Notes under the pieces: generated by a model
What the model saw: the letters and a program-made list of their open reading frames with translations, nothing else
What the model was told of the DNA's origin: nothing
Database searches by the model: none
DNA from: Hymenobacter sp. DG01
GTDB lineage: Bacteria > Bacteroidota > Bacteroidia > Cytophagales > Hymenobacteraceae
DNA: 64,000 bases
Assembly (NCBI RefSeq): GCF_006352025.1
Contig: NZ_CP040936.1
Location: 3,970,001-4,034,000 of the forward strand
Reading direction: 5' to 3'
In this document: positions 1 to 64,000 of the stretch, in pieces
Layout: each line of letters starts with the position of its first letter
Numbering within the stretch: position 1 is the first letter of the stretch
Position numbers and translations under genes: made by a program

Positions 1-187
1 TTCCTGGGCATCGTCCTTCCTGATTTTCTGCAGTAAGTTGGAGCCATAAACCGCCCGGCCCCACTGCCCACCAGAGGGTAGCCCTGCGTGGCGCTGGCCA
101 AGGCTTGCTGCTTTCCGTAAGGGTAGGGGCGGCTGGCAGCAGTCTTGCTTTACTACCCGGCATCATCACCCTCTATTGTTTACTCCT

Positions 188-526
188 ATGCGGCGCTACT
201 TCTTTATCGGAGCTTTTGTACTGGCGGGCCTGGCTATTGCCTCCGAGGCCCGGGCTCAGCTGGAATCTACTAGCCCGGCCCAGCAGCGGGCGGCCAACCG
301 CCGCGCCCTGCGGGAAGCCGCGCGGGTTAAGGCAGAGTATAAAGAGTCGCACCTGACGGTAACCAAGGCCGAGCTCAAGCAGGGCGGCGCCGGCAAGCAG
401 GCCACCATCAAACCCACGGGCGCGCAGGCTGCGTATCAGTTCGACCGCACCGGCACGCCGCGCGTCACCGAACCATCGCGCCTTAGTTTGCGTCTGCGAA
501 AGAAGAAAGATTCCAACGCTCAGTAA
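188..526 (+). CDS. Small secreted hypothetical protein
   Basis: Encodes about 112 residues. The ATG at 188 is chosen over an upstream TTG because it gives a clean signal peptide: MRRY, a hydrophobic core, then a cut near ARAQ. The mature part is basic and Gln/Ala/Lys rich with no recognised domain, and it ends in a run of Arg/Lys. The gene lies 12 bases ahead of the ytxJ-like gene on the same strand, so the two are probably co-transcribed. It is likely exported to the periplasm. Function unknown; I do not recognise a family. Confidence 0.65.
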   Translation: MRRYFFIGAFVLAGLAIASEARAQLESTSPAQQRAANRRALREAARVKAEYKESHLTVTKAELKQGGAGKQATIKPTGAQAAYQFDRTGTPRVTEPSRLSLRLRKKKDSNAQ

Positions 527-538
527 TTCCTTGCATCC

Positions 539-883
539 ATGACCCCCTGGCAACACCTAACCGAATCCGAGCAGCTCACCGACATCGTCCGCGAATCGTA
601 CGAGCACCCGGTTCTTATTTTCAAGCACAGTACCTCCTGCTCCATCAGCGCCGCCGCTAAAGGCAAGGTAGAGCGGCAGTGGGGCGACGCCGGGCTGGAG
701 AGCACCAAGCTCTATTACCTCGATTTGCTGCGCTTCCGCCCCATCTCCAACGAAATTGCCGATAAGTTCGGTATCCGCCACGAGTCGCCCCAGTTGCTGC
801 TCATCCAAAACGGTGAGTGCCGCTACAATGCCTCGCACATGGGCATCCGCCTCAACGAGGTAGCCCAAATGGTGAACGCATAG
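539..883 (+). CDS. ytxJ: Bacillithiol-system redox protein, YtxJ/BrxC family
   Basis: A 114-residue thioredoxin-fold protein of the YtxJ (BrxC) family, monothiol redox proteins linked to de-bacillithiolation in bacillithiol-making bacteria. The active-site segment is HSTSCSIS with Cys34; there is no CxxC. It is followed by the helix SAAAKGKVERQW and the YLDLLRFRPISNEIA strand-helix seen in family members. The cis-Pro region is ESPQLLLIQNG. Cytoplasmic, with no signal peptide. It follows the small secreted gene by 12 bases and ends before a strong bidirectional terminator. Many Bacteroidota make bacillithiol, so the call fits the host. Confidence 0.85.
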   Translation: MTPWQHLTESEQLTDIVRESYEHPVLIFKHSTSCSISAAAKGKVERQWGDAGLESTKLYYLDLLRFRPISNEIADKFGIRHESPQLLLIQNGECRYNASHMGIRLNEVAQMVNA

Positions 884-990
884 ATAGATGAATAGTGACA
901 GGTGAATGGGCTGGCAGCCGGAAATCTGCCGTACCGCTCAGGCCACCCGGGTCATCTAATCCGGCGTTCATCATCCTACCCCTGTCTGAA

Positions 991-1039
991 AACCAAAAGG
1001 GAGCCGGCGCACTGTTGTTGCGCCGGCTCCCTTTTGGTT
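991..1039. terminator. Bidirectional terminator, 21-bp perfect stem
   Basis: Arms 991-1011 and 1019-1039 are perfect reverse complements around a 7-base loop. The outer ends are A/T rich on both sides. It sits between the convergent ytxJ-like and OsmC genes and can serve both. Confidence 0.85.
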
Positions 1040-1147
1040 TATGCGGTACTTTCAACCAGGTAGGGCAGGCAGCGGAAACGGGATGATACCAGTTGTCCGC
1101 CAGTCCGTTCCCCTCTTCACCATTCACCTCATCCCTTCATTCCCTCT

Positions 1148-1552
1148 TTACTCATAAAGGAACCGAACCTCCTGGCGGATTTCCGGGTTTAAGCTCAGGG
1201 CCACCGGGCAGGTGCGGGCGGCATTTTCCAGGATGGTCTGCTCCTTCTCTGTGAGGGTAGCGGGCAGGCGGAACGTAACGTCTATCTGCCCGATGCGGCG
1301 GGGTTCGGCCACCATGTGCTTGGTTACCTCCCAGCGTACGCCGGTCAGGTCCAGGGCGTGGCGCTCGGCCACAATGCCCATAATGGTCATCATGCAGGAG
1401 CCCAGGGCCGTTGCTACCAGGTCGGTGGGGGAGAAGGCCTCGCCCCGGCCGTGGTTGTCCACGGGAGCATCGGTCAGGATGGTATTGCCGGAGGCTACGT
1501 GGGTAGCTTCGGTACGCAGATTACCGGCGTATTGGGCGGTGGCAGTGCTCAT
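1148..1552 (-). CDS. OsmC/Ohr family peroxiredoxin-like protein
   Basis: A 134-residue OsmC-family protein; members reduce organic hydroperoxides with two redox cysteines. Both are present: one in ALGSCMMTIM on the central helix and one in RTCPVALSL near the C-terminus. The glycine-rich SPTDLVATALGSC segment is the family hallmark. Cytoplasmic and full length. The spacing of the second cysteine resembles the YhfA/OsmC branch more than Ohr, so the preferred substrate is uncertain. It is convergent with the ytxJ-like gene and divergent from the outer-membrane-type protein starting near 1667. Confidence 0.85.
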   Translation of the reverse strand: MSTATAQYAGNLRTEATHVASGNTILTDAPVDNHGRGEAFSPTDLVATALGSCMMTIMGIVAERHALDLTGVRWEVTKHMVAEPRRIGQIDVTFRLPATLTEKEQTILENAARTCPVALSLNPEIRQEVRFLYE

Positions 1553-1593
1553 AGGAAATCAAAATTAGCCAAGTGTATGCGGGTAAATTTACG

Positions 1594-1601
1594 TACTTTC
1601 G
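1594..1601 (+). promoter_or_regulatory. Candidate -7 box (TACTTTCG)
   Basis: Matches the Bacteroidota -7 consensus TAnnTTTG at 5 of 6 fixed positions. It lies about 65 bases before the GTG at 1667. Its position argues that in-frame ATGs at 1577 or further upstream are not the true start of the next gene. Confidence 0.4.
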
Positions 1602-1666
1602 GTAGGGTTGACGGTCAGAAGCCGGTGCACCCGCAATTTCTCCACCGCCTCCTGCGTTTCTTCTCC

Positions 1667-2461
1667 GTGCGTACATCATTTGTCATGAGCTCCGGCCTGC
1701 TGTTGGCAGCACTGGGCGTGGTGCCGGCCGCGCAGGCCCAGCAAAGCCAGGCTACCTCTTCCAGCAACGACGAGCCTTCCTACCGCAAAGAGTTTACTTA
1801 CGGCATCAACTTCAACACCCGCGGCGGCCTGATCGGGGGCGCTTCCGTGCGCTCTACCCGGGTGCTCAACCAGGACTGGGCCCGCTTCTGGAGCGTGGAG
1901 GCCGTGGAAATAAAGCACCCCAAGGAGCAGAAGCTTGGCTCGCGCTACGGGGGCTCATTCGTGTACGGCAAAAGCAATTACTTTTTTGCCCTCCGGCCTT
2001 CGGTGGGGCTGCAGCGCGTAATCTTTCGCAAGGCGCCCGACTCGGGGGTGCAGGTGAACGTGCTGGCTGGGGCGGGCCCTTCTATCGGCCTGCTCATGCC
2101 CTACTACATCAGCTACGACTATAGCAACGGCCGGACGGCGCCTACCACCGCCGACATTCATAACGAGCAGTACGACCCGGAAATTCACCGCGACCCGCTG
2201 GACTTGGTGGTAGATCGGGCCCCGTTGTTTTCCGGTGCCGGGCAAACCAAGCCTATTCTGGGTGCGCATCTGCGGGGTGCCCTCAGCTTTGAGTACGGGC
2301 GCTACCGTGATGCCGTAGCGGGCGTAGAGGTAGGGTTTCTGCTGGAGGCGTACACCAAGGACCCGGCCATCATCCGGGTAGCGCAGGTACCCGACAAAGA
2401 CCTGAACGACCAGTTCCTGCCCTCCGTTTACCTGACTCTGTACCTGGGCAGCCGGAATTGA
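1667..2461 (+). CDS. Secreted, probably outer-membrane beta-barrel, hypothetical protein
   Basis: About 264 residues from the GTG at 1667, which gives the signal peptide MRTSFVMSSGLLLAALGVVP with a cut after AQAQ. The ATG at 1685 is an alternative; the open frame runs further upstream but overlaps the OsmC gene. The mature chain alternates polar and aromatic residues in strand-like stretches (KEFTYGINFNTRGGLIGGAS, SNYFFALRPSVGLQRV). It ends in SVYLTLYLGSRN, typical of Bacteroidota outer-membrane barrels that end near an aromatic strand. No named family is recognised. It probably sits in the outer membrane; its cargo or role is unknown. Confidence 0.65.
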   Translation: MRTSFVMSSGLLLAALGVVPAAQAQQSQATSSSNDEPSYRKEFTYGINFNTRGGLIGGASVRSTRVLNQDWARFWSVEAVEIKHPKEQKLGSRYGGSFVYGKSNYFFALRPSVGLQRVIFRKAPDSGVQVNVLAGAGPSIGLLMPYYISYDYSNGRTAPTTADIHNEQYDPEIHRDPLDLVVDRAPLFSGAGQTKPILGAHLRGALSFEYGRYRDAVAGVEVGFLLEAYTKDPAIIRVAQVPDKDLNDQFLPSVYLTLYLGSRN

Positions 2462-2639
2462 GGTAGGATGAGAAATTAGAGGGCATAGCAGCGGAGTAGA
2501 TTACGGCTTGCCCTGTCCGTCATCTATAGTCCCTTATCTCTCGCTCTTTATCCTTTCATCCATGATCTATTCTTTTCCCTGAAACCACAAGGCCAGCGGA
2601 ATTGTCTTAGGGGCTGAATACCCGCAACCTATTCCCCCT

Positions 2640-2647
2640 TACCTTTG
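2640..2647 (+). promoter_or_regulatory. -7 promoter box of lipA (TACCTTTG)
   Basis: Perfect match to TAnnTTTG. Only four bases separate it from the lipA ATG at 2652, so the predicted transcription start falls on or next to the start codon. Confidence 0.7.
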
Positions 2648-2651
2648 CAGC

Positions 2652-3566
2652 ATGGATGAACTGTTGCTGACCCTGCCCATCATTCAGCCCGAGGCGGCTG
2701 CCCCTGTTGCGCCCGCCAAACCGCGCAAGCCCGACTGGCTGCGCGTGAAGCTGCCAGTGGGCCCGGCCTACGCCAATGTCCGCCGCCTGGTGGACGAACA
2801 TAAGCTGCACACCATCTGCGAAAGCGGCAACTGCCCCAACATGGGCGAGTGCTGGGGCGCCGGTACGGCTACCTTCATGATTCTGGGCAACGTGTGCACG
2901 CGCTCCTGCTCGTTCTGCGCTGTGGCCACCGGCCGCCCCACCGAGTACGACCTCGACGAGCCCCGCCGGGTGGCCGAAGCCATTCAGCTCATGGGCGTGA
3001 AGCACGCTGTTATTACCTCCGTAAACCGAGATGAACTCAAGGACCGGGGGGCCAGCGTGTGGTACGAGACTGTGGTGCAAACCAAGCTGCTCAGCCCCAC
3101 TACCACCATCGAAACCCTGATTCCGGATGTGAAAGCCAACTGGGATGCCCTCGATACAATGATAGCCGGCGGCCAGGAGGTAGTATCGCACAACATGGAA
3201 ACGGTGGGCAGCCTCTACCGCCTCGTGCGGCCCCAGGCCAAGTACGACCGTAGCCTGGAGCAGATCCGGCGCACTAAGCAGGCCGGCAAGCGCACCAAGT
3301 CGGGCATTATGCTGGGCCTGGGCGAAACCAAAGACGAAATGTACCAGGCCATGGACGACCTGGCTGCCAACGGCCTCGACATCCTGACCCTGGGCCAGTA
3401 CCTGCAGCCCACCAAGCGCCACATTGAGGTAGCCGAATTCATTCACCCCGACCTGTTTGCTCACTACAAGGAAGAAGGCCTGAAGCGCGGCCTCAAGTAC
3501 GTAGAAAGCGGCCCGCTGGTACGCTCCAGCTACCACGCCGAGCGCCACGTAAACGTACCCATCTAA
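2652..3566 (+). CDS. lipA: Lipoyl synthase (radical SAM)
   Basis: LipA inserts two sulfurs into octanoyl groups on lipoyl domains of OGDH/PDH E2 and GcvH. The 304-residue protein has the auxiliary cluster cysteines C56, C61 and C67 ([12 protein letters not shown]), the radical-SAM cysteines C82, C86 and C89 (CTRSCSFC), and the C-terminal RSSYHA serine motif. Cytoplasmic. Its clients OGDH E2 and GcvP's partner system are represented elsewhere in this window. The start is fixed by the -7 box directly upstream and the lack of other in-frame ATGs. It is followed by two terminator hairpins. Confidence 0.97.
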
Positions 3567-3589
3567 GACTCATCAGATTACCACAACAG

Positions 3590-3624
3590 AAGGCCTGCTC
3601 CCTGCCCTGGGGGTAGGCCTTTTG
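3590..3624 (+). terminator. lipA terminator hairpin
   Basis: AAGGCCT at 3590-3596 pairs with AGGCCTT at 3615-3621 and is followed by T residues. It lies 24 bases after the lipA stop. Confidence 0.6.
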
Positions 3625-3643
3625 CTGTTATAAGGGCATAAAA

Positions 3644-3674
3644 AAACCTGTCTCGCGCCACGCGAAACAGGTTT
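3644..3674. terminator. Bidirectional terminator between lipA and the DUF4136 gene
   Basis: A 14-bp stem with one mismatch (AAACCTGTCTCGCG / CGCGAAACAGGTTT) and a 3-base loop, preceded by an A run. It probably terminates the minus-strand DUF4136 gene. Confidence 0.75.
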
Positions 3675-3693
3675 CTGAAAGCTTGCTGACCGG

Positions 3694-4302
3694 TTAGCGG
3701 CTGGCTTGCTCAGCTCCGGGAGGGTAGTTGCCCAGGATGCTGGTTACAATGCGCTGCACTTCAGGCTCCGAAATAGTCTGGTTATCTACCTGGGCCTGAC
3801 CCTGGCCGCGCCAGGCTAGCTCCTTGCGGCGGGCATCCACGAAGTCGAGGATAACAGTGCCGGCTTTGTAATCTACTATGCCCTGGTTGAAGCCACGGTT
3901 GTAAAAGCCGCCGTAGCCGTACCAGTACGGGTAGCCGTAGGGGCCGTAAGCGCCGCCAGTGCTGCGCTGCTTGTCTTCCACGCGGGCACTGTAGGCCACA
4001 AACACATCGGGGTTTTTGTCAACCCTCGACAGTCCTTTGGCCGTGAGCTGCTGCTCCACGGCGGCCCGGATGCGCTTGTCCAGGAACGACTCGTAGCCCT
4101 TGGCCGGGCCACCCTCCGTATCGGTGGGCTGCTGCGGGTACCAGGCCCAGGTTTTGTAGCTGCGGAAGTTAACGGAGTGGTCGAAATCGGAGGTAACGCC
4201 CACGCGCGCCGTGGTGGCGCAGCCGCTGGCCCCCAGCAACAGGGTCAGCCCTAGCACCGACAGCGTCAGGGGACGGGTCAAGAATTTGGGAATGCGGTTC
4301 AT
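3694..4302 (-). CDS. DUF4136 lipoprotein
   Basis: A 202-residue lipoprotein. The N-terminus is basic, then a hydrophobic core ending LLLGASGC, a lipobox that places the lipidated Cys near residue 28. The body matches DUF4136: the DFDHSVNFRSYKTWAWYP start, a KRIRAAVEQQLTAKGL helix, the PDVFVAY strand and a Gly/Tyr-rich loop before GTVILDFVDARRKELAWRG. Family members are envelope lipoproteins of unknown function. It is convergent with lipA and divergent from the next small lipoprotein gene. Confidence 0.85.
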   Translation of the reverse strand: MNRIPKFLTRPLTLSVLGLTLLLGASGCATTARVGVTSDFDHSVNFRSYKTWAWYPQQPTDTEGGPAKGYESFLDKRIRAAVEQQLTAKGLSRVDKNPDVFVAYSARVEDKQRSTGGAYGPYGYPYWYGYGGFYNRGFNQGIVDYKAGTVILDFVDARRKELAWRGQGQAQVDNQTISEPEVQRIVTSILGNYPPGAEQASR

Positions 4303-4515
4303 AGGAAGAAATCAGTAGGGATGGATGCCCAGGCAGGGGCTGCAGTGCGCCGCTTCCTGCTCCCGGTCTGCTTAGTAAACAGTAGTCGCTCGCCGCTCGT
4401 TCCCGATGAAATAGACTGCATGCAGAATAATTATTCGAAGAATCCGACTTGGAAAATTCCTTTTCAGCTTAAAATCTCCCTATCTTTTGGGAGGCCTTTT
4501 TCTAGCTGATACTCA

Positions 4516-4812
4516 ATGAAAAAAACTTTACTCTACCTGGGCATTGCCGGCTTGCTGGCTTCCTGCAGTGCCGCCAGCACTGAATCCCGCTCCAACAAAG
4601 CCTCCACGGGGCCCGTGGCCCACAACACCGTAGTGGAATGCGTACTATATGACGGTATGACCAAAACCTCGCCGCAACTGAGCACCATCAACTCGGGCAG
4701 CGAGGTGCAGGTGATGGACACAGTGGATGCCTACTTCGTGAAAGTGCGCGTAACGGCCGAGGGCAAAACCCAGAACGGCTACATGTACCGCACCTGCTTC
4801 GCGCAAAAGTAG
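4516..4812 (+). CDS. Small lipoprotein with SH3-like domain
   Basis: A 98-residue protein with a type II signal peptide (MKKTLLYLGIAGLLASC; lipidated Cys17) and then a Ser/Thr linker. The remaining 60 residues look like a bacterial SH3-type fold: VVECVLYDG, INSGSEVQVMDTVDAYFVKVRV and NGYMYRTCFA strands. This resembles domains that bind cell wall or partner proteins, but the assignment is by pattern only. It is divergent from the DUF4136 gene. It ends 28 bases before a 31-bp palindromic terminator shared with gcvP. Confidence 0.7.
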   Translation: MKKTLLYLGIAGLLASCSAASTESRSNKASTGPVAHNTVVECVLYDGMTKTSPQLSTINSGSEVQVMDTVDAYFVKVRVTAEGKTQNGYMYRTCFAQK

Positions 4813-4840
4813 CCGCGCCTACCCGTCGCACGCACCTATC

Positions 4841-4903
4841 GGACCACCACACGAAAAAAGGCCTGGAACCACTGGTTCCAGGCCTTTTTTCGTGTGGTGG
4901 TCC
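4841..4903. terminator. 31-bp perfect palindrome, bidirectional terminator
   Basis: Arms 4841-4871 and 4873-4903 are perfectly complementary with a single-base spacer at 4872. Six-base A and T runs lie inside the stem. It separates the small lipoprotein gene from the convergent gcvP; the right arm ends just before the gcvP stop. It is unusually long for a terminator. Confidence 0.85.
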
Positions 4904-4908
4904 GTGCG

Positions 4909-7824
<2,916 letters not shown>

Positions 7825-8236
7825 AAAAACAAGGGTGAGGGTGGCAACAGAGCAGGCCCCTAGGCAGAGCCCATACAAAGGTAGCGCGAAAAGCCTTCAC
7901 GCTTCCGCCCTAAAACCAGCAAAAGTTGAGGGTTGTTCCAAGGAGTTTTTTCGCTCCGGTTTATGAGCATCTGGCTTGTGGGTGCCCTGCCAGGATTTAG
8001 GGTTGAGAAGGGGGTAGAAAGCTCGCATTCTGGAGCTTCCGGTCCGGCGCCAAAGGGGCCGAACGATTGGTTTCGGGCTGGCTTCCAGCCGATGGGGTTT
8101 GGGCGAGGAAGGGGGTAGGCGAACGGCACGAATGGTGCGGGCGTCGGAGCAGCCGGGCGCTGGAGCGCGGCGGGCGGGGGCAAGCTCAAGATATTTTCCG
8201 CAGATTTAGGCCCGATTCCCACCCATTCCTACCCCC
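7825..8236. other. Divergent intergenic region, no gene seen
   Basis: 412 bases between gcvP and the dehydrogenase-like gene. The gcvP -7 box lies at one end. The rest has no open frame with gene-like content, no hairpin terminator and no riboswitch-like structure that I can see. Confidence 0.5.
7876..7883 (-). promoter_or_regulatory. -7 promoter box of gcvP
   Basis: Reads TACCTTTG on the minus strand, a perfect TAnnTTTG match, 51 bases before the gcvP ATG. The short leader leaves no room for a glycine riboswitch. Confidence 0.65.
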
Positions 8237-9451
8237 ATGCGTCACCTTACCATTGGCCTGATCCGCGAAGGCAAAGTCCCGCCTGATAAGCGCGTGCCGC
8301 TCACGCCCAAGAAATGCGCCGAAGCCGAAGCCCGCTTTCCGGGGCTGAAAGTGGTGGTGCAGGAAAGCGCCATCCGCTGCTTTTCTGACCAGGAATACCG
8401 CGACCTGGGCATTGAAGTGCGCCCCGATGTATCGGACTGCGACATTCTGATGGGCGTAAAGGAAGTGCCCGTGGCCCAGCTGATTCCCGACAAAACCTAC
8501 CTCTTCTTCTCGCACACCGTGAAAAAGCAGCCCGCCAACCGGGAGCTGCTACGCCAGGTGCTGGCCCGAAACATCACTCTGATCGACTACGAAATGCTCA
8601 CGAATGAGCAGGGGGAGCGGATTGTGGCGTTTGGGCGCTGGGCCGGCATTGTGGGCGCTTACAACGGCCTGCTCACGTATGGTCGCAAGCACAACCTCTT
8701 CCAGCTGAAGCCTGCCTACCAGTGCGTGGATATGGAGGATATGCAGGAGGAGTTCTTCAAGGTGAAGCGCCTGCCGCCCATCAAAATTGCTGTAACCGGC
8801 TCGGGGCGCGTGGCCCAGGGCGCGGTGGAGGTACTGAACATGATGCGCATCCGGCGCGTGAGCGTGTATGACTACCTCTATCTGGAGTTTAACGAGCCCG
8901 TGTACACCCAGCTGCGCAGCTCCGACTACAACCGCCGCCGCGACGGCCGCGTGTGGGATACGCCCGACTTTCACCGCAACCCGCACGAGTACGAAAGCAC
9001 GTTTCAGAACTTCCTGCCCGTTACCCATTTGCTGATTGCCTGTGCCTACTGGCACCCCGCGGCCCCGCGGCTGTTCACCGAGGACGACATCTGCCAGCCG
9101 GGCTTCTGCATCAATACCATTGCCGACGTAACCTGCGACGTAAACGGCTCCATCCCGACGACCAAACGGGCCAGTAGCATTCAGGAGCCAGCCTTCGATT
9201 ACAACTGCCAGACCCGGGAGCTGGAGCCAGCGTATTCGCGCCCCGACAACATTACCGTCATGGCCGTGGATAACCTGCCCTGCGAGCTGCCCCGCAACGC
9301 CAGCCGTGACTTTGGCCGCCAGCTCATCGACAACGTGCTACCCCATCTGGTGCACGAAGGCGGTGCCGATGAGGTAGTAGAACGCGCCACCATTGCCCGC
9401 CATGGCCAGCTCACCGAGCGGTACCAGTACCTGACGGATTACGTGGCATAG
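8237..9451 (+). CDS. NAD(P)-dependent oxidoreductase, saccharopine/alanine dehydrogenase-like
   Basis: A 404-residue protein of the AlaDH/PNT superfamily, nearest in pattern to lysine-forming saccharopine dehydrogenase (LYS1). The N-terminus IGLIREGKVPPDKRVPLTP is the family signature. FGRWAGIVGAYNGL follows, then a Rossmann stretch IAVTGSGRVAQGAVEVL for NAD(P). Cytoplasmic. The substrate cannot be fixed by sequence alone; lysine/saccharopine and alanine are both possible. It stands alone, followed by a 29-bp palindrome and divergent in orientation from gcvP. Confidence 0.75.
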   Translation: MRHLTIGLIREGKVPPDKRVPLTPKKCAEAEARFPGLKVVVQESAIRCFSDQEYRDLGIEVRPDVSDCDILMGVKEVPVAQLIPDKTYLFFSHTVKKQPANRELLRQVLARNITLIDYEMLTNEQGERIVAFGRWAGIVGAYNGLLTYGRKHNLFQLKPAYQCVDMEDMQEEFFKVKRLPPIKIAVTGSGRVAQGAVEVLNMMRIRRVSVYDYLYLEFNEPVYTQLRSSDYNRRRDGRVWDTPDFHRNPHEYESTFQNFLPVTHLLIACAYWHPAAPRLFTEDDICQPGFCINTIADVTCDVNGSIPTTKRASSIQEPAFDYNCQTRELEPAYSRPDNITVMAVDNLPCELPRNASRDFGRQLIDNVLPHLVHEGGADEVVERATIARHGQLTERYQYLTDYVA

Positions 9452-9489
9452 TTATCCGAGTAAGAAAACTGTCCCCAGCCCACTACTCC

Positions 9490-9560
9490 CTACCCCTTTA
9501 TATGCCATGAACCCTTACCTCCACCGCGGAAGTAAGGGTTCATGGCATATAAAGGGGTAG
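9490..9560. terminator. 29-bp perfect inverted repeat at gene end
   Basis: Arms 9490-9518 and 9532-9560 are perfect complements around a 13-base loop. It lies between the dehydrogenase-like gene and the convergent DUF1206 gene. It has no T run directly after the stem, so it may act as a structural or transcript-stability element as well as a terminator. Confidence 0.7.
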
Positions 9561-9617
9561 AAAGTAAGAGAATCAGTGTGGTTCTACACTCTCTATTGTC
9601 CTTACTCGGAAGGAGGA

Positions 9618-10445
9618 TCACACCCGCAGCACCGGGAAGCGGGCCTGCACCAGCATGTATAGGCCGTAGGCCATGAGCCCCAGAGCTACCACGGCCAGCA
9701 CGACCGGACCCATGGAGGCTAGCAGGTCGAAGGCTTCGTCGGTGGTGCCCACGGCCTCGGCGCGCGACTGTTGGCCCGCCTGCAGGAAAAAGTAGCCGAT
9801 AATGCCCATTACGATGCCCCGGGCCGTGTACCCTACCTGACCCGTGCGATATACTACCTGCTGTTGGTTTGCAGGCAACCCGCTGGCATTCACATGCTTA
9901 TGAAACTTGCCGGAATAAGCCCGATAGATCTGATAGATGCCGCCCCCGATGATAGCCAGGCCGAGGGCCATGATGATCCACTCGCCGCCGGGCCAGCCCA
10001 GCACCTTGGCCGTGAAAGTTTGCTGCCCGTTGCCGCCGGAGCTGGCCGTGCCGTCCATGGCTAGCTGGGCGGCAAACCAGGCCAGGCTACCATATAGCAG
10101 GCCGCTGCCTGCGTAGCCTAGGCGCCGCCCGATGCCTTTCGCGCCGGAGCCTTTGTCTTCGGTGTCCATTAGGGCCTGCGTGAAGCGCCACACGATGTAG
10201 CCCACCAAGCCAAACGCCACTAAACCAAGCAGCACCTGGCCGCCGGGTAGGTCCTGCAAGGTCTGGACGGCTTGTTTTTTATCGGCGGTCTGGCCGCCTT
10301 TCTGGCCCGAAGCGGCCAGCAGGGCCAGCAGGCCCATTAGGAGGTACACGATGCCTTTGGCCGCGAAGCCAAAGCGGGCCAGGGCCCGAATGCCCGAGGA
10401 AGGCGAGGTCGGGACGGCGGAAAGAATAGAGTTGGAAGTAGTCAT
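9618..10445 (-). CDS. DUF1206 integral membrane protein
   Basis: A 275-residue membrane protein with about six helices arranged as three repeats of a two-helix unit. Repeats begin near RALARFGFAAKGIVYLLMG, RRLGYAGSGLLYGSLAWFA and YRTGQVGYTARGIVMGIIG. The aromatic/Gly pattern with G-Y/F-A-x-G-x-x-Y is typical of DUF1206. Located in the inner membrane. No catalytic residues are evident and the family has no established function. It is transcribed in the same direction as the SLOG gene upstream, 47 bases away, possibly as one unit. Confidence 0.85.
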   Translation of the reverse strand: MTTSNSILSAVPTSPSSGIRALARFGFAAKGIVYLLMGLLALLAASGQKGGQTADKKQAVQTLQDLPGGQVLLGLVAFGLVGYIVWRFTQALMDTEDKGSGAKGIGRRLGYAGSGLLYGSLAWFAAQLAMDGTASSGGNGQQTFTAKVLGWPGGEWIIMALGLAIIGGGIYQIYRAYSGKFHKHVNASGLPANQQQVVYRTGQVGYTARGIVMGIIGYFFLQAGQQSRAEAVGTTDEAFDLLASMGPVVLAVVALGLMAYGLYMLVQARFPVLRV

Positions 10446-10492
10446 GGAATGGCAGGGTTGGATGAAGTACAGCCAACTCTACGCACGAAAGC

Positions 10493-11077
10493 TCAGCCAG
10501 GGTTAGTTTGCGCCGCGGCAGAGTGCGCCAGCAGCCCCGGCGGCTGATAAATACGGGCACCCCGCCGGATAAGCCCCGCATTTTCAGGCAGGTTCAGGGT
10601 CACGATGGGCTTATTGCGAGCCGCCTCGCTCTGCAGCAGCCGCTCCAGGTTGCCGCCCGGCCTGACGTAAGGAATGAAAAAACGGTCGGCCAGGTCGGCC
10701 AGGAGCAAGTCCCGAATGTCGGAGGTTTCCTGGGTAACGGTGCTGACGCTGGGCTCAAAGGGTGATACGAACAGCAATCGGCCTAGCTGAATATCCCGCT
10801 CGTACTCAAACTGCACCGTAGGCTGAATGCCCCGCCCCAGCACATACACAATGGGCTGCAGCACATCCTGCCGCAAAAACCGAAATACCGATTGCTCCAT
10901 CCGGGAGTTAAAGCCCGATACCACGCAGTAGCCTAGCTGACGCTGCTCCATGGCCCATAGGTAAGTGGTACGCTCAATACTGACGGGGTACTGACGGGAG
11001 CACAAAAGCGCCGTTTTCGGCAACCGCAGCAGCGCCGTATTTCCCACCATCCGAAGTTCTTCCGCCGACGTCCTCAT
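10493..11077 (-). CDS. Solo DprA/SLOG-like Rossmann protein
   Basis: A 194-residue protein with the core of the DprA/LOG (SLOG) fold: TALLCSRQYP, then GYCVVSGFNSRMEQSVFRFL, then PIVYVLGRGI, then a LFVSPF strand. These align with the DprA blocks for GSR, SGxAxGID and TIAVLGxG. It lacks the SAM and winged-helix domains of true DprA. SLOG proteins bind nucleotides or nucleic acid, and several act as sensors in conflict or stress systems; any such role here is inference. The C-terminal half ends in a Pro/Arg-rich tail. Either M1 or M10 could be the start. It lies upstream of the DUF1206 gene. Confidence 0.6.
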   Translation of the reverse strand: MRTSAEELRMVGNTALLRLPKTALLCSRQYPVSIERTTYLWAMEQRQLGYCVVSGFNSRMEQSVFRFLRQDVLQPIVYVLGRGIQPTVQFEYERDIQLGRLLFVSPFEPSVSTVTQETSDIRDLLLADLADRFFIPYVRPGGNLERLLQSEAARNKPIVTLNLPENAGLIRRGARIYQPPGLLAHSAAAQTNPG

Positions 11078-11432
11078 AACACCTGTCTGATGTTAAGTTA
11101 TAAATTATTATTCAATTAATTATATAAATGTGTTAAATAGAGGGTAGTAACTAAGGAGTGAAACAAAGACTTCGGGCGATGGAAAAACAGATAATGAGCA
11201 GAGAACCGGCTCGGGTACCACTGATCAGTACGTTGACTTTCCATTAACAGCGAATTTCACTGGCAAACCGAGTCGGCCCTCAGGCTAGTGGCAAGGCTGG
11301 TGAAGCAGCACAGGAGAAGTGCCGGGCTGCCGGGTTGCAGGCTACGGCGGGGGTAGCAAAAAGCAGCTGGCGCACAGGAGTAATCTGCCCTGCATTCAGT
11401 ATCATTGACTATTGCTGTGGACCTCTATTCCG
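11078..11432. other. AT-rich divergent promoter region
   Basis: 355 bases between the SLOG gene and the helical-repeat gene. Positions 11090-11160 are strongly AT-rich compared with the surroundings, as expected for promoters firing both ways. No open frame or stable hairpin is seen. Confidence 0.5.
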
Positions 11433-12968
11433 ATGGATGATTTAAGAACTACCCTGAGTACATTTTCTACTGATGAGCGCAAAGAGTTTCGGCAATTTAT
11501 TCAGCGGCAGCGGCGTAAGCAGAAAGGCCGCATGGATGTGCGCCTCTGCGACTTGCTGCTGCACCAGAAGGAATACACCACCGAGGAGCTGCTGACCCGA
11601 CTCTACCCCGAGGAGCCCAACGCAGTGGCCTACTACGCCCTGCGCAAGCGCCTCATGCGCCACCTCACCGACTACCTGCTGCTGCGCCAGCGCCAGCAAG
11701 ACCCCACGGCGGCCTCCTCAGTACGCGGGCTGCTTACCCTGGCCCAGTATCTGTTCGAGGTGGGCGTGCCGCGCCTGGCCTGGAGCACGGCGCGCAAGGC
11801 CGAAAAGCTGGCCTGCCAGAACGAACAGTACGAACTGCTGAACACCGTATATAACCTCCAGATTGCCCAGGCCGGCAGCAAGTACGCCGATGACCTGCTG
11901 GACATTATTCAGCGCCGCAACCTCAACAAAAAAGCCGCCGACGAGGAGGAGCGCGCCAACATTGCCGATAGCCTCATTCGGCAGCGGCTGCGGCAGGCGC
12001 GAGTAAAAGGCCGGGCCGGCGAGTCGTTTGATACCATTCTGCAGGACGTGTTGCGCGAGTATGATCTGCAGGAAGCCTTTGCCCGGCGCCCGGCCCTGCT
12101 TTACCGGCTCATGTCCATTGCCCGGGCGGCCATGCTGGTGCGCCGCGACTACCTCTCGTTTGCGCCCTTCGTGATGCGCTGCTACCACCTCATGGAGAAG
12201 CGCCACGGCTTTCAGCCGGCCCACCGTGAGGCCCAGCTGGGGCTGCTCTACATGATTGCGCACTCCCTGTACCGCACCCGCCGTTTCCGCGAATCGGTGG
12301 AGTACCTGGAGCGGCTGCGGGCGGTGCTGGAAAGCGGACCCAAGCTGGAATCGACGGGGCTGCGGGCGCGCTACACCTTCCTGCTGGCCGCCAACTACGC
12401 CTTCCTGCGCCGCAACGCCGACAGCATCCGGCTGCTGGAAGACATTCTGCGCACTCCGCTGGCACCCCGCGACCAGCTCACGGCCCGGCTGGGCTTGGGC
12501 TTTCATTACTTCGCCGAAGGGCAGTTTCAGAAAACCAACCAGGCCTTGCTGGGCATCGGCCGCACCGACCACTGGTGCGAGCAGGAAATGGGGGTAGAGT
12601 GGGTGCTCAACCGCAACATGGGCGAGATGCTGACCCAACTGGAGCTTGGTAACCCCGATCTGGCCCTGAACCGCCTGCGCGCCATTGAGCGGCTGATTAA
12701 AGAACGGTTCGGGCCCGATGGCGGCGGCTACGCCGCTGTGCTCTACTACCTGCAGCTGGTACGCGACATCGTGGATGAGCCAGAGCTAGCCCGCACGTCG
12801 GCCTTTGCCGAGCGGGCCGCTCAAATTCCGTCCTTCGTGCCCCTGGAGCAGGAAGACTTACAGGCCCTGAGCTTCTACAGCTGGCTTAAAGCCCGTATTC
12901 AGTCCCGGCCTTACTATGAGGTGCTGCTGGAACTGGCCGGCGCCACTGAAGCGGTGCCAGCGGGGTAG
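11433..12968 (+). CDS. Helical-repeat (TPR-like) protein of unknown function
   Basis: 511 residues from the ATG at 11433 (MDDLRTTLSTFSTDERKEFR); an upstream TTG would add seven residues. No signal peptide. The N-terminal 90 residues look like a small helical domain (EERKEF-type start, then YYALRKRLMRHLTDYLL). The rest is a series of antiparallel helix pairs with TPR-like spacing, rich in Leu/Arg/Ala. Such proteins are common and unnamed in Cytophagales. Probably a cytoplasmic scaffold; partners are unknown. It is followed by a REP-like palindrome. Confidence 0.7.
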   Translation: MDDLRTTLSTFSTDERKEFRQFIQRQRRKQKGRMDVRLCDLLLHQKEYTTEELLTRLYPEEPNAVAYYALRKRLMRHLTDYLLLRQRQQDPTAASSVRGLLTLAQYLFEVGVPRLAWSTARKAEKLACQNEQYELLNTVYNLQIAQAGSKYADDLLDIIQRRNLNKKAADEEERANIADSLIRQRLRQARVKGRAGESFDTILQDVLREYDLQEAFARRPALLYRLMSIARAAMLVRRDYLSFAPFVMRCYHLMEKRHGFQPAHREAQLGLLYMIAHSLYRTRRFRESVEYLERLRAVLESGPKLESTGLRARYTFLLAANYAFLRRNADSIRLLEDILRTPLAPRDQLTARLGLGFHYFAEGQFQKTNQALLGIGRTDHWCEQEMGVEWVLNRNMGEMLTQLELGNPDLALNRLRAIERLIKERFGPDGGGYAAVLYYLQLVRDIVDEPELARTSAFAERAAQIPSFVPLEQEDLQALSFYSWLKARIQSRPYYEVLLELAGATEAVPAG

Positions 12969-12980
12969 TAAGTATTCTAA

Positions 12981-13113
12981 GAACGTCATGTCGAGACATC
13001 TTGCGTGCTGGTGTTCGCCTCACCCCCGGCCCCCTCTCCAAGGGGAGAGGGGGAGTGAGTAGCACTGCAACGTCAGCCAAGCGAGATGTCTCGACAAGCT
13101 CGACATGACGTTC
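12981..13113. repeat. REP-like palindromic element, copy A, nested
   Basis: The outer arms begin GAACGTCATGTCGAG at 12981 and end with its complement at 13113. They continue through the ACATCT and GCTGACGTT blocks shared with the element at 34467-34561. The left arm lacks about nine bases present in the right arm. The centre holds a second hairpin (CCCCCTCTCC / GGAGAGGGGG, about 13030-13055). It is intergenic, after the helical-repeat gene. Confidence 0.75.
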
Positions 13114-13145
13114 TTTGAGCAGTATCTGCCTACCCCTAAAAACCC

Positions 13146-13177
13146 AAAAGCCCCGGCTGGTAGCAACCGGGGCTTTT
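13146..13177. terminator. Terminator hairpin
   Basis: AAAAGCCCCGG at 13146-13156 pairs perfectly with CCGGGGCTTTT at 13167-13177 and has flanking A/T runs. It serves the minus-strand Ala-rich lipoprotein gene, and possibly the + strand gene upstream. Confidence 0.8.
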
Positions 13178-13199
13178 TCTAATAATCCGAAACGAAGAG

Positions 13200-13529
13200 C
13201 TAGTCGTTCTTGGTAGCGGCGTTGATTTCAGCTTTGGCGTCGGCGGCAGCTTCTTTCGATTCGGCTTTCACTTCGGCAGCGGCGGCTTCGGTTTTGGCTT
13301 CGGCTTTATCAGCGGCGTTTTCGATGGCGTCACCGGCTTTGTCGGCGGCAGCTTCGGTTTCGTTAGCGGCGTTGGTGGCTTCAGCCGAGGCAGCGTCGCC
13401 TACGTGTTCAGCGGCAGCTTCGGTGTGCTCACCAGCGGCTTCAGCGTTTTCTTTGCCTTCCTGGGTGCAGGAAGTGGCGGAGAAAGCAACGGCGGCAGCA
13501 ACAAACAGGGACTTGAAGAGGGTTTTCAT
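13200..13529 (-). CDS. Ala/Glu/Lys-rich low-complexity lipoprotein
   Basis: 109 residues from the ATG at 13529. The signal peptide MKTLFKSLFVAAAVAFSATSC is of lipoprotein type. The remainder is almost only Ala, Glu, Lys, Asp and Thr in an 11-residue-like rhythm (AEAAGEH, AAADKAGDAIENAADKAEAK). This predicts one long amphipathic or coiled-coil helix, similar to Lpp-like or LEA-like proteins. It is probably anchored in the envelope; function unknown. Such low-complexity genes vary in length between relatives. Confidence 0.7.
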   Translation of the reverse strand: MKTLFKSLFVAAAVAFSATSCTQEGKENAEAAGEHTEAAAEHVGDAASAEATNAANETEAAADKAGDAIENAADKAEAKTEAAAAEVKAESKEAAADAKAEINAATKND

Positions 13530-13718
13530 GAGGGTGTGTAGAAGAAGGTAAGTGGAGATGAAGCACAACAGCTGGCGTTGTACAGAGCTTAATAGCTGAG
13601 CTTTGGGAAGGTAACCCGCACCTCATCGAAAGATTTCTTCCGTGCTTTGCGGCCCCAACTTCCGGCCTGGTGGCGCGTACTGCCGCCTACCCCTTTTCCT
13701 TGCTCAAAGCCGCCTTTC

Positions 13719-14168
13719 ATGCGTTTTCGATTTCTCCTGCTGGCCTGTTTGCTCTTCGCTACCCACTTGGCCGTGGCCCAGGCCAACGACGGCTTTCAGC
13801 GGCGCGACGGCAGCATGTACCTCATCCGAAACGGTGAAACCCGCCCCATGACCCGCGACGTGCGCCTGCCCAACGGCCGCCTCATCACCCGCGACGGTTT
13901 TGTGGTAGCCCGCGATGGGAAGCGCACGGAGCTGAAGGATGGGCAAGGCTGCACCCTACTCGGCGAGCCGGTAACCATCCGGCCGCAGCCCGATGGCCGG
14001 CTGCTATTGGCCACCAGTGTGGCCCCGCGCCCTGTCGCTCCGGCAGCCCCTGTCAGCTACTCAGAGGCTGTTTGGCGCTGGCTGGAGGGTAGGGGAAAAG
14101 GCAAAGGACGGGGCAGAGGCAAAGGCCACGAGAAGTTTAAGCATAAGCACAAACACGACGATGATTGA
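13719..14168 (+). CDS. Secreted DUF6799-like protein with Lys/His-rich tail
   Basis: 149 residues from the ATG at 13719; signal peptide MRFRFLLLACLLFATHLAVA. The body has short repeats of the form DGSMYLIRNGETRPM and DGFVVARDGKRTELKDG, matching DUF6799, a small Bacteroidota domain of unknown role. The C-terminus changes to a strongly basic tail, GKGKGRGRGKGHEKFKHKHK, then acidic Asp residues. The alternating Lys/His could bind metal or polyanions (inference). It is convergent with the NERD/WG gene, 14 bases apart. Confidence 0.65.
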   Translation: MRFRFLLLACLLFATHLAVAQANDGFQRRDGSMYLIRNGETRPMTRDVRLPNGRLITRDGFVVARDGKRTELKDGQGCTLLGEPVTIRPQPDGRLLLATSVAPRPVAPAAPVSYSEAVWRWLEGRGKGKGRGRGKGHEKFKHKHKHDDD

Positions 14169-14182
14169 GCCCTGGCGGTAGG

Positions 14183-16255
14183 TCAGTCTTTCACTTCGTC
14201 GCCGTCCCTATCAATAAAGAACGTGCGCCCTTGCTGCGTTACGCGGGCCCGGCCCTGGGCGTCAAAGTCGGTGGCGCTGGCGTATCGCCCAAAAGGAGCC
14301 GTTCCCACGGTAGTATCCGCTAAGTATTCGGGCCGGATGAAGGTGAAGTAGCCTTTGGTTTTTATCCGGGCCAAGTCTTGGTCAAACGAATACGCTTCCT
14401 GAAAGATGACCGGGCTGGAAGCCGGCTCATCGGGGCCGCTGATGTAGTGCCAGCCCCGGTAGTCGAGCACGGCGGCGTAACCCCCGGCGAAGTCGCGGGC
14501 AGCGTAGTAGTAAGCCCCGAATTCCTCACCCCCTGTGTCTATAAAGGTGTAGGCTTTGCCGACCCGGGCCCGGGCGAAACCGCCTGAGTACGGGTATAGG
14601 GCATCGTAGGCGGGCTTGATGATTTCCGTGCCATCATCCTGCACGAAGCCAAACACTCCGTTCAGTTCTACCACCGCCTTCCCCTGGTGGAAAGTATCAA
14701 TGCGGGCGTAGCGGGCCGGTAACAGGGTATCACCATCGGGTGTGAGCAGGCCATAGCGACCCTGCTGCTGAAAAGGAACCGGCGCTTCCGGGTCTCCGCA
14801 ACGGGTAATGCCCACGGCCAATAGCACGGCCAGCAGCCCACCACCTGCTACATAGGCAAGCTGGCGCGGCTGGCGGCGTACCTGAGCTGCCCAGGGCGCT
14901 ATACCGCTGCTCAGTCGGCGCAGGGCCGGCCGCCACCGGTTGAGACCAGCCAGAAACTGCTGCCGCGCTTCGGCGGGCCGCCCAAACTGCGGGCGGCGGG
15001 GCGGCGCTGCCGGACCGGTAGGGTTTGCCGGACTAACGGGGGTAGCACTGGTAGCAGGTTCTTCAACAGCTGCTGGCATTGGTGAGGTTGCAGCTGGTTC
15101 AGGGGGTAGGGTGGGGGGATGCGGTACCGGCGGGACGGTAGCGGCGCTGCCCGGCGGCAGCACGGTTGGGGCCGAAGAAAGGCGCTCAATCAGGTTTTCC
15201 AGCTGTTGAATCTTGCTGCCCAGCTCCTGGTTGCGGCGCTCCAACTCCTGTCGATACGCCTGAATAGATGCTTCCAGCGCGGCTTTCTCGCGTTTTTCGG
15301 CGGCCAGTTGTTGCTGCAGGTCGGGGGCTTCGGTGGCGGCCACGGGGGTAGCGGCCAGCTGCTGCTGCAGTTGGGCAATGCGCTGCTCCCGCTCGGTTTC
15401 GCGGGTTTCCATGGCCTGTAGCTGCTGGCTGAGGTCGGCCTGCAGGCTAGTGCGCAGCTGTTCCAGCTCCTGCTTTTCCTGGCTGCGCGCTTCCAGGTCC
15501 ACCTCATAACCGGTGGTGCGCCGGTCCAGCTCATCCACATCCTCCGCCCCCAGCCACCGCCACAACTGCCCCGCCTTCTGCCGAAACAACGTTGCGGGTC
15601 CTGCCGCCTCAGCTAGCGAGGCGGTAGGGGGTAGGGGGCTGTCAACCGGTGCTACCTCGTTATCCAAAGCAAACCCCAGGCTCTGACACAGCTGCTCCAA
15701 GTCAGTGGGCGTCAGGTCGATTTCGGGGGAAGCCAGCTGGGCCAGGCGGCGGGTGAAACGGGCCGGGTCGGGCAGCAAATGGAAGGTAGAAGCAGCGGGC
15801 ACGGCGGCCATGCGCGCTTCTACCTCCGGCCCAAACCGCACGGGGGCGCCAAACAGCACCAGCCCGGTAGTAAACTGCAGGTTGGCGGCCTCAGGCGGGA
15901 GGTGCGGCGTGAGGTAGGCAACCAAAGCGGCCCGCTGCTGCTCGAAGCGGTTGAAGGGGTTTTCGGCGTCGTCGGGGAGTTCCAGCGGAGCGCCATCGAG
16001 CAGCCACGTACCCGTGCGTAAATCCGGAATGTGGAGCAGGCCGCCCGTAGGTATCAGCTGCAGAACCGTAATACTGCGCGGGCGTACCACCACGGCATCC
16101 AGCCGGTAGTCGGGGCGGGTGGCATCGGGGGCTATGTTGCCCAGCAGCACCGTGTACGGCGCTCCGGCCTCGGCGCGCAGGGCGGCGGCCACCGCCTCAA
16201 ACTGCTGCTGTCGGGTGGGAGAAGAAAAAGGAGCCGATAGGTAGGTGTGCAGCAT
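14183..16255 (-). CDS. NERD-like, coiled-coil, single-TM, WG-repeat protein
   Basis: 690 residues from M12 of the open frame (MLHTYLSAPFSSPTRQQQ); the upstream start at 16288 is possible. Residues 1-215 resemble a NERD-type nuclease-related domain (YTVLLGNIAPD, DYRLDAVVVRPRSITVLQL). Residues 250-355 are a Gln/Glu/Leu-rich coiled coil, then a Pro/Ala/Thr-rich linker. One TM helix lies near 462-480 (LAYVAGGGLLAVLLAVGITR). The C-terminal 200 residues hold WG-type repeats (GRYGLLTPDGDTLLPARY, GVFGFVQDDGTEIIKPAYD). Topology would place the NERD part and the WG part on opposite sides of a membrane. Function unknown. Confidence 0.65.
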   Translation of the reverse strand: MLHTYLSAPFSSPTRQQQFEAVAAALRAEAGAPYTVLLGNIAPDATRPDYRLDAVVVRPRSITVLQLIPTGGLLHIPDLRTGTWLLDGAPLELPDDAENPFNRFEQQRAALVAYLTPHLPPEAANLQFTTGLVLFGAPVRFGPEVEARMAAVPAASTFHLLPDPARFTRRLAQLASPEIDLTPTDLEQLCQSLGFALDNEVAPVDSPLPPTASLAEAAGPATLFRQKAGQLWRWLGAEDVDELDRRTTGYEVDLEARSQEKQELEQLRTSLQADLSQQLQAMETRETEREQRIAQLQQQLAATPVAATEAPDLQQQLAAEKREKAALEASIQAYRQELERRNQELGSKIQQLENLIERLSSAPTVLPPGSAATVPPVPHPPTLPPEPAATSPMPAAVEEPATSATPVSPANPTGPAAPPRRPQFGRPAEARQQFLAGLNRWRPALRRLSSGIAPWAAQVRRQPRQLAYVAGGGLLAVLLAVGITRCGDPEAPVPFQQQGRYGLLTPDGDTLLPARYARIDTFHQGKAVVELNGVFGFVQDDGTEIIKPAYDALYPYSGGFARARVGKAYTFIDTGGEEFGAYYYAARDFAGGYAAVLDYRGWHYISGPDEPASSPVIFQEAYSFDQDLARIKTKGYFTFIRPEYLADTTVGTAPFGRYASATDFDAQGRARVTQQGRTFFIDRDGDEVKD

Positions 16256-16401
16256 AGGGTAATAGAAGAAGCGCAATAACGCGGCCATAACTGGCCGCGC
16301 CGGGTTGTACGACCGTTTCCTGATTGGGGTGTGCCAACTTTTCCGCGCCGGGGCAAGTATAGACGTTTACCTCTCCCTCAACCCTAGCTTTCCCTTTTAT
16401 T

Positions 16402-16803
16402 ATGGATTCCACCGCCTCAACTCCCCAAACTCCGCCTACCCCTTCCGTGCCGCTCGACGTTACGGATCAGCAAAATTCGGCCCTGCTGGAAGATACCCTG
16501 AACCTGCTCAACGCCGGCGCCCCCGACAAAGCTGGGGAAAAAGGCCTGGCCGAAATTGACCGGTGGGCCGAAGTGCTGCGCGCCTCTGAGCGCCCCGGCC
16601 TGGCCAAAATCATTCAGGAGCTTTCTAACCTGCGCGAGCAACTCAGCTCCTCCGATGCCGAGGCACACGACATAGCCGAAACGCTGGCTACCCTGGGCGC
16701 CGAAACCTCCAAAGTAGCCGACGAAACCTCCGACGGCTACAGCGCCCCGCTGGCTCAGCTGGGCAAACTGCTCATCAAGCTCGGCTCCACCCTCTCGCGC
16801 TAA
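16402..16803 (+). CDS. Small acidic helical hypothetical protein
   Basis: A 133-residue cytoplasmic protein with no signal peptide. After a Pro/Thr-rich N-terminus it is all helix: LLEDTLNLLNAGAPDKAGEK, IDRWAEVLRASERPGLAKII and DIAETLATLGAETSKVA. The pattern suggests a small helical bundle. I do not recognise a family. It is divergent from the NERD/WG gene and closed by a good terminator. Confidence 0.6.
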   Translation: MDSTASTPQTPPTPSVPLDVTDQQNSALLEDTLNLLNAGAPDKAGEKGLAEIDRWAEVLRASERPGLAKIIQELSNLREQLSSSDAEAHDIAETLATLGAETSKVADETSDGYSAPLAQLGKLLIKLGSTLSR

Positions 16804-16830
16804 GCCGCTTCCGCCGAAGTCTGACAACGT

Positions 16831-16863
16831 AAAAAGCCCTGACTTACACGGTCAGGGCTTTTT
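16831..16863. terminator. Terminator hairpin
   Basis: AAAAAGCCCTGAC at 16831-16843 pairs with GTCAGGGCTTTTT at 16851-16863 across a 7-base loop and ends in T residues. Confidence 0.85.
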
Positions 16864-16923
16864 GGGTTCAGGCCAAACAATAGGGTAGGCGAAAGGTATT
16901 CACCTCTTCCGGCGGGTGCGCCG

Positions 16924-16931
16924 TACTTTTG
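16924..16931 (+). promoter_or_regulatory. -7 promoter box (TACTTTTG)
   Basis: Perfect TAnnTTTG match 19 bases before the ATG at 16951. Confidence 0.65.
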
Positions 16932-16950
16932 CAGCCTTATTCCAGTACCT

Positions 16951-17970
16951 ATGTCTGAAATTCAGCCTCTCGACGACCTCACGCTGTACGACCCCTTCGA
17001 GGGGATGCGCTTCACGATGCACCGCTGCTTCCTGTGCGGCACGCCCACTACCCCCCCGCAGGACACCATACCGGTTTTCGCCGATTGGCTGATGACGCGC
17101 TACAACCTGCGGGAGCGGCAGATGAAGCTACTGGATATGAGCATTGTGCAGTATCAGGATCTGCGGATTGCCTGCTGCCCCAAGTGCCGGACCCAGCACG
17201 TTGAGCCCCTGGAAGCCCGCATGGAAGTGGCCGCCGAGAAGGGGGTAGCCGGTTTTCGGGAGGTGGATGAGCAGACCCTGTTTTTGTGGCTGGGCAAGAT
17301 GTTCTATGGTATTCTGGTCACGGAACTGCTCACAGAGCTCGATCCGTTGGCCAAGCCGCAGTATCCGCTGGCCGAAAACGCCCTGCTGCTGAGGCGCTTC
17401 CAGGCGTTCTTTCAGCCCTTACAGGCCTTGCGGGTGCCCATGGAGTACGATGATTTCACGCCCGCTTCCATCTTTGTTCTGGAAGCCGACCCGCGCGAGG
17501 ATACCATGCCCTTTGAGTATGATGACGACCTGAGTACCATGGGGTTCAGCATCAAGCTCGGGAATGCCGTGCTGGTAGCCTGCCTTGTCGATAACGGTAT
17601 TATTCAGCAGGCCATGCGCCGCGTGTACCAGGATGCTTACCGCCCCCTGCACCCCGTGCAGATTGCGGAGTTCAAGGCCCGGGTGTACTATGCCGCGTAC
17701 ATCCTCAACGTCATCCCCGACTACTACCCCCGCGCCGTGCGGCCGGGTGATACGGAAGTCGTGATGGACACGCTGATAGACGACGTAACGACCTCTATTT
17801 TCAACCCTTGGGAAAATAGCGCCTACGGACAATCGTTGCTGGAAATGTGGAAACGGTGGCAGATCCCGCTGGAGGAAATTCTGCGCAACCCGGCCGAGCC
17901 GCTTACCTTCCTGTATGATGCGGATGGGCAGCCCCAGGTGCTGGAGCACTTCCCTCGGAAGGCCGGGTAG
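16951..17970 (+). CDS. Hypothetical protein with N-terminal zinc-ribbon cysteines
   Basis: A 339-residue cytoplasmic protein. The N-terminus has CFLCG near residue 26 and CCPKC near residue 75, a CxxC-x(n)-CxxC layout suited to one zinc. The rest is mixed alpha/beta without known motifs (LFLWLGKMFYGILVTELL, FSIKLGNAVLVACLVDNG). HNH endonucleases can have similar cysteines, but no HNH histidine/asparagine core is evident. The start is supported by a -7 box 19 bases upstream. Unrecognised family, probably lineage-conserved. Confidence 0.6.
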   Translation: MSEIQPLDDLTLYDPFEGMRFTMHRCFLCGTPTTPPQDTIPVFADWLMTRYNLRERQMKLLDMSIVQYQDLRIACCPKCRTQHVEPLEARMEVAAEKGVAGFREVDEQTLFLWLGKMFYGILVTELLTELDPLAKPQYPLAENALLLRRFQAFFQPLQALRVPMEYDDFTPASIFVLEADPREDTMPFEYDDDLSTMGFSIKLGNAVLVACLVDNGIIQQAMRRVYQDAYRPLHPVQIAEFKARVYYAAYILNVIPDYYPRAVRPGDTEVVMDTLIDDVTTSIFNPWENSAYGQSLLEMWKRWQIPLEEILRNPAEPLTFLYDADGQPQVLEHFPRKAG

Positions 17971-17985
17971 GAAAAGGAGTGTCGC

Positions 17986-18513
17986 CTAACCCGGTTGCCA
18001 GGTGGGTTCTTCGGCGTACTTGGTAAGCTTGATGTTGGTCCAGCGTCCTTCGAAGCCGGCTTTTTTCTTGCATTCCCGCTCACTCACCAGCACATCTACG
18101 GCGTGGCGGTGGCGGCGGTTCATGGTGTCGTGAATGACGTACACGCCGTCGAGGTCGGCAGAAATACCGCGTACACGGACCTTTTCGCCGTAGCGGAAGG
18201 GGCCACCCCACTTGTCAAGCAGGTCGCGGGAAACGGCCAGCCAGCGGGTTTTGCTGGAGTGGCGCTCTGGAATGATGGAGCCGTCAGCGGTTTCCATCGG
18301 GTTGTCATCGGTCTGGGCCTGTTCGGGCCAGTAGGTAGTAGCCGTAACGCGGTACGACAGCGTCTTGGGCGTCTTTTTTACGGACATCACCGGCAGCGCA
18401 ATGGCTACCGGACGGGGGCTAAGCGTTGCCACGGTTGAAGGCAAGGCCAAGGCAGGGACAGAAATAGTGCGGGGCGGGAATAGGAAGGTCAGTAGGAATA
18501 AGGCAATGGACAT
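17986..18513 (-). CDS. Exported 3D-domain (RlpA-like barrel) protein
   Basis: A 175-residue protein with an N-terminal hydrophobic export segment (MSIALFLLTFLFPP). The mature part has a 3D/double-psi barrel pattern: VTATTYWPEQ, an ETADGSIIPE loop, RWLAVSRDLL, GEKVRVRG, then DGVYVIHDTMNRRHRHAVDVLV. The last block carries the aspartates that name the domain in MltA/YabE-like proteins. Related domains bind or cleave peptidoglycan glycan strands; lytic activity here is not shown. It is convergent with the zinc-ribbon gene. Confidence 0.7.
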   Translation of the reverse strand: MSIALFLLTFLFPPRTISVPALALPSTVATLSPRPVAIALPVMSVKKTPKTLSYRVTATTYWPEQAQTDDNPMETADGSIIPERHSSKTRWLAVSRDLLDKWGGPFRYGEKVRVRGISADLDGVYVIHDTMNRRHRHAVDVLVSERECKKKAGFEGRWTNIKLTKYAEEPTWQPG

Positions 18514-18963
18514 GACGTTTGGGTTCGTGAACTCTCGCTTTGGTCCGGAGAGGATGGACAGCCGGCCCGACTCGGCTAAGGGTAGAGCGCCATCTGGATT
18601 AGCAGAAGAAAAACGCCCTTAAGAGTATAGTAAGCGGCTTTATAGGCCGAAAACAGACGCAAATAGCAGGTGAAACGGAGTTAAATATAGATAATTATAA
18701 TAATTATTTGTACTTACAACATGATGTCATTTTGAAGGGCTCAAAGGTAAGGACTTTTTTCTAAATGGGTTTTTCAGGTATTGCTAATAAATTTAGTCAA
18801 AAAAGTATCAAGTAATTCCGATATAGTTTGGCCGCTTACGGTGGTTGCCGGTTCAGGGTTATAGACGGGGTAGGAACCTGCCCATGATCAGGACGTATGG
18901 GAAAGCGGGGGAGCCTGACGGCTTCTCGTCTGCTCTCTTTTCCTTAACCAACCCTTACTGTTC
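18514..18963. other. AT-rich intergenic region
   Basis: 450 bases between the 3D-domain gene and the MRJP-family gene. The middle (about 18650-18830) is AT-rich and likely holds promoters for both flanking genes. No open frame, terminator or repeat seen. Confidence 0.5.
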
Positions 18964-20163
18964 ATGCTATATCGTTTCCTGCCTACTCCTGCTACCCAGG
19001 CCCTGGGCCTAAGCCTGCTGGCGGGCCTGCTGCTCAGCGCCTGCTCCTCGCCCGACAAACCCGCCCAAGGCGCTGCGGTAGCTTCAGGTTCCTCCGACTC
19101 AGCGGCTACGGCCGCGCCAGTAGCCCCGGCCAACTCGCCCCTACAAGTGGTGGCGCAGTTCCGGGAGCCCCAGATTGTAGGCGTGGCCGTGACGCCCGAT
19201 GGCCGGGTGTTCGGCGACTTTCCGCGCTGGGACGATAACCCGGTAAACGCCATTGCCGAAATCATGCCCGATGGCTCCGTGAAAGGCTACCCCGATGCCA
19301 ACTGGAACCTCTGGAACGAAACCGTCCGCAACGAGCCCCAGAAGCACTGGATCTGCCCCCAGAGCGTACACGCCGATAAAACCGGCATGCTGTGGGTGCT
19401 CGATCCGGCCTCGCCCGGCATCAAAGGCACGGTGCCCGGCGGCCCCAAGCTGGTCAAAATCGACCCCAAGACCGATAAGGTGGTGCAAAACATCAGCATC
19501 CCGGAAAGTGTGGCCTCGCGCAAGTCCTACCTCAACGATGTCCGCATTGATACCCAGAATCAGTACGCTTACATCACCGAGTCGGGGGTAGGGAGCCTAG
19601 TGGTCGTGGATCTGAAGTCGGGGAAGTCGCGCAAGCTGCTGGCCCAGCACCCTTCCATGCTGGCCGATACTACCCTCAACATCAAGGCCGACGGGCACGA
19701 ATTGATTGACCCCAGCGGCAATAAGGCCCGCTTCAACGCCGACGGCATTGCCCTGAGCCAGGACCTGCAGTATCTCTACTGGAAGCCCCTGACCAGCTAC
19801 AAGCTCTACCGCATCAAAACTGAAGCCCTGCGCAATCCGGCTCTGTCGGATGCCCAGCTGGCCAAGCAGATTGAGGATCTGGGCAAGGTTCCCGCCTGCG
19901 ACGGAATGGAAATTGATGCGGCTAATAACGTGTATCTGACCGCTTTTGAGGATCACTCCATCAAGCGCCGCACCCCCGATGGCAAGATTGAAACGGTAGT
20001 GCAGGACCCGCGCCTGGAATGGCCCGATACGTTTGCCTTCTCCGGCGATGGTAAAACTCTGTACATCACCAACTCGGCCATTCACAATACGCCTACCTGG
20101 AACAGAGGCATTGGCAAGCAGGATCAGCCGTACCACATCTTCAAGATGGCTCTTTTCAAGTAG
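18964..20163 (+). CDS. Yellow/major royal jelly protein family lipoprotein
   Basis: A 399-residue protein with a lipoprotein signal (GLSLLAGLLLSAC) and a Ser/Ala linker. It then has a six-bladed propeller typical of the MRJP/yellow (L-dopachrome tautomerase-related) family: VGVAVTPDGRVFGDFPRWDD, PDANWNLW, SVHADKTGMLWVLDPASPG, SYLNDVRIDTQNQYAYITESG and LEWPDTFAFSGDGKTLYITNS. Anchored in the envelope, facing the periplasm or outside. Bacterial members have no firm substrate. A paralogue lies at 44389-45492. It is followed by a terminator. Confidence 0.85.
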   Translation: MLYRFLPTPATQALGLSLLAGLLLSACSSPDKPAQGAAVASGSSDSAATAAPVAPANSPLQVVAQFREPQIVGVAVTPDGRVFGDFPRWDDNPVNAIAEIMPDGSVKGYPDANWNLWNETVRNEPQKHWICPQSVHADKTGMLWVLDPASPGIKGTVPGGPKLVKIDPKTDKVVQNISIPESVASRKSYLNDVRIDTQNQYAYITESGVGSLVVVDLKSGKSRKLLAQHPSMLADTTLNIKADGHELIDPSGNKARFNADGIALSQDLQYLYWKPLTSYKLYRIKTEALRNPALSDAQLAKQIEDLGKVPACDGMEIDAANNVYLTAFEDHSIKRRTPDGKIETVVQDPRLEWPDTFAFSGDGKTLYITNSAIHNTPTWNRGIGKQDQPYHIFKMALFK

Positions 20164-20183
20164 CCCTACCCCATAATTCTGTG

Positions 20184-20216
20184 AAAAGCCGTTCCGGATA
20201 AAAGGGGGCGGCTTTT
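20184..20216 (+). terminator. Terminator hairpin
   Basis: AAAAGCCG at 20184-20191 pairs with CGGCTTTT at 20209-20216, followed by further T residues. It lies after the MRJP-family gene. Confidence 0.65.
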
Positions 20217-20336
20217 CTTTTTATCCCTAGATTAGGCGTTTCGGTTCACTTAAAAACTATAAATCATTTTATGTGGTTGATAGATAGGTTTATTTGAACA
20301 TGCGCATATCAGTTTTAGCTTTTTAATCAACCTATT

Positions 20337-20344
20337 TACATTTG
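20337..20344 (+). promoter_or_regulatory. -7 promoter box of the OGDH operon (TACATTTG)
   Basis: Perfect TAnnTTTG match, with a TTTAG -33-like stretch about 20 bases upstream (20313-20317). The E1 ATG follows 25 bases after the box. Confidence 0.65.
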
Positions 20345-20369
20345 CTCTGACACCACCAGCTCCCACCGC

Positions 20370-23216
20370 ATGGATGCTTACTCTTACATCGCCAATGCAC
20401 ATGGCGAATACATTGACCAGCTTTATCAGTCGTACAAAGCCGATCCACAATCGGTTGACGTAAGCTGGCAGAAATTCTTTGAAGGCTTCGACTTCGCCCA
20501 GCAGTACCCCGAAGGTGGGGTAGGGCAGGCCGATGGCGAAGGCGTACTGACTACGCCCGCAAGCACCAATGGCGCTCCGCAGGTGCGTGCCGTGGATACG
20601 GTTGCCGCCGACAAGGAAACGCAGGTACGCAACCTGATTCATGCCTACCGCAGCCGCGGCCACCTGGTGGCCCGCACCAACCCGGTGCGTGAGCGAAAAG
20701 ACCGCAAAGCCCGCCTGAACCTGCAGGACTTTGGCCTGAGCGACGCCGACCTGGACACTAAGTTCAAGAACGGCGAAGTGCTGGGCCTGGGCACCGAAGC
20801 CACCCTGCGCGACATCGTATCGGCGCTGCAGAAGATTTACACGCGCACCATCGGGTTCGAGTACATGTACATCCGCGACCCGCAGGTGCTCGACTGGTTC
20901 CGCACGAAGGTGGAGAAGGACTCGCTGAGCTTCAATCCTGGCGTGGAGTACAAGAAGCGCATCCTGAGCAAGCTCAACGAGGCCGTTGTCTTCGAGAACT
21001 TCCTGCATACTAAATTTCTGGGCCAGAAGCGCTTTTCGCTGGAAGGCGGTGAAACTACTATTCCGGCCCTCGACGCCATCATTCGGAAGGGTGCTGAGCT
21101 GGGCGTGGAGGAAGTGATGATTGGTATGGCCCACCGCGGCCGCCTGAACGTGCTGGCCAACATCATGGGTAAAACCTACGAGCAGATCTTCTCGGAATTC
21201 GAGGGCACTGCCGTACCGGACCTGACCATGGGCGACGGCGACGTGAAGTACCACATGGGCTACAGTAGCCAGGTAGATGCCGGTGGCCGCAGCGTGAACC
21301 TGAAACTGGCGCCTAACCCCTCCCACCTAGAGGCGGTGAACCCGGTAGTAGAAGGCTTCGTGCGCGCCAAGCTCGACCACGGCTACCAGAACGACTATAA
21401 TAAGGTGTTGCCCATCCTGATTCACGGCGATGCCGCCGTGGCCGGGCAGGGCATTGGGTACGAGGTAACGCAGATGTCGCAGCTGGAAGGCTACAAGACG
21501 GGCGGCACCGTACACTTTGTCATCAACAACCAGGTAGGCTTTACCACCGACTTCGAAGACGCCCGCTCCTCTATCTACAGCACCGACCTAGCGAAGATTA
21601 TCGACGCGCCGGTGGTGCACGTAAACGGCGACGACCCCGAAGCCGTGGTATTTGCCGTGCAACTCGCCACTGAGTACCGGCAGCAGTTTCACGCCGATAT
21701 CTTTATTGATATGGTGTGCTACCGTCGCCACGGTCACAACGAGTCCGACGAGCCTAAATTCACCCAGCCCACGCTGTACAACCTCATCAGCAAGCACCAG
21801 AACCCCCGCGAGGTGTACAATGCTATGCTGGTAGAGCGCGGCGACGTGGACAAGGAGCTAGCTAACCAGATGGACCGCGAGTTCCGCGACCTGCTCCAGG
21901 CCCGCCTCGATATGGTGAAGCAGAAGCCCCTGCCCTACAACTACCAGGCCCTCGAAAACGAATGGCGCAGCCTGCGCCGCTCCAAGCCCGAGGACTTCGA
22001 CCAGTCGCCGGCTACCGGTATCAGTGAGGAGCTGGTGCAGAAGGTAGGCACGGCGCTTACTACCCTGCCCGAGGGCTTCAAACCCCTGAAGCAGATTGAC
22101 AACCTGATGAAGGAGCGTAAGAAGATGTTCTTCGAAACGCGCGTCCTCAACTGGGCCGCCGGCGAGCTGCTGGCTTATGGTTCGTTGCTGGCCGAAAAGC
22201 ACATTGTGCGCCTAAGTGGCCAGGATGTGCAGCGCGGCACGTTCTCGCATCGCCACGCCGTCCTGCACGACGCCGAAACCTCCGCGCCCTACAACTCTTT
22301 GAACTACATCGAGGAGGGTCAGGAGAAGCTGAACATCTACAACTCGCTGCTGAGTGAGTATGGGGTGTTGGGCTTTGAGTTCGGCTACGCCATGGCCAAC
22401 CCCACGGCCCTTGTGATTTGGGAAGCTCAGTTCGGCGACTTCGCCAACGGCGCCCAGACCATGATTGACCAGTTCGTGGTGTCGTCGGAAAGTAAGTGGC
22501 AGCGCATGAACGGCCTGGTAATGCTCCTGCCCCACGGCTACGAAGGCCAGGGCCCGGAGCACTCCAACGCCCGCCCCGAGCGTTTCCTGCAGCTGGCGGC
22601 CGAAAACAACATCGTGGTAGCCAACATGACCACGCCGGCCAACTTCTTCCACGCCCTGCGTCGTCAGCTGACCTGGGAGTTCCGCAAGCCGCTGGTGGTA
22701 ATGTCGCCCAAGTCCATGCTGCGCCACCCGCTGTGCGTGTCGCCGGTGGAGGAGTTCACCTCCGGTACTTTCCGCGAAGTGCTCGGTGACGTGTACGCCG
22801 AGGACAAGAAGGTGAAGCGCGTATTGCTGTGCTCGGGCAAGGTATATTTTGATTTGCTGGAAGAGCAGCAGAACTCGCAGCGTAAGGATGTGGCCATCGT
22901 GCGCCTGGAACAGCTGCACCCCTTCCCCAAAAAGCAACTGGACGCTGAGCTAGCAAAGTATCCCAAAGCCAAGGTGTACTGGGTACAAGAGGAGCCCGAA
23001 AACATGGGTTACTGGAACTACCTGCTCCGCTTCATGCGCCGCGAGCTGGAAGATGTGATTTCGCGCAAGCCTTCGGCCTCGCCGGCTACCGGCTACAACA
23101 AGGTGCACGTGAAGGAGCAAAAGGACCTCGTGGCCCGCGCCTTCGACAAGCCCCGCGAAGAGGTAGCCGATACCGTTATCAAGGAAACCGCCGCCAACGC
23201 GCAAAAAACCGATTAA
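20370..23216 (+). CDS. sucA: 2-oxoglutarate dehydrogenase E1 component
   Basis: A thiamin-diphosphate enzyme that decarboxylates 2-oxoglutarate and reductively succinylates the lipoyl arm of E2 in the TCA cycle. 948 residues, the full family length. It starts with the E2-contacting segment MDAYSYIANAHGEYIDQLYQ. Active-site blocks include GMAHRGRLNVLANIMGK, LKLAPNPSHLEAVNPV, the ThDP motif HGDAAVAGQGIGYEV, and HGYEGQGPEHSNARPERFLQ. It is 131 bases upstream of the E2 gene, forming an operon; E3 is separate at 34759. Cytoplasmic. Confidence 0.97.
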   Translation: MDAYSYIANAHGEYIDQLYQSYKADPQSVDVSWQKFFEGFDFAQQYPEGGVGQADGEGVLTTPASTNGAPQVRAVDTVAADKETQVRNLIHAYRSRGHLVARTNPVRERKDRKARLNLQDFGLSDADLDTKFKNGEVLGLGTEATLRDIVSALQKIYTRTIGFEYMYIRDPQVLDWFRTKVEKDSLSFNPGVEYKKRILSKLNEAVVFENFLHTKFLGQKRFSLEGGETTIPALDAIIRKGAELGVEEVMIGMAHRGRLNVLANIMGKTYEQIFSEFEGTAVPDLTMGDGDVKYHMGYSSQVDAGGRSVNLKLAPNPSHLEAVNPVVEGFVRAKLDHGYQNDYNKVLPILIHGDAAVAGQGIGYEVTQMSQLEGYKTGGTVHFVINNQVGFTTDFEDARSSIYSTDLAKIIDAPVVHVNGDDPEAVVFAVQLATEYRQQFHADIFIDMVCYRRHGHNESDEPKFTQPTLYNLISKHQNPREVYNAMLVERGDVDKELANQMDREFRDLLQARLDMVKQKPLPYNYQALENEWRSLRRSKPEDFDQSPATGISEELVQKVGTALTTLPEGFKPLKQIDNLMKERKKMFFETRVLNWAAGELLAYGSLLAEKHIVRLSGQDVQRGTFSHRHAVLHDAETSAPYNSLNYIEEGQEKLNIYNSLLSEYGVLGFEFGYAMANPTALVIWEAQFGDFANGAQTMIDQFVVSSESKWQRMNGLVMLLPHGYEGQGPEHSNARPERFLQLAAENNIVVANMTTPANFFHALRRQLTWEFRKPLVVMSPKSMLRHPLCVSPVEEFTSGTFREVLGDVYAEDKKVKRVLLCSGKVYFDLLEEQQNSQRKDVAIVRLEQLHPFPKKQLDAELAKYPKAKVYWVQEEPENMGYWNYLLRFMRRELEDVISRKPSASPATGYNKVHVKEQKDLVARAFDKPREEVADTVIKETAANAQKTD

Positions 23217-23347
23217 GCAGGCAGCCTGCCGGCCCCAGAGGCGTATGCTGATAAGGCCGGCAGGCAACGCAGAGTCGATAGTCGTTCAGGAACGTAAGCT
23301 GCCTGGCTTGCGCTACTACCCACCGAAACCCTTCAAAATTCCCACCT

Positions 23348-25033
<1,686 letters not shown>

Positions 25034-25049
25034 GTTGATTCGCTTGTAG

Positions 25050-25083
25050 AAAAGCCGTGTTTCCAACTGGAAGCACGGCTTTT
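25050..25083 (+). terminator. Terminator of the sucAB operon
   Basis: The stem AAAAGCCGTGTTTCC / GGAAGCACGGCTTTT, with one T-G pair, closes a 4-base loop and runs into a T tract. Confidence 0.85.
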
Positions 25084-25158
25084 TTATGTGATGCACCCAC
25101 GGTACACCACGCCCGCAAGAACTTTACTGGCCGGCGGTAGCCTCTTGCCATAACGCAA

Positions 25159-25190
25159 AAAAGCCCTCTGGGACAAACCAGGGGGCTTTT
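25159..25190. terminator. Terminator of the globin gene
   Basis: A 13-bp stem at 25159-25171 and 25178-25190 with one wobble, and A/T runs at both ends. It is placed to stop minus-strand transcripts from the globin genes. Confidence 0.75.
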
Positions 25191-25264
25191 CAGCGGGTGG
25201 GTGGGGTGGGTGGGAAGTGCGGAAGGAGTGGGAAACGGGATGGATGTAAAAGCGGGGTAGGAGG

Positions 25265-25633
25265 CTATGCGCCGCGGGACGAAGAAGCCAGCGTAGCCAC
25301 TTTGTGCTTAGCTTCCTCAGCCTTGGAACCGGCGAATTTCTCGTCAACGGTGCGCTTCAGCAAAGAAACCCAACGCTGGAAAAGCGGGCCCTGGGCCGGC
25401 AGCGCCGAGTGCAGGGGTACCATTTCGCCTTCCTGGTAGCGGGTGGTGCCCAGCAGCGCCGTGCTCCAATAGTCGTACATGGAGGTGAGGTGGCGGGGCC
25501 AGTGCACGCGTGCTACGGCGTTGCACAGGGGGCCCAGCAGCTCGTCTTCATTGGCCATGCTGAAGGCGGTATCCACCAGCGTCTTGATGTCACCTTCGGT
25601 GCGCAGATCGGGGAGGGTAGGGGTAGTAGCCAT
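25265..25633 (-). CDS. Group III truncated globin paralogue lacking the proximal histidine
   Basis: 122 residues of the group III truncated hemoglobin family: DIKTLVDTAFSM, LLGPLCNAV, HWPRHLTSMYDYWSTALLG, then VPLHSALPAQGPLFQRWVSLL. Alignment with the neighbouring globin puts its proximal His (SRHFHRWLNLF) opposite Leu here (GPLFQRW), so the usual heme iron ligand is missing. The C-terminus is also short and serine-rich. It may bind heme differently, bind another ligand, or be decaying. It is downstream of the intact globin in the same direction, with its own promoter-like region. Confidence 0.8.
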   Translation of the reverse strand: MATTPTLPDLRTEGDIKTLVDTAFSMANEDELLGPLCNAVARVHWPRHLTSMYDYWSTALLGTTRYQEGEMVPLHSALPAQGPLFQRWVSLLKRTVDEKFAGSKAEEAKHKVATLASSSRGA

Positions 25634-25663
25634 ACGGTTTTGGTAGGACTGGTGGATACGCAG

Positions 25664-25683
25664 CGAATTTACGCAAGTTGCGT
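25664..25683 (-). promoter_or_regulatory. Candidate operator and -7 box upstream of the degenerate globin
   Basis: ACGCAAGTTGCGT at 25671-25683 is a 13-base palindrome. On the minus strand it abuts TAAATTCG (25671-25664), a near match to the -7 box, about 30 bases before the ATG at 25633. A regulator bound here would overlap the promoter. The regulator is unknown. Confidence 0.45.
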
Positions 25684-25783
25684 GATATTCGCCGTGTAGC
25701 GAAAAATATTTTTCTGATTCTGCGAAAGAATGTTTCTTCGCCCTGATTGACAGCCTGCTAAGGTACTTTACCGATAAAAAGTT

Positions 25784-26176
25784 TCATAACAGATTCAGCG
25801 GATTTTGGGCTTGCTGGATACGATACTCGAAAATGGAAGCAAGGTTACCCGCTTTGTGCAAGGCTTCATCAGCTTTCGGGCCACTGAAGTGAGCCTCAAT
25901 GGTTTCCACAAATAAATTCAGCCACCGGTGGAAATGGCGGCTGTCCACGGGCAGGGCCAGGTGCTTCGGGAAGGGCCGACCCCGGTAGCGGCCGGTGCCC
26001 AGCAGCAGGCTGCTCCAGAAATCGTACATAGTAGCCAGGTGGCGCGGCCAGTGGTCCTGCACTACGCCTTCGAAGATGGGCCCTATGAGGTCATCGGATT
26101 GTACGCGGCTGTAAAAAGCATCAACCAGCAGCCGGATGTCGTCTTCGGTTTGGATATCGGGCAGGTTTTCAGACAT
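25784..26176 (-). CDS. Group III truncated hemoglobin
   Basis: 130 residues with the full group III truncated globin pattern: DIRLLVDAFYSRVQ, LIGPIFEGV, HWPRHLATMYDFWSSLLLGTGRY, FPKHLALPVDSRHFHRWLNLF and EALHKAGNLASIFEYRI. The proximal histidine is in SRHFHRW. Such globins bind O2, NO or peroxide; the role in this lineage is unproven. It is immediately upstream, in the same direction, of the histidine-less paralogue at 25265, suggesting tandem duplication. Cytoplasmic. Confidence 0.9.
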   Translation of the reverse strand: MSENLPDIQTEDDIRLLVDAFYSRVQSDDLIGPIFEGVVQDHWPRHLATMYDFWSSLLLGTGRYRGRPFPKHLALPVDSRHFHRWLNLFVETIEAHFSGPKADEALHKAGNLASIFEYRIQQAQNPLNLL

Positions 26177-26262
26177 GGTACTTCTAACGCAAAAGGCCCG
26201 GTTGCGGCTAGTCAGGCGGGCAAGGGATGGTGGATGGATGGTATCACTCGTTTAGTAAGGCT

Positions 26263-26290
26263 GTCATTCCTCGGCTACGCTCGGAATGAC
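26263..26290. repeat. Short palindromic repeat, different class
   Basis: GTCATTCC and GGAATGAC enclose TCGGCTACGC-type sequence with partial inner pairing. The GTCATTCCGAGCG-like core is a known type of dispersed bacterial palindrome. It lies between the globin and EamA genes. Only one copy is in this window. Confidence 0.6.
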
Positions 26291-26358
26291 GTTCCCTCTT
26301 TACCATTCGCTAAGCCTAATGAGGTTTGGGCACACGAAGGGGGTAGGAGGCCAGCTGC

Positions 26359-27285
26359 TTAGGTAGTTTTTACGGGTCGGCGGCCGCCCAGCACCACCAG
26401 GGCCACGGCCAGCACGATCAGGCCGGCACCGCCCAGCATGCCCGCGTTCAGGGTTTCGCCGGCGAAGGCCCAGCCCAGCAGCACGGCCACCACTGGGTTT
26501 ACGAAAGCGTAAGTGCCGGCCAGAGCAGGCTCCACGACCCGCAGCAGCCAGATATAAGCCGTGAAAGCCACAATCGACCCGAACGTAACCAGGTAGGCGT
26601 AGGCCCCCCACGATTTGGCCGTTACCTGAGCCAGTTGGAAGCCTTGTGCCTCACCGCGCAGCAGGCCTACCACCAGCATCACCAGCCCGCCGCACAGCAT
26701 CTGCATTCCGCCCGAGAGGAAGGGCGAGGGGGTGGGCTGGTGCCGTTTGGAGTAGAGGGAGCCAATGGCCCACACCAGCGCGGCCGTAAGTACCAGCCCC
26801 ATGCCCAGGGCCTCGTGGCCGGGCAGGGCTACGTGGCTGGCGCCCGGAGTGCGGGCCAGCAGGTACACGCCACCCATGCCGCACACCAGGCCCAGGACCA
26901 CGGCCGGGGTAGGGCGCTGGGCTACCCCGCTCCACCAGCCCAATACCGCCAGAAACATGGGCACCGTGGCTACCAGCAGGGCCGCCAGCCCCGAGGGAAC
27001 GTACTGCTCGCCCAGGGTCACGCCGCCGTTGCCGAAAGCCAGCAGACAGATACCGATAACCAGCGCCACGCCCCAGCCCCGCCAGGTAGGGGCCGGCTCG
27101 CCGCGCAGGCGCATAAAGATGTAGAGCACGGCTCCGGCCAGGGCATAGCGGCTGCCAGCCATCAGCAGGGGCGGCATCGAGTCGATGGCGAAGCGGATGC
27201 CCAGGTAGGTTGAGCCCCAGATCAGGTACACGGCGGCAAAGGCCAGCAGCAGGGAAACGCGGGAAGGAGTGGTATTGACAGACAT
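26359..27285 (-). CDS. DMT-family transporter (EamA domains)
   Basis: 308 residues from the ATG at 27285 (MSVNTTPSRVSLLLAFAAVY). Ten predicted TM helices form two EamA repeats. Signatures are YLIWGSTYLGIRFAIDSMPP near the start, EQYVPSGLAALLVATVPMFL in repeat one and LEPALAGTY-like VEPALAGTYAFVNPVVAVLL in repeat two. This resembles the YedA/RhaT-type drug/metabolite exporters. The longer open frame upstream overlaps the M1 peptidase gene and is not coding. A perfect -7 box lies 22 bases before the ATG. Inner membrane; substrate unknown. Confidence 0.9.
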   Translation of the reverse strand: MSVNTTPSRVSLLLAFAAVYLIWGSTYLGIRFAIDSMPPLLMAGSRYALAGAVLYIFMRLRGEPAPTWRGWGVALVIGICLLAFGNGGVTLGEQYVPSGLAALLVATVPMFLAVLGWWSGVAQRPTPAVVLGLVCGMGGVYLLARTPGASHVALPGHEALGMGLVLTAALVWAIGSLYSKRHQPTPSPFLSGGMQMLCGGLVMLVVGLLRGEAQGFQLAQVTAKSWGAYAYLVTFGSIVAFTAYIWLLRVVEPALAGTYAFVNPVVAVLLGWAFAGETLNAGMLGGAGLIVLAVALVVLGGRRPVKTT

Positions 27286-27306
27286 AGCCAGAAGAGAAAC
27301 CGGCCG

Positions 27307-27314
27307 CAAACCTA
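27307..27314 (-). promoter_or_regulatory. -7 promoter box of the EamA gene
   Basis: Reads TAGGTTTG on the minus strand, a perfect TAnnTTTG match, 21 bases upstream of the ATG. It supports 27285 as the start. Confidence 0.65.
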
Positions 27315-27465
27315 CGGGAAGTAAGAACAAGGTTTGGCCTCGGTAGGGGGGTAGGCCGCCGAACTGGGTTTCTGCCGGGGCCTGATGGAGCGTAGCCGCT
27401 CCGGCCTTATGCGGCGCTTCCTTCGGAATACCGTTCTTTACTTTCTCTACCCTTACTGTTTGCCC

Positions 27466-29130
27466 GTGCGTTTCTTTTCTGCTTTGCTTACGGCCGGCCT
27501 GCTCGGTCTGGCCCCCGCTTCCTCGGCGCAGCTCATGCAGCCGAAGTCGTTGTTTACCCGCGCCGATTCGCTGCGGGGGCACCTCTCGCCCCTGCGCGCC
27601 TGCTACGACGTTAACTACTACCACCTCGATGTGCAGCTGGACGTGGCCCGCAAGACCCTCCGGGGCTCCAACCTGTTCCGCTTCACGGCCACCCAGGATT
27701 TCAGCCGCCTGCAGTTCGATCTGTTTGCCAACCTGAAGGTGGAGAAGGTGGAATACCAGGGCAAGCCTGTGCCGTTTACCCGCGAGGCTAATGCCGTGTT
27801 CGTCACGTTTCCTACCCCCATCCGGCAGGGCAACCGCGCCGAGTTTACGGTGTACTATGCCGGCCAGCCCACCGAGGCCAAGAACGCACCCTGGGACGGT
27901 GGCCTCGTCTTCACTCAGGACAGCAAGGGCAAGCCTTGGGTTGCCACGGCCTGCCAGGGGGTAGGGGCCAGCATCTGGTGGCCCACCAAAGACCACCAAT
28001 CCGACGAGCCAGACTCCATGCTCATCAGCGTGACGGTGCCCAAGGGCCTGAAAGACATTTCGAACGGACGCCTGCGCAAAACCACTTCGCTCAGGGGCGG
28101 TGCCACCCGCTTCGACTGGTTTGTGAGTAACCCCATCAACAACTACGATGTGGCCCTGAACGTGGGCGACTACACCCACTTCGCCGATGAGTACGCCGGC
28201 GAGAAAGGCAAGCTCACGCTCGACTATTGGGTGCTGCCAGAAAACCTGGCCAAAGCCAAAACCCAGTTTGCGGCCAACGTAAAGCCTATGCTCAAATCAA
28301 TGGAGAACTGGTTCGGGCCCTACCCCTTCTACGAAGACGGATTCAAACTGGTAGAAACGCCTCACCTGGGCATGGAGCACCAGAGCGCCGTAGCCTACGG
28401 TAACAAGTACCTGAACGGCTACCTGGGCAAAGACCGCTCAGAAACCGGCTGGGGCCTGAAGTGGGACTTCATCATTATCCATGAAAGCGGGCACGAGTGG
28501 TTCGGCAACAACATCACCGCCCAGGACATTGCCGATATGTGGATTCACGAGAGCTTCACTACCTACTCCGAGGCCCTGTTCGTGGAAAGCCAGTTCGGCA
28601 AGGATGCGACCCACCAGTACATCCACGGCCAGCGCCGCAACATCCAGAACGATGGGCCCATCATTGGGCCTTATGAGGTAAACAAGGAGGGCTCATCCGA
28701 CATGTACGACAAGGGCAGCAACCTGCTCCACCTCATCCGGACGGCTTACGTACCCGACGATGCCCGGTGGGGGGAGCTACTGCGCGGTCTTTCGCGCACC
28801 TTCTACCACCAAACCGTAACTACGGCACAAGTAGTAGGCTACTTCAACCAGCAGCTCGGCCAGGACCTGACGCCCATCTTCGACCAGTACCTGCGCCACG
28901 CCGGCCTCCCTACCCTGGAGGTGCGCTTCAATGCCCAGGGTCAGCCCCTGGCCCGTTGGGTTGCCAGCGTGCCCGGGTTCAACCTGCCTGCCCGCTTGCG
29001 TACGGCCGGCGGCGAGTACCGTACCGTGCCCCTCACTACCTCCTTCCAGCCCCTGAACCTGCCCGGCCTCACCCGCACCAACCTGGAAGTGGACACCCTG
29101 AACTATTACATCGGAGTGCTGGTGGAATAG
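27466..29130 (+). CDS. Secreted M1-family metallopeptidase
   Basis: About 554 residues from the GTG at 27466, which gives a standard signal peptide (MRFFSALLTAGLLGLAPASS). In-frame ATGs at 27385 and 27409 would add an odd second hydrophobic stretch. It is an aminopeptidase-N-like protein: GMEN-type substrate motif as LGMEHQSAVAYGN, zinc site HESGHEWFGNN with the third ligand Glu in WIHESFTTYSE. It lacks the long C-terminal helical domain of PepN and ends after a short beta domain. Likely periplasmic or surface peptide trimming. It is divergent from the EamA gene. Confidence 0.9.
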   Translation: MRFFSALLTAGLLGLAPASSAQLMQPKSLFTRADSLRGHLSPLRACYDVNYYHLDVQLDVARKTLRGSNLFRFTATQDFSRLQFDLFANLKVEKVEYQGKPVPFTREANAVFVTFPTPIRQGNRAEFTVYYAGQPTEAKNAPWDGGLVFTQDSKGKPWVATACQGVGASIWWPTKDHQSDEPDSMLISVTVPKGLKDISNGRLRKTTSLRGGATRFDWFVSNPINNYDVALNVGDYTHFADEYAGEKGKLTLDYWVLPENLAKAKTQFAANVKPMLKSMENWFGPYPFYEDGFKLVETPHLGMEHQSAVAYGNKYLNGYLGKDRSETGWGLKWDFIIIHESGHEWFGNNITAQDIADMWIHESFTTYSEALFVESQFGKDATHQYIHGQRRNIQNDGPIIGPYEVNKEGSSDMYDKGSNLLHLIRTAYVPDDARWGELLRGLSRTFYHQTVTTAQVVGYFNQQLGQDLTPIFDQYLRHAGLPTLEVRFNAQGQPLARWVASVPGFNLPARLRTAGGEYRTVPLTTSFQPLNLPGLTRTNLEVDTLNYYIGVLVE

Positions 29131-29480
29131 CCGGCTCCTCATCGAAACCAAGAAAACAGAGCTATTCTCAAATTGGATTTAGTTAATCCGAATTTGGGAC
29201 AGGGCGTTGGCTTGACTTGAAGTGGATAGATTAAAAATAGGTTAATTTTACAGTTGAAGCCGCACTAATTCTGCTGGCGTGTGGTTTGCTTGGCTTCCTG
29301 GCTCAGCTGTACTGTCCGCAAGCGCTAGGCTTTGGGTCGGATATTGTAAGTAGATTTTGAATTTTATCTGGCTGTCTGATGCTACCGCCGGCCTGCTGAG
29401 CACTGAGCTCAGAAGCGGGCGGGGAGTAGGCCTCCGGTAAGTAACAGGTTTTTAGCGAAGCAATTCTATTCCGTCAGACT
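29131..29480. other. Intergenic region with possible promoter
   Basis: 350 bases before the Crp/Fnr gene. TAGATTTT at 29351-29358 resembles a -7 box, with TTTG at 29331. No terminator with a strong stem and no gene seen. Confidence 0.4.
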
Positions 29481-30188
29481 ATGGTAGCACCGTCAGTCCC
29501 GATCAATTGCCAGGGCTGTCCGCATCACGGGCAGTCGTTGCTAGGAGCCTGCCAACACAATGAGCTGAACCTGATTGCCGCCGGTAAGCTCCACCAGTCG
29601 TACCATAAGGGCCAGGTGATTTTCCAGCAAGGCAGCCGTCCGGGCGGGATTTACTGCATACACCAGGGGAAGGTGAAAATCTCAAAGATCAGCGCCGACG
29701 GGAAGGAGCAGATTGTGCGCCTGGCCAAGGAGGGTGATGTGCTGGGCTACCGGTCCCTGATGATGGGCGGCAACTTCTCTACCGCCGCTACCGCTCTCAC
29801 CGACTGTGTGGTGTGCCTGGTGCCCCGCGCCGATTTCTTCAGCATCATCAGCCAGAATCCGCAGTTTTCTCAGGCCCTCATGCGCCTGCTGGCCCAGGCC
29901 CTGGGCGAAACCGAGGAGCGCCTGCTGCACACGGCCTATAAGCCCGTGCGCGAGCGGCTGGCCGAGGCCCTGCTGATGCTGCACAGCCTGTTTCACCCTG
30001 GCACCGACGCCCGCTTCAGCATCCCTATCTCCCGCGACGACCTGGCTGCCCTGATGGGTACGGCCAAAGAAACCGCCAGCCGCCTGCTCTCGGAGCTGCG
30101 GGAAGAGGGGCTGGTTGTAACACAAGGCAGCCGAATCACGGTGCTGGATGTGGCACGCCTGCGCCAGGTAGCCACTATGTACAGCTAG
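29481..30188 (+). CDS. Crp/Fnr-family regulator with N-terminal cysteines
   Basis: A 235-residue transcription regulator. The N-terminus holds C10, C13 and C24 (CQGCPHHGQSLLGAC), a spacing that recalls the iron-sulfur cysteines of FNR; further cysteines are C59 and the pair in TDCVVC near 108. A cyclic-nucleotide-binding-type barrel follows (GQVIFQQGSRPGGIYCIHQG). It ends in a Crp-type helix-turn-helix, ISRDDLAALMGTAKETASRL. Oxygen or redox sensing is plausible but not shown. It is followed by a perfect terminator, then the roadblock/LC7 cluster on the same strand; co-regulation is inference. Confidence 0.9.
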   Translation: MVAPSVPINCQGCPHHGQSLLGACQHNELNLIAAGKLHQSYHKGQVIFQQGSRPGGIYCIHQGKVKISKISADGKEQIVRLAKEGDVLGYRSLMMGGNFSTAATALTDCVVCLVPRADFFSIISQNPQFSQALMRLLAQALGETEERLLHTAYKPVRERLAEALLMLHSLFHPGTDARFSIPISRDDLAALMGTAKETASRLLSELREEGLVVTQGSRITVLDVARLRQVATMYS

Positions 30189-30250
30189 TTTTGGGCAAGT
30201 CCGCGAAAAATTGTTGCAGAGGCAAAACCAGAAATTATCCAAATCCGTAT

Positions 30251-30280
30251 AGCCCCACGCAAATAAAAAAGCGTGGGGCT
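30251..30280 (+). terminator. Terminator of the Crp/Fnr gene
   Basis: AGCCCCACGC and GCGTGGGGCT form a perfect 10-bp stem around a 10-base A-rich loop, then ATTTGTTTT. Confidence 0.85.
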
Positions 30281-30636
30281 ATTTGTTTTAGCCGGGGATA
30301 GAGAGTAAGTTAGAGGAAATTGTATTATAGTGTTCCTAAAATGGGTTCCCAGTATGGAAAGCGTGGGAATAATTTAATAAATATCATTTTTTAAGTTGAT
30401 GTCAATCATTTTTTAGAGGGGTGAATCAGGGGAAATTTGTGGAGTAAGTCAGCCTGTGTTCGGTTATGTTTTGCCGGGTTCAAGGCGTCTCACACAAGTT
30501 TTATTACTACTTCTTTTACGTCGCCGGATAGCAGGCCAACGCGTGGGCTGGGGCAGGGTGGCAGAAGAGGAACAGGCGGCTTGTGCGGAATGGCTTTTTC
30601 ACTTCCTCATCTCCATAGTTTCATCAACTTAATAGC
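30281..30636. other. AT-rich leader region of the roadblock cluster
   Basis: 356 bases, AT-rich from 30300 to 30440 and then GC-rich up to the roadblock gene start at 30637. It probably carries the cluster promoter. No convincing open frame; the open frame at 30437 overlaps the next gene out of frame and is not gene-like. Confidence 0.45.
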
Positions 30637-31014
30637 ATGGCTTACTCAGTTAACAACCCCGCCGGAAAAGTAATTGACGGTATTCTGCAGGATCTGCCGG
30701 GCCTGATGGCCGTGGCCGTGGTAGATACGAACTCAGGCATGAGCCTGGCCTCGCACTCCAACACGCCCTCCATCAACCCTGACACGGCCGCTGCTTACAA
30801 CACCGAAGTAGTAAAGCAAAAGCAGAAGGCCATGGCCGCCCTCAAGCTTCAGGGCGAAGCCATTGAGGACATCCTCATTACCCTCTCCAACCAGATTCAC
30901 CTGCTGAAACTGACCGAGAACAACAAGTTTATCTACTTGGTAGTGAACTCCCGCGACACCAACCTGGCTATTGCCCGCGAGGTGCTGCGCTCCCACGCCG
31001 GCAACCTCAACTAA
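30637..31014 (+). CDS. Roadblock/LC7-like protein 1
   Basis: A 125-residue cytoplasmic protein resembling roadblock/LC7 (MglB-type) domains: a helix VIDGILQDLPGLMAVAVVDT, strand-turn SGMSLASHSN, helix NTEVVKQKQKAMAAL, strand DILITLSNQIHLLKL, strand FIYLVVNSRDTNLAIAREV. Roadblock proteins dimerise and commonly act on or with small Ras-like GTPases. It shares most positions with the protein at 32433 and fewer with 31184. It is the first of three homologues on this strand. No GTPase gene lies in the window. Confidence 0.75.
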   Translation: MAYSVNNPAGKVIDGILQDLPGLMAVAVVDTNSGMSLASHSNTPSINPDTAAAYNTEVVKQKQKAMAALKLQGEAIEDILITLSNQIHLLKLTENNKFIYLVVNSRDTNLAIAREVLRSHAGNLN

Positions 31015-31183
31015 ACCCCACGCAGCGGCTAACGCAACGGCACGGGAGCGGCAGGCCCACCAGCGGCCTGCCGCTCCGGATGCCGACCTGTAGTGGTGGG
31101 CGGCGGCCCGGTAACCGGTTGACATCTGGCGGCAGCGTATGGCTGCGCGGCCGGATGGCAACGCTTTTCGTGGGCAAATCTTC

Positions 31184-31633
31184 ATGCAACTACCCTTTCT
31201 GAATCGGCTACAAGGCCTGACCGGGCCGGTAGTCAACAAGATTGTCTCGTCTGGGGGGGCGGCGGGACCCGAGCGGCTGACCGCCGAGCGGATTCTGCAG
31301 CACGTGCTGGCAGGGCTGCCAGAGCTGGTCGCGGCCGCCGTGGTGCAGGTAGAGAGCAGCCAGGCCCTGGCTACTTATACCACCGCCCGCGAGTTCAACT
31401 TAAGCAAAGTGCTCGGCCACAACGCCGAGGTTATCCGGCAGCAGCGCCTGGCGCTGGCTGCCTTGCGCCTGCCAGCCGAGGAGCAGCTGGAAGAAGTGCT
31501 GATTACGCTCCAGACCCAACTACACTTATTGCGGCTGCTCCCCGACGGGCGCCGGTTTCTCTATGTGGTCGTGGATTGCCGAGACACCAACCTGGGTATT
31601 GCCCGGGAAGTGATGCGCACCTGCGAGGACTAA
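31184..31633 (+). CDS. Roadblock/LC7-like protein 2 (divergent)
   Basis: 149 residues from the ATG at 31184 (MQLPFLNRLQGLTGPVVNKI); the ATG at 31139 would add 15 residues. The core matches its neighbours in HNAEVIRQQRLALAAL, EEVLITLQTQLHLLRL and YVVVDCRDTNLGIAREV. It differs in the first half (YTTAREFNLSKVLG), where the others have a His-Ser-Asn loop. It has an extra N-terminal helix. Predicted cytoplasmic. Divergence within a triplet suggests heterodimers or a distinct partner (inference). Confidence 0.75.
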   Translation: MQLPFLNRLQGLTGPVVNKIVSSGGAAGPERLTAERILQHVLAGLPELVAAAVVQVESSQALATYTTAREFNLSKVLGHNAEVIRQQRLALAALRLPAEEQLEEVLITLQTQLHLLRLLPDGRRFLYVVVDCRDTNLGIAREVMRTCED

Positions 31634-31705
31634 GGCAACCCGGGACGGGTAGGGGTGGTAGCGGCTATCTTTTTCATCTCTCACCCTTTTATCCCACTGC
31701 ATGTC

Positions 31706-32395
31706 ATGAAACTTACTGCTTCTCCTTTTGATCCGCAAACCGGCGAGCTGTTGCCCGTGTACCAGGATGCCTACCTGCGCGGCGACCTGAGCAAGGCCTC
31801 GGCCCGGGCCGTGGAAGAATACCTGCGCCGCGACGCCGACCAGGCCCACGGTACGCTCACGCGCTGGCAGCAGCTGCAGGCCGCCGAAGAGGCTGGCTCG
31901 GCTCCTACCTGGGTGCAGAAACAGATTCAGTATATCCGGGCCGAGCCCGTACGCTTCCGCCGCCGCGCTACCACGCTGGTTGCCTCGGCCGTGCTGGTAG
32001 GCACCGTGGTTTTCGCGGGCACCAGCCTGCCCACCGAGCGCACCCCCACCGACAACCTGCCCACCGACGTAGCTACTACGGAAGTGCTGGAAGCCGGCGC
32101 TTCGGCTGAAATGGCCTCCTCGGCGGCTTCTATGCGCATGATTACCGTGCGTGGCATCATTAAGGGCGAAAACGGTAAGCCCCTGGTAGGCGCTACCGTA
32201 ATCCAGCCCGGCAGCCTGCGTGGGGTATCAACCAACGCTGAGGGCGAGTACGTGCTGGCCGTTCCGGCCGGTACTACCTCCCTGAAGTATGGCTATGGTG
32301 GCTACCAGGATGAAGAAGTGGCCGTAAAGGGCTCCCGCACCGCCGACGTAACCCTGCTGCCCCGCCAGCAGAAAAAGCGCTGGCTGATTTTCTAG
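31706..32395 (+). CDS. Single-TM protein with C-terminal carboxypeptidase-regulatory-like domain
   Basis: 229 residues from the ATG at 31706. The N-terminal 95 residues are soluble and helical (GELLPVYQDAYLRGDLSKAS, AVEEYLRRDADQAHGTL), similar in layout to the cytoplasmic part of anti-sigma factors but with no zinc-binding His/Cys motif. One TM helix follows (TTLVASAVLVGTVVFAGTSL). The outer part has a linker, then a CarboxypepD_reg-like beta domain (VRGIIKGENGKPLVGATVI, STNAEGEYVLAVPAG). It would link cytoplasm to envelope. It lies between roadblock genes 2 and 3. A -7-like TATCTTTT is at 31666. Confidence 0.75.
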   Translation: MKLTASPFDPQTGELLPVYQDAYLRGDLSKASARAVEEYLRRDADQAHGTLTRWQQLQAAEEAGSAPTWVQKQIQYIRAEPVRFRRRATTLVASAVLVGTVVFAGTSLPTERTPTDNLPTDVATTEVLEAGASAEMASSAASMRMITVRGIIKGENGKPLVGATVIQPGSLRGVSTNAEGEYVLAVPAGTTSLKYGYGGYQDEEVAVKGSRTADVTLLPRQQKKRWLIF

Positions 32396-32432
32396 GCGTT
32401 TTCTGCGCCTGGGTACTTAGTAGATAGAGTTA

Positions 32433-32885
32433 GTGAAGCCGAAATCCTACCGCCGAAAAGCCTCTCACCGTACGCTGCGCAAACCCGTTCCGGAGTTCAA
32501 CGTCCCGGACCCGGTAGCCACTGAAGTAGTGGAAAACGTACGGGCTGAGCTGCCCCAGCTGCTGGCCGTGGCCGTGGTGGACGTGGAGTCGGGAGCCTGC
32601 CTGGCGGCCCATTCCAACTCGCCCGCCATCGACCCCAGCACGGCCGCGGCCTACAACGCGGAAGTGGTCAGGCAGAAGCAGAAAGCCATGGCGGCCCTGG
32701 CGCTGGTCGATGAGCACATCGAGGACATTCTCGTGACGCTTTCCAGCCAGCTGCATCTGCTCCAGCTGACTGCCACCGGCGACCGGCTGATTTACCTCGT
32801 GGTGAAGGCCCAGGATACCAGCCTGGCCCTGGCCCGCGAGGTGCTGCGCGGGCAGGTAAGCCAGCTGGAGCTGGTAGCCGGCTAA
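32433..32885 (+). CDS. Roadblock/LC7-like protein 3
   Basis: 150 residues from the GTG at 32433, 37 bases after the previous stop. The N-terminal 25 residues are basic (MKPKSYRRKASHRTLRKP). The core is very close to protein 1: LLAVAVVDVESGACLAAHSN, AAAYNAEVVRQKQKAMAAL, EDILVTLSSQLHLLQL and LVVKAQDTSLALAREV. Close similarity to protein 1 points to recent duplication, with the membrane-protein gene inserted or retained between copies. Cytoplasmic. It is followed by an 18-bp terminator that closes the cluster. Confidence 0.75.
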   Translation: MKPKSYRRKASHRTLRKPVPEFNVPDPVATEVVENVRAELPQLLAVAVVDVESGACLAAHSNSPAIDPSTAAAYNAEVVRQKQKAMAALALVDEHIEDILVTLSSQLHLLQLTATGDRLIYLVVKAQDTSLALAREVLRGQVSQLELVAG

Positions 32886-32905
32886 ATTAACGGAGGTATG
32901 ATGAT

Positions 32906-32945
32906 GCAAAAGCTCCTCTTCTGGATTCAGAAGAGGAGCTTTTGC
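32906..32945. terminator. Terminator, 18-bp perfect stem
   Basis: Arms 32906-32923 and 32928-32945 are perfectly complementary around GATT. It lies between roadblock gene 3 and the convergent SDR gene. Confidence 0.85.
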
Positions 32946-33004
32946 GCTTAGAAACTATCAGGCTGCGGCTCTACCGCTAAGCAGATCAGGAACCAGGCCC
33001 GAGC

Positions 33005-33754
33005 TTAGATCTGGGCCGCGCCCCCATCTACAAACAGCTCAATGCCCGTGATAAAGCTGCTCTCATCGGAGGCGAGGAAGGAGGCGGCTTTAGCTATTTC
33101 GTCGGGGTCGCCGAGGCGGCCGAGGGGTACGGTACTCGCCAGGTTGGCTTTGAGCTGTTCCGTTTCCTGGGGCGTGCTGACCAGACTATCCAGGGCGGGC
33201 GTAGCAATAGGACCGGGGCTGAGGGCATTCACCCGAATCTTACGCTGCTTCAGGTCTGTTGTCCAGGTGCGGGCGAAGGAGCGGACCGCCGCCTTGGTAG
33301 CGCTGTACACGCTAAAGGCCTCACTGCCCTTGATGGACGTAATGGAGGCGTTCAGGATAATGGAGCTTCCATCCTTGAGCAGGGGTAGGGCCTTCTGCAC
33401 TGTGAACACCAGCCCCTTTACATTGCTGTTAAAGGTCTTGTCGTAGTGCTCTTCCGTGATGGCGCCCAGGGGAACGAACTCGCCGCCCCCGGCATTGGCA
33501 AACACAATATCGAGGGTGCCTTTCTCGGCTTGTACGGTAGCGAATAGGCGGTCAAGGTCGGCGAGGTTGGCTACGTCGCCCTGCACGCCTGTTACGTTGC
33601 GGCCTATTTGCCGCACGGCGGCATCCAGCTCCTGCTGGCGGCGGCCGGTAATGAACACGTAGGCACCTTCTTCTACGAATCGTTTGGCCGTAGCCAGGCC
33701 AATACCGCTGTTTCCGCCCGTGATAACGGCAACTTTTCCTTCTAGCTTTTTCAT
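33005..33754 (-). CDS. SDR-family oxidoreductase
   Basis: 249 residues from the ATG at 33754 ([20 protein letters not shown]); the open frame upstream lacks gene-like content. Classical short-chain dehydrogenase: cofactor motif [11 protein letters not shown] segment FANAGGGEF, catalytic Ser in NASITSIKG and YSATKAAV with Tyr and Lys. The Arg in [10 protein letters not shown] suggests NADP preference. Cytoplasmic; substrate unknown. It is divergent from the HxlR gene at 34030, a common pairing in which the regulator senses electrophiles or quinones and controls the reductase. Confidence 0.92.
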
Positions 33755-33953
33755 GTAGGTGTCCTCAGGAATGAGGAAATGATCTGGGAGTTTGGTAACC
33801 CGCGGGCTTAATTTCCGCAGGGAATAAAAGCGGGTGGCGTAACCACCCATCCGCAGTCAGCCGCTGATCAGGTCGGCTTTCCGTGGCAAACAAAGCAGGG
33901 GTTACTAGCAGCTTGAATGCGTTTGTTACGCAAAGGAACTGCTGATAGTGTAC

Positions 33954-34014
33954 ATTAGTTACTAATGGATAGTAAGTTTGCGTAGAAACTAGTTACAAGC
34001 ACGTTACTAGTAAC
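33954..34014. promoter_or_regulatory. HxlR-type operator region with -7 box
   Basis: GTTACTAGTAAC at 34003-34014 is a perfect 12-base palindrome. ATTAGTTACTAAT at 33954-33966 is a near palindrome with the same TTACTA core. TAAGTTTG at 33973-33980, a perfect -7 box for hxlR, lies between them. This is consistent with autoregulation by the HxlR protein and control of the divergent SDR gene. Confidence 0.55.
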
Positions 34015-34029
34015 CTCAAGGTAACCAGC

Positions 34030-34395
34030 ATGAAAAACGACCAGATGCTAAGCTCCTCCTGCTCCATGACGCGCACCATGGGCATCCTCGGCGGAAAATG
34101 GAAACCCCTCATTATTTGGGGCATAGGCCAGCGCCGTATCCGGTTCGGGCAGCTGGCGGCGCACATCCCGCTCATATCGCGCAAGGTGCTGGCCGAGCAG
34201 CTGAAGGAGCTGGAAGAATCTGGCCTGATTCTGCGCGAAGCCTTCAATGAGGTGCCGCCCCGCGTGGACTATTCCCTCACCGAAAACGGCCTGCGCCTGC
34301 TGCCCATCCTCAAATCCCTCAGCGACTGGACCAGCAGCTGTGAGGCTACTACCGCGTCAGCTACACCGATTGTCTTGGCTAAACAAGGCAACTAA
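34030..34395 (+). CDS. HxlR-family transcriptional regulator
   Basis: A 121-residue winged-helix regulator of the HxlR (DUF24/MarR-like) family. It has Cys12 in SSCSMTRTMGILGGKWKPLII, the position of the redox-sensing cysteine in YodB/HypR-type members. Then RFGQLAAHIPLISRKVLAEQ (recognition region), LKELEESGLILRE and PPRVDYSLTENG (wing). Binds DNA as a dimer. Start ATG 34030 is preceded by the operator-like palindrome at 34003-34014. It probably controls the divergent SDR gene in response to electrophiles or aldehydes (inference from family). Confidence 0.9.
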   Translation: MKNDQMLSSSCSMTRTMGILGGKWKPLIIWGIGQRRIRFGQLAAHIPLISRKVLAEQLKELEESGLILREAFNEVPPRVDYSLTENGLRLLPILKSLSDWTSSCEATTASATPIVLAKQGN

Positions 34396-34466
34396 GCATT
34401 GATGCGGGTTGCTCTCCTTAGGAGGGGTAGGGGCGATAGATAATTGTTAAATGGTTTACTTCTGCC

Positions 34467-34561
34467 CGTCATGTCGAGCTTGCCGAGACATCTCGCGTGC
34501 TGATGTTGCTTTAGTAATCCAACGTCAGCACGCGAGATGTCTCGACAAGCTCGACATGACG
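34467..34561. repeat. REP-like palindromic element, copy B
   Basis: Two 42-base arms (34467-34508 and 34520-34561) are complementary at 40 of 42 positions around an 11-base loop. The arm blocks (CGTCATGTCGAG, CTTG, CCGAGACATCTCGCG, TGCTGA) are the same as in the element at 12981-13113, so this is a dispersed family. Confidence 0.85.
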
Positions 34562-34716
34562 TTCTGGTTGGTCGTGATGTTCCGGTCGTTTTACTGTCAC
34601 CGTTTCAGGCTAGTCAACTACCCTACCCCCCCTTCTTAGCTCTAACCTCTCAATCTAGTAGAACCTGACCTTGGTCAGCATTTCACAATTTCTCTACCTC
34701 ACAACTTCGGCTTGCC

Positions 34717-34724
34717 TACCTTTG
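34717..34724 (+). promoter_or_regulatory. -7 promoter box of lpd (TACCTTTG)
   Basis: Perfect TAnnTTTG match 34 bases upstream of the ATG at 34759. Confidence 0.65.
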
Positions 34725-34758
34725 CCCTGTTGATTTCCACCGAATTCACTCGTTGAAT

Positions 34759-36165
34759 ATGAACCAATACGACGTTACCGTCATCGGCTCCGGGCCGGGC
34801 GGTTATGTGGCGGCCATCCGCTGCGCCCAGCTAGGTCTCAAAACTGCCCTGATTGAGAAGTACGACACCCTGGGCGGCACCTGCCTCAACGTAGGCTGCA
34901 TCCCCAGCAAGGCACTGCTCGACTCGACGGAGCACTTCCACAATGCCGGCCACACCTTCAAGGAGCATGGCATTGAGCTGAGCGACCTGCAGATCAACAT
35001 GAACCAGCTCATCGACCGTAAAAACGGGGTGGTGAAGGCCAATACCGACGGCATTCAGTTCCTGATGAAGAAGAACAAGATCGACGTGCTGCACGGCGTC
35101 GGTTCGTTCGTAGATAAAAACCACATCAAAATTCAGCCTACCGCGGGCGGCGAGGAGCAGCAGATCGAGACGAAAAACGTCATCATCGCTACCGGCTCTA
35201 AGCCTACTGTACTACCCTTCATCAAGCAGGACAAGCAGCGCATCATTACCAGCACCGAGGCCCTGAACATCCGCGAGGTGCCCAAGCACATGATTGTAAT
35301 TGGTGGCGGCGTAATCGGGCTGGAAATGGCTTCGGTGTACGCCCGCCTGGGCGCGAAAGTGTCCGTAATTGAGTTCATGGACTCGCTCATCCCGACCATG
35401 GACCGCGCCCTCGGCAAGGAGCTGAAGCGCATCCTGGGCAAAATTGGCATTGAGTTCTTCCTGAGCCACAAAGTAACCGGCGCTACCCGCGAGGGCGACG
35501 CCGTGACCGTAACCGCTACCAACCCGAAAGGCGAGGAAGTGAAGTTTGAAGGCGACTACTGCCTGGTAGCCGTGGGCCGCGTGCCTTACACCGCAGGCCT
35601 GAATCTGGAAGCGGCCGGCGTTGAAATGGAAGAGCGCGGCCGCATTAAGGTTGATGAGCACCTGCAAACCAATGTGCCCGGCATCTACGCCATCGGCGAC
35701 GTGATTCGGGGCGCTATGCTGGCGCACAAGGCCGAGGAAGAAGGCGTGTTCGTGGCCGAAACCATTGTGGGCCAGAAGCCGCACATCAACTACCTGCTCA
35801 TCCCGGGGGTAGTGTACACCTGGCCGGAAGTGGCCGGCGTAGGCTACACCGAAGAGCAGTTGAAGGAGCAGGGCAAGGCCTACAAAACCGGCTCGTTCCC
35901 CTTCCGTGCCTCGGGCCGCGCCCGCGCCTCCATGGACCTCGACGGCTTCGTGAAAGTGCTGGCCGACAAGGAAACCGACGAAATCCTGGGGGTGCACATG
36001 ATCGGCCCCCGCATCGCCGACCTCATTGCCGAAGCCGTAACGGCCATGGAGTTCCGCGCCTCCGCTGAGGACGTAGCCCGCATGAGCCACGCCCACCCCA
36101 CCTACGCCGAAGCCATGAAGGAAGCCTGCCTCGCTGCTACCGAGAACCGGGCTATTCATATGTAA
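34759..36165 (+). CDS. lpdA: Dihydrolipoyl dehydrogenase (E3)
   Basis: A 468-residue FAD/NAD disulfide oxidoreductase that re-oxidises dihydrolipoyl arms of OGDH, PDH and the glycine cleavage system. FAD site VIGSGPGGYVAAIRCAQLG, redox disulfide C42-C47 in GGTCLNVGCIPSK, NAD site VIGGGVIGLEMASVYARLG, GIYAIGDV, and the C-terminal His-Glu pair in SHAHPTYAEAM. Cytoplasmic. Start ATG 34759 rather than TTG 34753. It stands alone here with its own promoter and a long A/T-rich terminator, apart from sucAB. Confidence 0.97.
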   Translation: MNQYDVTVIGSGPGGYVAAIRCAQLGLKTALIEKYDTLGGTCLNVGCIPSKALLDSTEHFHNAGHTFKEHGIELSDLQINMNQLIDRKNGVVKANTDGIQFLMKKNKIDVLHGVGSFVDKNHIKIQPTAGGEEQQIETKNVIIATGSKPTVLPFIKQDKQRIITSTEALNIREVPKHMIVIGGGVIGLEMASVYARLGAKVSVIEFMDSLIPTMDRALGKELKRILGKIGIEFFLSHKVTGATREGDAVTVTATNPKGEEVKFEGDYCLVAVGRVPYTAGLNLEAAGVEMEERGRIKVDEHLQTNVPGIYAIGDVIRGAMLAHKAEEEGVFVAETIVGQKPHINYLLIPGVVYTWPEVAGVGYTEEQLKEQGKAYKTGSFPFRASGRARASMDLDGFVKVLADKETDEILGVHMIGPRIADLIAEAVTAMEFRASAEDVARMSHAHPTYAEAMKEACLAATENRAIHM

Positions 36166-36178
36166 TTCTTTTCGGAGG

Positions 36179-36233
36179 AATAAAAATAAAAGGGCTCTTG
36201 CTAGAAATAGTAGGATCCCTTTTATTTTTTATT
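36179..36233. terminator. Bidirectional terminator after lpdA
   Basis: AATAAAAATAAAAGGG at 36179-36194 pairs with CCCTTTTATTTTTTATT at 36217-36233 with one bulged T. The right arm overlaps the stop codon of the convergent minus-strand gene at 36222. Confidence 0.75.
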
Positions 36234-36791
36234 CATAAATGGTAATAATACTAAAATTTCTGCTAGGATTATTAATAACATATTAACCCAAATCTGATAA
36301 ATAACCGGTATGAATATCGATATTGTTCCAAAAATGAATATAAATGCAATTGATCCTATTATTGTACTAGAATTATCTTTGTCTTTTAAACTGCTTATGA
36401 TTGCGATAATTGGTATGATGCAAGCCGCAAGTATTTTTAGAAGACTTTCTAATAATCTGTTTGTGAATACATTTTTAATGCTATTCGAATAATTTGTTTT
36501 GATACGCGTGTAATTAATGTCCTTTATTATTGAAAGTAGTGCCGAATCGCTTGCTTTCTTTATTTCTTCATTGTCAGTACTGATCCTTTTTATCTCTTCT
36601 ATTATTTTTATTTGTTTTTCAAGTTTTGAATAGAAGAAATAAGAGCTAAAATATTCGTACATAAATGCGAACATAATAGCTATTATAGCCAATGAGATTA
36701 CGCTTTTGAAAAACTTTCCAAATGTTATGCCGGAAATAAGTTCTTTTAAGCTAAACGATAACGCTGATATGCTGTCTAGATACTCCTTCAT
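36222..36791 (-). CDS. AT-rich orphan membrane protein
   Basis: 189 residues from the ATG at 36791 (MKEYLDSISALSFSLKELIS). Predicted TM helices: FKSVISLAIIAIMFAFMYEY, then after a charged helical loop with Lys/Glu heptads, ILAACIIPIIAIISSL, then a pair near the C-terminus (SIAFIFIFGTISIFIPVIY, VNMLLIILAEILVLL). The composition is Ile/Lys/Asn/Ser rich and codons are AT-ending, unlike every neighbour. I do not recognise a family. This looks horizontally acquired; it could be an orphan or part of a defence or immunity module (inference only). Confidence 0.65.
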   Translation of the reverse strand: MKEYLDSISALSFSLKELISGITFGKFFKSVISLAIIAIMFAFMYEYFSSYFFYSKLEKQIKIIEEIKRISTDNEEIKKASDSALLSIIKDINYTRIKTNYSNSIKNVFTNRLLESLLKILAACIIPIIAIISSLKDKDNSSTIIGSIAFIFIFGTISIFIPVIYQIWVNMLLIILAEILVLLPFMNKK

Positions 36792-36901
36792 TGGTATGTA
36801 GAAAACAGTTAGTGGTGTCAATGGATATATTGAATTAGCGTAGCCTGTGACTATCTTCTATCGATTTACACAGATAATAGTGTTGAACCAAATCATTTTG
36901 C

Positions 36902-36909
36902 CAAATCTA
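36902..36909 (-). promoter_or_regulatory. -7 box upstream of the AT-rich gene
   Basis: Reads TAGATTTG on the minus strand, a perfect TAnnTTTG match about 110 bases before the ATG at 36791. It overlaps the last codon of the gene remnant at 36907, so it may be fortuitous. Confidence 0.35.
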
Positions 36910-37083
36910 CGTCTTCTGCACCAGCTTAAACCCGTCCTTAGTCACTTGATACTGTTGGCCCTAGATGGTGATGGTTTCGCCTTCCAGCAACTTGCTTAGG
37001 TTCTCGATGTCACCCTCGATGGTGTGGAGGGTGAAGCCGTGCTGGCGATAGGCTTTGGCGTTGGGTAGGAAACCGGCCGGGGC
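36907..37083 (-). pseudogene. Gene remnant with in-frame stop
   Basis: On the minus strand one frame reads FLPNAKAYRQHGFTLHTIEG, continues IENLSKLLEGETITI, meets a TAG at 36961-36963, then continues GQQYQVTKDGFKLVQKT to a TAG at 36907. The codon usage is GC-rich and protein-like on both sides of the stop, and the text is continuous. This looks like the C-terminal end of a decayed gene whose 5' part is lost. Parent family not recognised. It lies just downstream of the HIU hydrolase gene, at the edge of the AT-rich island. Confidence 0.5.
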
Positions 37084-37084
37084 C

Positions 37085-37552
37085 TCAGCTGCCGCGGTAG
37101 GTGGAGTAGCCGTAGGGCGAGAGGGTGATAGGCACGTGGTAGTGCGCGCCGTCCTTGATTTCGAATACTACCTCCACGAAGGGGTAGAAGGACTGCTGCT
37201 TCTTGCTCTCGAAGTAGGGTTGGGTGAGGAAGGTGAGCTTATAGGTGCCGGGCGTACCAGTTGCGCTGGTAGCGGGCAGGAAATCGGCGATGCGGCCGGC
37301 GGCGTCGGTTTTCTTCTCGGCTACGGCGGTCCAGGTTTTCTGGGCGGCGTTGTAGCGGGAGAGGCTCACCGTCACGCTGGGGGCCGGCTGGCCCGTGCTG
37401 ATGTCGAGGATGTGGGTGCTGAGCTGGTTTTTGGCTGGGGTGGCCTGGGCCATGCCCAGCAGGGGCAGCAAACTCAGCAGGCAAACGAGGAGCGTTTTCA
37501 ACGGGTAAAGGGCATTAGGTGAAAAAAGACTGCGCCTGGTTGGACGCGGCAT
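37085..37552 (-). CDS. Secreted 5-hydroxyisourate hydrolase (transthyretin-like)
   Basis: HIU hydrolase converts 5-hydroxyisourate to OHCU in urate breakdown. Family marks are LSTHILDISTGQPA (catalytic His), the Arg in AAGRIADFLP, and HYHVPITLSPYGYSTYRGS ending in the YRGS signature. A hydrophobic leader LKTLLVCLLSLLPLLGMAQ precedes the domain, so the enzyme is exported, as in some Gram-negatives. Starts possible: ATG 37552 (used), ATG 37570, or TTG 37501 right at the signal peptide. Urate oxidase and OHCU decarboxylase are not in the window. Downstream of, and probably co-transcribed with, the GlcG-like gene. Confidence 0.9.
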   Translation of the reverse strand: MPRPTRRSLFSPNALYPLKTLLVCLLSLLPLLGMAQATPAKNQLSTHILDISTGQPAPSVTVSLSRYNAAQKTWTAVAEKKTDAAGRIADFLPATSATGTPGTYKLTFLTQPYFESKKQQSFYPFVEVVFEIKDGAHYHVPITLSPYGYSTYRGS

Positions 37553-37600
37553 ATTAAGGAGCAACCTCATCAGGGGCCAAAGGTTGCGCAGAGCGGCCGG

Positions 37601-38128
37601 CTAAGGCGTGCTGATGCCGGCCTCGGGCAGCGCAGCGGCCTTCCCGATTAGGTCGTCGTTGTCGGGGCTGCCGCCGCCGGCTACGCCAATGCCGCCAATC
37701 ACCTGCCCGTTGTGCAGCAGGGGCACGCCTCCGCTAAGCAGCAGTAGCTCGGGCAGGGAGTTCAGGTTCTGGGTGTCAGGGTTGGCGCGGGCGTTGCGGC
37801 TCAGGGCCAGGGTAGGGGTTTTGGTGGAAAGGGCGGTGTAGGCTTTGCGGCGGGCGGCCTCAGTGTTGTGGGGACCCACGCCGTCGCCGCGCAGTAGCAC
37901 AATGGTCTGGCCGCTGGCATCTACCACCGCCACCGATACCTGCTTGCCCAGGGTAGCGGCTTTGGCCTGGGCCCGGGCGCTCATTTCGAGGGCGGCCTGC
38001 AGCGTCAGCTGCTGGGTGGATGTGAGGTAGGTAGGGGCCGGAGCAGCAGCGGGTTTGGCGGCGCGGGTTTGGGCCACGCCCAGGCCGGGCAGTAGCAACA
38101 GGCCCAGAGACCAGGTGAATTTTCTCAT
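37601..38128 (-). CDS. Exported GlcG/HbpS-family heme-binding protein
   Basis: 175 residues from the ATG at 38128; signal peptide MRKFTWSLGLLLLPGLGVAQ. The mature domain matches GlcG/HbpS (DUF336): LQAALEMSARAQAKAATLGK, VSVAVVDASGQTIVLLRGDG, EAARRKAYTALS, and GGVPLLHNGQVIGGIGVAGG. Relatives bind heme or sit beside small-molecule oxidases. It is 48 bases upstream of the HIU hydrolase gene in the same direction. The pairing hints at a periplasmic purine or oxidative by-product role (inference). Confidence 0.88.
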   Translation of the reverse strand: MRKFTWSLGLLLLPGLGVAQTRAAKPAAAPAPTYLTSTQQLTLQAALEMSARAQAKAATLGKQVSVAVVDASGQTIVLLRGDGVGPHNTEAARRKAYTALSTKTPTLALSRNARANPDTQNLNSLPELLLLSGGVPLLHNGQVIGGIGVAGGGSPDNDDLIGKAAALPEAGISTP

Positions 38129-38468
38129 CAGCACGAAAACGGAAACAGAGCAGTATTGCTCAACGGTAAACCAGCTACCGGGGTCGTTGTTACAGGCCAC
38201 GAGCCCGCCACAAGGGCTGGCTAGGCGGCAGGGAAAGTGTGCAAATGTGCCGTGCTGTCACATTTCACCCGCCGCGGCCGGGCCCGCAACAACAAAGCGG
38301 CTGGCGCTACCAGAGCACCAGCCGCTTTGTTGTTAGGGTCCCGTTGATTTTCGGTCAGCCTACGGCTCTTCTACCGACTTGTGGCATGAGTTCAGTAGAA
38401 AACTTTAGCCAGCTCCGCCTAAGGGTTTGTGAAGCGGTGAAAATCAGGTGAGTTACTGTCCGTGGCGG
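38129..38468. other. Intergenic region with 17-bp inverted repeat
   Basis: 340 bases between the GlcG-like and SUFU-domain genes, both on the minus strand. AACAACAAAGCGGCTGG (38288-38304) and its exact complement (38318-38334) form a stem with a 13-base loop. This is likely the terminator of the upstream SUFU-domain transcript. No gene seen. Confidence 0.65.
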
Positions 38469-39245
38469 CTACCACAACCCCAGGAAACCCTTCTTTTTGG
38501 CTACGTTGGGGCGGTTTAGGTCCATCACGTCGGTGATGCCGTGCTCCTCGAACTTCTCAATGAGGGCCTGTACCCCTTCGCGCATCTTCAGGTCCATTTC
38601 TTCCTGATAAATGGCGTAGAGCGAGTAGAAGTAGATGGTTTTCTCCTCGCTGATTTTCAGCGTCGTGAATTCTTCGGGCAGGCTCAGGGAGGGCAGTAGC
38701 AGCATACAGCCCAGCCTGGTGTTGGAGGCGAAGGGCTCGGCGGCTTCCCCGTTCGGGATGGTGTGGCCGGAGCCCAGCCAGGTGCGGTACTCGTGGGGGA
38801 AGCGGGCCAGGTACTTCAGCCACCGGATAGGCCAGTACTTATCTTCCATGGCGTCCTCATCCTCATATTCGGCATCGGGGCCCATGTCGGGGAACTCCCA
38901 GGTGCTGGGCAGCAAGATGCACAGCTCAGCGTAGCGCCACTCCTCGGCACCCTCGGGGGCAGCCATGGGTAGGTCGCTCATGCCGGAGGTTACCAGAACC
39001 TTGAACGGAAAATCGGCGCTGGGCTCCACGAAGTGCACATCAATGTGCACCTTATCGGAAATTAGCTCATGGAACACCCCGCTCACCGGGCCAATGTGGC
39101 GCTCAATGTGGTTGGATATAGCCTCAATAGTCTCGTCGTCGCCGGAGGCCAGGCTGAACTCGGCGGGCTCTACGCCCTCGTAGCGGTACACCGGCGCCCC
39201 GGAGGGCGACATTTCCTGTTCTGAATCGGGCTCTTGCTCGGTCAT
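38469..39245 (-). CDS. Suppressor-of-fused (SUFU) domain protein
   Basis: A 258-residue cytoplasmic protein. The pattern matches bacterial SUFU-like domains: ISNHIERHIGPVSGVFHELI, VHIDVHFVEP, FKVLVTSGMSDLPM, YAELCILLPSTW, and PIRWLKYLARFPHEYRTWLG with FASNTRLGCMLLLPSL. In animals SUFU is a signalling inhibitor; bacterial members are widespread and often immunity proteins for polymorphic toxins, or of unknown use. No toxin gene is adjacent, so no partner is proposed. Acidic N-terminus. Confidence 0.85.
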   Translation of the reverse strand: MTEQEPDSEQEMSPSGAPVYRYEGVEPAEFSLASGDDETIEAISNHIERHIGPVSGVFHELISDKVHIDVHFVEPSADFPFKVLVTSGMSDLPMAAPEGAEEWRYAELCILLPSTWEFPDMGPDAEYEDEDAMEDKYWPIRWLKYLARFPHEYRTWLGSGHTIPNGEAAEPFASNTRLGCMLLLPSLSLPEEFTTLKISEEKTIYFYSLYAIYQEEMDLKMREGVQALIEKFEEHGITDVMDLNRPNVAKKKGFLGLW

Positions 39246-39416
39246 ATAAAGTAAGATAGGGATGAATGGATGGAACAGTTACTACGGACGGGCTCACGAA
39301 ATGTGCCAGCTGCCGGCTACGCAAATTGTCCGTTACCGGGGTAGCACAAGCCGTTTCCCTACCCCCGCCGGAAGGCTGAACCCCGGGCTACAGCTTCAGG
39401 GCGGAGCCGCCCGGGC

Positions 39417-40265
39417 TTACTTTTTCAGCACGTCCTTCAACTCCCTTAGGCGGAAGTTGCTGTCGAAGCTGAGGAACTCGCGCATCATGGCGGCGTGGCC
39501 GGAGCCCACCAGCACGACCACTTTATCATCGGTGGGGGCTACGGTTTTCTGGATGATAGAGTACATATAGAGGTTGCGGCGGTACCACTCCGAAACCAGG
39601 AAGGGGCCGCTGAAATTGGTAGTGGTGCCTGCCCGGTTGACTTTATCAAGGTAGAAGCCCTTATTGAAGTCGAGGTTGGTCTTGGTGTTCTCGTCGAGCA
39701 GAAGCTGGGTGAGGGAGTTGGAGGCCAGCTTCTTGTTCATGTTTTCCTCGTAGGATTTCACGTAGGCCAGTACTCCTTGCAGCAGATCCTCCTGGTGGGC
39801 GCTTTTCATGGCCTGCATCACGCTGTCGTAGGGGAACTGGGTTTTCCGGTAATCCATGGCGTACACTTTGGTGAGCTTAGCCTTCTTGGCTGCCCGAAAC
39901 GCCAGCTGCACGATTTCATTGCGGGTGTAGAAGCCGTAGGCCCGCTGAGAGAACCTGGTTTGCACGTACCCGGCGTAGTCGGGGCCCAGGTAGGCCGCGT
40001 AGAGGTCGTCGAGGCTCTTTTGGTCACTGGCTTCCCATTCTACAAAAACTTTATCCGGCTGGAAGGCAGCTATGCGGGAAGCCATGGTTTCCAGCTCGGC
40101 CTGCACTTTGGGGGCCTGCACATCCAGGGTATTGATCTTGGCTACATCGAAGCCGGGGTTGTCGAAGTGGAAGGTGCCAATCAGCAGCAAGTCGGCGGGC
40201 CTGGTCTGGGCCCGGCCCGTGGCGGTCAGCAGCACCGCCAGCAAGAAAAGAGTAGTAAAGCGCAT
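39417..40265 (-). CDS. Secreted DUF5694 protein
   Basis: 282 residues from the ATG at 40265; signal peptide MRFTTLFLLAVLLTATGRAQ. It matches DUF5694, a TraB/EreA-like fold: LLLIGTFHFDNPGFDVAKIN, DKVFVEWEASDQ, YGFYTRNEIVQLAFRAAKKA, VYAMDYRKTQFPYD, and C-terminal VVVLVGSGHAAMMREFLSFD. The His/Glu/Asp placements (GTFHFDNP, VEWE, GSGHAAM) resemble those of TraB-type predicted metal-dependent hydrolases. Periplasmic; function unestablished. Confidence 0.8.
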   Translation of the reverse strand: MRFTTLFLLAVLLTATGRAQTRPADLLLIGTFHFDNPGFDVAKINTLDVQAPKVQAELETMASRIAAFQPDKVFVEWEASDQKSLDDLYAAYLGPDYAGYVQTRFSQRAYGFYTRNEIVQLAFRAAKKAKLTKVYAMDYRKTQFPYDSVMQAMKSAHQEDLLQGVLAYVKSYEENMNKKLASNSLTQLLLDENTKTNLDFNKGFYLDKVNRAGTTTNFSGPFLVSEWYRRNLYMYSIIQKTVAPTDDKVVVLVGSGHAAMMREFLSFDSNFRLRELKDVLKK

Positions 40266-40503
40266 ACACCGAGTCAGAATACCTGCGGCTAAAGCTACAC
40301 GACAGTATCCGAACTCTTTAGCTCGCAAAAGCCGACGTGATGAGTGCCTCAGTCAGAAGCTAAGAACATAGCCAGCCCAGCCCTTGCCCGAGCACGCTGG
40401 TATTCGCGGCCTCTTGTGCCTGCGGCGGTAGGGCCTGCAGGGCCGCGTGCCCGGCTTTTTGTAACTAGCTACCCCTCCATACCTCTATACTTCGCCTGAT
40501 CCT

Positions 40504-41757
40504 GTGCTACACGCTACCAGCCGCCGCGCCGCCTATATCGGGCTCCTGCTGCTCCTGCCCGCTACCCTCCGCGCCCAAGCCCCGCTAACCCCGGCTCAGT
40601 ACCAGCAGGATTTCGCGTATTTCTGGACAACCATCAGCGAGAACTACTGCTACTTTGATAAGAAGCAGACCGATTGGGCCACCGTACGCACCCTTTACGC
40701 AGCCCAGCTGCCGGGTATCACTACCAAGGCCGCCTTTACCCGCCTGCTGGAGAATGCCCTGCACGAGCTCTACGATAACCACGCTTCCCTCTCCACCAAC
40801 CTCCCCGATTCGCGCCGGCTGCTTCCTTCCGGCTCCGATGTGTGGGCGCAGTTCCGCCAGGGCAAGCCGGTGGTGGTGGCCGTGCGGGCTGGTTTCGGGG
40901 CTGAGCGCGCAGGGATGCGGCCGGGAATGGAAATTGTAGCCGTAAATGATGTGCCGCTGGCCCAGGCCCTACCCCCGCTATTGCCCCGAACCCTGAGGGC
41001 CCCCGACGAGGCCGCCCGGGAGGTAGCCCTCAACCTAGCCCTGGCCGGCACCCACAACAACCCGCGCAAACTAACGGTGCGCAGCCAGGGCCGCACGCTA
41101 ACCTTCTACCCCGATAAGCCAACGGCGCAGCTCGAGAACATCGGCTACCCGCGCCTGCTGGAAAGCCGGCAGCTGGGCACCATCGGCTATATCCGGGTTA
41201 ACAACAGCCTGGGCAATAACAACCTGATAGCAGCCTTCGACAGCACCCTCGATGCCTTGTCGGCTACCTCCGGCCTGATTCTGGATTTGCGCGAAACGCC
41301 CAACGGTGGCAACACCACGGTGGGGCGTGCTATCCTGAGCCGGTTCATTACCCGGGAGCAACCCTACCAACGCCACGAGCTAACGGCCGAAGAGCAGCGC
41401 TACGGTATTAAGCGCAGCTGGGTGGAGCTGGTGTCGCCGCGCCCGCGGCCCTATACCCGGCCGCTGGTGGTGCTGGTGGGCCGCTGGACCAGCAGCATGG
41501 GCGAGGGCATTACCATTGGGTTTGACGCCATGCAGCGGGCCACCATCCTGGGCACCGAAATGGCCCGCCTCAACGGTGGTATTGCTTCTTATAGACTGCC
41601 AAACTCAGGTATTGGGTTTGCTATTCCCTTCGAGCGCATCTATCATATAAACGGCACGCCCCGCGAGAATTTCGTGCCGGCTCAGCACATTTCCCAGTCA
41701 GAGGAAAGCAGAGATGTTGCCTTGGAAAAAGCGCTGGAGCTGTTGTCCAGAGACTAG
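40504..41757 (+). CDS. S41-family peptidase with PDZ domain, exported
   Basis: 417 residues from a GTG at 40504; signal peptide MLHATSRRAAYIGLLLLLPA with cut near LRAQ. An N-terminal helical region is followed by a PDZ-like stretch (GFGAERAGMRPGMEIVAVND). The S41 core has LGTIGYIRVNNSLG, SGLILDLRETPNGG and WTSSMGEG with the probable nucleophile Ser. The Lys of the CtpA-type dyad is not obvious at the usual spacing (LGTEMARLNGG), so it belongs to the non-CtpA branch or is diverged. Periplasmic protein processing or turnover. Confidence 0.85.
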   Translation: MLHATSRRAAYIGLLLLLPATLRAQAPLTPAQYQQDFAYFWTTISENYCYFDKKQTDWATVRTLYAAQLPGITTKAAFTRLLENALHELYDNHASLSTNLPDSRRLLPSGSDVWAQFRQGKPVVVAVRAGFGAERAGMRPGMEIVAVNDVPLAQALPPLLPRTLRAPDEAAREVALNLALAGTHNNPRKLTVRSQGRTLTFYPDKPTAQLENIGYPRLLESRQLGTIGYIRVNNSLGNNNLIAAFDSTLDALSATSGLILDLRETPNGGNTTVGRAILSRFITREQPYQRHELTAEEQRYGIKRSWVELVSPRPRPYTRPLVVLVGRWTSSMGEGITIGFDAMQRATILGTEMARLNGGIASYRLPNSGIGFAIPFERIYHINGTPRENFVPAQHISQSEESRDVALEKALELLSRD

Positions 41758-41791
41758 ATAAGCTGTGCCCTGGCGCTTGCAGCAGCGCAAA

Positions 41792-41839
41792 GTATAACCA
41801 GCTGAAGCTCTTATCTACAGAAGCTTCAGCTGGTTATAC
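41792..41839. terminator. Bidirectional terminator, 18-bp perfect stem
   Basis: Arms 41792-41809 and 41822-41839 are exact complements around a 12-base loop. It separates the S41 peptidase gene from the convergent TonB-domain gene. No long T run. Confidence 0.75.
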
Positions 41840-41898
41840 GGGTAGTAAGGGGGTAGGCTACGAAGTAAGCTGTGGCCTGCTCTTACGGATGGGTGGGC

Positions 41899-42585
41899 TT
41901 ATTGCTTGTAGAGGAAGGGCACCGGAATGGTGCGGGCCACGCGCACGGGTTTGCCGCCCTCCTTGCCCGGCGTCCACCAGGGCATAATCCGGACGAGGCG
42001 CAGGGCTTCCTCATCGAGGCCGCCGCCGCAACCCTTAATCACGCGGGCATCCGTAATGCGGCCCTGCTCATCTACCACGAAGCTGACGTACACCGTACCC
42101 GATATACGCCGGGCCAGGGCCTCTTTCGGAAACACCGCGTTCTGCTTAATGAAGGCGCTGTAGGCCGCGTCGCCGCCGGGAAAGGAGGGCAACTCCTCAG
42201 AGTGGTTCAGCACTTCCGGCTGGCCGGAGGAGGTAGCGGTAGAGAGGGAGCTGGTGACGGGGTACATCTTCACTACCAGCGGCTCGCCGGCCACCACCTC
42301 CAGGTTTTGGTCGCGGTAGCCGTGGTAGCGGAAAAGCAGCACAGATTTATCGGTGGTGAGCTGCAGCAGAAACTCGCCGGAGGAGTTGGTGCTGGTGGCC
42401 AGGGAAGAGCCCTGCACGCCTACTACCACGCCGGGCAGGGGCTGGCCGGCATCGTTGGTTACGCGGCCCGTCACCAGCGTAGCCACCGGGCGGGCCACAG
42501 GAGCGTTTACCGGGGCAGGCAAGCTACCGCCGGAAGGCAGGGCAGGGATAAGGGCAGTAGATAAGGCAAGTAAAAGTTGAAGCAT
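41899..42585 (-). CDS. TonB C-terminal-domain protein with carboxypeptidase-regulatory-like domain
   Basis: 228 residues. A hydrophobic N-terminus (MLQLLLALSTALIPALPSGG) is followed by a CarboxypepD_reg-like domain (VTGRVTNDAGQPLPGVVVGV, STNSSGEFLLQLTTD). The TonB C-terminal domain comes next (PSFPGGDAAYSAFIKQN, FPKEALARRISGTVYVSFVV, DEEALRLVRIMPWWTPGKEG). This is a common Bacteroidota layout for energy-transduction or TonB-like adaptor proteins. It lacks the long Pro-rich span of classical TonB. Located in the envelope. Convergent with the S41 gene. Confidence 0.88.
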   Translation of the reverse strand: MLQLLLALSTALIPALPSGGSLPAPVNAPVARPVATLVTGRVTNDAGQPLPGVVVGVQGSSLATSTNSSGEFLLQLTTDKSVLLFRYHGYRDQNLEVVAGEPLVVKMYPVTSSLSTATSSGQPEVLNHSEELPSFPGGDAAYSAFIKQNAVFPKEALARRISGTVYVSFVVDEQGRITDARVIKGCGGGLDEEALRLVRIMPWWTPGKEGGKPVRVARTIPVPFLYKQ

Positions 42586-43212
42586 AAACGCGGGAATTGG
42601 TAGAAAAGCAGCAGCAAACGGGGCCTCGCCGGTTTCTGGGCGGAGCCGGCAGGCGGGGGCTCGGGCCTACCTGGGGAGTAAGCCAGCCCTGCCTTGCCTG
42701 AATGAGCGGGAGTGAAAACTCGCCAGGCCGCCCGCCCGCTGTGAAAGCGAGGCACCGACGGGCCAAACAGGTACCACCGCTGCCGGCTGAGGCAGCTGAC
42801 TTCTGGGGAAAGTGCAGGCCGCGCCAACCGAAAAGTATGCGGGTGTATAGAAGCAAATAAAAGAATTTTTCCCGGAAGCCAGAAGATTATTTCGCCTCTT
42901 AACTGGCTAGATGAATGGCTGATAAGAACTATTGCTGTTCAGGTTGCATATCTAGGTTTCGGCGCGTGGCCTCGGAGCCTGCTCGCGGGTAGTAAGGCCA
43001 AAAAAGTCACAAATGACCAGCAAGTGCCCACAATCTGTTTTTAGACTCTGGCTTCAGGTGTTTCGCCCCAGTCAGCCTGAAGCGCTAGAGGAATGGTGGC
43101 TGGCTGAGGTGGCAGTGCGCAGGGTTTACGGAGCTGGAGGGGGGTAGGGAAGCGGACCGGAAATGCCCGGCGCAGCTTGGATGCGGCCGCCGGGCGGTTT
43201 TATCTTTCGCTA
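42586..43212. other. Long intergenic region
   Basis: 627 bases with no supported gene. Open frames on the minus strand up to 42856 overlap the TonB-domain gene and have Pro/Arg-rich, shadow-like composition. GCTTCAGG and CCTGAAGC near 43050-43083 form a hairpin. TATCTTTC at 43201-43208, one base off a perfect -7 box, lies four bases before the ATG at 43213. Confidence 0.45.
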
Positions 43213-43647
43213 ATGAAGAAGCTGATGCGCGGTACGCTGCTCGGGGGCGGACTTTTCCTGCCGCTGCTGGTCCATGCCGGCGAGCAGGAAGAGAAGTACG
43301 TGTTCTTGCTGGTGGGCGGCCTGGGCGGCGTGCTGGTGGGAGCCGGGCTCTACGGCATCCTGATGGTGCTGGCCGCCATGTTCGTGCGGCAGCGGGGGGT
43401 AGTGCGGGCGGCTTTCGGGTTGTGCGTGGCCTTTTTGGCTTATATGCAGTTCACCTCCTTCCGCATTCTGCGCGTGGCCGTGGGGCTGGGGCAGCAGCTG
43501 GGGCTGGCTCCGGCGGCCATCCCCCTGAACGGGGTACTGGGGGCGGGGCTGTTGCTGATGGCCGTGTTCGGGCTGGTGGTGCTGCGGCTAGCCCTGCGGC
43601 TGTGGCGGGGGCGGCACGCCCGGCGCCAGAACCAGACCGGGAGGTAG
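43213..43647 (+). CDS. Small integral membrane protein, hypothetical
   Basis: 144 residues from the ATG at 43213 (MKKLMRGTLLGGGLFLPLLV). A probable signal or first TM is followed by three more hydrophobic helices: VFLLVGGLGGVLVGAGLYG, AAFGLCVAFLAYMQF, and LNGVLGAGLLLMAVFGLVVL. The C-terminal tail is basic (RRQNQTGR). Gly-rich helices with no conserved charged residues inside. I do not recognise a family. Its promoter box lies directly against the start codon. Confidence 0.6.
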   Translation: MKKLMRGTLLGGGLFLPLLVHAGEQEEKYVFLLVGGLGGVLVGAGLYGILMVLAAMFVRQRGVVRAAFGLCVAFLAYMQFTSFRILRVAVGLGQQLGLAPAAIPLNGVLGAGLLLMAVFGLVVLRLALRLWRGRHARRQNQTGR

Positions 43648-43662
43648 GCTGTGGGCACAAAA

Positions 43663-43688
43663 AAGGGCAGCCAAGCCCGGCTGCCCTT
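43663..43688. terminator. Bidirectional terminator
   Basis: AAGGGCAGCC and GGCTGCCCTT form a 10-bp stem with A run before and T residues after. Between the membrane-protein gene and the convergent DUF805 gene. Confidence 0.8.
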
Positions 43689-43710
43689 CTTCTGCAAGAA
43701 AACTCGACGA

Positions 43711-44088
43711 TTAGTAAGCCAGCACCGGCTCCGCCTTGGGGTCGGGGCCGTAGTGGTTGTCGCCGCGGGTGCCTTCGGTGCACAGCAGCACCAGCAGCCA
43801 GATGCCGCCTACCACCGGCACGAAGCTAATCAGAGCCCACCACCCGGTTTTGTTCTGGTCGTGAAGGCGCCTTACCAATACCGACAGGCTGGGTACGATA
43901 ATAGCCAGGGTGTAGAGGATGTAGAAGGGGCTAACGGTCAGGAGTCCGGTAGCCATTATCGCACCATCCACCATCAGAATGACGGTGGCGCAGATAATGT
44001 TAAACAAAACAAACATCCAGTACTCCTTGCGCCGGGCACGGCCCTGAAATAAGGCGTAGTTTCGTAGTACGTGTAAAAAGTAATTCAT
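43711..44088 (-). CDS. DUF805 membrane protein
   Basis: A 125-residue inner-membrane protein of the DUF805 family. It starts with the family pattern FLHVLRNYALFQGRARRKEY and WMFVLFNIIC, then three to four TM helices (VILMVDGAIMATGLL, YILYTLAIIVPSLSVLVRRL, WWALISFVPVVGGIWLLVLL). RRLHDQNKTGWWALI is the conserved arginine/histidine-aspartate loop, and the tail is GTRGDNHYGPDP. Function unknown. Confidence 0.93.
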   Translation of the reverse strand: MNYFLHVLRNYALFQGRARRKEYWMFVLFNIICATVILMVDGAIMATGLLTVSPFYILYTLAIIVPSLSVLVRRLHDQNKTGWWALISFVPVVGGIWLLVLLCTEGTRGDNHYGPDPKAEPVLAY

Positions 44089-44388
44089 GTACTGATAAAG
44101 TAAAAAGGTCCCTACTCGTAAGGCTTTTCGGTAACGCCCCGTTTTTAAGGTGGTTTCTGGACTCCACCGGGACCTGAGGCAATGCGGCCTTTGGCACGCC
44201 CGGGTACCGGCGCACGCATTATCCCGGAGGCAATATATAGATGGAAACAGGTGTAAGCGCCATTATAGGCTGTTTATTATAATGTTACCCGTTCTGCCAC
44301 CTGAGCCAAAAGCCGCAAACCTCCTGGCCGGAACGCTGCCGTAGAGCTTCAGCCAAGGGGTTGCCGTATGCGGGAGGGGTAGGCCAGG

Positions 44389-45492
44389 CTACGGCTGCGG
44401 GAGCGTCATTTTCAGGATCTGGTAAGGCTCGGTGCGCTCCTTGCGCGGAATGTGGAGCTGGGAAGTGGTAACGTAGAGTGAGTTATCGGGGCCCACCGAA
44501 AAGCTGTCGGGCCATTTCAGCTGGGCCGCCTGGGCTACCAACTGCAGCTCGCCGGAGGGGGTAACGCGCGTGACGGCGTTGTTCTGAATATCGGTCAGGT
44601 AGAGGTTGCCGGCCGGGTCGAAGATCATGCCGTCGGGCGGGTTGGTATTGCCTACCAGCTCAATGCGCTGGGGCAGCTGCGTGGGTGGCAGGTTTTCGTC
44701 GCGGAGGTACTGGGTGGCAATGCGATAGAGCGGCCGGGCAGTCAGGGCGTGGTAGTAGAGGTAGGCGCGGTCAGGCGAGAGAGCCAGGCCATCAGAATCA
44801 AGGGAGGGCAGCTCGCCGCTGGCGTTGCGCCATACCCGGCCCTCCACCGTCAGCACCAGGTTTTCCGATTTGGTGGAGGGGTTATTTTCCAGGAGGCGGC
44901 GGGTTTTTTTGGTAGCCAGGTTCACCACAATCAGCGCCCCGGAGCCCGAGTCGGTGAGGTAGGCGACGTTATTCTGGGTATCCACGCGCACATCGTTGAG
45001 GTAGCTGGTAGGGTAGGCAATGCTTTCATCGAAATCGAATCGCTGCACCAGCTGGCGGGTGGTAGGGTCGAACTTGAGCAGCTTGGCCCCGCCGGGAACT
45101 ACCCCGCGCATTTTGGGCGAGGCCGCATCCAGCACCCACAGGAAGTTGTTGGCATCCACGTACACGCTCTGCACGCACACAAAGCGGTTTTGGGGCGGCA
45201 GGCTCCGGTCCCAGGTGTTCCACTCGGCGTCGGGGAAGGGTGTGGCTTGGGTACCGCTCACCTCTGCCACCGAGTAAGGAATGGTATCGGTTTCCATGCG
45301 CGGAAAGTTGGCAAACACCCGCCCCTGCTGGGTAACCGCTACCCCGGTCCACTGCACCGTAGAGGTGGCCACCGGAGTCAGGGCAAGGTTAAGGTTAGTT
45401 AGGGTAGGACCCAGGGCTTGGTCATCGTCGTCGTTGCTGCAGCCGCCCAGCAGCAGCAGGCTAGCAAGAGCTGCGGTAAGTAGTTGTTTCAT
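44389..45492 (-). CDS. Yellow/MRJP-family lipoprotein, second paralogue
   Basis: A 367-residue lipoprotein: MKQLLTAALASLLLLGGC, an Asp-rich linker, then the same propeller as the protein at 18964. Shared blocks: TGVAVTQQGRVFANFPRM, PDAEWNTWD, SVYVDANNFLWVLDAASPKM, SYLNDVRVDTQNNVAYLTDS, DSDGLALSPDRAYLYYHALT and LKWPDSFSVGPDNSLYVTTS. It probably faces the periplasm. The two paralogues are 24 kb apart and on opposite strands. Substrate unknown. Confidence 0.85.
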   Translation of the reverse strand: MKQLLTAALASLLLLGGCSNDDDDQALGPTLTNLNLALTPVATSTVQWTGVAVTQQGRVFANFPRMETDTIPYSVAEVSGTQATPFPDAEWNTWDRSLPPQNRFVCVQSVYVDANNFLWVLDAASPKMRGVVPGGAKLLKFDPTTRQLVQRFDFDESIAYPTSYLNDVRVDTQNNVAYLTDSGSGALIVVNLATKKTRRLLENNPSTKSENLVLTVEGRVWRNASGELPSLDSDGLALSPDRAYLYYHALTARPLYRIATQYLRDENLPPTQLPQRIELVGNTNPPDGMIFDPAGNLYLTDIQNNAVTRVTPSGELQLVAQAAQLKWPDSFSVGPDNSLYVTTSQLHIPRKERTEPYQILKMTLPQP

Positions 45493-45758
45493 AGCGGGGG
45501 GTAGAGTAAGATGCAGAGCAATAGCCGCCCGAAGCGGCTGCCCTATTCCTACGCGCCGCGTGGGGGCGGGGCCATCCGGAGTTCAGCCTTTGCGGCGGAA
45601 TTCCGCGTTTATACGGAACCCCGCTGGTAGCAAATACGGAGCTTGCCCCGCCGCTTTGCCGGGCGCGCGGCAAACCGGCGGGGCGCCCGGCCTGTTGTGC
45701 TGCCCGGGGGCAGCTACGGCGGCAACCCCATCCTCTTACAGCCTCGCACGCTTTCCTT

Positions 45759-46886
45759 ATGCTTTCCGAACCCACCTACCTGGCAGCCCGCATGGTAGCC
45801 CCCATGATTGAAACCCACTTTGCTCGCCACCACGCCATGGCTATGGAGCAGGCCCTGCCGGAGCTGGCCGCGCCCCCGCCCGTGCAATGGGTGGAAGCCA
45901 TGATTGATGCCGCGTTCTGGGCCAGTCTGCGCCGTGAGGAAGGCCACCCGCCCCGGATTTCGCTGACCCTGCTGCGCCCCGAGCAGGCCGGGCAGCCCGT
46001 GGTGTTCGGGAAGCGCCGCCTGACGCCCTACAACCTGCTGAAGCTGGCTCCGGCCGTGGAGCAGCCCAGCATTCATCTGGGCGTGTGGTACGACGATGAG
46101 GGCCTGTACGTGTGGGGCACGGCCAGCGAAATTCCGCCCTTGTGCTTTGTGCTGGAGGTAGTGGAGCCGGGCTTGCTGGTGGTGAAGCACCGCCGCGCCG
46201 ACGGCTTCGGGAAGTTTGTGAACGTAGCCATTCTGCGCGGCGACCAGCTGCAACTGGTAGATGCCGAAAACGCGGCCGTGGACGACTGCCCGGCCCTGCA
46301 GCTGTTTCTGCCGGGCCAGGGGCTGCCCACCGGCACCGGCGAAACCGACAACGTGCTGGTAGAGCTGGCGGCGGCCATGCGCGCCCACGGCCGTGGTGGC
46401 CTGGTGCTGGTGGTGCCGCCCGGCTCTACGGCCTGGCAGGAGTCTATTGTGCAGCCCATGACCTATCCCGTACACCCGGCCTACACCGGTATTGCCCAGG
46501 TGCAGCAAGAGCTGTCCAAGCGCAAGTGGCTGGAAGAAATACAGCGGAGCATTGCCATTGTGGGCGGTTTTACGGCCGTTGATGGGGCCACCGTCATTAC
46601 CCGCGACTACCACCTGCTGGCCTTCGGGGCCAAAGTGGCCCGGGCGGAGTCCAGCGTCCCCGTTGATAAGATGGTGCTCACGGAGCCGGTTATCGACAGT
46701 GTGGCCCGCTACCTGCACCCCGCCCAGAACGGCGGCACCCGGCACCTGGCCGCGGCCCAGTTCGTGCACGACCAGCACGACGCCCTGGCCCTGGTGGCCT
46801 CGCAGGATGGCTTCTTTACTCTCTTCGCCTGGTCGGAAACGCTGCAGATGGTGCACGCCCACCGCATTGATGTGCTGCTGCTGTAA
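45759..46886 (+). CDS. DisA/DAC-like putative sensor-domain protein (DACNV type)
   Basis: A 375-residue cytoplasmic protein. The C-terminal third resembles the DisA-type nucleotide cyclase fold: FTAVDGATVITRDYHLLAFG with D275 of the DGA motif, then GGTRHLAAAQFVHDQHDALA with R328-H329-L330 where cyclases have RHR, then ALVASQDGFFTLF. The N-terminal part (HPPRISLTLLRPEQAGQP, LGVWYDDEGLYVWGTA) matches the long extension of predicted DACNV sensor proteins. It may bind or make a nucleotide signal; the altered RHR makes diadenylate cyclase activity doubtful. It stands alone between MRJP and cold-shock genes. Confidence 0.7.
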   Translation: MLSEPTYLAARMVAPMIETHFARHHAMAMEQALPELAAPPPVQWVEAMIDAAFWASLRREEGHPPRISLTLLRPEQAGQPVVFGKRRLTPYNLLKLAPAVEQPSIHLGVWYDDEGLYVWGTASEIPPLCFVLEVVEPGLLVVKHRRADGFGKFVNVAILRGDQLQLVDAENAAVDDCPALQLFLPGQGLPTGTGETDNVLVELAAAMRAHGRGGLVLVVPPGSTAWQESIVQPMTYPVHPAYTGIAQVQQELSKRKWLEEIQRSIAIVGGFTAVDGATVITRDYHLLAFGAKVARAESSVPVDKMVLTEPVIDSVARYLHPAQNGGTRHLAAAQFVHDQHDALALVASQDGFFTLFAWSETLQMVHAHRIDVLLL

Positions 46887-46910
46887 CCCGGCCGACACCC
46901 CGCCCATAGC

Positions 46911-46959
46911 AACGCCCAGCGTCAGCAGCTCCGGGAAAGAGCTGCCGCCGCTGGGCGTT
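46911..46959. terminator. Terminator-like imperfect hairpin
   Basis: Arms 46911-46931 and 46939-46959 pair at 19 of 21 positions around a 7-base loop. It lies between the DAC-like gene and the convergent cold-shock gene. Confidence 0.7.
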
Positions 46960-47018
46960 CTACCTCTGCCCGTCGGGCAGGTGCGAAAAAAGTACCTATA
47001 GGAGCATAGGAAAGGCAG

Positions 47019-47477
47019 TTACGCGGCCAGGCGCACGCGCACGGCGTTCAGGCCCTTCTGACCCATTTCCGTCTCAAAGGTCACCTTATCGTTTTCCTTG
47101 ATCTGGTTGATCAGGCCGTTGGCATGCACGAAGATGCTTTCCCCCGATTTCTGATCCTTAATGAAGCCGTAGCCCTTGGAGTCGTTGAAAAAGGATACCG
47201 TACCCTGTCGGATCAGGTCGGCGGGGTCCTCTTCTTCCTGCTTGCGGGCGCCCAGGGTAATGTCTTCTACTTTAATTTCTTTCCGCTTCCGGGTGGGATC
47301 GGGCGGGGTAGAGGTGATGTTGCCATCCTCATCTACATAGGCCAGCATCTCATCGAGGTTGCCGCCGTTTTTGGCATTGGCCTGGCGCTCTTCTTTGCGC
47401 TCAGCTTTGTCCATGCGCTTTTTCAGGCGCTTCTTTTCATTTTCTTTCTTTCCAAAAGTGGCTTGTGATCTGCCCAT
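47019..47477 (-). CDS. Cold-shock-domain protein with charged N-terminal extension
   Basis: 152 residues. The C-terminal 65 are a cold-shock OB fold with both RNA-binding motifs (GTVSFFNDSKGYGFIKDQ and SIFVHANGL) and QIKENDKVTFETEMGQKG. The first 85 residues are Lys/Glu/Arg-rich (KKENEKKRLKKRMDKAERKE), then a TPPDPTRKRKE linker. This extended form is frequent in Bacteroidota. It binds single-stranded RNA/DNA as a chaperone, and the basic arm could add nonspecific RNA contacts. A 272-base upstream gap may include a structured leader. Confidence 0.9.
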   Translation of the reverse strand: MGRSQATFGKKENEKKRLKKRMDKAERKEERQANAKNGGNLDEMLAYVDEDGNITSTPPDPTRKRKEIKVEDITLGARKQEEEDPADLIRQGTVSFFNDSKGYGFIKDQKSGESIFVHANGLINQIKENDKVTFETEMGQKGLNAVRVRLAA

Positions 47478-47749
47478 GGCCTGTCGTCGTTAGGATGAAA
47501 TATTCTGGTGAGCGGGGATGCTTTTTCAGGAGAGATACGCACCAGCGAAGCCGCTGGTGACGCAGTAGGGTAGCATATAATAACTAGCGGCGCGGATAAT
47601 AAATTTCATGTCGCCGCAAAATATATAGGCAGTCTGGAATATAGTTGGTTTATAGATCTTGCTAATAATAATAAAAGTCTATAAATCAATTTGTTGACCG
47701 GATTCCGGCAATGAGCCTGCGGCGTTGGCGGCCCCAGGCCCGGCCCAGG
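47478..47749. other. AT-rich region upstream of the cold-shock gene
   Basis: 272 bases, strongly AT-rich from 47575 to 47700. It likely contains the cold-shock promoter and a long 5' leader of the kind that acts as a cold sensor in cspA genes. The structure was not computed. No gene seen. Confidence 0.4.
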
Positions 47750-48349
47750 TTAGCCGGGAGCCGAGCCGGTGGGCACTACCAGCTCTGATACCTCCCGCGC
47801 CTCGCCGGGCTGCAGGTCGCCCAGCGTAATTCCGCCAATCCGAACGCGCACCAGGCGCAGAGTAGGAAAACCAGCCGCCGCCGTCATTTTACGCACCTGC
47901 CGGAATTTCCCCTCCGTTACCGTGATGGAGACCCAGCTGGTGGGCCCGTGGCGGTCGGAGCGGATGCGGCGGCCGCGTGGGGGTAGGGCGGGCGTTTCGG
48001 GCAGGCGGCGCACCTGGCAGGGCAGGGTGTGGTAGCGCACGTCGCGCAGGCCAATCTCTACGCCGGCCTGCAGTTGAGCCACGGCTTCGTCGGTAATCAG
48101 GCCATCTACCTGGGCGTAGTACTCCTTCTCGATGTCCTTGCCGCGCACCTGGGCGCTGGTCTGCCCGTCGGTGGTGAGCAGAAGCAGCCCTTCGCTGTGC
48201 TCATCGAGGCGGCCAATGGCCATGGTGCCAGCCGGAAAATCGTACAGCTCGCCCAGAAATCGTTTCTTCCGCTGCTCCCGCTCAAACTCGCTGGTAAACT
48301 GGCTAAGGTAGCCGTAGGGTTTGTAAAGCAGGAAGTGGCGTTGGGGCAT
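47750..48349 (-). CDS. RluE/RsuA-type rRNA pseudouridine synthase
   Basis: 199 residues from the ATG at 48349 (MPQRHFLLYKPYGYLSQFTS). RsuA-branch synthase: LLYKPYG start, catalytic Asp in AIGRLDEHSEGLLLLTTDG, KEYYAQVDG, and the GKFRQVRKMTAAAGFPTLRLVRVRIG block. It has no N-terminal S4 domain, as in RluE, which modifies U2457 of 23S rRNA. An upstream start would add 11 residues but a perfect -7 box at 48380-48387 fits 48349. Confidence 0.9.
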   Translation of the reverse strand: MPQRHFLLYKPYGYLSQFTSEFEREQRKKRFLGELYDFPAGTMAIGRLDEHSEGLLLLTTDGQTSAQVRGKDIEKEYYAQVDGLITDEAVAQLQAGVEIGLRDVRYHTLPCQVRRLPETPALPPRGRRIRSDRHGPTSWVSITVTEGKFRQVRKMTAAAGFPTLRLVRVRIGGITLGDLQPGEAREVSELVVPTGSAPG

Positions 48350-48379
48350 GTAGGCGGGGTAGGGGCGGCGAAGGGGGTG

Positions 48380-48387
48380 CAAAGCTA
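48380..48387 (-). promoter_or_regulatory. -7 promoter box of the pseudouridine synthase gene
   Basis: Reads TAGCTTTG on the minus strand, perfect TAnnTTTG, 30 bases before the ATG at 48349. Confidence 0.65.
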
Positions 48388-48487
48388 GGCACTAACGCCA
48401 AGCTTCCGTTACGGGCGCCCGAAATGGAGCGGGCCCGTCACGTTCTTTTGAAGAGGGCAACAGCCCAAAAGTGGGCTGCTGACGTGG

Positions 48488-49330
48488 CTAGGTGGTTTTA
48501 TACAGGTACCAGCCCTTGCCCAGCGGCTTCACCATAATAATGCGCTCGGGGCTCATGCGGGGTACCTGGGCCGCATTGGGTTGATAAAGCAGGCCCACCG
48601 TGTTATCCGTAACGCCCCCGATAATGAACTCCAGGCCGGCCACCGAGCCCAGGGTGCGCTGGGTAACCCGACTGATGTAGAGCGGCCGCAGCAGGGCCAG
48701 CAGCTCCGCGTCGGCGTTGGCGGCCTGCTCGCCGGAAAGCGTAGAGTCGAGGGGGGAAGCGAAAAACCGGCGGTTCTGGATAAGGCGCGCGGCCTGCTCA
48801 AACTCGGGTTGATGGCGGCGGAAGTGTTCGATGATGTCGGCATCGGGGCCAATCCAGAGGCGGATGTTTCCCAGCATGAAGGCGTGGGGGGCATCGGGGT
48901 GCTTCTGGTTGTACTGGGTTACTTCGCCGGGGGGCATGTCGGCCAGAATCTTCAGCATGGGCGGGCCCAGCTGGGTCATGGCCAGGCTGCGCACGGCGGC
49001 CAGCGTCCAGGGGGTAGCGGCAGCGGAGTCGCGGCGGAAGTGCAGGTAAATGTCGCTGCGGCTCACAGAGTCGCGCAGCTCCACGCTTACCACGGCCGTA
49101 GCGGCGCCCTGTTGCAGCAGCTCACAGCGGCGCTGTACGGCGGCCGGAATCTGCTGGCCCAGGCTTTGGCGGCGGGCCTGGCCGGCGGCTTCGCCGCTGA
49201 GGTAGTGCCGCATATCGGGCCAGCCGGATCGGGCCAGGAACTGCTCGGCAATCTGCAGGGGCTGCAGGGGCGTGGCCGCGCGCACCAGCAGGGGCAGGCA
49301 GCAGGCCAGCAGCACAAGAATATACTTCAT
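48488..49330 (-). CDS. Secreted hypothetical protein
   Basis: 280 residues from the ATG at 49330 (a TTG lies one codon upstream). Signal peptide MKYILVLLACCLPLLVRA. The mature part is mixed alpha/beta: LQIAEQFLARSGWPDMRHYL, VSVELRDSVSRSDIYLHF, TPWTLAAVRSLAM, a central helical section and C-terminal strands (LEFIIGGVTDNTVGLLYQPN, PERIIMVKPLGKGWYLYKT). No motif that I recognise. Probably periplasmic. On the minus strand, like the RluE-type gene. Confidence 0.65.
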   Translation of the reverse strand: MKYILVLLACCLPLLVRAATPLQPLQIAEQFLARSGWPDMRHYLSGEAAGQARRQSLGQQIPAAVQRRCELLQQGAATAVVSVELRDSVSRSDIYLHFRRDSAAATPWTLAAVRSLAMTQLGPPMLKILADMPPGEVTQYNQKHPDAPHAFMLGNIRLWIGPDADIIEHFRRHQPEFEQAARLIQNRRFFASPLDSTLSGEQAANADAELLALLRPLYISRVTQRTLGSVAGLEFIIGGVTDNTVGLLYQPNAAQVPRMSPERIIMVKPLGKGWYLYKTT

Positions 49331-49443
49331 CAACGGAGCTCAGCTGCCCGCAACTCCCACCCGGGCACGGCCTCTGAACCTCTAAGGTACGCAGAAAAGC
49401 TGTGGAAATGAGCCTTCTAAGGCTCCCCGAATGACAGCCGGGG

Positions 49444-50595
49444 CTACTCTGGTAGCCGCCGCACCAGCAGCACCACTACCCCACCCAGCAACGCCATCAG
49501 CCCAAACGACCACCGCAGGCTGGCCGCCTCGGCAATAAAGCCCACCACCGGCGGCACCAGCAGAAACCCGAAGTAGCCCACCGTGGAAACGGCTGCAATG
49601 GCTGAGCCCGAACTGAGTGCTGCCGTGCGCCCGGCCATACCAAACACCATCGGGATAACGCACGACACGCCCAGCCCCACGAGCACGAACCCCAGTCCCG
49701 CCAGCAATGGCACCGGAAACAGAGCGGCCAGCAGCAGGCCCGCCAGCAGCAGCACCCCGCTGTAGTGCAGAATGGGCTTCACGCCGAAGCGGTTGGCCAG
49801 CGGGTCGCCGCTGAAGCGCCCGACCGTCATGGCAACCATGTACACCGTGAAGCCCAGGGCGGCGGTTTCCTTGGGCACCAATACGGCTTTTTGAAAGTAG
49901 ATAGCGCTCCAATCGTACATGGTGCCCTCGCAGGCCATGGAGGCAAAAGCAATCAGGCCGAACTTCAGCAGGGCCTTATCGGGCCAGCTAAAACCGCTGC
50001 GTTTGGCTTCGGGCGCGGGCGGCAGCACCAGGCTGTGGCGGTAGTTGTAGAGCGCCACCCCAGTAAGCACCACCGCTACTGCCGCGAAGTGGGTGGAGGT
50101 AGGCACGCGCTGCCTAATCAGCAAAGTACCCACGGCCGCTGCCGCGAAGCCGGCCACGCTCCACACCCCGTGAAAGCTGGCAATGATAGACTGCTGGTAG
50201 CGGGCCTGCACCCCCACCGATTGGGCATTCATGGAGATGTTGAGCAGGTTGCGCGAGGAGCCGAAGCAGAACAGTAGCCCCACCAGCTGCCAGGTGTGCT
50301 CCACCAGTCCCAGCAGCGCCAGCGCCAGGTTATAAAGGATGGCACCCACCAGCATCACCTGTCGGCTGCTGAAGCGCTGCAATAGCCAGCCGGTTACGGG
50401 CAAGGTGAGCATAAGGCCAGCTGGCAGAGCAAATAGCACCCCGCCCAGCTCGGCCTCGCTTAGGTGTAGCTGCTGCTGAATGGTGGGAATGCGCGAAGCC
50501 CAGGTGGAAAACCCAAACCCCGAGACAAAGAAAAACAGCGCAATGGCCCACCGCGCCTGCCGGGGCGTAACCTCTTCCTCTACTACTTGTGTCAT
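49444..50595 (-). CDS. MFS transporter, YbjJ-like
   Basis: A 383-residue inner-membrane protein with 12 predicted TM helices. N-terminal ALFFFVSGFGFSTWASRIPT and LSEAELGGVLFALPAGLM, then GWLLQRFSSRQVMLVG (motif A region), ASFHGVWSVAGFAAAAVGTL and a second half with TVGRFSGDPLANRFGVKPIL. Best pattern match is YbjJ-type MFS permeases. Substrate unknown. A perfect -7 box lies 28 bases upstream of the ATG. Confidence 0.9.
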   Translation of the reverse strand: MTQVVEEEVTPRQARWAIALFFFVSGFGFSTWASRIPTIQQQLHLSEAELGGVLFALPAGLMLTLPVTGWLLQRFSSRQVMLVGAILYNLALALLGLVEHTWQLVGLLFCFGSSRNLLNISMNAQSVGVQARYQQSIIASFHGVWSVAGFAAAAVGTLLIRQRVPTSTHFAAVAVVLTGVALYNYRHSLVLPPAPEAKRSGFSWPDKALLKFGLIAFASMACEGTMYDWSAIYFQKAVLVPKETAALGFTVYMVAMTVGRFSGDPLANRFGVKPILHYSGVLLLAGLLLAALFPVPLLAGLGFVLVGLGVSCVIPMVFGMAGRTAALSSGSAIAAVSTVGYFGFLLVPPVVGFIAEAASLRWSFGLMALLGGVVVLLVRRLPE

Positions 50596-50622
50596 GTACT
50601 GCTGCTACCCCCTAGTTCGGGC

Positions 50623-50630
50623 CAAAGCTA
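50623..50630 (-). promoter_or_regulatory. -7 promoter box of the MFS gene
   Basis: Reads TAGCTTTG on the minus strand, perfect TAnnTTTG, 27 bases before the ATG at 50595. Confidence 0.65.
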
Positions 50631-50798
50631 CAACCGGCCCTGAACCTTCAGGCACCAAAACGGCCGCAACTCCGGGGAGCTACGGCCGCCTGGTGGGGTA
50701 GGGTTATGTTGAGCTGACGAGGGTAGGGACTGAGCTACAGCATAATTCACCGGCCGCCCGGCGGCGGAAACAGGTATGTTCGCTCTCTTGTAATTTGA

Positions 50799-51503
50799 CT
50801 ACTTCTTGAAGAAGGCCAGCAGGTCGGCTTTGTAGGAGTTGCCGATGGGAATAAGGGTAGCGTCGAGGAGCTGCACCGTGTCGGGCTGGAGGAGTTTGAT
50901 GTGGGCGGCGGCCACGATGAAGGAGCGGTGCACGCGCAGGTAGCTGGGGCCTAGTATTTCCACCATTTCCTTCATGGTTTGGTGGAGCAGGTAGGTTTTG
51001 GTGGCCGTCATCAGCTTCACGTAGTCCTTGCAGCCTTCCACGTAGATAATGTCGCGGTGCGGTACTTTCAGCAGACCCTGGCGCTCCTTCACCAGCAAGT
51101 ACTTTTCGGCAGTTTCCTCGGCGGGCGGGGCGGGCTGCAGGGCCGGCAGGCGGCTGATGGCCTTCATGAACCGCTCGTAGGAAAACGGCTTGAGCAGGTA
51201 GTCGAGCACGTCCAACTCGTAGCCTTCGTAGGCGTATTCGCGGTAGGCGGTGGTGAGGACGGTTTTGGGCGGCTGGCGCAGATTGCGCAGAAAGTCGAGG
51301 CCCGTCATCAGGGGCATTTCGATATCCAGAAACAGCAAGTCCACGGGCTGCTGGGCCAGGTGCTCGTAGGCTTCCATGGCGTTGCGGCACTTGCCGGTGA
51401 GCGTGAGGCCGGGCGTCTGGCCGATAAACTGTGTGAGTACCTGGTGGGCCAGCGGCTCATCGTCCACAATCAGGCACCGGACCGGAGCAGGGGTAGTCGT
51501 CAT
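50799..51503 (-). CDS. LytTR-family response regulator
   Basis: A 234-residue regulator. Receiver domain with acidic pocket VDDEP, phosphoacceptor D60 in LLFLDIEMPLMTG, the Thr/Ala in VLTTAYREYA and Lys in LLKPFSYERF. The C-terminal LytTR DNA-binding domain has LVKERQGLLKVPHRDIIYVE, GCKDYVKLMTATKTYLLHQT and YLRVHRSFIVAAAHI. It is 42 bases downstream of the histidine kinase gene, forming a two-component operon. The signal is unknown; relatives control surface or stress functions. Confidence 0.95.
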   Translation of the reverse strand: MTTTPAPVRCLIVDDEPLAHQVLTQFIGQTPGLTLTGKCRNAMEAYEHLAQQPVDLLFLDIEMPLMTGLDFLRNLRQPPKTVLTTAYREYAYEGYELDVLDYLLKPFSYERFMKAISRLPALQPAPPAEETAEKYLLVKERQGLLKVPHRDIIYVEGCKDYVKLMTATKTYLLHQTMKEMVEILGPSYLRVHRSFIVAAAHIKLLQPDTVQLLDATLIPIGNSYKADLLAFFKK

Positions 51504-51545
51504 CAGCGAAAGAAATAAGGGTAGGAAGATAGGTAGCGGGAAGTA

Positions 51546-52637
51546 TTACAGGGTAAGCGTGAGCTCGGCGCGGTAGCGGCCGTTGTGTTCCGTGAGGTGT
51601 AGCTCGTGGGCGCCGGGGTAATAGAGCTGCAGGCGCTGGCGGATGTTGACCAGGCCGATGCCGCCGCTGCGTTTGGTAGCCGGGGCGGGCGCTTCGGGCA
51701 GCAGGTCGTTTTCAATGACGAAGTGCAGGCGACCCGGCGAGGTAGTGAGCGTAGCCTGCACGCTGGCCTTGTCCGAGAAGTGGTGGCGACCGTGCTTGAA
51801 GCTGTTTTCTACCAGGGGCAGCAGCAGCAGCGGGGGCACCTGCACCCCGGCCGTTGGGCCCTGGGTGCTGAGCTGAATCTGGGCGCCGGGGTATTTGCGC
51901 TGTTCCATCTCGAAGTAGATTTCCAGGAACGCTACCTCCTCAGGCAGACCAATGTATTCCTTGCCGCTGTCGTAGAGCACATAGCGCATCAGCTCCGAGA
52001 GCAGCAGGATAAAGCGTGGCGTTTCCGGCGAGCCCGCCAGGCTCAGGCCGTAAATGCTGTTGAGCGTGTTGAACAGAAAGTGGGGCTGCAACTGGCTTTT
52101 GAGCTGCTCCAGCTGCAGGGCCAAATGGTCCTTCTCCAGGTGGCGCCGCCGGTACTCATTCTCAAAGGCATAGCGCACAAACGCCACGCAGCTAAAAGCC
52201 AGCAAATCGGTGAACAGCAGACTGATGTAAGTGTTGCGCAGAGCCAGCACCTGGGCGGCCGCCTCCGCAAAACCCTGCTGGTAAAACTCGCGCAGCAACG
52301 GCGGGTGGGCTACCCCCTGAAACAGCCAGTGCGCGGCGGCCACGTTTACCTTGATGCCCCACCACAAGTACAGCACCGATGCCACCCCTAGCAGCGCATA
52401 GCGCCGGCGGCGCAGCAGCGTCGGCACCAGCCAGCGGTAGTACGGAATGATGTAGAGGGTAGCCGCCAGGGCAAACAGAACAAGCTGGGGGTAGGGAAAG
52501 TTGGCCCCGCCAGCGGGGCGCACGGCCACGCTTTCCATGTACACGGCATACTTGTACATGCCCACGTACAGGCCCCAGACCAGGATTTCGAAGATGAGGG
52601 GGAAGTGGCTGGGCCGGTCGGGGGCGTTGTGTTGCAT
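51546..52637 (-). CDS. LytS/YehU-type sensor histidine kinase
   Basis: 363 residues. Four predicted TM helices occupy the N-terminal half (IFEILVWGLYVGMYKYAVYM, LVLFALAATLYIIPYYRWLV, YALLGVASVLYLWWGI, LLFTDLLAFSCVAFVRY). The phosphoacceptor His is in LQPHFLFNTLNSIYGLS, the HPK7 type. The ATPase part is LLLLPLVENSFKHGRHHF and GGIGLVNIRQRLQLYYPG. Located in the inner membrane; it phosphorylates the LytTR regulator encoded next. No periplasmic sensor domain, so the stimulus may be in the membrane. Confidence 0.95.
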   Translation of the reverse strand: MQHNAPDRPSHFPLIFEILVWGLYVGMYKYAVYMESVAVRPAGGANFPYPQLVLFALAATLYIIPYYRWLVPTLLRRRRYALLGVASVLYLWWGIKVNVAAAHWLFQGVAHPPLLREFYQQGFAEAAAQVLALRNTYISLLFTDLLAFSCVAFVRYAFENEYRRRHLEKDHLALQLEQLKSQLQPHFLFNTLNSIYGLSLAGSPETPRFILLLSELMRYVLYDSGKEYIGLPEEVAFLEIYFEMEQRKYPGAQIQLSTQGPTAGVQVPPLLLLPLVENSFKHGRHHFSDKASVQATLTTSPGRLHFVIENDLLPEAPAPATKRSGGIGLVNIRQRLQLYYPGAHELHLTEHNGRYRAELTLTL

Positions 52638-52862
52638 GGGGGCAAGTTGGCAGATTTCCCGGCGGACTGGTGCTTTGGCCAGCGGCTATTTCGACTAAGC
52701 AGGGTGTTTTTTCGACCAAAAAACGGGGCCTCCAGTTTGGTCGGATGCCGGGCCGGGTTGGTCTAATAAAGCTTCATTCCGGCTTCTGAGGGCTATTCCT
52801 TTGTGTCGTTGCCAGTCGCTGAACGGCTGGCTTTCCTCTGACACTTCCTACCCCTCTTTCCC

Positions 52863-54194
52863 ATGAAAACCTTCTTCCGCTCCCTGCTCGCCTCGGCCCT
52901 GTTTACTACTGCTACCCTCACGGCTCAGGCCCAGCCCAGCAGCCCCGCTGCCACCCCCACCGACACAGCCCGCATTACCCTCGATCCTCGCCTGATCAAC
53001 CCTGTGAGCATGCAGAGCTTTGAGGCCTTCCGAACCGCCGTGCAGCCCCTGGTAAAGCAAATGGCCGGCAAGAAGGTGGTGGCTATGGGCGAAAGCACCC
53101 ACGGCACGGCCGAGTTCTATAAGCTACGGTTCTGGCTGACCCGCATCCTGATGGAGGAGTACGGCTTCGACCGCCTGGGGCTGGAAAACACCTACGGCGA
53201 CACCTACCTGCTCAACCAGGCCCTGCAGCAGCGCACCACTACCGACCTCAAGCCCCTAATGCAGAAGCACCTGATTAGTATGTGGCAAAACCAGGAAATG
53301 GCCGAGCTGCTCACCTGGATGCAGGCCCGCAACCGCGCCCAGCGCCGCCAGGTGGAGCTAACCGGCATCGACATCATGTTCGCCACCGCCGATGCTCAGC
53401 TGCTGCAGCAGGGCCTAGCCAAAGCCAAGAACCCAGAGGTGCAGGCCGCCGTGGCCCAGCTACTGAAAAGCGCTGCCTACAACGATAACTACTACTATAA
53501 AATGAGCGACAAGACGTTCAAGCGCAACCGCGCCGAGTGGCTTAGCACGGGCTACGCGGGCTACCTGGCCGCCGAAAAGCTGGTGCAGCTCCTGCCTACC
53601 ACTAAGCTGCCCCGCAAGCAACGGGAAGTGCTGGCCGGCGCCGCCAAAAACGCTCACCTGGGCTTCGATGTCTTCTACCAGTACGAGAAATTCAAGCGCA
53701 ACTCCTCCCGCGACAGCGCCTTTGCTGAAATGACCAAGTTTATTGCCAGCGGCAACCACAAGGTCATCATCTGGGCCCACGATGCCCACGTGGGCCGCAC
53801 GGTAGCCGCAACCGATGACCGCAGCAACGGCGGCGGCACCGGCGACTACATTGAGCGCATGTTCCCAGGTCAGTATTTCGTGCTGGCTACGGCCACCGGC
53901 GCGGGCACTTTCGCCGCTACCAAGGATGTGTTCATTTCTCCGGCCAGCATCATGGCGTCCTACCCCCTCTCGGCGCCTAAAGCCGGTTCCTGGGAAGCGG
54001 CCATGAGCCAGGTGAGCAGCCCGCTCTACTTCTTTGATACTCACCAATTGGGAGCCCAGGACCTGAAGCGCCCGCACCGCTTAGTGGGCCAAACCCTGGG
54101 CGGCGAGGACTACTACGCCGACACCCAGCTCGGGGCCACCTACGATGCCATGCTCTTCGTGCGCCAGGGTACGGCCGCTACTCCGCTGCGCTAA
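52863..54194 (+). CDS. Secreted erythromycin-esterase-family protein
   Basis: 443 residues; signal peptide MKTFFRSLLASALFTTATLT with cut near QAQ. EreA-like fold: VVAMGESTHGTAEFYKLRFW, FDRLGLENTYGDTYLLNQAL, VELTGIDIMFA, KVIIWAHDAHVGRTVAATDD and the C-terminal region with Glu/His positions of the family. Ere enzymes hydrolyse macrolide lactones, but most chromosomal homologues have no proven drug target. Export with a signal peptide is unusual for drug esterases. Start fixed by the signal peptide. Confidence 0.85.
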   Translation: MKTFFRSLLASALFTTATLTAQAQPSSPAATPTDTARITLDPRLINPVSMQSFEAFRTAVQPLVKQMAGKKVVAMGESTHGTAEFYKLRFWLTRILMEEYGFDRLGLENTYGDTYLLNQALQQRTTTDLKPLMQKHLISMWQNQEMAELLTWMQARNRAQRRQVELTGIDIMFATADAQLLQQGLAKAKNPEVQAAVAQLLKSAAYNDNYYYKMSDKTFKRNRAEWLSTGYAGYLAAEKLVQLLPTTKLPRKQREVLAGAAKNAHLGFDVFYQYEKFKRNSSRDSAFAEMTKFIASGNHKVIIWAHDAHVGRTVAATDDRSNGGGTGDYIERMFPGQYFVLATATGAGTFAATKDVFISPASIMASYPLSAPKAGSWEAAMSQVSSPLYFFDTHQLGAQDLKRPHRLVGQTLGGEDYYADTQLGATYDAMLFVRQGTAATPLR

Positions 54195-54249
54195 GCTAAC
54201 CTCTTATATAGGTGAGGTATTGAAACGCTTTATCTTTTGTGCATTATAA

Positions 54250-54283
54250 AAACGGCGGCAGCTCCCAGGAGCTGCCGCCGTTT
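54250..54283. terminator. Bidirectional terminator, 16-bp perfect stem
   Basis: Arms 54250-54265 and 54268-54283 with a 2-base loop, A run before and T run after. Between the Ere-family gene and the convergent head-GIN gene. Confidence 0.88.
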
Positions 54284-54305
54284 GCCTTAATCCGGTTATA
54301 TACTA

Positions 54306-54968
54306 TTACTTCTTCACCCGGGGCTTGCCCTTATAATGGATGTCGCTGGAGCCGCTGGTGCGCGACAACAATTCCTCGCTCACGGCCACGTAGGCATCGG
54401 AGGCGCCGCTGGCTTCTACGGTGGCGGTGCGGCTTTGCAGGTTGTAGGCTTGGTAGTCGCTGCTGCCGCTGAGGTGCACCTGCTGGCGCTCTACGCGGCC
54501 GGTCAGGCGCAGGTCGGAGGCCCCGGAAGCGTGGGCGGTCAGGGCTTTGGCGTTCAGGGCCATCGTCACGTCGGAAGCGCCACTGGCCCGAATGGTGAAG
54601 TTGTCAGCCGTGAAGGGCGTGTCGCTTTTCACATCCGAAGCCCCGCTTACCTCCAGGCCCGTGAGGGTAGGGCAGGTGATGTACACGTTCACTTTCTCAG
54701 TGCCCCAGGACAGCATGGAGCCTTTCTCGCGGTAGATGGTCAGGGTATTGCCCTGCACTTCTGTCTTGATGCGCTCCAGTACACTGGCCGGGGCATCTAC
54801 CTTCACCTCGGTGGTGGGGCCCTGCTTGAGAAACAGATTGATGGCGCCGCTGGCTTTAATGGCCTGAAACGAGCTGACCGTGCGGGTTTGCTGAGCGGCA
54901 GCAGTCAGGGCCGAGACGCCCAGGAGGGCAGCTGTAGCCAGGGTGCGGAAGAAGGTAGCGGTTTTCAT
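54306..54968 (-). CDS. Head-GIN (DUF2807) domain protein, exported
   Basis: 220 residues; signal peptide MKTATFFRTLATAALLGVSA with cut near AAAQ. The mature part is a DUF2807 beta-solenoid: FQAIKASGAINLFLKQG starts with the GIN-type signature, followed by repeated SGASD motifs (LEVSGASDV, IRASGASDV, HASGASDL, EASGASDA). This repeat forms a right-handed beta roll. Common and abundant in Bacteroidota envelopes; function unknown. Confidence 0.93.
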   Translation of the reverse strand: MKTATFFRTLATAALLGVSALTAAAQQTRTVSSFQAIKASGAINLFLKQGPTTEVKVDAPASVLERIKTEVQGNTLTIYREKGSMLSWGTEKVNVYITCPTLTGLEVSGASDVKSDTPFTADNFTIRASGASDVTMALNAKALTAHASGASDLRLTGRVERQQVHLSGSSDYQAYNLQSRTATVEASGASDAYVAVSEELLSRTSGSSDIHYKGKPRVKK

Positions 54969-55207
54969 GGCCGGTAAGGAAAAGGTGAGTGAAAAGGAGA
55001 ATCAGTGGGGTAGATGAAGACCCGGCCGGAACCGTTGCCTGGGCTTCTGTTTTTTGCTCACTATCAGAAATATATTGGCCTGCTACCCCCGCCGGGCCTG
55101 CTAACCCACCCGGAGGAAGCTGGCAACATCGGGCCGCCGGCCTGCGTAAGCGCCACCATACCCGGGTACCGCCGGGGTATTTCTCTGACTGAACTCGCTC
55201 CCCCACC

Positions 55208-55885
55208 ATGAATAAGTCCTTGCTCTTGCTTTCAGTGGCCTCCGCCCTGGCTGTAGCCGCCTGCAATCAGAATAAGAAAGCTGCCAACGAAGCCGCCACT
55301 ACCCCCTCGGCCGATACGGCCGTGGTAGTGAACGACGCCACCACCATGGCCGCCACCTCCACTGATACCGACACGGCCGCCTACCGCACCGAGGCCGACC
55401 GCCTTGCCGACCGTATTGCCCAGGACCTGCGCCTGACGGATACCGTGGTAGTAACCCGCGTAGAAAAAACCTACTACACCCGTGGCCGCCGCCTCAACGA
55501 GGTGAACACTCGCTACACCACCGATACCACCGGCCGCTACGCCGCCCTGCGCCAGGTAAACGACGACACCGACCGGGAAGTCCGGACCTACATTACCGAT
55601 CCGGCCCAGTACCGCACCTATCAGGAAAACCGTAACAGCTACTACGCCGGCACGCCTTACAGCAATGCTACGGTTACCACCACTACCACAGAAACCACGC
55701 CCGCCCGGCGGCGCGGCCCTGCAGTGGTGAAATACGACAAGAAAGCTAACGGCGAAACGAAAATCGTGTACTCCAATGGCAAAACCGTGAAGGTGGACAA
55801 GGACGGCGACACGAAAGTGGAATACCCCAACGGCACCAAAGTAAAGCGCGACGCCGACGACGGCAACGTAAAGGTGAAGCGCTAA
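55208..55885 (+). CDS. Lipoprotein with Thr-rich linker and C-terminal TCP10-like strand repeats
   Basis: 225 residues; lipoprotein signal MNKSLLLLSVASALAVAAC. A Thr/Ala/Asp-rich linker leads into a helical section (AYRTEADRLADRIAQDLRLT) and a Tyr/Arg/Thr-rich stretch. The C-terminal 50 residues are short hairpin repeats of the form KIVYSNGKTVKVDKDGD and KVEYPNGTKVKRDADDG, like T-complex-10 C-terminal repeats that form single-layer beta sheets. Envelope anchored; role unknown. Followed by a terminator. Confidence 0.7.
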   Translation: MNKSLLLLSVASALAVAACNQNKKAANEAATTPSADTAVVVNDATTMAATSTDTDTAAYRTEADRLADRIAQDLRLTDTVVVTRVEKTYYTRGRRLNEVNTRYTTDTTGRYAALRQVNDDTDREVRTYITDPAQYRTYQENRNSYYAGTPYSNATVTTTTTETTPARRRGPAVVKYDKKANGETKIVYSNGKTVKVDKDGDTKVEYPNGTKVKRDADDGNVKVKR

Positions 55886-55907
55886 GCGCCTACCCCTTGC
55901 AAACGCC

Positions 55908-55941
55908 AAAAGCCCGCTCCCAGGCATGGAAGCGGGCTTTT
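55908..55941. terminator. Bidirectional terminator
   Basis: AAAAGCCCGCT at 55908-55918 pairs with AGCGGGCTTTT at 55931-55941 across a 12-base loop. Between the lipoprotein and the convergent DUF922-like gene. Confidence 0.85.
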
Positions 55942-55962
55942 TCGTGCCGAAAGTTCTATGCT

Positions 55963-57078
55963 TTACTTCTTGATGCCGTACTGGCGCAGCTCCTCATCCA
56001 GGCGGCGGTTCCAGCGCTCCTGGGCCAGAGGGCTGCCGTGGGTTTCGGCGTCGTACTGCTCCTGCAGGCGGTTCATCTCCGTAAAGGATTTCAGGTACTG
56101 CAGCTGCAGAATGCTGTTGTAGTCTTCCACCGTGAGGCTGTCGGGGGTGGCTTTGCGGCGAAACCGCTCGGCTACCAGCCGCACGATATCAAAGTGGCGC
56201 TGCTCGTGGTTGAGGTGCTCGGCCGTTTGCTGGCCCGGCCCCACCCACGACGAGCTGCGCACCACAAATACCTTCAGAATCAGCTCCAGCTCTACTACCC
56301 CGTTCACCACCCGCGGCCGGCCTTGGTAAGCAAAGCCCGGAAACACCGAGGCCGCATAACGCCCCTGCGAGCGAGGCTGCCCCGTAAAATCTGACCACAC
56401 CAGGGGGCGGGCAGGGTCGTAAAATACGGTATCGGCCTCCGTTTGGGCCATATGGAAGCGGGCGGTGGGGTGTACGGCCGTGGCCAGGCGCACATCGTGG
56501 GTGGCGGCGCGGGTAAGCCAGGTATTGAAGTAGCTGAGGCCGCCCAGCAGGGTTTGGCGTAAGGTAGGCTCCACCACCGTCCGGTCGGGGAGGGGGCGCA
56601 GGTAGCGGGCCCCGCCGCGGTACTCCGTCAGGGTAATGGTGCGGCCCTCAGCATTCACCCAGTCGAAAGCCAGGCGCACCGTAATCTGGCCGGCTGCCTG
56701 GCCGCCAGCCGCGGCCGTTTCCTGCACGCGGCACTCGAGCACCCGCAGGGTAACACCGTAGCGGGCGGGGCGGGCCGGCAAGGTGCGGGTTACAAACTGG
56801 CGCAGGGCCGCCTCGGTGCCGCCCTGCAGCCCTACGGGCCGCGCGACATTGGCCGTTGCCGGAGGGGTAGGGAGCAGCCACGCTACGGCCGGGCGACCAG
56901 GCCGCTCATCGCGCACCTGCTTAATCGTAAACAGGGGAGAAGTGAAAGAAGGAGTAGCGGGCCGCAGAACCAGGGGTTGTTCTGCAACCGGCTGCCCGGC
57001 CGCTGTCAGCAGCCCGATAAGCAATAGCAGCCCCCACCAGATTCCTTTACCAGCCCCGCGAAAATTCAAGGCTCTCAT
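55963..57078 (-). CDS. Exported HExxH protein, DUF922-like
   Basis: 371 residues from the ATG at 57078 (MRALNFRGAGKGIWWGLLLL); an ATG at 57090 is possible. A signal or anchor helix opens it. The N-terminal half has no known motif (TIKQVRDERPGRPAVAWLLP, RYGVTLRVLECRVQET). The C-terminal half begins PLVWSDFTGQP, as in DUF922, and has the zinc-protease motif HEQRH in LNHEQRHFDIVRLVAERF. This suggests a periplasmic metallopeptidase, with activity not shown. A 33-bp palindrome lies upstream. Confidence 0.7.
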   Translation of the reverse strand: MRALNFRGAGKGIWWGLLLLIGLLTAAGQPVAEQPLVLRPATPSFTSPLFTIKQVRDERPGRPAVAWLLPTPPATANVARPVGLQGGTEAALRQFVTRTLPARPARYGVTLRVLECRVQETAAAGGQAAGQITVRLAFDWVNAEGRTITLTEYRGGARYLRPLPDRTVVEPTLRQTLLGGLSYFNTWLTRAATHDVRLATAVHPTARFHMAQTEADTVFYDPARPLVWSDFTGQPRSQGRYAASVFPGFAYQGRPRVVNGVVELELILKVFVVRSSSWVGPGQQTAEHLNHEQRHFDIVRLVAERFRRKATPDSLTVEDYNSILQLQYLKSFTEMNRLQEQYDAETHGSPLAQERWNRRLDEELRQYGIKK

Positions 57079-57133
57079 AATAGCAGACATTCATCTGCCA
57101 GACATTTCCTACCCCCCGCTCGTTCCCGAAAGG

Positions 57134-57207
57134 GAAGTGATGAGGGGGAAAGGACTGGCGGCAGACTTAGGCGCGTCTGCCGCCAGTCCTTTCCCCCTCA
57201 TCACTTC
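57134..57207. terminator. 33-bp perfect inverted repeat
   Basis: Arms 57134-57166 and 57175-57207 are perfectly complementary around an 8-base loop. It follows the AraC gene (minus strand) and precedes the DUF922-like gene. It has no T run directly after the stem. The longest perfect stem in the window. Confidence 0.75.
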
Positions 57208-57225
57208 ATCCCCTTATCACTTTCC

Positions 57226-58095
57226 CTACTTACCCATGCGTTGGCGGCGATACTCGGTGGGGCTTTGGCCGGTGTACTTGCGGAAGGTTTTGTTGAAGTG
57301 GGAGAGGTTGTTGAAGCCGCAGGAATAGCACACCTCCGTCACGGCCAAGTCGTCGTCGAGGAGGAGGCGGCAGGCCTGGCCCACGCGGTATTCCTGCAGG
57401 AAATCGGTGAGGGTGTGGCGGGTCATCTTCTTGAAGTAGCGGCAGAAGGCCGGCACCGAGAGGTGGGCCACATCGGCTACTTCCTGCACCGAGAGGCTGG
57501 CGCGCTGGTAGTTCTGCTCCACAAACTGGTACACCCGGCTCAGGCGCTGCTGCTCCTTACCGTTCAGGCCCTGGCCGCCTGTGCCCGCGTGCAGGGGCAG
57601 GCAGTCGGTGGTGGGGGCCTGGGCCAGCTGCTGCAGGGCCTGCAGCAGCAGCAACAGGCGCATGAAGGGCGGCGCCTCCAGCAGCTGGCGCAGCACCGGG
57701 CCTACTGCCGTGCGCGTACTACCCCGAAACGACAACCCTTCATGGGAGCGGGCCAGCAACTGCCGGATGGCAGCCATTTCGGGCTTATCCCAGAAGTCGG
57801 AACCCAGAAAGTCGCCGCGCAGCTGCACCACAATTTCCTCGAACGGCGTGCCCGCCGGATGCCCGTAGCTGAAGGTAAGGTGAGGCAGATCGGGCCCGAT
57901 AAGCACCAGCTCCCCATCCTCGAAGCGGGAAATATGCTGCCCGATGTGCCGCCGCCCGTGGCCCCTCGGAATATACACCAGCTCGTACTCAGGGTGGTAG
58001 TGCCAGAGCAGCTCCGCCTTGCCTACCTCCGTGTAGTGCAGAAGCGTGAAGGAGCTGTCAACGGTGGGATGGATGGGTTCGAATTGTAGTTTCAC
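57226..58095 (-). CDS. AraC-family transcriptional regulator
   Basis: 289 residues. The N-terminal cupin-like sensor has ELLWHYHPEYELVYIPRGHG and IGPDLPHLTFSYG, then a linker. The C-terminal double helix-turn-helix reads VQEVADVAHLSVPAFCRYFK, LTDFLQEYRVGQACRLLLDD and VTEVCYSCGFNNLSHFNKTF. The layout matches sugar- or carbon-responsive AraC regulators of Bacteroidota. The target is unknown; no transporter or sugar-utilisation gene is adjacent. A 33-bp palindrome follows. Confidence 0.95.
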   Translation of the reverse strand: MKLQFEPIHPTVDSSFTLLHYTEVGKAELLWHYHPEYELVYIPRGHGRRHIGQHISRFEDGELVLIGPDLPHLTFSYGHPAGTPFEEIVVQLRGDFLGSDFWDKPEMAAIRQLLARSHEGLSFRGSTRTAVGPVLRQLLEAPPFMRLLLLLQALQQLAQAPTTDCLPLHAGTGGQGLNGKEQQRLSRVYQFVEQNYQRASLSVQEVADVAHLSVPAFCRYFKKMTRHTLTDFLQEYRVGQACRLLLDDDLAVTEVCYSCGFNNLSHFNKTFRKYTGQSPTEYRRQRMGK

Positions 58096-58234
58096 GGTGG
58101 GAATGGTGCCCTAATGGCGGGATGGTAACGTGAAATTAATGCATTTGGTCAACATGGCATCAAAAATTGCGAACCGGGCAGTGGTAGTTCGCCGTATGAG
58201 GTAGCAACTTGCACTATCAAGTTGCCCCTCTCGC

Positions 58235-58639
58235 ATGAAAGCGCTGTCTTCCTACTTCCGGACCCTGACTTTGCTGCTGCTGGTAGCGGCCAGTGCACCC
58301 GCTGCCAAGGCCGCCGGACAACCAGCAGAAGCCGCAACTCCAGGCTCAGTGGAGCAGCGCGCCGGCAGCCTGACCCGCTACCTAACGCAGGCCCTGGACC
58401 TGAGCAAGGCCCAGCAGAAAGCAGTTCGGAAAAGCGTCCGGCAGTACGTGCGGGAGCAGGAAGTGTTGGCCGTGAAGCCCGGCCTGGTGGCAGCCGACAC
58501 GGATGCCCGGCTACTGTCGGGGCGCACGATGGCAGAAGTAGATAACGAATTTGATACCGCACTGGCGCGGGTGCTTACTCCGGGCCAGTACAGTGCATAT
58601 AGCTGGCTGCGTGAGCACCAGCCGGAAAGCCGCCGCTAG
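58235..58639 (+). CDS. Small secreted helical protein
   Basis: 134 residues; signal peptide with core LTLLLLVAASAPAAKAAG. The mature part is helical, with LTQALDLSKAQQKAVRKSVR and FDTALARVLTPGQYSAYSWL. The L-S-x-x-Q then L-T-P-x-Q-x pattern recalls the LTxxQ repeats of Spy/CpxP-like periplasmic chaperones; the similarity is short and unproven. Followed by a terminator. Confidence 0.65.
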   Translation: MKALSSYFRTLTLLLLVAASAPAAKAAGQPAEAATPGSVEQRAGSLTRYLTQALDLSKAQQKAVRKSVRQYVREQEVLAVKPGLVAADTDARLLSGRTMAEVDNEFDTALARVLTPGQYSAYSWLREHQPESRR

Positions 58640-58728
58640 CGCGCTTTCCTGAGCAGACATCCAGCGGCTTTGGGTGGGAATTTTAGCCGCTGGCCGTTTC
58701 CCGGGCACCTTTGGCACCCGGAAAACGC

Positions 58729-58767
58729 AAAAAGAGGTTGAGGCTGTGGGAGCTTCAGCCTCTTTTT
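58729..58767 (+). terminator. Terminator hairpin
   Basis: A 17-bp stem with two G-T pairs at 58729-58745 and 58751-58767, loop GTGGG, then a T run. Confidence 0.8.
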
Positions 58768-58861
58768 TTTGCTTATCCACGTATGAGGGGGCCGGAAGCG
58801 GGCTTCCCGGCACGCGGGGTCCGGTCTTTTTCCTCTACTTTAGGATTCCAAGTTGTCCTTT

Positions 58862-60121
58862 ATGCGCCTATACTTGCTTGGCTGCCTGTTGCTGCTCTCC
58901 CTGGGGGCGTGGGCGCAGCAGCCCGATACGGCCCGTCCGGGCCGTCAGATCAACCTTTCGAACGTGGATGTAGCTCCCGCCGCCGTGGATATTTCCGGGT
59001 GGCTGCTGCTGGACAAGGACATTCAGACGGAGCTGGAAGGGGCGGTGCAGAACATCTACAACTTCAAGCACGACCGCGCCGAGCGCCAGTTCCGGAGCCT
59101 GCGCCGCCGCTACCCCAACCACCCCATGCCCTACTTCCTGCTGGGCCTGACGACGTGGTGGAAGATTATGCCTTCCAACATCACCTCCCAGCAGTACGAT
59201 AAGGTGTTTCTGGCCTACATGGATACGGCCATTGCCCGCGGGGAGGCGCTTTACAAGCGCGACCGAAGAAACTACGAAGCCTGCTTTTTTCTGTCGGCGG
59301 CCTATGGCTTCTCGGCCCGCCTGAATGCTGAGCGCCACAACTGGCGCAAAGCCACCGTGGCCAGCAAAAATGCTCTCGACTACCTCGAAAAAAGCCAGGA
59401 AGCCAACGGCCTGAGCCCGGAGTTTCTGTTTGGGCAGGCCCTGATTAACTACTACGCCCCCTGGATTTCAGATACGTACCCGCTGCTACGGCCCGTGCTG
59501 CTGTTCTTCCCGAAGGGTAATAAGAAGCTGGGCCTCTCGCAGCTGCGCAGCGTGGCCGCCAACGGGTTTTATACCGCCCCGGAGGCGCGGGTTTTCCTGA
59601 TGAAAATTCTGCAGAACCAGGAAAATAAGCCGGATGAGGCCCTGGCCCTGGCCCGCATTATGGCCACCACCTACCCCGATAATGGCTATTTCCAGCGCTT
59701 CTATGCCCTGATGAGCTACCAGGTAGGCGACCTGAACGAGTGTGAGCGGGTAAGCCGCGACATTCTGGATAAAATCAACCGGGGCATGCCCGGCTACGAG
59801 GGCATCAGTGGGCGCTACGCCACGTACTTCCTGGGCAGCCTGATGCAGAACCAGTACAAGGACCTGACCAAAGCCAAGGAATATTACCAGCGCTGCATTG
59901 TATTCGCGGAAAGCACCAACGATACCAAGCAGGGCTTTTACCTCTATGCGCTGCTGAACCTGGGCCGCATTGCCAGCAAGCAGAACGATGCCGCCGCAGC
60001 CACGCGCTACTACAAAGAAGTGCAGCAGAAAGCCGAGCGTAAGTCTGAGGCATACAACGAGGCTCAGGCCTACCTGAAAAAGAAAGGAAAGAAGCCCCCA
60101 AAGGCAGCTGGCCGATCTTAA
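58862..60121 (+). CDS. Secreted tetratricopeptide-repeat protein
   Basis: 419 residues from the ATG at 58862; signal peptide MRLYLLGCLLLLSLGAWAQQ. Then TPR-type helix pairs: NIYNFKHDRAERQFRSLRRR, PMPYFLLGLTTWWK, YEACFFLSAAYGF, ALALARIMATTYPDNGYFQR, TKAKEYYQRCIVFAES and LYALLNLGRIASKQNDAAAA. The C-terminus is basic (KKKGKKPPKAAGRS). Periplasmic scaffold; function unknown, common in Cytophagales. TACTTTAG about 20 bases upstream is a weak -7 box. Confidence 0.8.
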   Translation: MRLYLLGCLLLLSLGAWAQQPDTARPGRQINLSNVDVAPAAVDISGWLLLDKDIQTELEGAVQNIYNFKHDRAERQFRSLRRRYPNHPMPYFLLGLTTWWKIMPSNITSQQYDKVFLAYMDTAIARGEALYKRDRRNYEACFFLSAAYGFSARLNAERHNWRKATVASKNALDYLEKSQEANGLSPEFLFGQALINYYAPWISDTYPLLRPVLLFFPKGNKKLGLSQLRSVAANGFYTAPEARVFLMKILQNQENKPDEALALARIMATTYPDNGYFQRFYALMSYQVGDLNECERVSRDILDKINRGMPGYEGISGRYATYFLGSLMQNQYKDLTKAKEYYQRCIVFAESTNDTKQGFYLYALLNLGRIASKQNDAAAATRYYKEVQQKAERKSEAYNEAQAYLKKKGKKPPKAAGRS

Positions 60122-60286
60122 GGGGTGCGGGTTTTTAGTCGAGCGAACGGCCCGGCTGGTAGCGGGCGGGCAAGGGGTTCGTCGGTAAAATGGCCAAAAA
60201 GGGGGTAGGAGGTAGATCGGGGGAGCGGGTAGGCTACGTATCTACTCCAAATCCGACCTTCTGCCGACACACCTGTTACCCGTTTT

Positions 60287-60787
60287 ATGGTACCCCCGGA
60301 CGCTTCTCATTTAGTATCCCGCTACACCTCCCGTCTTCATATGCTCCGGTTCTGGTGGGCTGAACCCACCGAACCTACCCTGGTGCCTTCCCTGCTGACC
60401 GGCGTGCTTCGGGCCGTGCGCCGCCATCAGGCCCAGCAGCTGCTGCTGGATCTGCGCCGCCTCCCTACCCTGCAGGAAACCGTTCAGCAATGGGTCCAGA
60501 ACAGCTGGCTGCCCCGGTTGCGGCGCTGCGGCCTGCGGCGGCTGGCGCTGCTGCTGCCCACCAACCCCTACAACATGATGCTGGTAGAAAGCCTGTTGTG
60601 GGTTTCGCTGCAGGAGAGCCTGCCCTACGAGGTACAGTACTTCACGGAACTGCCCGCCGCCCTCGACTGGCTCACCAACTCCGAAATAGCCACCTCCGAC
60701 GCCGACTGGCCCCGCCGCTACCAGGAGCCCCTGATTCGGCGGGTGCGGCGTCGGCAGTGTCCGGCCCAGCTGCTCTCACCGGCGTAG
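60287..60787 (+). CDS. Small STAS/SpoIIAA-like hypothetical protein
   Basis: A 166-residue cytoplasmic protein. Pattern of alternating strands and helices similar to SpoIIAA/STAS-like families: LHMLRFWWAEPTEPTLVP, AQQLLLDLRRLPTLQETVQQ, WLPRLRRCGLRRLALLLPTN, YNMMLVESLLWVSL, YEVQYFTELPAALDWL. The Bacteroidota versions are unannotated; fold assignment is by pattern only. C-terminal tail Arg-rich. Confidence 0.6.
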   Translation: MVPPDASHLVSRYTSRLHMLRFWWAEPTEPTLVPSLLTGVLRAVRRHQAQQLLLDLRRLPTLQETVQQWVQNSWLPRLRRCGLRRLALLLPTNPYNMMLVESLLWVSLQESLPYEVQYFTELPAALDWLTNSEIATSDADWPRRYQEPLIRRVRRRQCPAQLLSPA

Positions 60788-60798
60788 CGGCCGGCTTA

Positions 60799-60842
60799 CC
60801 CGCCGTGCTGCCTGGCTGAACAAGGCCAGACGACACGGCGGG
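60799..60842. terminator. Hairpin between convergent genes
   Basis: CCCGCCGTG at 60799-60807 pairs with CACGGCGGG at 60834-60842, with inner pairing CTGGC / GCCAG. No T tract, so a weak terminator candidate. Confidence 0.5.
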
Positions 60843-60853
60843 CAGCAACCTGC

Positions 60854-61441
60854 TTACTGCTTCTCGTTGAACACAGTATCAATGGCCAGCCCGGCCGCCA
60901 GCAGCAAGGTACTGGAGGCCTCCTGCGGCTCGCCCGTGTCGTGCAGGGAAATCAAGTAGTTGTCGGCGGTAGTGAACAGCTCTCGCCCGAGGCCAGCCCA
61001 CTTCTTCGTGACTACCCCTATTTCCTGCCCCGAGGCACTCACCAGCGTAAAGTCCCAGCCCTTCCAGTTACCCTTGATTTCGGCAATCTTCTCGTCGTGC
61101 ACATTGTACACGTGAAACCCGCCGCCCAGCGAGAATAGCTTGCTTTTGAAGTAGCCAATGCGCTGCTGCCGGGCATCTACCACGTGCACTTTGGAGCGCA
61201 GGAACGTCCAGCCCCGCTGAATCTGGAAGAGGGGCTCGGCCTCGGGCTGCTCCCGCACGGCAATCGTGACGGGCAGCATGTGCTTTTTAAGCAGCAGCCG
61301 CAGCCACACGGCCCAGGCCGGGGTAGCCTCTGTGGCGTACCCAATCTGCTCCTGGGTTTCGGGTTGCAGAATATCGTAGGTGTCTTTGAGCTTGAACACG
61401 CCCGCGTGCTCCCGGATAAAATAGTTGCGCCGATTTAGCAT
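60854..61441 (-). CDS. Phospholipid-scramblase/LURP-one-like protein
   Basis: A 195-residue protein with a Tubby-like beta-barrel pattern: NRRNYFIREHAGVFKLKDTY, YDILQPETQEQIGYA, PLFQIQRGWTFLRSKVHVVD, QQRIGYFKSKLFSLGGGFHV, KIAEIKGNWKGWDFTLVSAS and IGVVTKKWAGLGRELFTTAD. The GNWKGWDF strand is a family feature. It could bind or sit against the membrane. Proposed names include scramblase-related, but no scramblase activity is implied. Convergent with the STAS-like gene. Confidence 0.8.
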   Translation of the reverse strand: MLNRRNYFIREHAGVFKLKDTYDILQPETQEQIGYATEATPAWAVWLRLLLKKHMLPVTIAVREQPEAEPLFQIQRGWTFLRSKVHVVDARQQRIGYFKSKLFSLGGGFHVYNVHDEKIAEIKGNWKGWDFTLVSASGQEIGVVTKKWAGLGRELFTTADNYLISLHDTGEPQEASSTLLLAAGLAIDTVFNEKQ

Positions 61442-61531
61442 TGGAAAAAAGGAAGAAGTTGGCGCAAGCTACCGTTTTGCCCGAATAAGAATACCGGTAC
61501 CGACGAAGAAGATGCTTTTTAGCGGCCGCGG

Positions 61532-62356
61532 TCAGGGCAGGGGCTCCCGGAGGGCGGTAGGAGACTTGCGGCGGGCCGCCCCGCGCAGCAGCTCGTCCGT
61601 ATGTGCCAGCAGAGCCGTGCCGCCCCACTGGCCGTGGCCGGGCACTACCACCCGGGCTTTGGGGTAGCGGGCTTGCACGGTGCGCAGGGCGGCGGGCCAC
61701 CGCGTAAGGTTGGCCTCGTCGAGGTTGCCCAGGGAGGTAGCGGCCTGCTCCCGCACCAGGCACCCTCCAAACAGCACCTTTTGGCGGGGCAGCCAGGCTA
61801 CTATGTTATCGGGGGCGTGGGCCGGCCCCGGAAAAAACAGCTCCAGACGTGTGCGGCCGGCCCGAATCAGCGTGTACGGCTTGAGTGCGGCGGTTAGGGG
61901 GGCAGCCGCCGGATAAAGCTGCCGCACCCGCCGGGCAGTAAGTGGGCTGCTGTACACCCGGATGCGGCGAGCCTGCAGCACGGCCAGGCCGCCTACCCGG
62001 TCCTGGTGGGCGTGGGTCACCAGGGCCAGCCGCACCCGCTGGTGCAGGCTGTCGGCAACCCACTGCAGTAGCTGTTGGGTTTGCTCCGGGTCCCAGGGGG
62101 TATCAATCAGCACGGCTCCCTGGCGAGTGCGCACTATCAGGCCGTTGGCCGGCACCGGCGCCGCTACCCCGGGATAGCGCCGGTAAGAAGTATACACAAA
62201 CACATCGGGGGCCACGGCGCGCACCCGCAGCGGCGGTAGGGCAGCCGGTGGTGGCCCGGCCCAGACCCGCGGCGCTACCGCCAGCAGGGCCGCAAAAAAG
62301 AAAAACAAACACCACCGAAAAGGGCGGCCACAGGTAGAAAGCGAAACGAAAGACAT
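61532..62356 (-). CDS. Subclass B1 metallo-beta-lactamase
   Basis: 274 residues from the ATG at 62356, signal peptide rich in Phe/Leu (FRWCLFFFFAALLAVAP) with cut near VWA. All six B1 zinc ligands are present: H115, H117 and D119 in HAHQDRVGG, H180 in GPAHAPDNIVAWLP, C199 in LFGGCLVRE, H241 in VVPGHG. SLGNLDEANLTRWP follows as in B1 enzymes. It should hydrolyse beta-lactams in the periplasm. The family's common Lys after the Cys ligand is Arg here. Chromosomal, with no mobile element alongside. Confidence 0.9.
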   Translation of the reverse strand: MSFVSLSTCGRPFRWCLFFFFAALLAVAPRVWAGPPPAALPPLRVRAVAPDVFVYTSYRRYPGVAAPVPANGLIVRTRQGAVLIDTPWDPEQTQQLLQWVADSLHQRVRLALVTHAHQDRVGGLAVLQARRIRVYSSPLTARRVRQLYPAAAPLTAALKPYTLIRAGRTRLELFFPGPAHAPDNIVAWLPRQKVLFGGCLVREQAATSLGNLDEANLTRWPAALRTVQARYPKARVVVPGHGQWGGTALLAHTDELLRGAARRKSPTALREPLP

Positions 62357-62551
62357 GCGAAACGGGCAGAACAAGGCTCGCTAACGCTTGACCCCGCCAA
62401 AAAAGTGCCCACCATCAGGCTGCCGAGTTGCCGCAGGTTCGTGCTGGCGGCAGATAAGGAGGCGGAGAATAGGGCCAGGGGTAGGGTTGGAACTGTTATA
62501 AGGATCCAGGACTTTTACTGGTCTTTGCCTTGCCTGCTGAATCCCTGCCTT

Positions 62552-64000
62552 ATGCCCACTCCTGCTTTCGCTTCTGCCCTCCGCCCCGAGCCTGCCATGG
62601 TTCCTACCCCCGACCGGGCCCACAACCTGTCCGAGCTCTTCGCCCGCCAGCAGGCCCGGGCGGAAGTGCTGCGCCAGGAGCCCCTCGAAGCCCGGGCTGC
62701 CCGTCTGCGCCGGCTCAGTGCCTGGGTAGCCGACAATCGGGCAGCCATTCAGCAGGCCCTTTACTCCGATTTCAAAAAGCCTACCCCCGAAACCGACGTC
62801 ACCGAAATCTGGTCCACCCAAACTGAAATAAAGCACACGCTGCGCCACCTGCGCCAGTGGGCCCAGCCCCGCAAGGTGGGCACGCCGTTGTCGTTGGTGG
62901 GTACGCGGGGCTGGGTGCAGTACGAGCCCAAAGGCGTGTGCCTGATTATCGCCCCCTGGAACTACCCCTTCTATCTAGCCCTCGATCCGCTGGTATCGGC
63001 GCTGGCGGCAGGCAACTGCTGCATCATCAAGCCTTCGGAAATGACACCTACGGTGGCGGCCCTGCTCAGCCGCATGTGCCAGGAGCTGTTCGACCCCGCC
63101 GAGGTAACCGTAGTGGAGGGCGACAAGCAGGTGGCCACGGAACTGCTGGCCTTGCCCTTCAACCATATCTTTTTCACGGGTAGCCCCCAGGTAGGAAAAG
63201 TGGTGATGCGCGCCGCCGCCGAACACCTGAGCAGCGTAACCCTGGAGCTGGGCGGCAAAAGCCCGGTTGTAGTAGATGACACCGCCGACCTGCGCGACGC
63301 GGCCGAGAAAATCGTGTGGGGCAAGGGCATCAACGCTGGCCAGACCTGCGTAGCCCCCGATTACCTGCTGGTGCATGAGGCCATCCGCGACCAGCTGGTG
63401 GCAGAAATCCGGGAGGTGGTGCAGCGCTTCTACAACCCCGAGGGAGCGGGCGTAGCGGCCTCCGGCTCCTTTGCCCGCATCGTGAACGACCACCACTACG
63501 CCCGCGTGGCCGACCTGCTGACGGAAGCCCGGCAGCAGGGCGCCACCGTGGCCCTGGGCGGCCAGACCGACGCCGTCGCCCGGTTTATCGAGCCCACGGT
63601 GCTGCTGAACGTTCCGGCTGAGAGCCGCCTGATGCAGGAGGAAATCTTCGGGCCCCTGCTACCCATTCGCACCTTCCAGACCCTGGAGCAAGCCGTTGCA
63701 GAAGTCAACTCGCGTCCGCATCCGCTGGCTCTGTATGTATTTTCCCAGCGCAAGGAAAACCAGCGCTACCTGCTCCAGAGCATTCCGGCCGGGGGCGCCT
63801 GCCTCAACGAAACCATCCTGCACCTGGGGCACCCCGAGCTGCCCTTCGGCGGCCTCGGCAACAGCGGCCTGGGCCGGGCCCATGGCCTGGCCGGCTTCCA
63901 GGCCTTCAGCAACGAAAAATCGGTGCTGCAGCAGCGCGTGGGCCGTACCGGCCTCAAGCCCATCTACCCGCCCTACACCCCCAAAGTCAAAAAACTCATC
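62552..64000 (+). CDS. Aldehyde dehydrogenase family protein (class 3 type), 3' end outside window
   Basis: The 483 residues inside the window run in one frame without a stop to the last base. Catalytic Cys is in INAGQTCVAPDY, the general base Glu in VTLELGGKSPVVV, and the NAD region is FFTGSPQVG. LIIAPWNYPFYLALDPLVSA and PELPFGGLGNSGLGR are typical of class 3 ALDHs, which oxidise medium-chain and aromatic aldehydes. The ATG at 62552 (MPTPAFASALRPEPAMVPTP) is likely, but an ATG at 62597 also fits. Cytoplasmic or membrane associated. Confidence 0.93.
   Translation, partial: MPTPAFASALRPEPAMVPTPDRAHNLSELFARQQARAEVLRQEPLEARAARLRRLSAWVADNRAAIQQALYSDFKKPTPETDVTEIWSTQTEIKHTLRHLRQWAQPRKVGTPLSLVGTRGWVQYEPKGVCLIIAPWNYPFYLALDPLVSALAAGNCCIIKPSEMTPTVAALLSRMCQELFDPAEVTVVEGDKQVATELLALPFNHIFFTGSPQVGKVVMRAAAEHLSSVTLELGGKSPVVVDDTADLRDAAEKIVWGKGINAGQTCVAPDYLLVHEAIRDQLVAEIREVVQRFYNPEGAGVAASGSFARIVNDHHYARVADLLTEARQQGATVALGGQTDAVARFIEPTVLLNVPAESRLMQEEIFGPLLPIRTFQTLEQAVAEVNSRPHPLALYVFSQRKENQRYLLQSIPAGGACLNETILHLGHPELPFGGLGNSGLGRAHGLAGFQAFSNEKSVLQQRVGRTGLKPIYPPYTPKVKKLI

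What the first reader, a model, noticed from the sequence alone, without database searches (positions are those of the whole stretch)
29481..32885. Triplet of roadblock/LC7-like proteins interleaved with a membrane protein behind a Crp/Fnr regulator
Three homologous small proteins (30637, 31184, 32433) share the blocks AEVxxQ, LxTLxxQxHLLxL and DTxLxIAREV. Between copies 2 and 3 lies a single-TM protein with a cytoplasmic helical part and an outer carboxypeptidase-regulatory-like domain. Upstream is a Cys-bearing Crp/Fnr gene. Roadblock domains generally work with small GTPases, yet no GTPase gene is near. A signalling or envelope-linked module built from homo- or heterodimeric roadblock proteins is possible. 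Cluster unity is inferred from gene order and strand.
Basis: partly seen in the sequence, partly recalled or inferred. Interest (0 to 1): 0.72.

Follow-up and report, generated by a model that had tools for sequence, protein, structure and literature searches.

The report
GTPase-free roadblock operon under Fnr control
A Hymenobacter-type genome carries a conserved operon of three roadblock-family proteins and one membrane protein, with a likely operator for the oxygen-sensor-like regulator encoded next door, yet the small GTPase such proteins usually serve was not found in the related genomes searched.

The parts
29481..30188 (+). Crp/Fnr-family regulator with C-X2-C-X10-C, DCVVC and an E..SR recognition helix
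30249..30282 (+). perfect 12-bp hairpin after Crp, 10-nt loop, probable terminator
   Evidence: not listed by the consensus scan, whose loop limit is 8
30374..30387 (+). Fnr-type site 1, one core mismatch
30396..30409 (+). Fnr-type site 2, TTGATN4ATCAT, only exact match in the window, 22 bp from site 1
30537..30546 (+). CAACGCGTGG element between operator and R1, role unknown
30637..31014 (+). R1, alpha-clade roadblock-fold protein, 125 aa
31184..31633 (+). R2, beta-clade roadblock homologue with N-terminal MQLPFLNRL extension
31706..32395 (+). M: conserved N-terminal domain, hydrophobic stretch, CarboxypepD_reg domain
32433..32885 (+). R3, beta-clade roadblock homologue with basic N-terminal tail, GTG start
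32906..32945 (+). perfect 18-bp hairpin after R3, probable terminator
   Evidence: not listed

Best explanation
This is a membrane-linked roadblock scaffold that works without a small GTPase. Shown: R1 has the roadblock fold; R1-R2-M-R3 lie between two hairpins; Crp-R-M-R order is conserved; R and M co-occur almost perfectly; Fnr-type sites are conserved between the first hairpin and R1. Inferred: the Fnr-like protein, probably a redox, oxygen or NO sensor through its conserved cysteines, binds these sites and switches the operon. The alpha (R1) and beta (R2, R3) proteins pair and dock on the conserved cytosolic domain of M. M senses the envelope side through its CarboxypepD_reg domain and passes the state to the roadblock assembly, which holds or releases a cytosolic partner not yet known. 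The ancestor probably served an MglA-type GTPase that this lineage lost.
Against: No complex was modelled or measured: R-R and R-M contacts are guilt by association. Only R1 was modelled; R2 and R3 rest on homology. The loci are related, so counts are not independent. No core within one mismatch in 4 of 18 hold-out loci, nor in L082 within 450 bp (a weaker site lies further up). The cysteine spacing differs from that recalled for E. coli FNR. Types b and c lack the operator, so Fnr control is not general to the module. 30 of 82 loci have no M on the same strand and 4 of 52 M loci no detected beta. The GTPase profile was built from three of the genomes in which it rings best.
Confidence: 0.5

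Rival explanations
1. The R proteins still regulate a GTPase, either a housekeeping one or one too divergent to be found.
For: Roadblock proteins commonly serve GTPases, and some distant R genes sit beside an MglA-type one.
Against: In the own genome eight of ten Ras-profile hits were placed: IF-2, HflX, LepA, Era, TypA, Der (two hits in Der by position, one scanned) and a Clp-family ATPase; two at E about 0.9 were not followed. The MglA-type profile gives 0 of 36 R-bearing Hymenobacter-group genomes above 16.5 bits; 12 of the 36 give weak hits (E 0.019 to 0.0995), all in open frames of 600 to 770 codons.
Confidence: 0.15
2. M is an anti-sigma-like or transducer protein, and the R proteins are accessories that set how tightly its N-terminal domain holds a transcription factor.
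For: The M N-terminus has weak zf-HC2 similarity in 3 of 12 members, best E 0.01; relatives of M follow a rhodopsin gene.
Against: The window's own zf-HC2 score, 13.2 bits, is below the cut-off of 22.2; I saw no sigma gene among the ORFs around the window cluster (read by eye, no family search); no solved relative of the domain at E below 1.
Confidence: 0.2
3. The genes are neighbours by tandem duplication with no shared function.
For: Some R copies occur without M.
Against: Order kept while flanking genes change, three cluster types with R and M, co-occurrence 58 of 58.
Confidence: 0.04

Closest known systems
MglC of Myxococcus xanthus (PDB 7ct3, 7cy1)
   Same: Best PDB sequence match of the broad R profile (E 0.0014). 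MglC is reported to be sandwiched between MglB and RomR and not to affect MglA GTPase activity (PMC10329633, passages read; PMC7949163, abstract and discussion read).
   Different: MglC works beside MglA and MglB, neither of which was found here; no membrane protein like M is described in the parts read. MglC is not among the 50 rows shown, which does not exclude it.
MglB and conservon CvnB roadblocks
   Same: Fold; some distant R relatives lie beside canonical roadblock and GTPase genes.
   Different: R misses the Robl_LC7 Pfam model and no partner GTPase was found.
Ragulator (LAMTOR1-5)
   Different: No Rag GTPase was found here; M carries an outer domain; pairing and docking untested.

Membership tests
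Roadblock/LC7 superfamily | roadblock fold | tested here: met
   (R1 only)
Roadblock/LC7 superfamily | profile similarity to canonical members | tested here: met
   E 1.8e-5, probability 78; with Hymenobacter-group rows only E 0.0016, probability 16; control M against the same profile E 0.36
Pfam Robl_LC7 (PF03259) | score above the curated cut-off | tested here: not met
   (0 of 19 R proteins match it at E up to 10; two match LAMTOR5, best E 0.0022)
MglA/MglB or conservon system | cognate Ras-like small GTPase in the genome | tested here: not met
MglC | sequence similarity to MglC | tested here: met
   E 0.0014, weak; the profile includes distant R rows, and R1-centred searches found nothing
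MglC | an MglB-type partner | tested here: not met
   no canonical roadblock above cut-off in the 38 Hymenobacter-group genomes
Ragulator-like scaffold | roadblock heterodimers bound by a membrane anchor | not testable with these tools
   no complex prediction was on hand
FNR regulators | four cluster-ligand cysteines | tested here: inconclusive
   C-X2-C-X10-C and DCxxC in 21 of 21; spacing unlike that recalled for E. coli FNR
FNR regulators | FNR-type recognition helix and TTGAT-N4-ATCAA-like sites | tested here: met
   E..SR 18 of 21, E..TR 3 of 21; sites. That this helix motif marks FNR specificity is recalled; binding not tested
Anti-sigma factors (zf-HC2) | domain above cut-off | tested here: not met

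The most novel reading that the evidence does not exclude
A GTPase-independent signalling scaffold: an obligate alpha/beta roadblock heteromer has replaced its GTPase with a transmembrane receptor (M) as controlling partner, one copy being under redox control, and the same receptor class is also used by a rhodopsin.
Probability: 0.35. Interest if true: 0.8.

Novelty: new variant of a known kind. Interest (0 to 1): 0.62.

Why it matters
Roadblock proteins are known mainly as regulators or anchors of small GTPases. A lineage that has multiplied and preserved them with a membrane partner, but with no recognisable small GTPase found, makes the question 'what do orphan roadblock proteins do?' testable in a culturable environmental bacterium (recalled), with a defined operon, paralogues and a predicted regulator. 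Wuichet and Sogaard-Andersen counted 328 of 749 MglB homologues as orphans, none characterised by 2014 (PMC4316618, passages). Since then MglC has been studied, and mutations in an orphan mglB of Snodgrassella were reported to change colonisation (PMC11112851, passages), but those genomes keep mglA.

Tried and rejected
The Robl_LC7 Pfam search of the own genome gave nothing, which alone would have rejected the roadblock claim; the fold model overturned it. PDB sequence searches with R1 or the Hymenobacter-heavy profile gave nothing. MglC is not among the 50 rows; that does not exclude it. The promoter and terminator scans gave no excess over shuffles. The motif TAnnTTTG (recalled as the Bacteroidota -7 element) occurs in 1 of 21 upstream regions (L064, above the operator), so no promoter is proposed. 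The fold of M could not be predicted (queue full, last try), nor Foldseek's own PDB list obtained. Literature: 'roadblock LC7' with Hymenobacter 0 papers; rhodopsin, Hymenobacter, carboxypeptidase 0 papers; Fnr, Bacteroidetes, TTGAT 3 papers, off topic by their listing. Limits on counts: the 20 triplet loci were picked because they hold clustered R copies. Loci (80 kept of 180) were found through an alpha-like motif, which biases; that set also holds distant loci, where alpha or beta means only the nearer profile, and L224, whose M lies on the other strand, counts as without M. The 56 genomes were chosen by me; 36 of the 58 R-bearing family genomes are among them. Genome searches score a capped number of candidates, so 33 of 291 and 25 of 395 are lower bounds. 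G100, one of the 58, has only weak R and M hits, and its fetched M region shows no R. Hold-out means no exact 200-bp match with the 20 fetched triplet loci. The first frame table for Ras hits read the wrong strand for most and was replaced. Gene labels PepM1, SDR, HxlR, Lpd, tsf and rpsB are my reading of the sequences, from no call. That the window is Hymenobacter is inferred from its best protein matches.

Full report
What is there. Three small homologous genes, R1 (30637-31014), R2 (31184-31633) and R3 (32433-32885), and a membrane-protein gene M (31706-32395) follow a Crp/Fnr-type gene (29481-30188), all on the + strand. Gaps are 448 bp (Crp to R1), 169, 72 and 37 bp. A perfect 12-bp hairpin lies after Crp and a perfect 18-bp hairpin after R3 (the consensus scan lists neither), so R1-R2-M-R3 reads as one transcription unit with Crp outside it. 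Comparison with a near relative (L064) gives dN/dS between 0.069 and 0.246, R3 being the fastest.

Conserved unit. In 20 clusters taken from relatives, Crp, at least two R copies, M and a further R follow each other in 20 of 20, while flanking genes change place. Among the 80 best loci of named genomes, 51 have M; 20 have Crp on the same strand, all 20 of these have R between Crp and M, and 18 have R after M (not L220, L222). The own genome holds a second cluster, M-R2-R1, beside what I read as tsf and rpsB (L014). A third type, R-R-M without Crp, occurs in 7 of 11 other fetched loci; the other four have R without M. G056, without R at the limit, keeps Crp followed by a 63-residue R remnant, so the operon can be lost.

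Two clades. A tree of 125 R proteins places the 104 Hymenobacter-group copies together (100/97), next to the R gene of G400 (99/85). Within it a slow alpha group (position 1, b-type R1, second c-type copy, single copies, four position-3 copies) and a faster beta group (position 2, b-type R2, first c-type copy, most position-3 copies) separate; beta is supported at 97/81, alpha at 91/87 and its inner forks are drawn open, and the program warns of few columns and long branches. All 38 M-bearing clusters in that set (21 with Crp, 10 of type b, 7 of type c) have both. In a second set of 82 loci, 52 have M on the same strand: 52 of 52 have alpha and 48 of 52 beta; of 30 without, 21 have only alpha and 9 both, some labels being uncertain.

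Co-occurrence. In 150 family genomes R occurs in 58 and the M N-terminal domain in 60: 58 of 58 with R have it, and 2 of 92 without R do. The two (G098, G132) have the rhodopsin-linked relative; G100, among the 58, has only weak hits to both. The genomes are related, so the Fisher value printed there is not a probability. R itself is wider: at least 33 of 291 genomes of the order, 25 of 395 of the phylum, and 22 plasmid records, among them Streptomyces, Acinetobacter and Deinococcus.

The missing GTPase. In some distant relatives R sits beside an MglA-type GTPase and a canonical roadblock: L143 (roadblock, 202-residue protein, GTPase, R), L142, L148, where a response-regulator-R fusion also occurs, and G664. 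A profile built from the first three rings at E below 1e-70 in their genomes (G202, G265, G400) and, independently, in G664, and at 1e-24 and 1e-26 in G711 and G769. In 36 R-bearing Hymenobacter-group genomes nothing exceeds 16.5 bits; 12 give weak hits in open frames of 600 to 770 codons, the own one being LepA. Twelve of the 18 distant R genomes searched also lack it above E 0.005, so R without this GTPase is not unique to Hymenobacter. Canonical roadblocks pass the cut-off in 11 of 56 genomes, none in the Hymenobacter group. In the own genome, Ras-profile hits were placed in IF-2, HflX, LepA, Era, TypA, Der and a Clp-family ATPase; two hits at E about 0.9 were not followed. Loss of the GTPase is the simplest account; gain of R without it is not excluded.

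The operator. The Crp protein has conserved cysteines (C-X2-C-X10-C and DCxxC in 21 of 21) and an E..SR helix in 18 of 21, E..TR in 3. Upstream of R1 the window has TTAATN4ATCAT at 30374 and TTGATN4ATCAT at 30396; the second is the only exact match in 64 kb, though matches with one mismatch are near chance in number (6 found, 2.04 expected, 7 of 100 shuffles reach 6). Over the whole Crp-to-R spacers, 12 of 21 loci have the full motif within one mismatch against 0.485 in shuffles, largest 3. In the 450 bp before the first R, 13 of 21 have the exact core TGATN4ATCA against 0.13 expected (largest of 300 simulations 2); control regions give 1 of 21 (Crp upstream), 0 of 10 (type b), 1 of 11 (type c) and 0 of 16 (PepM1 or Lpd); cores with at most one mismatch lie exactly 22 bp apart in 13 of 21. 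An alignment of nine loci shows both boxes as blocks of conservation. In 18 further loci, 8 have the exact core (0.06 expected, largest 2) and 5 the 22-bp pair (0 in 300 simulations); 4 of 18 have no core within one mismatch. This links the regulator to the operon by sequence; binding was not tested.

M. Its N-terminal domain (PF, TGELLP, YRDAYLRGDLS blocks) is found in 30 of 291 genomes of the order, 29 of them in the Hymenobacter group and one (G187) weakly, with weak zf-HC2 similarity in 3 of 12 members. Related proteins directly follow a bacteriorhodopsin-like gene in G098, G132 and G090. This suggests that M-type proteins are membrane transducers.

How it most likely works. An Fnr-like sensor sets the level of the operon; alpha and beta roadblock proteins pair and dock on the cytosolic domain of M; M couples an envelope state to the scaffold, which holds or releases an unknown partner. 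[quoted passage not shown] Fold, order, co-occurrence and operator are shown; pairing, docking, signal and output are inferred.

Verdict. The module is a new variant of a known kind: roadblock proteins kept, multiplied and tied to a membrane protein, with no small GTPase found.

Noticed in passing
L273 5646-7422, L274 5805-7559, L276 5648-7448: A relative of M directly follows a bacteriorhodopsin-like gene (PF01036 E about 1e-31) with no R gene in the fetched stretch; helix C reads D, T, Q at the usual motif places (recalled). It may be a rhodopsin and its transducer.
   Followed up: partly
L014 7742-9501 (own genome, minus strand): Second cluster M-R2-R1 beside genes I read as tsf and rpsB, without Crp or operator.
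   Followed up: yes
L148 8680-9501: Response-regulator receiver domain fused to an R domain in a genome with an MglA-type cluster.
   Followed up: no
window 30537-30546: CAACGCGTGG element; eight of its ten positions are invariant in the nine upstream regions aligned.
   Followed up: no
L277 5455-6392: Crp followed by a 63-residue R remnant in a genome that otherwise lacks the module.
   Followed up: partly
L172 5548-6234 (own genome): A 228-residue protein with the same outer domain as M but a different N-terminus; the M profile also finds such matches in genomes lacking R (G005, G016).
   Followed up: partly
L283 47-1924: On an Acinetobacter plasmid an R homologue lies one gene from an annotated roadblock/LC7 gene.
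   Followed up: no
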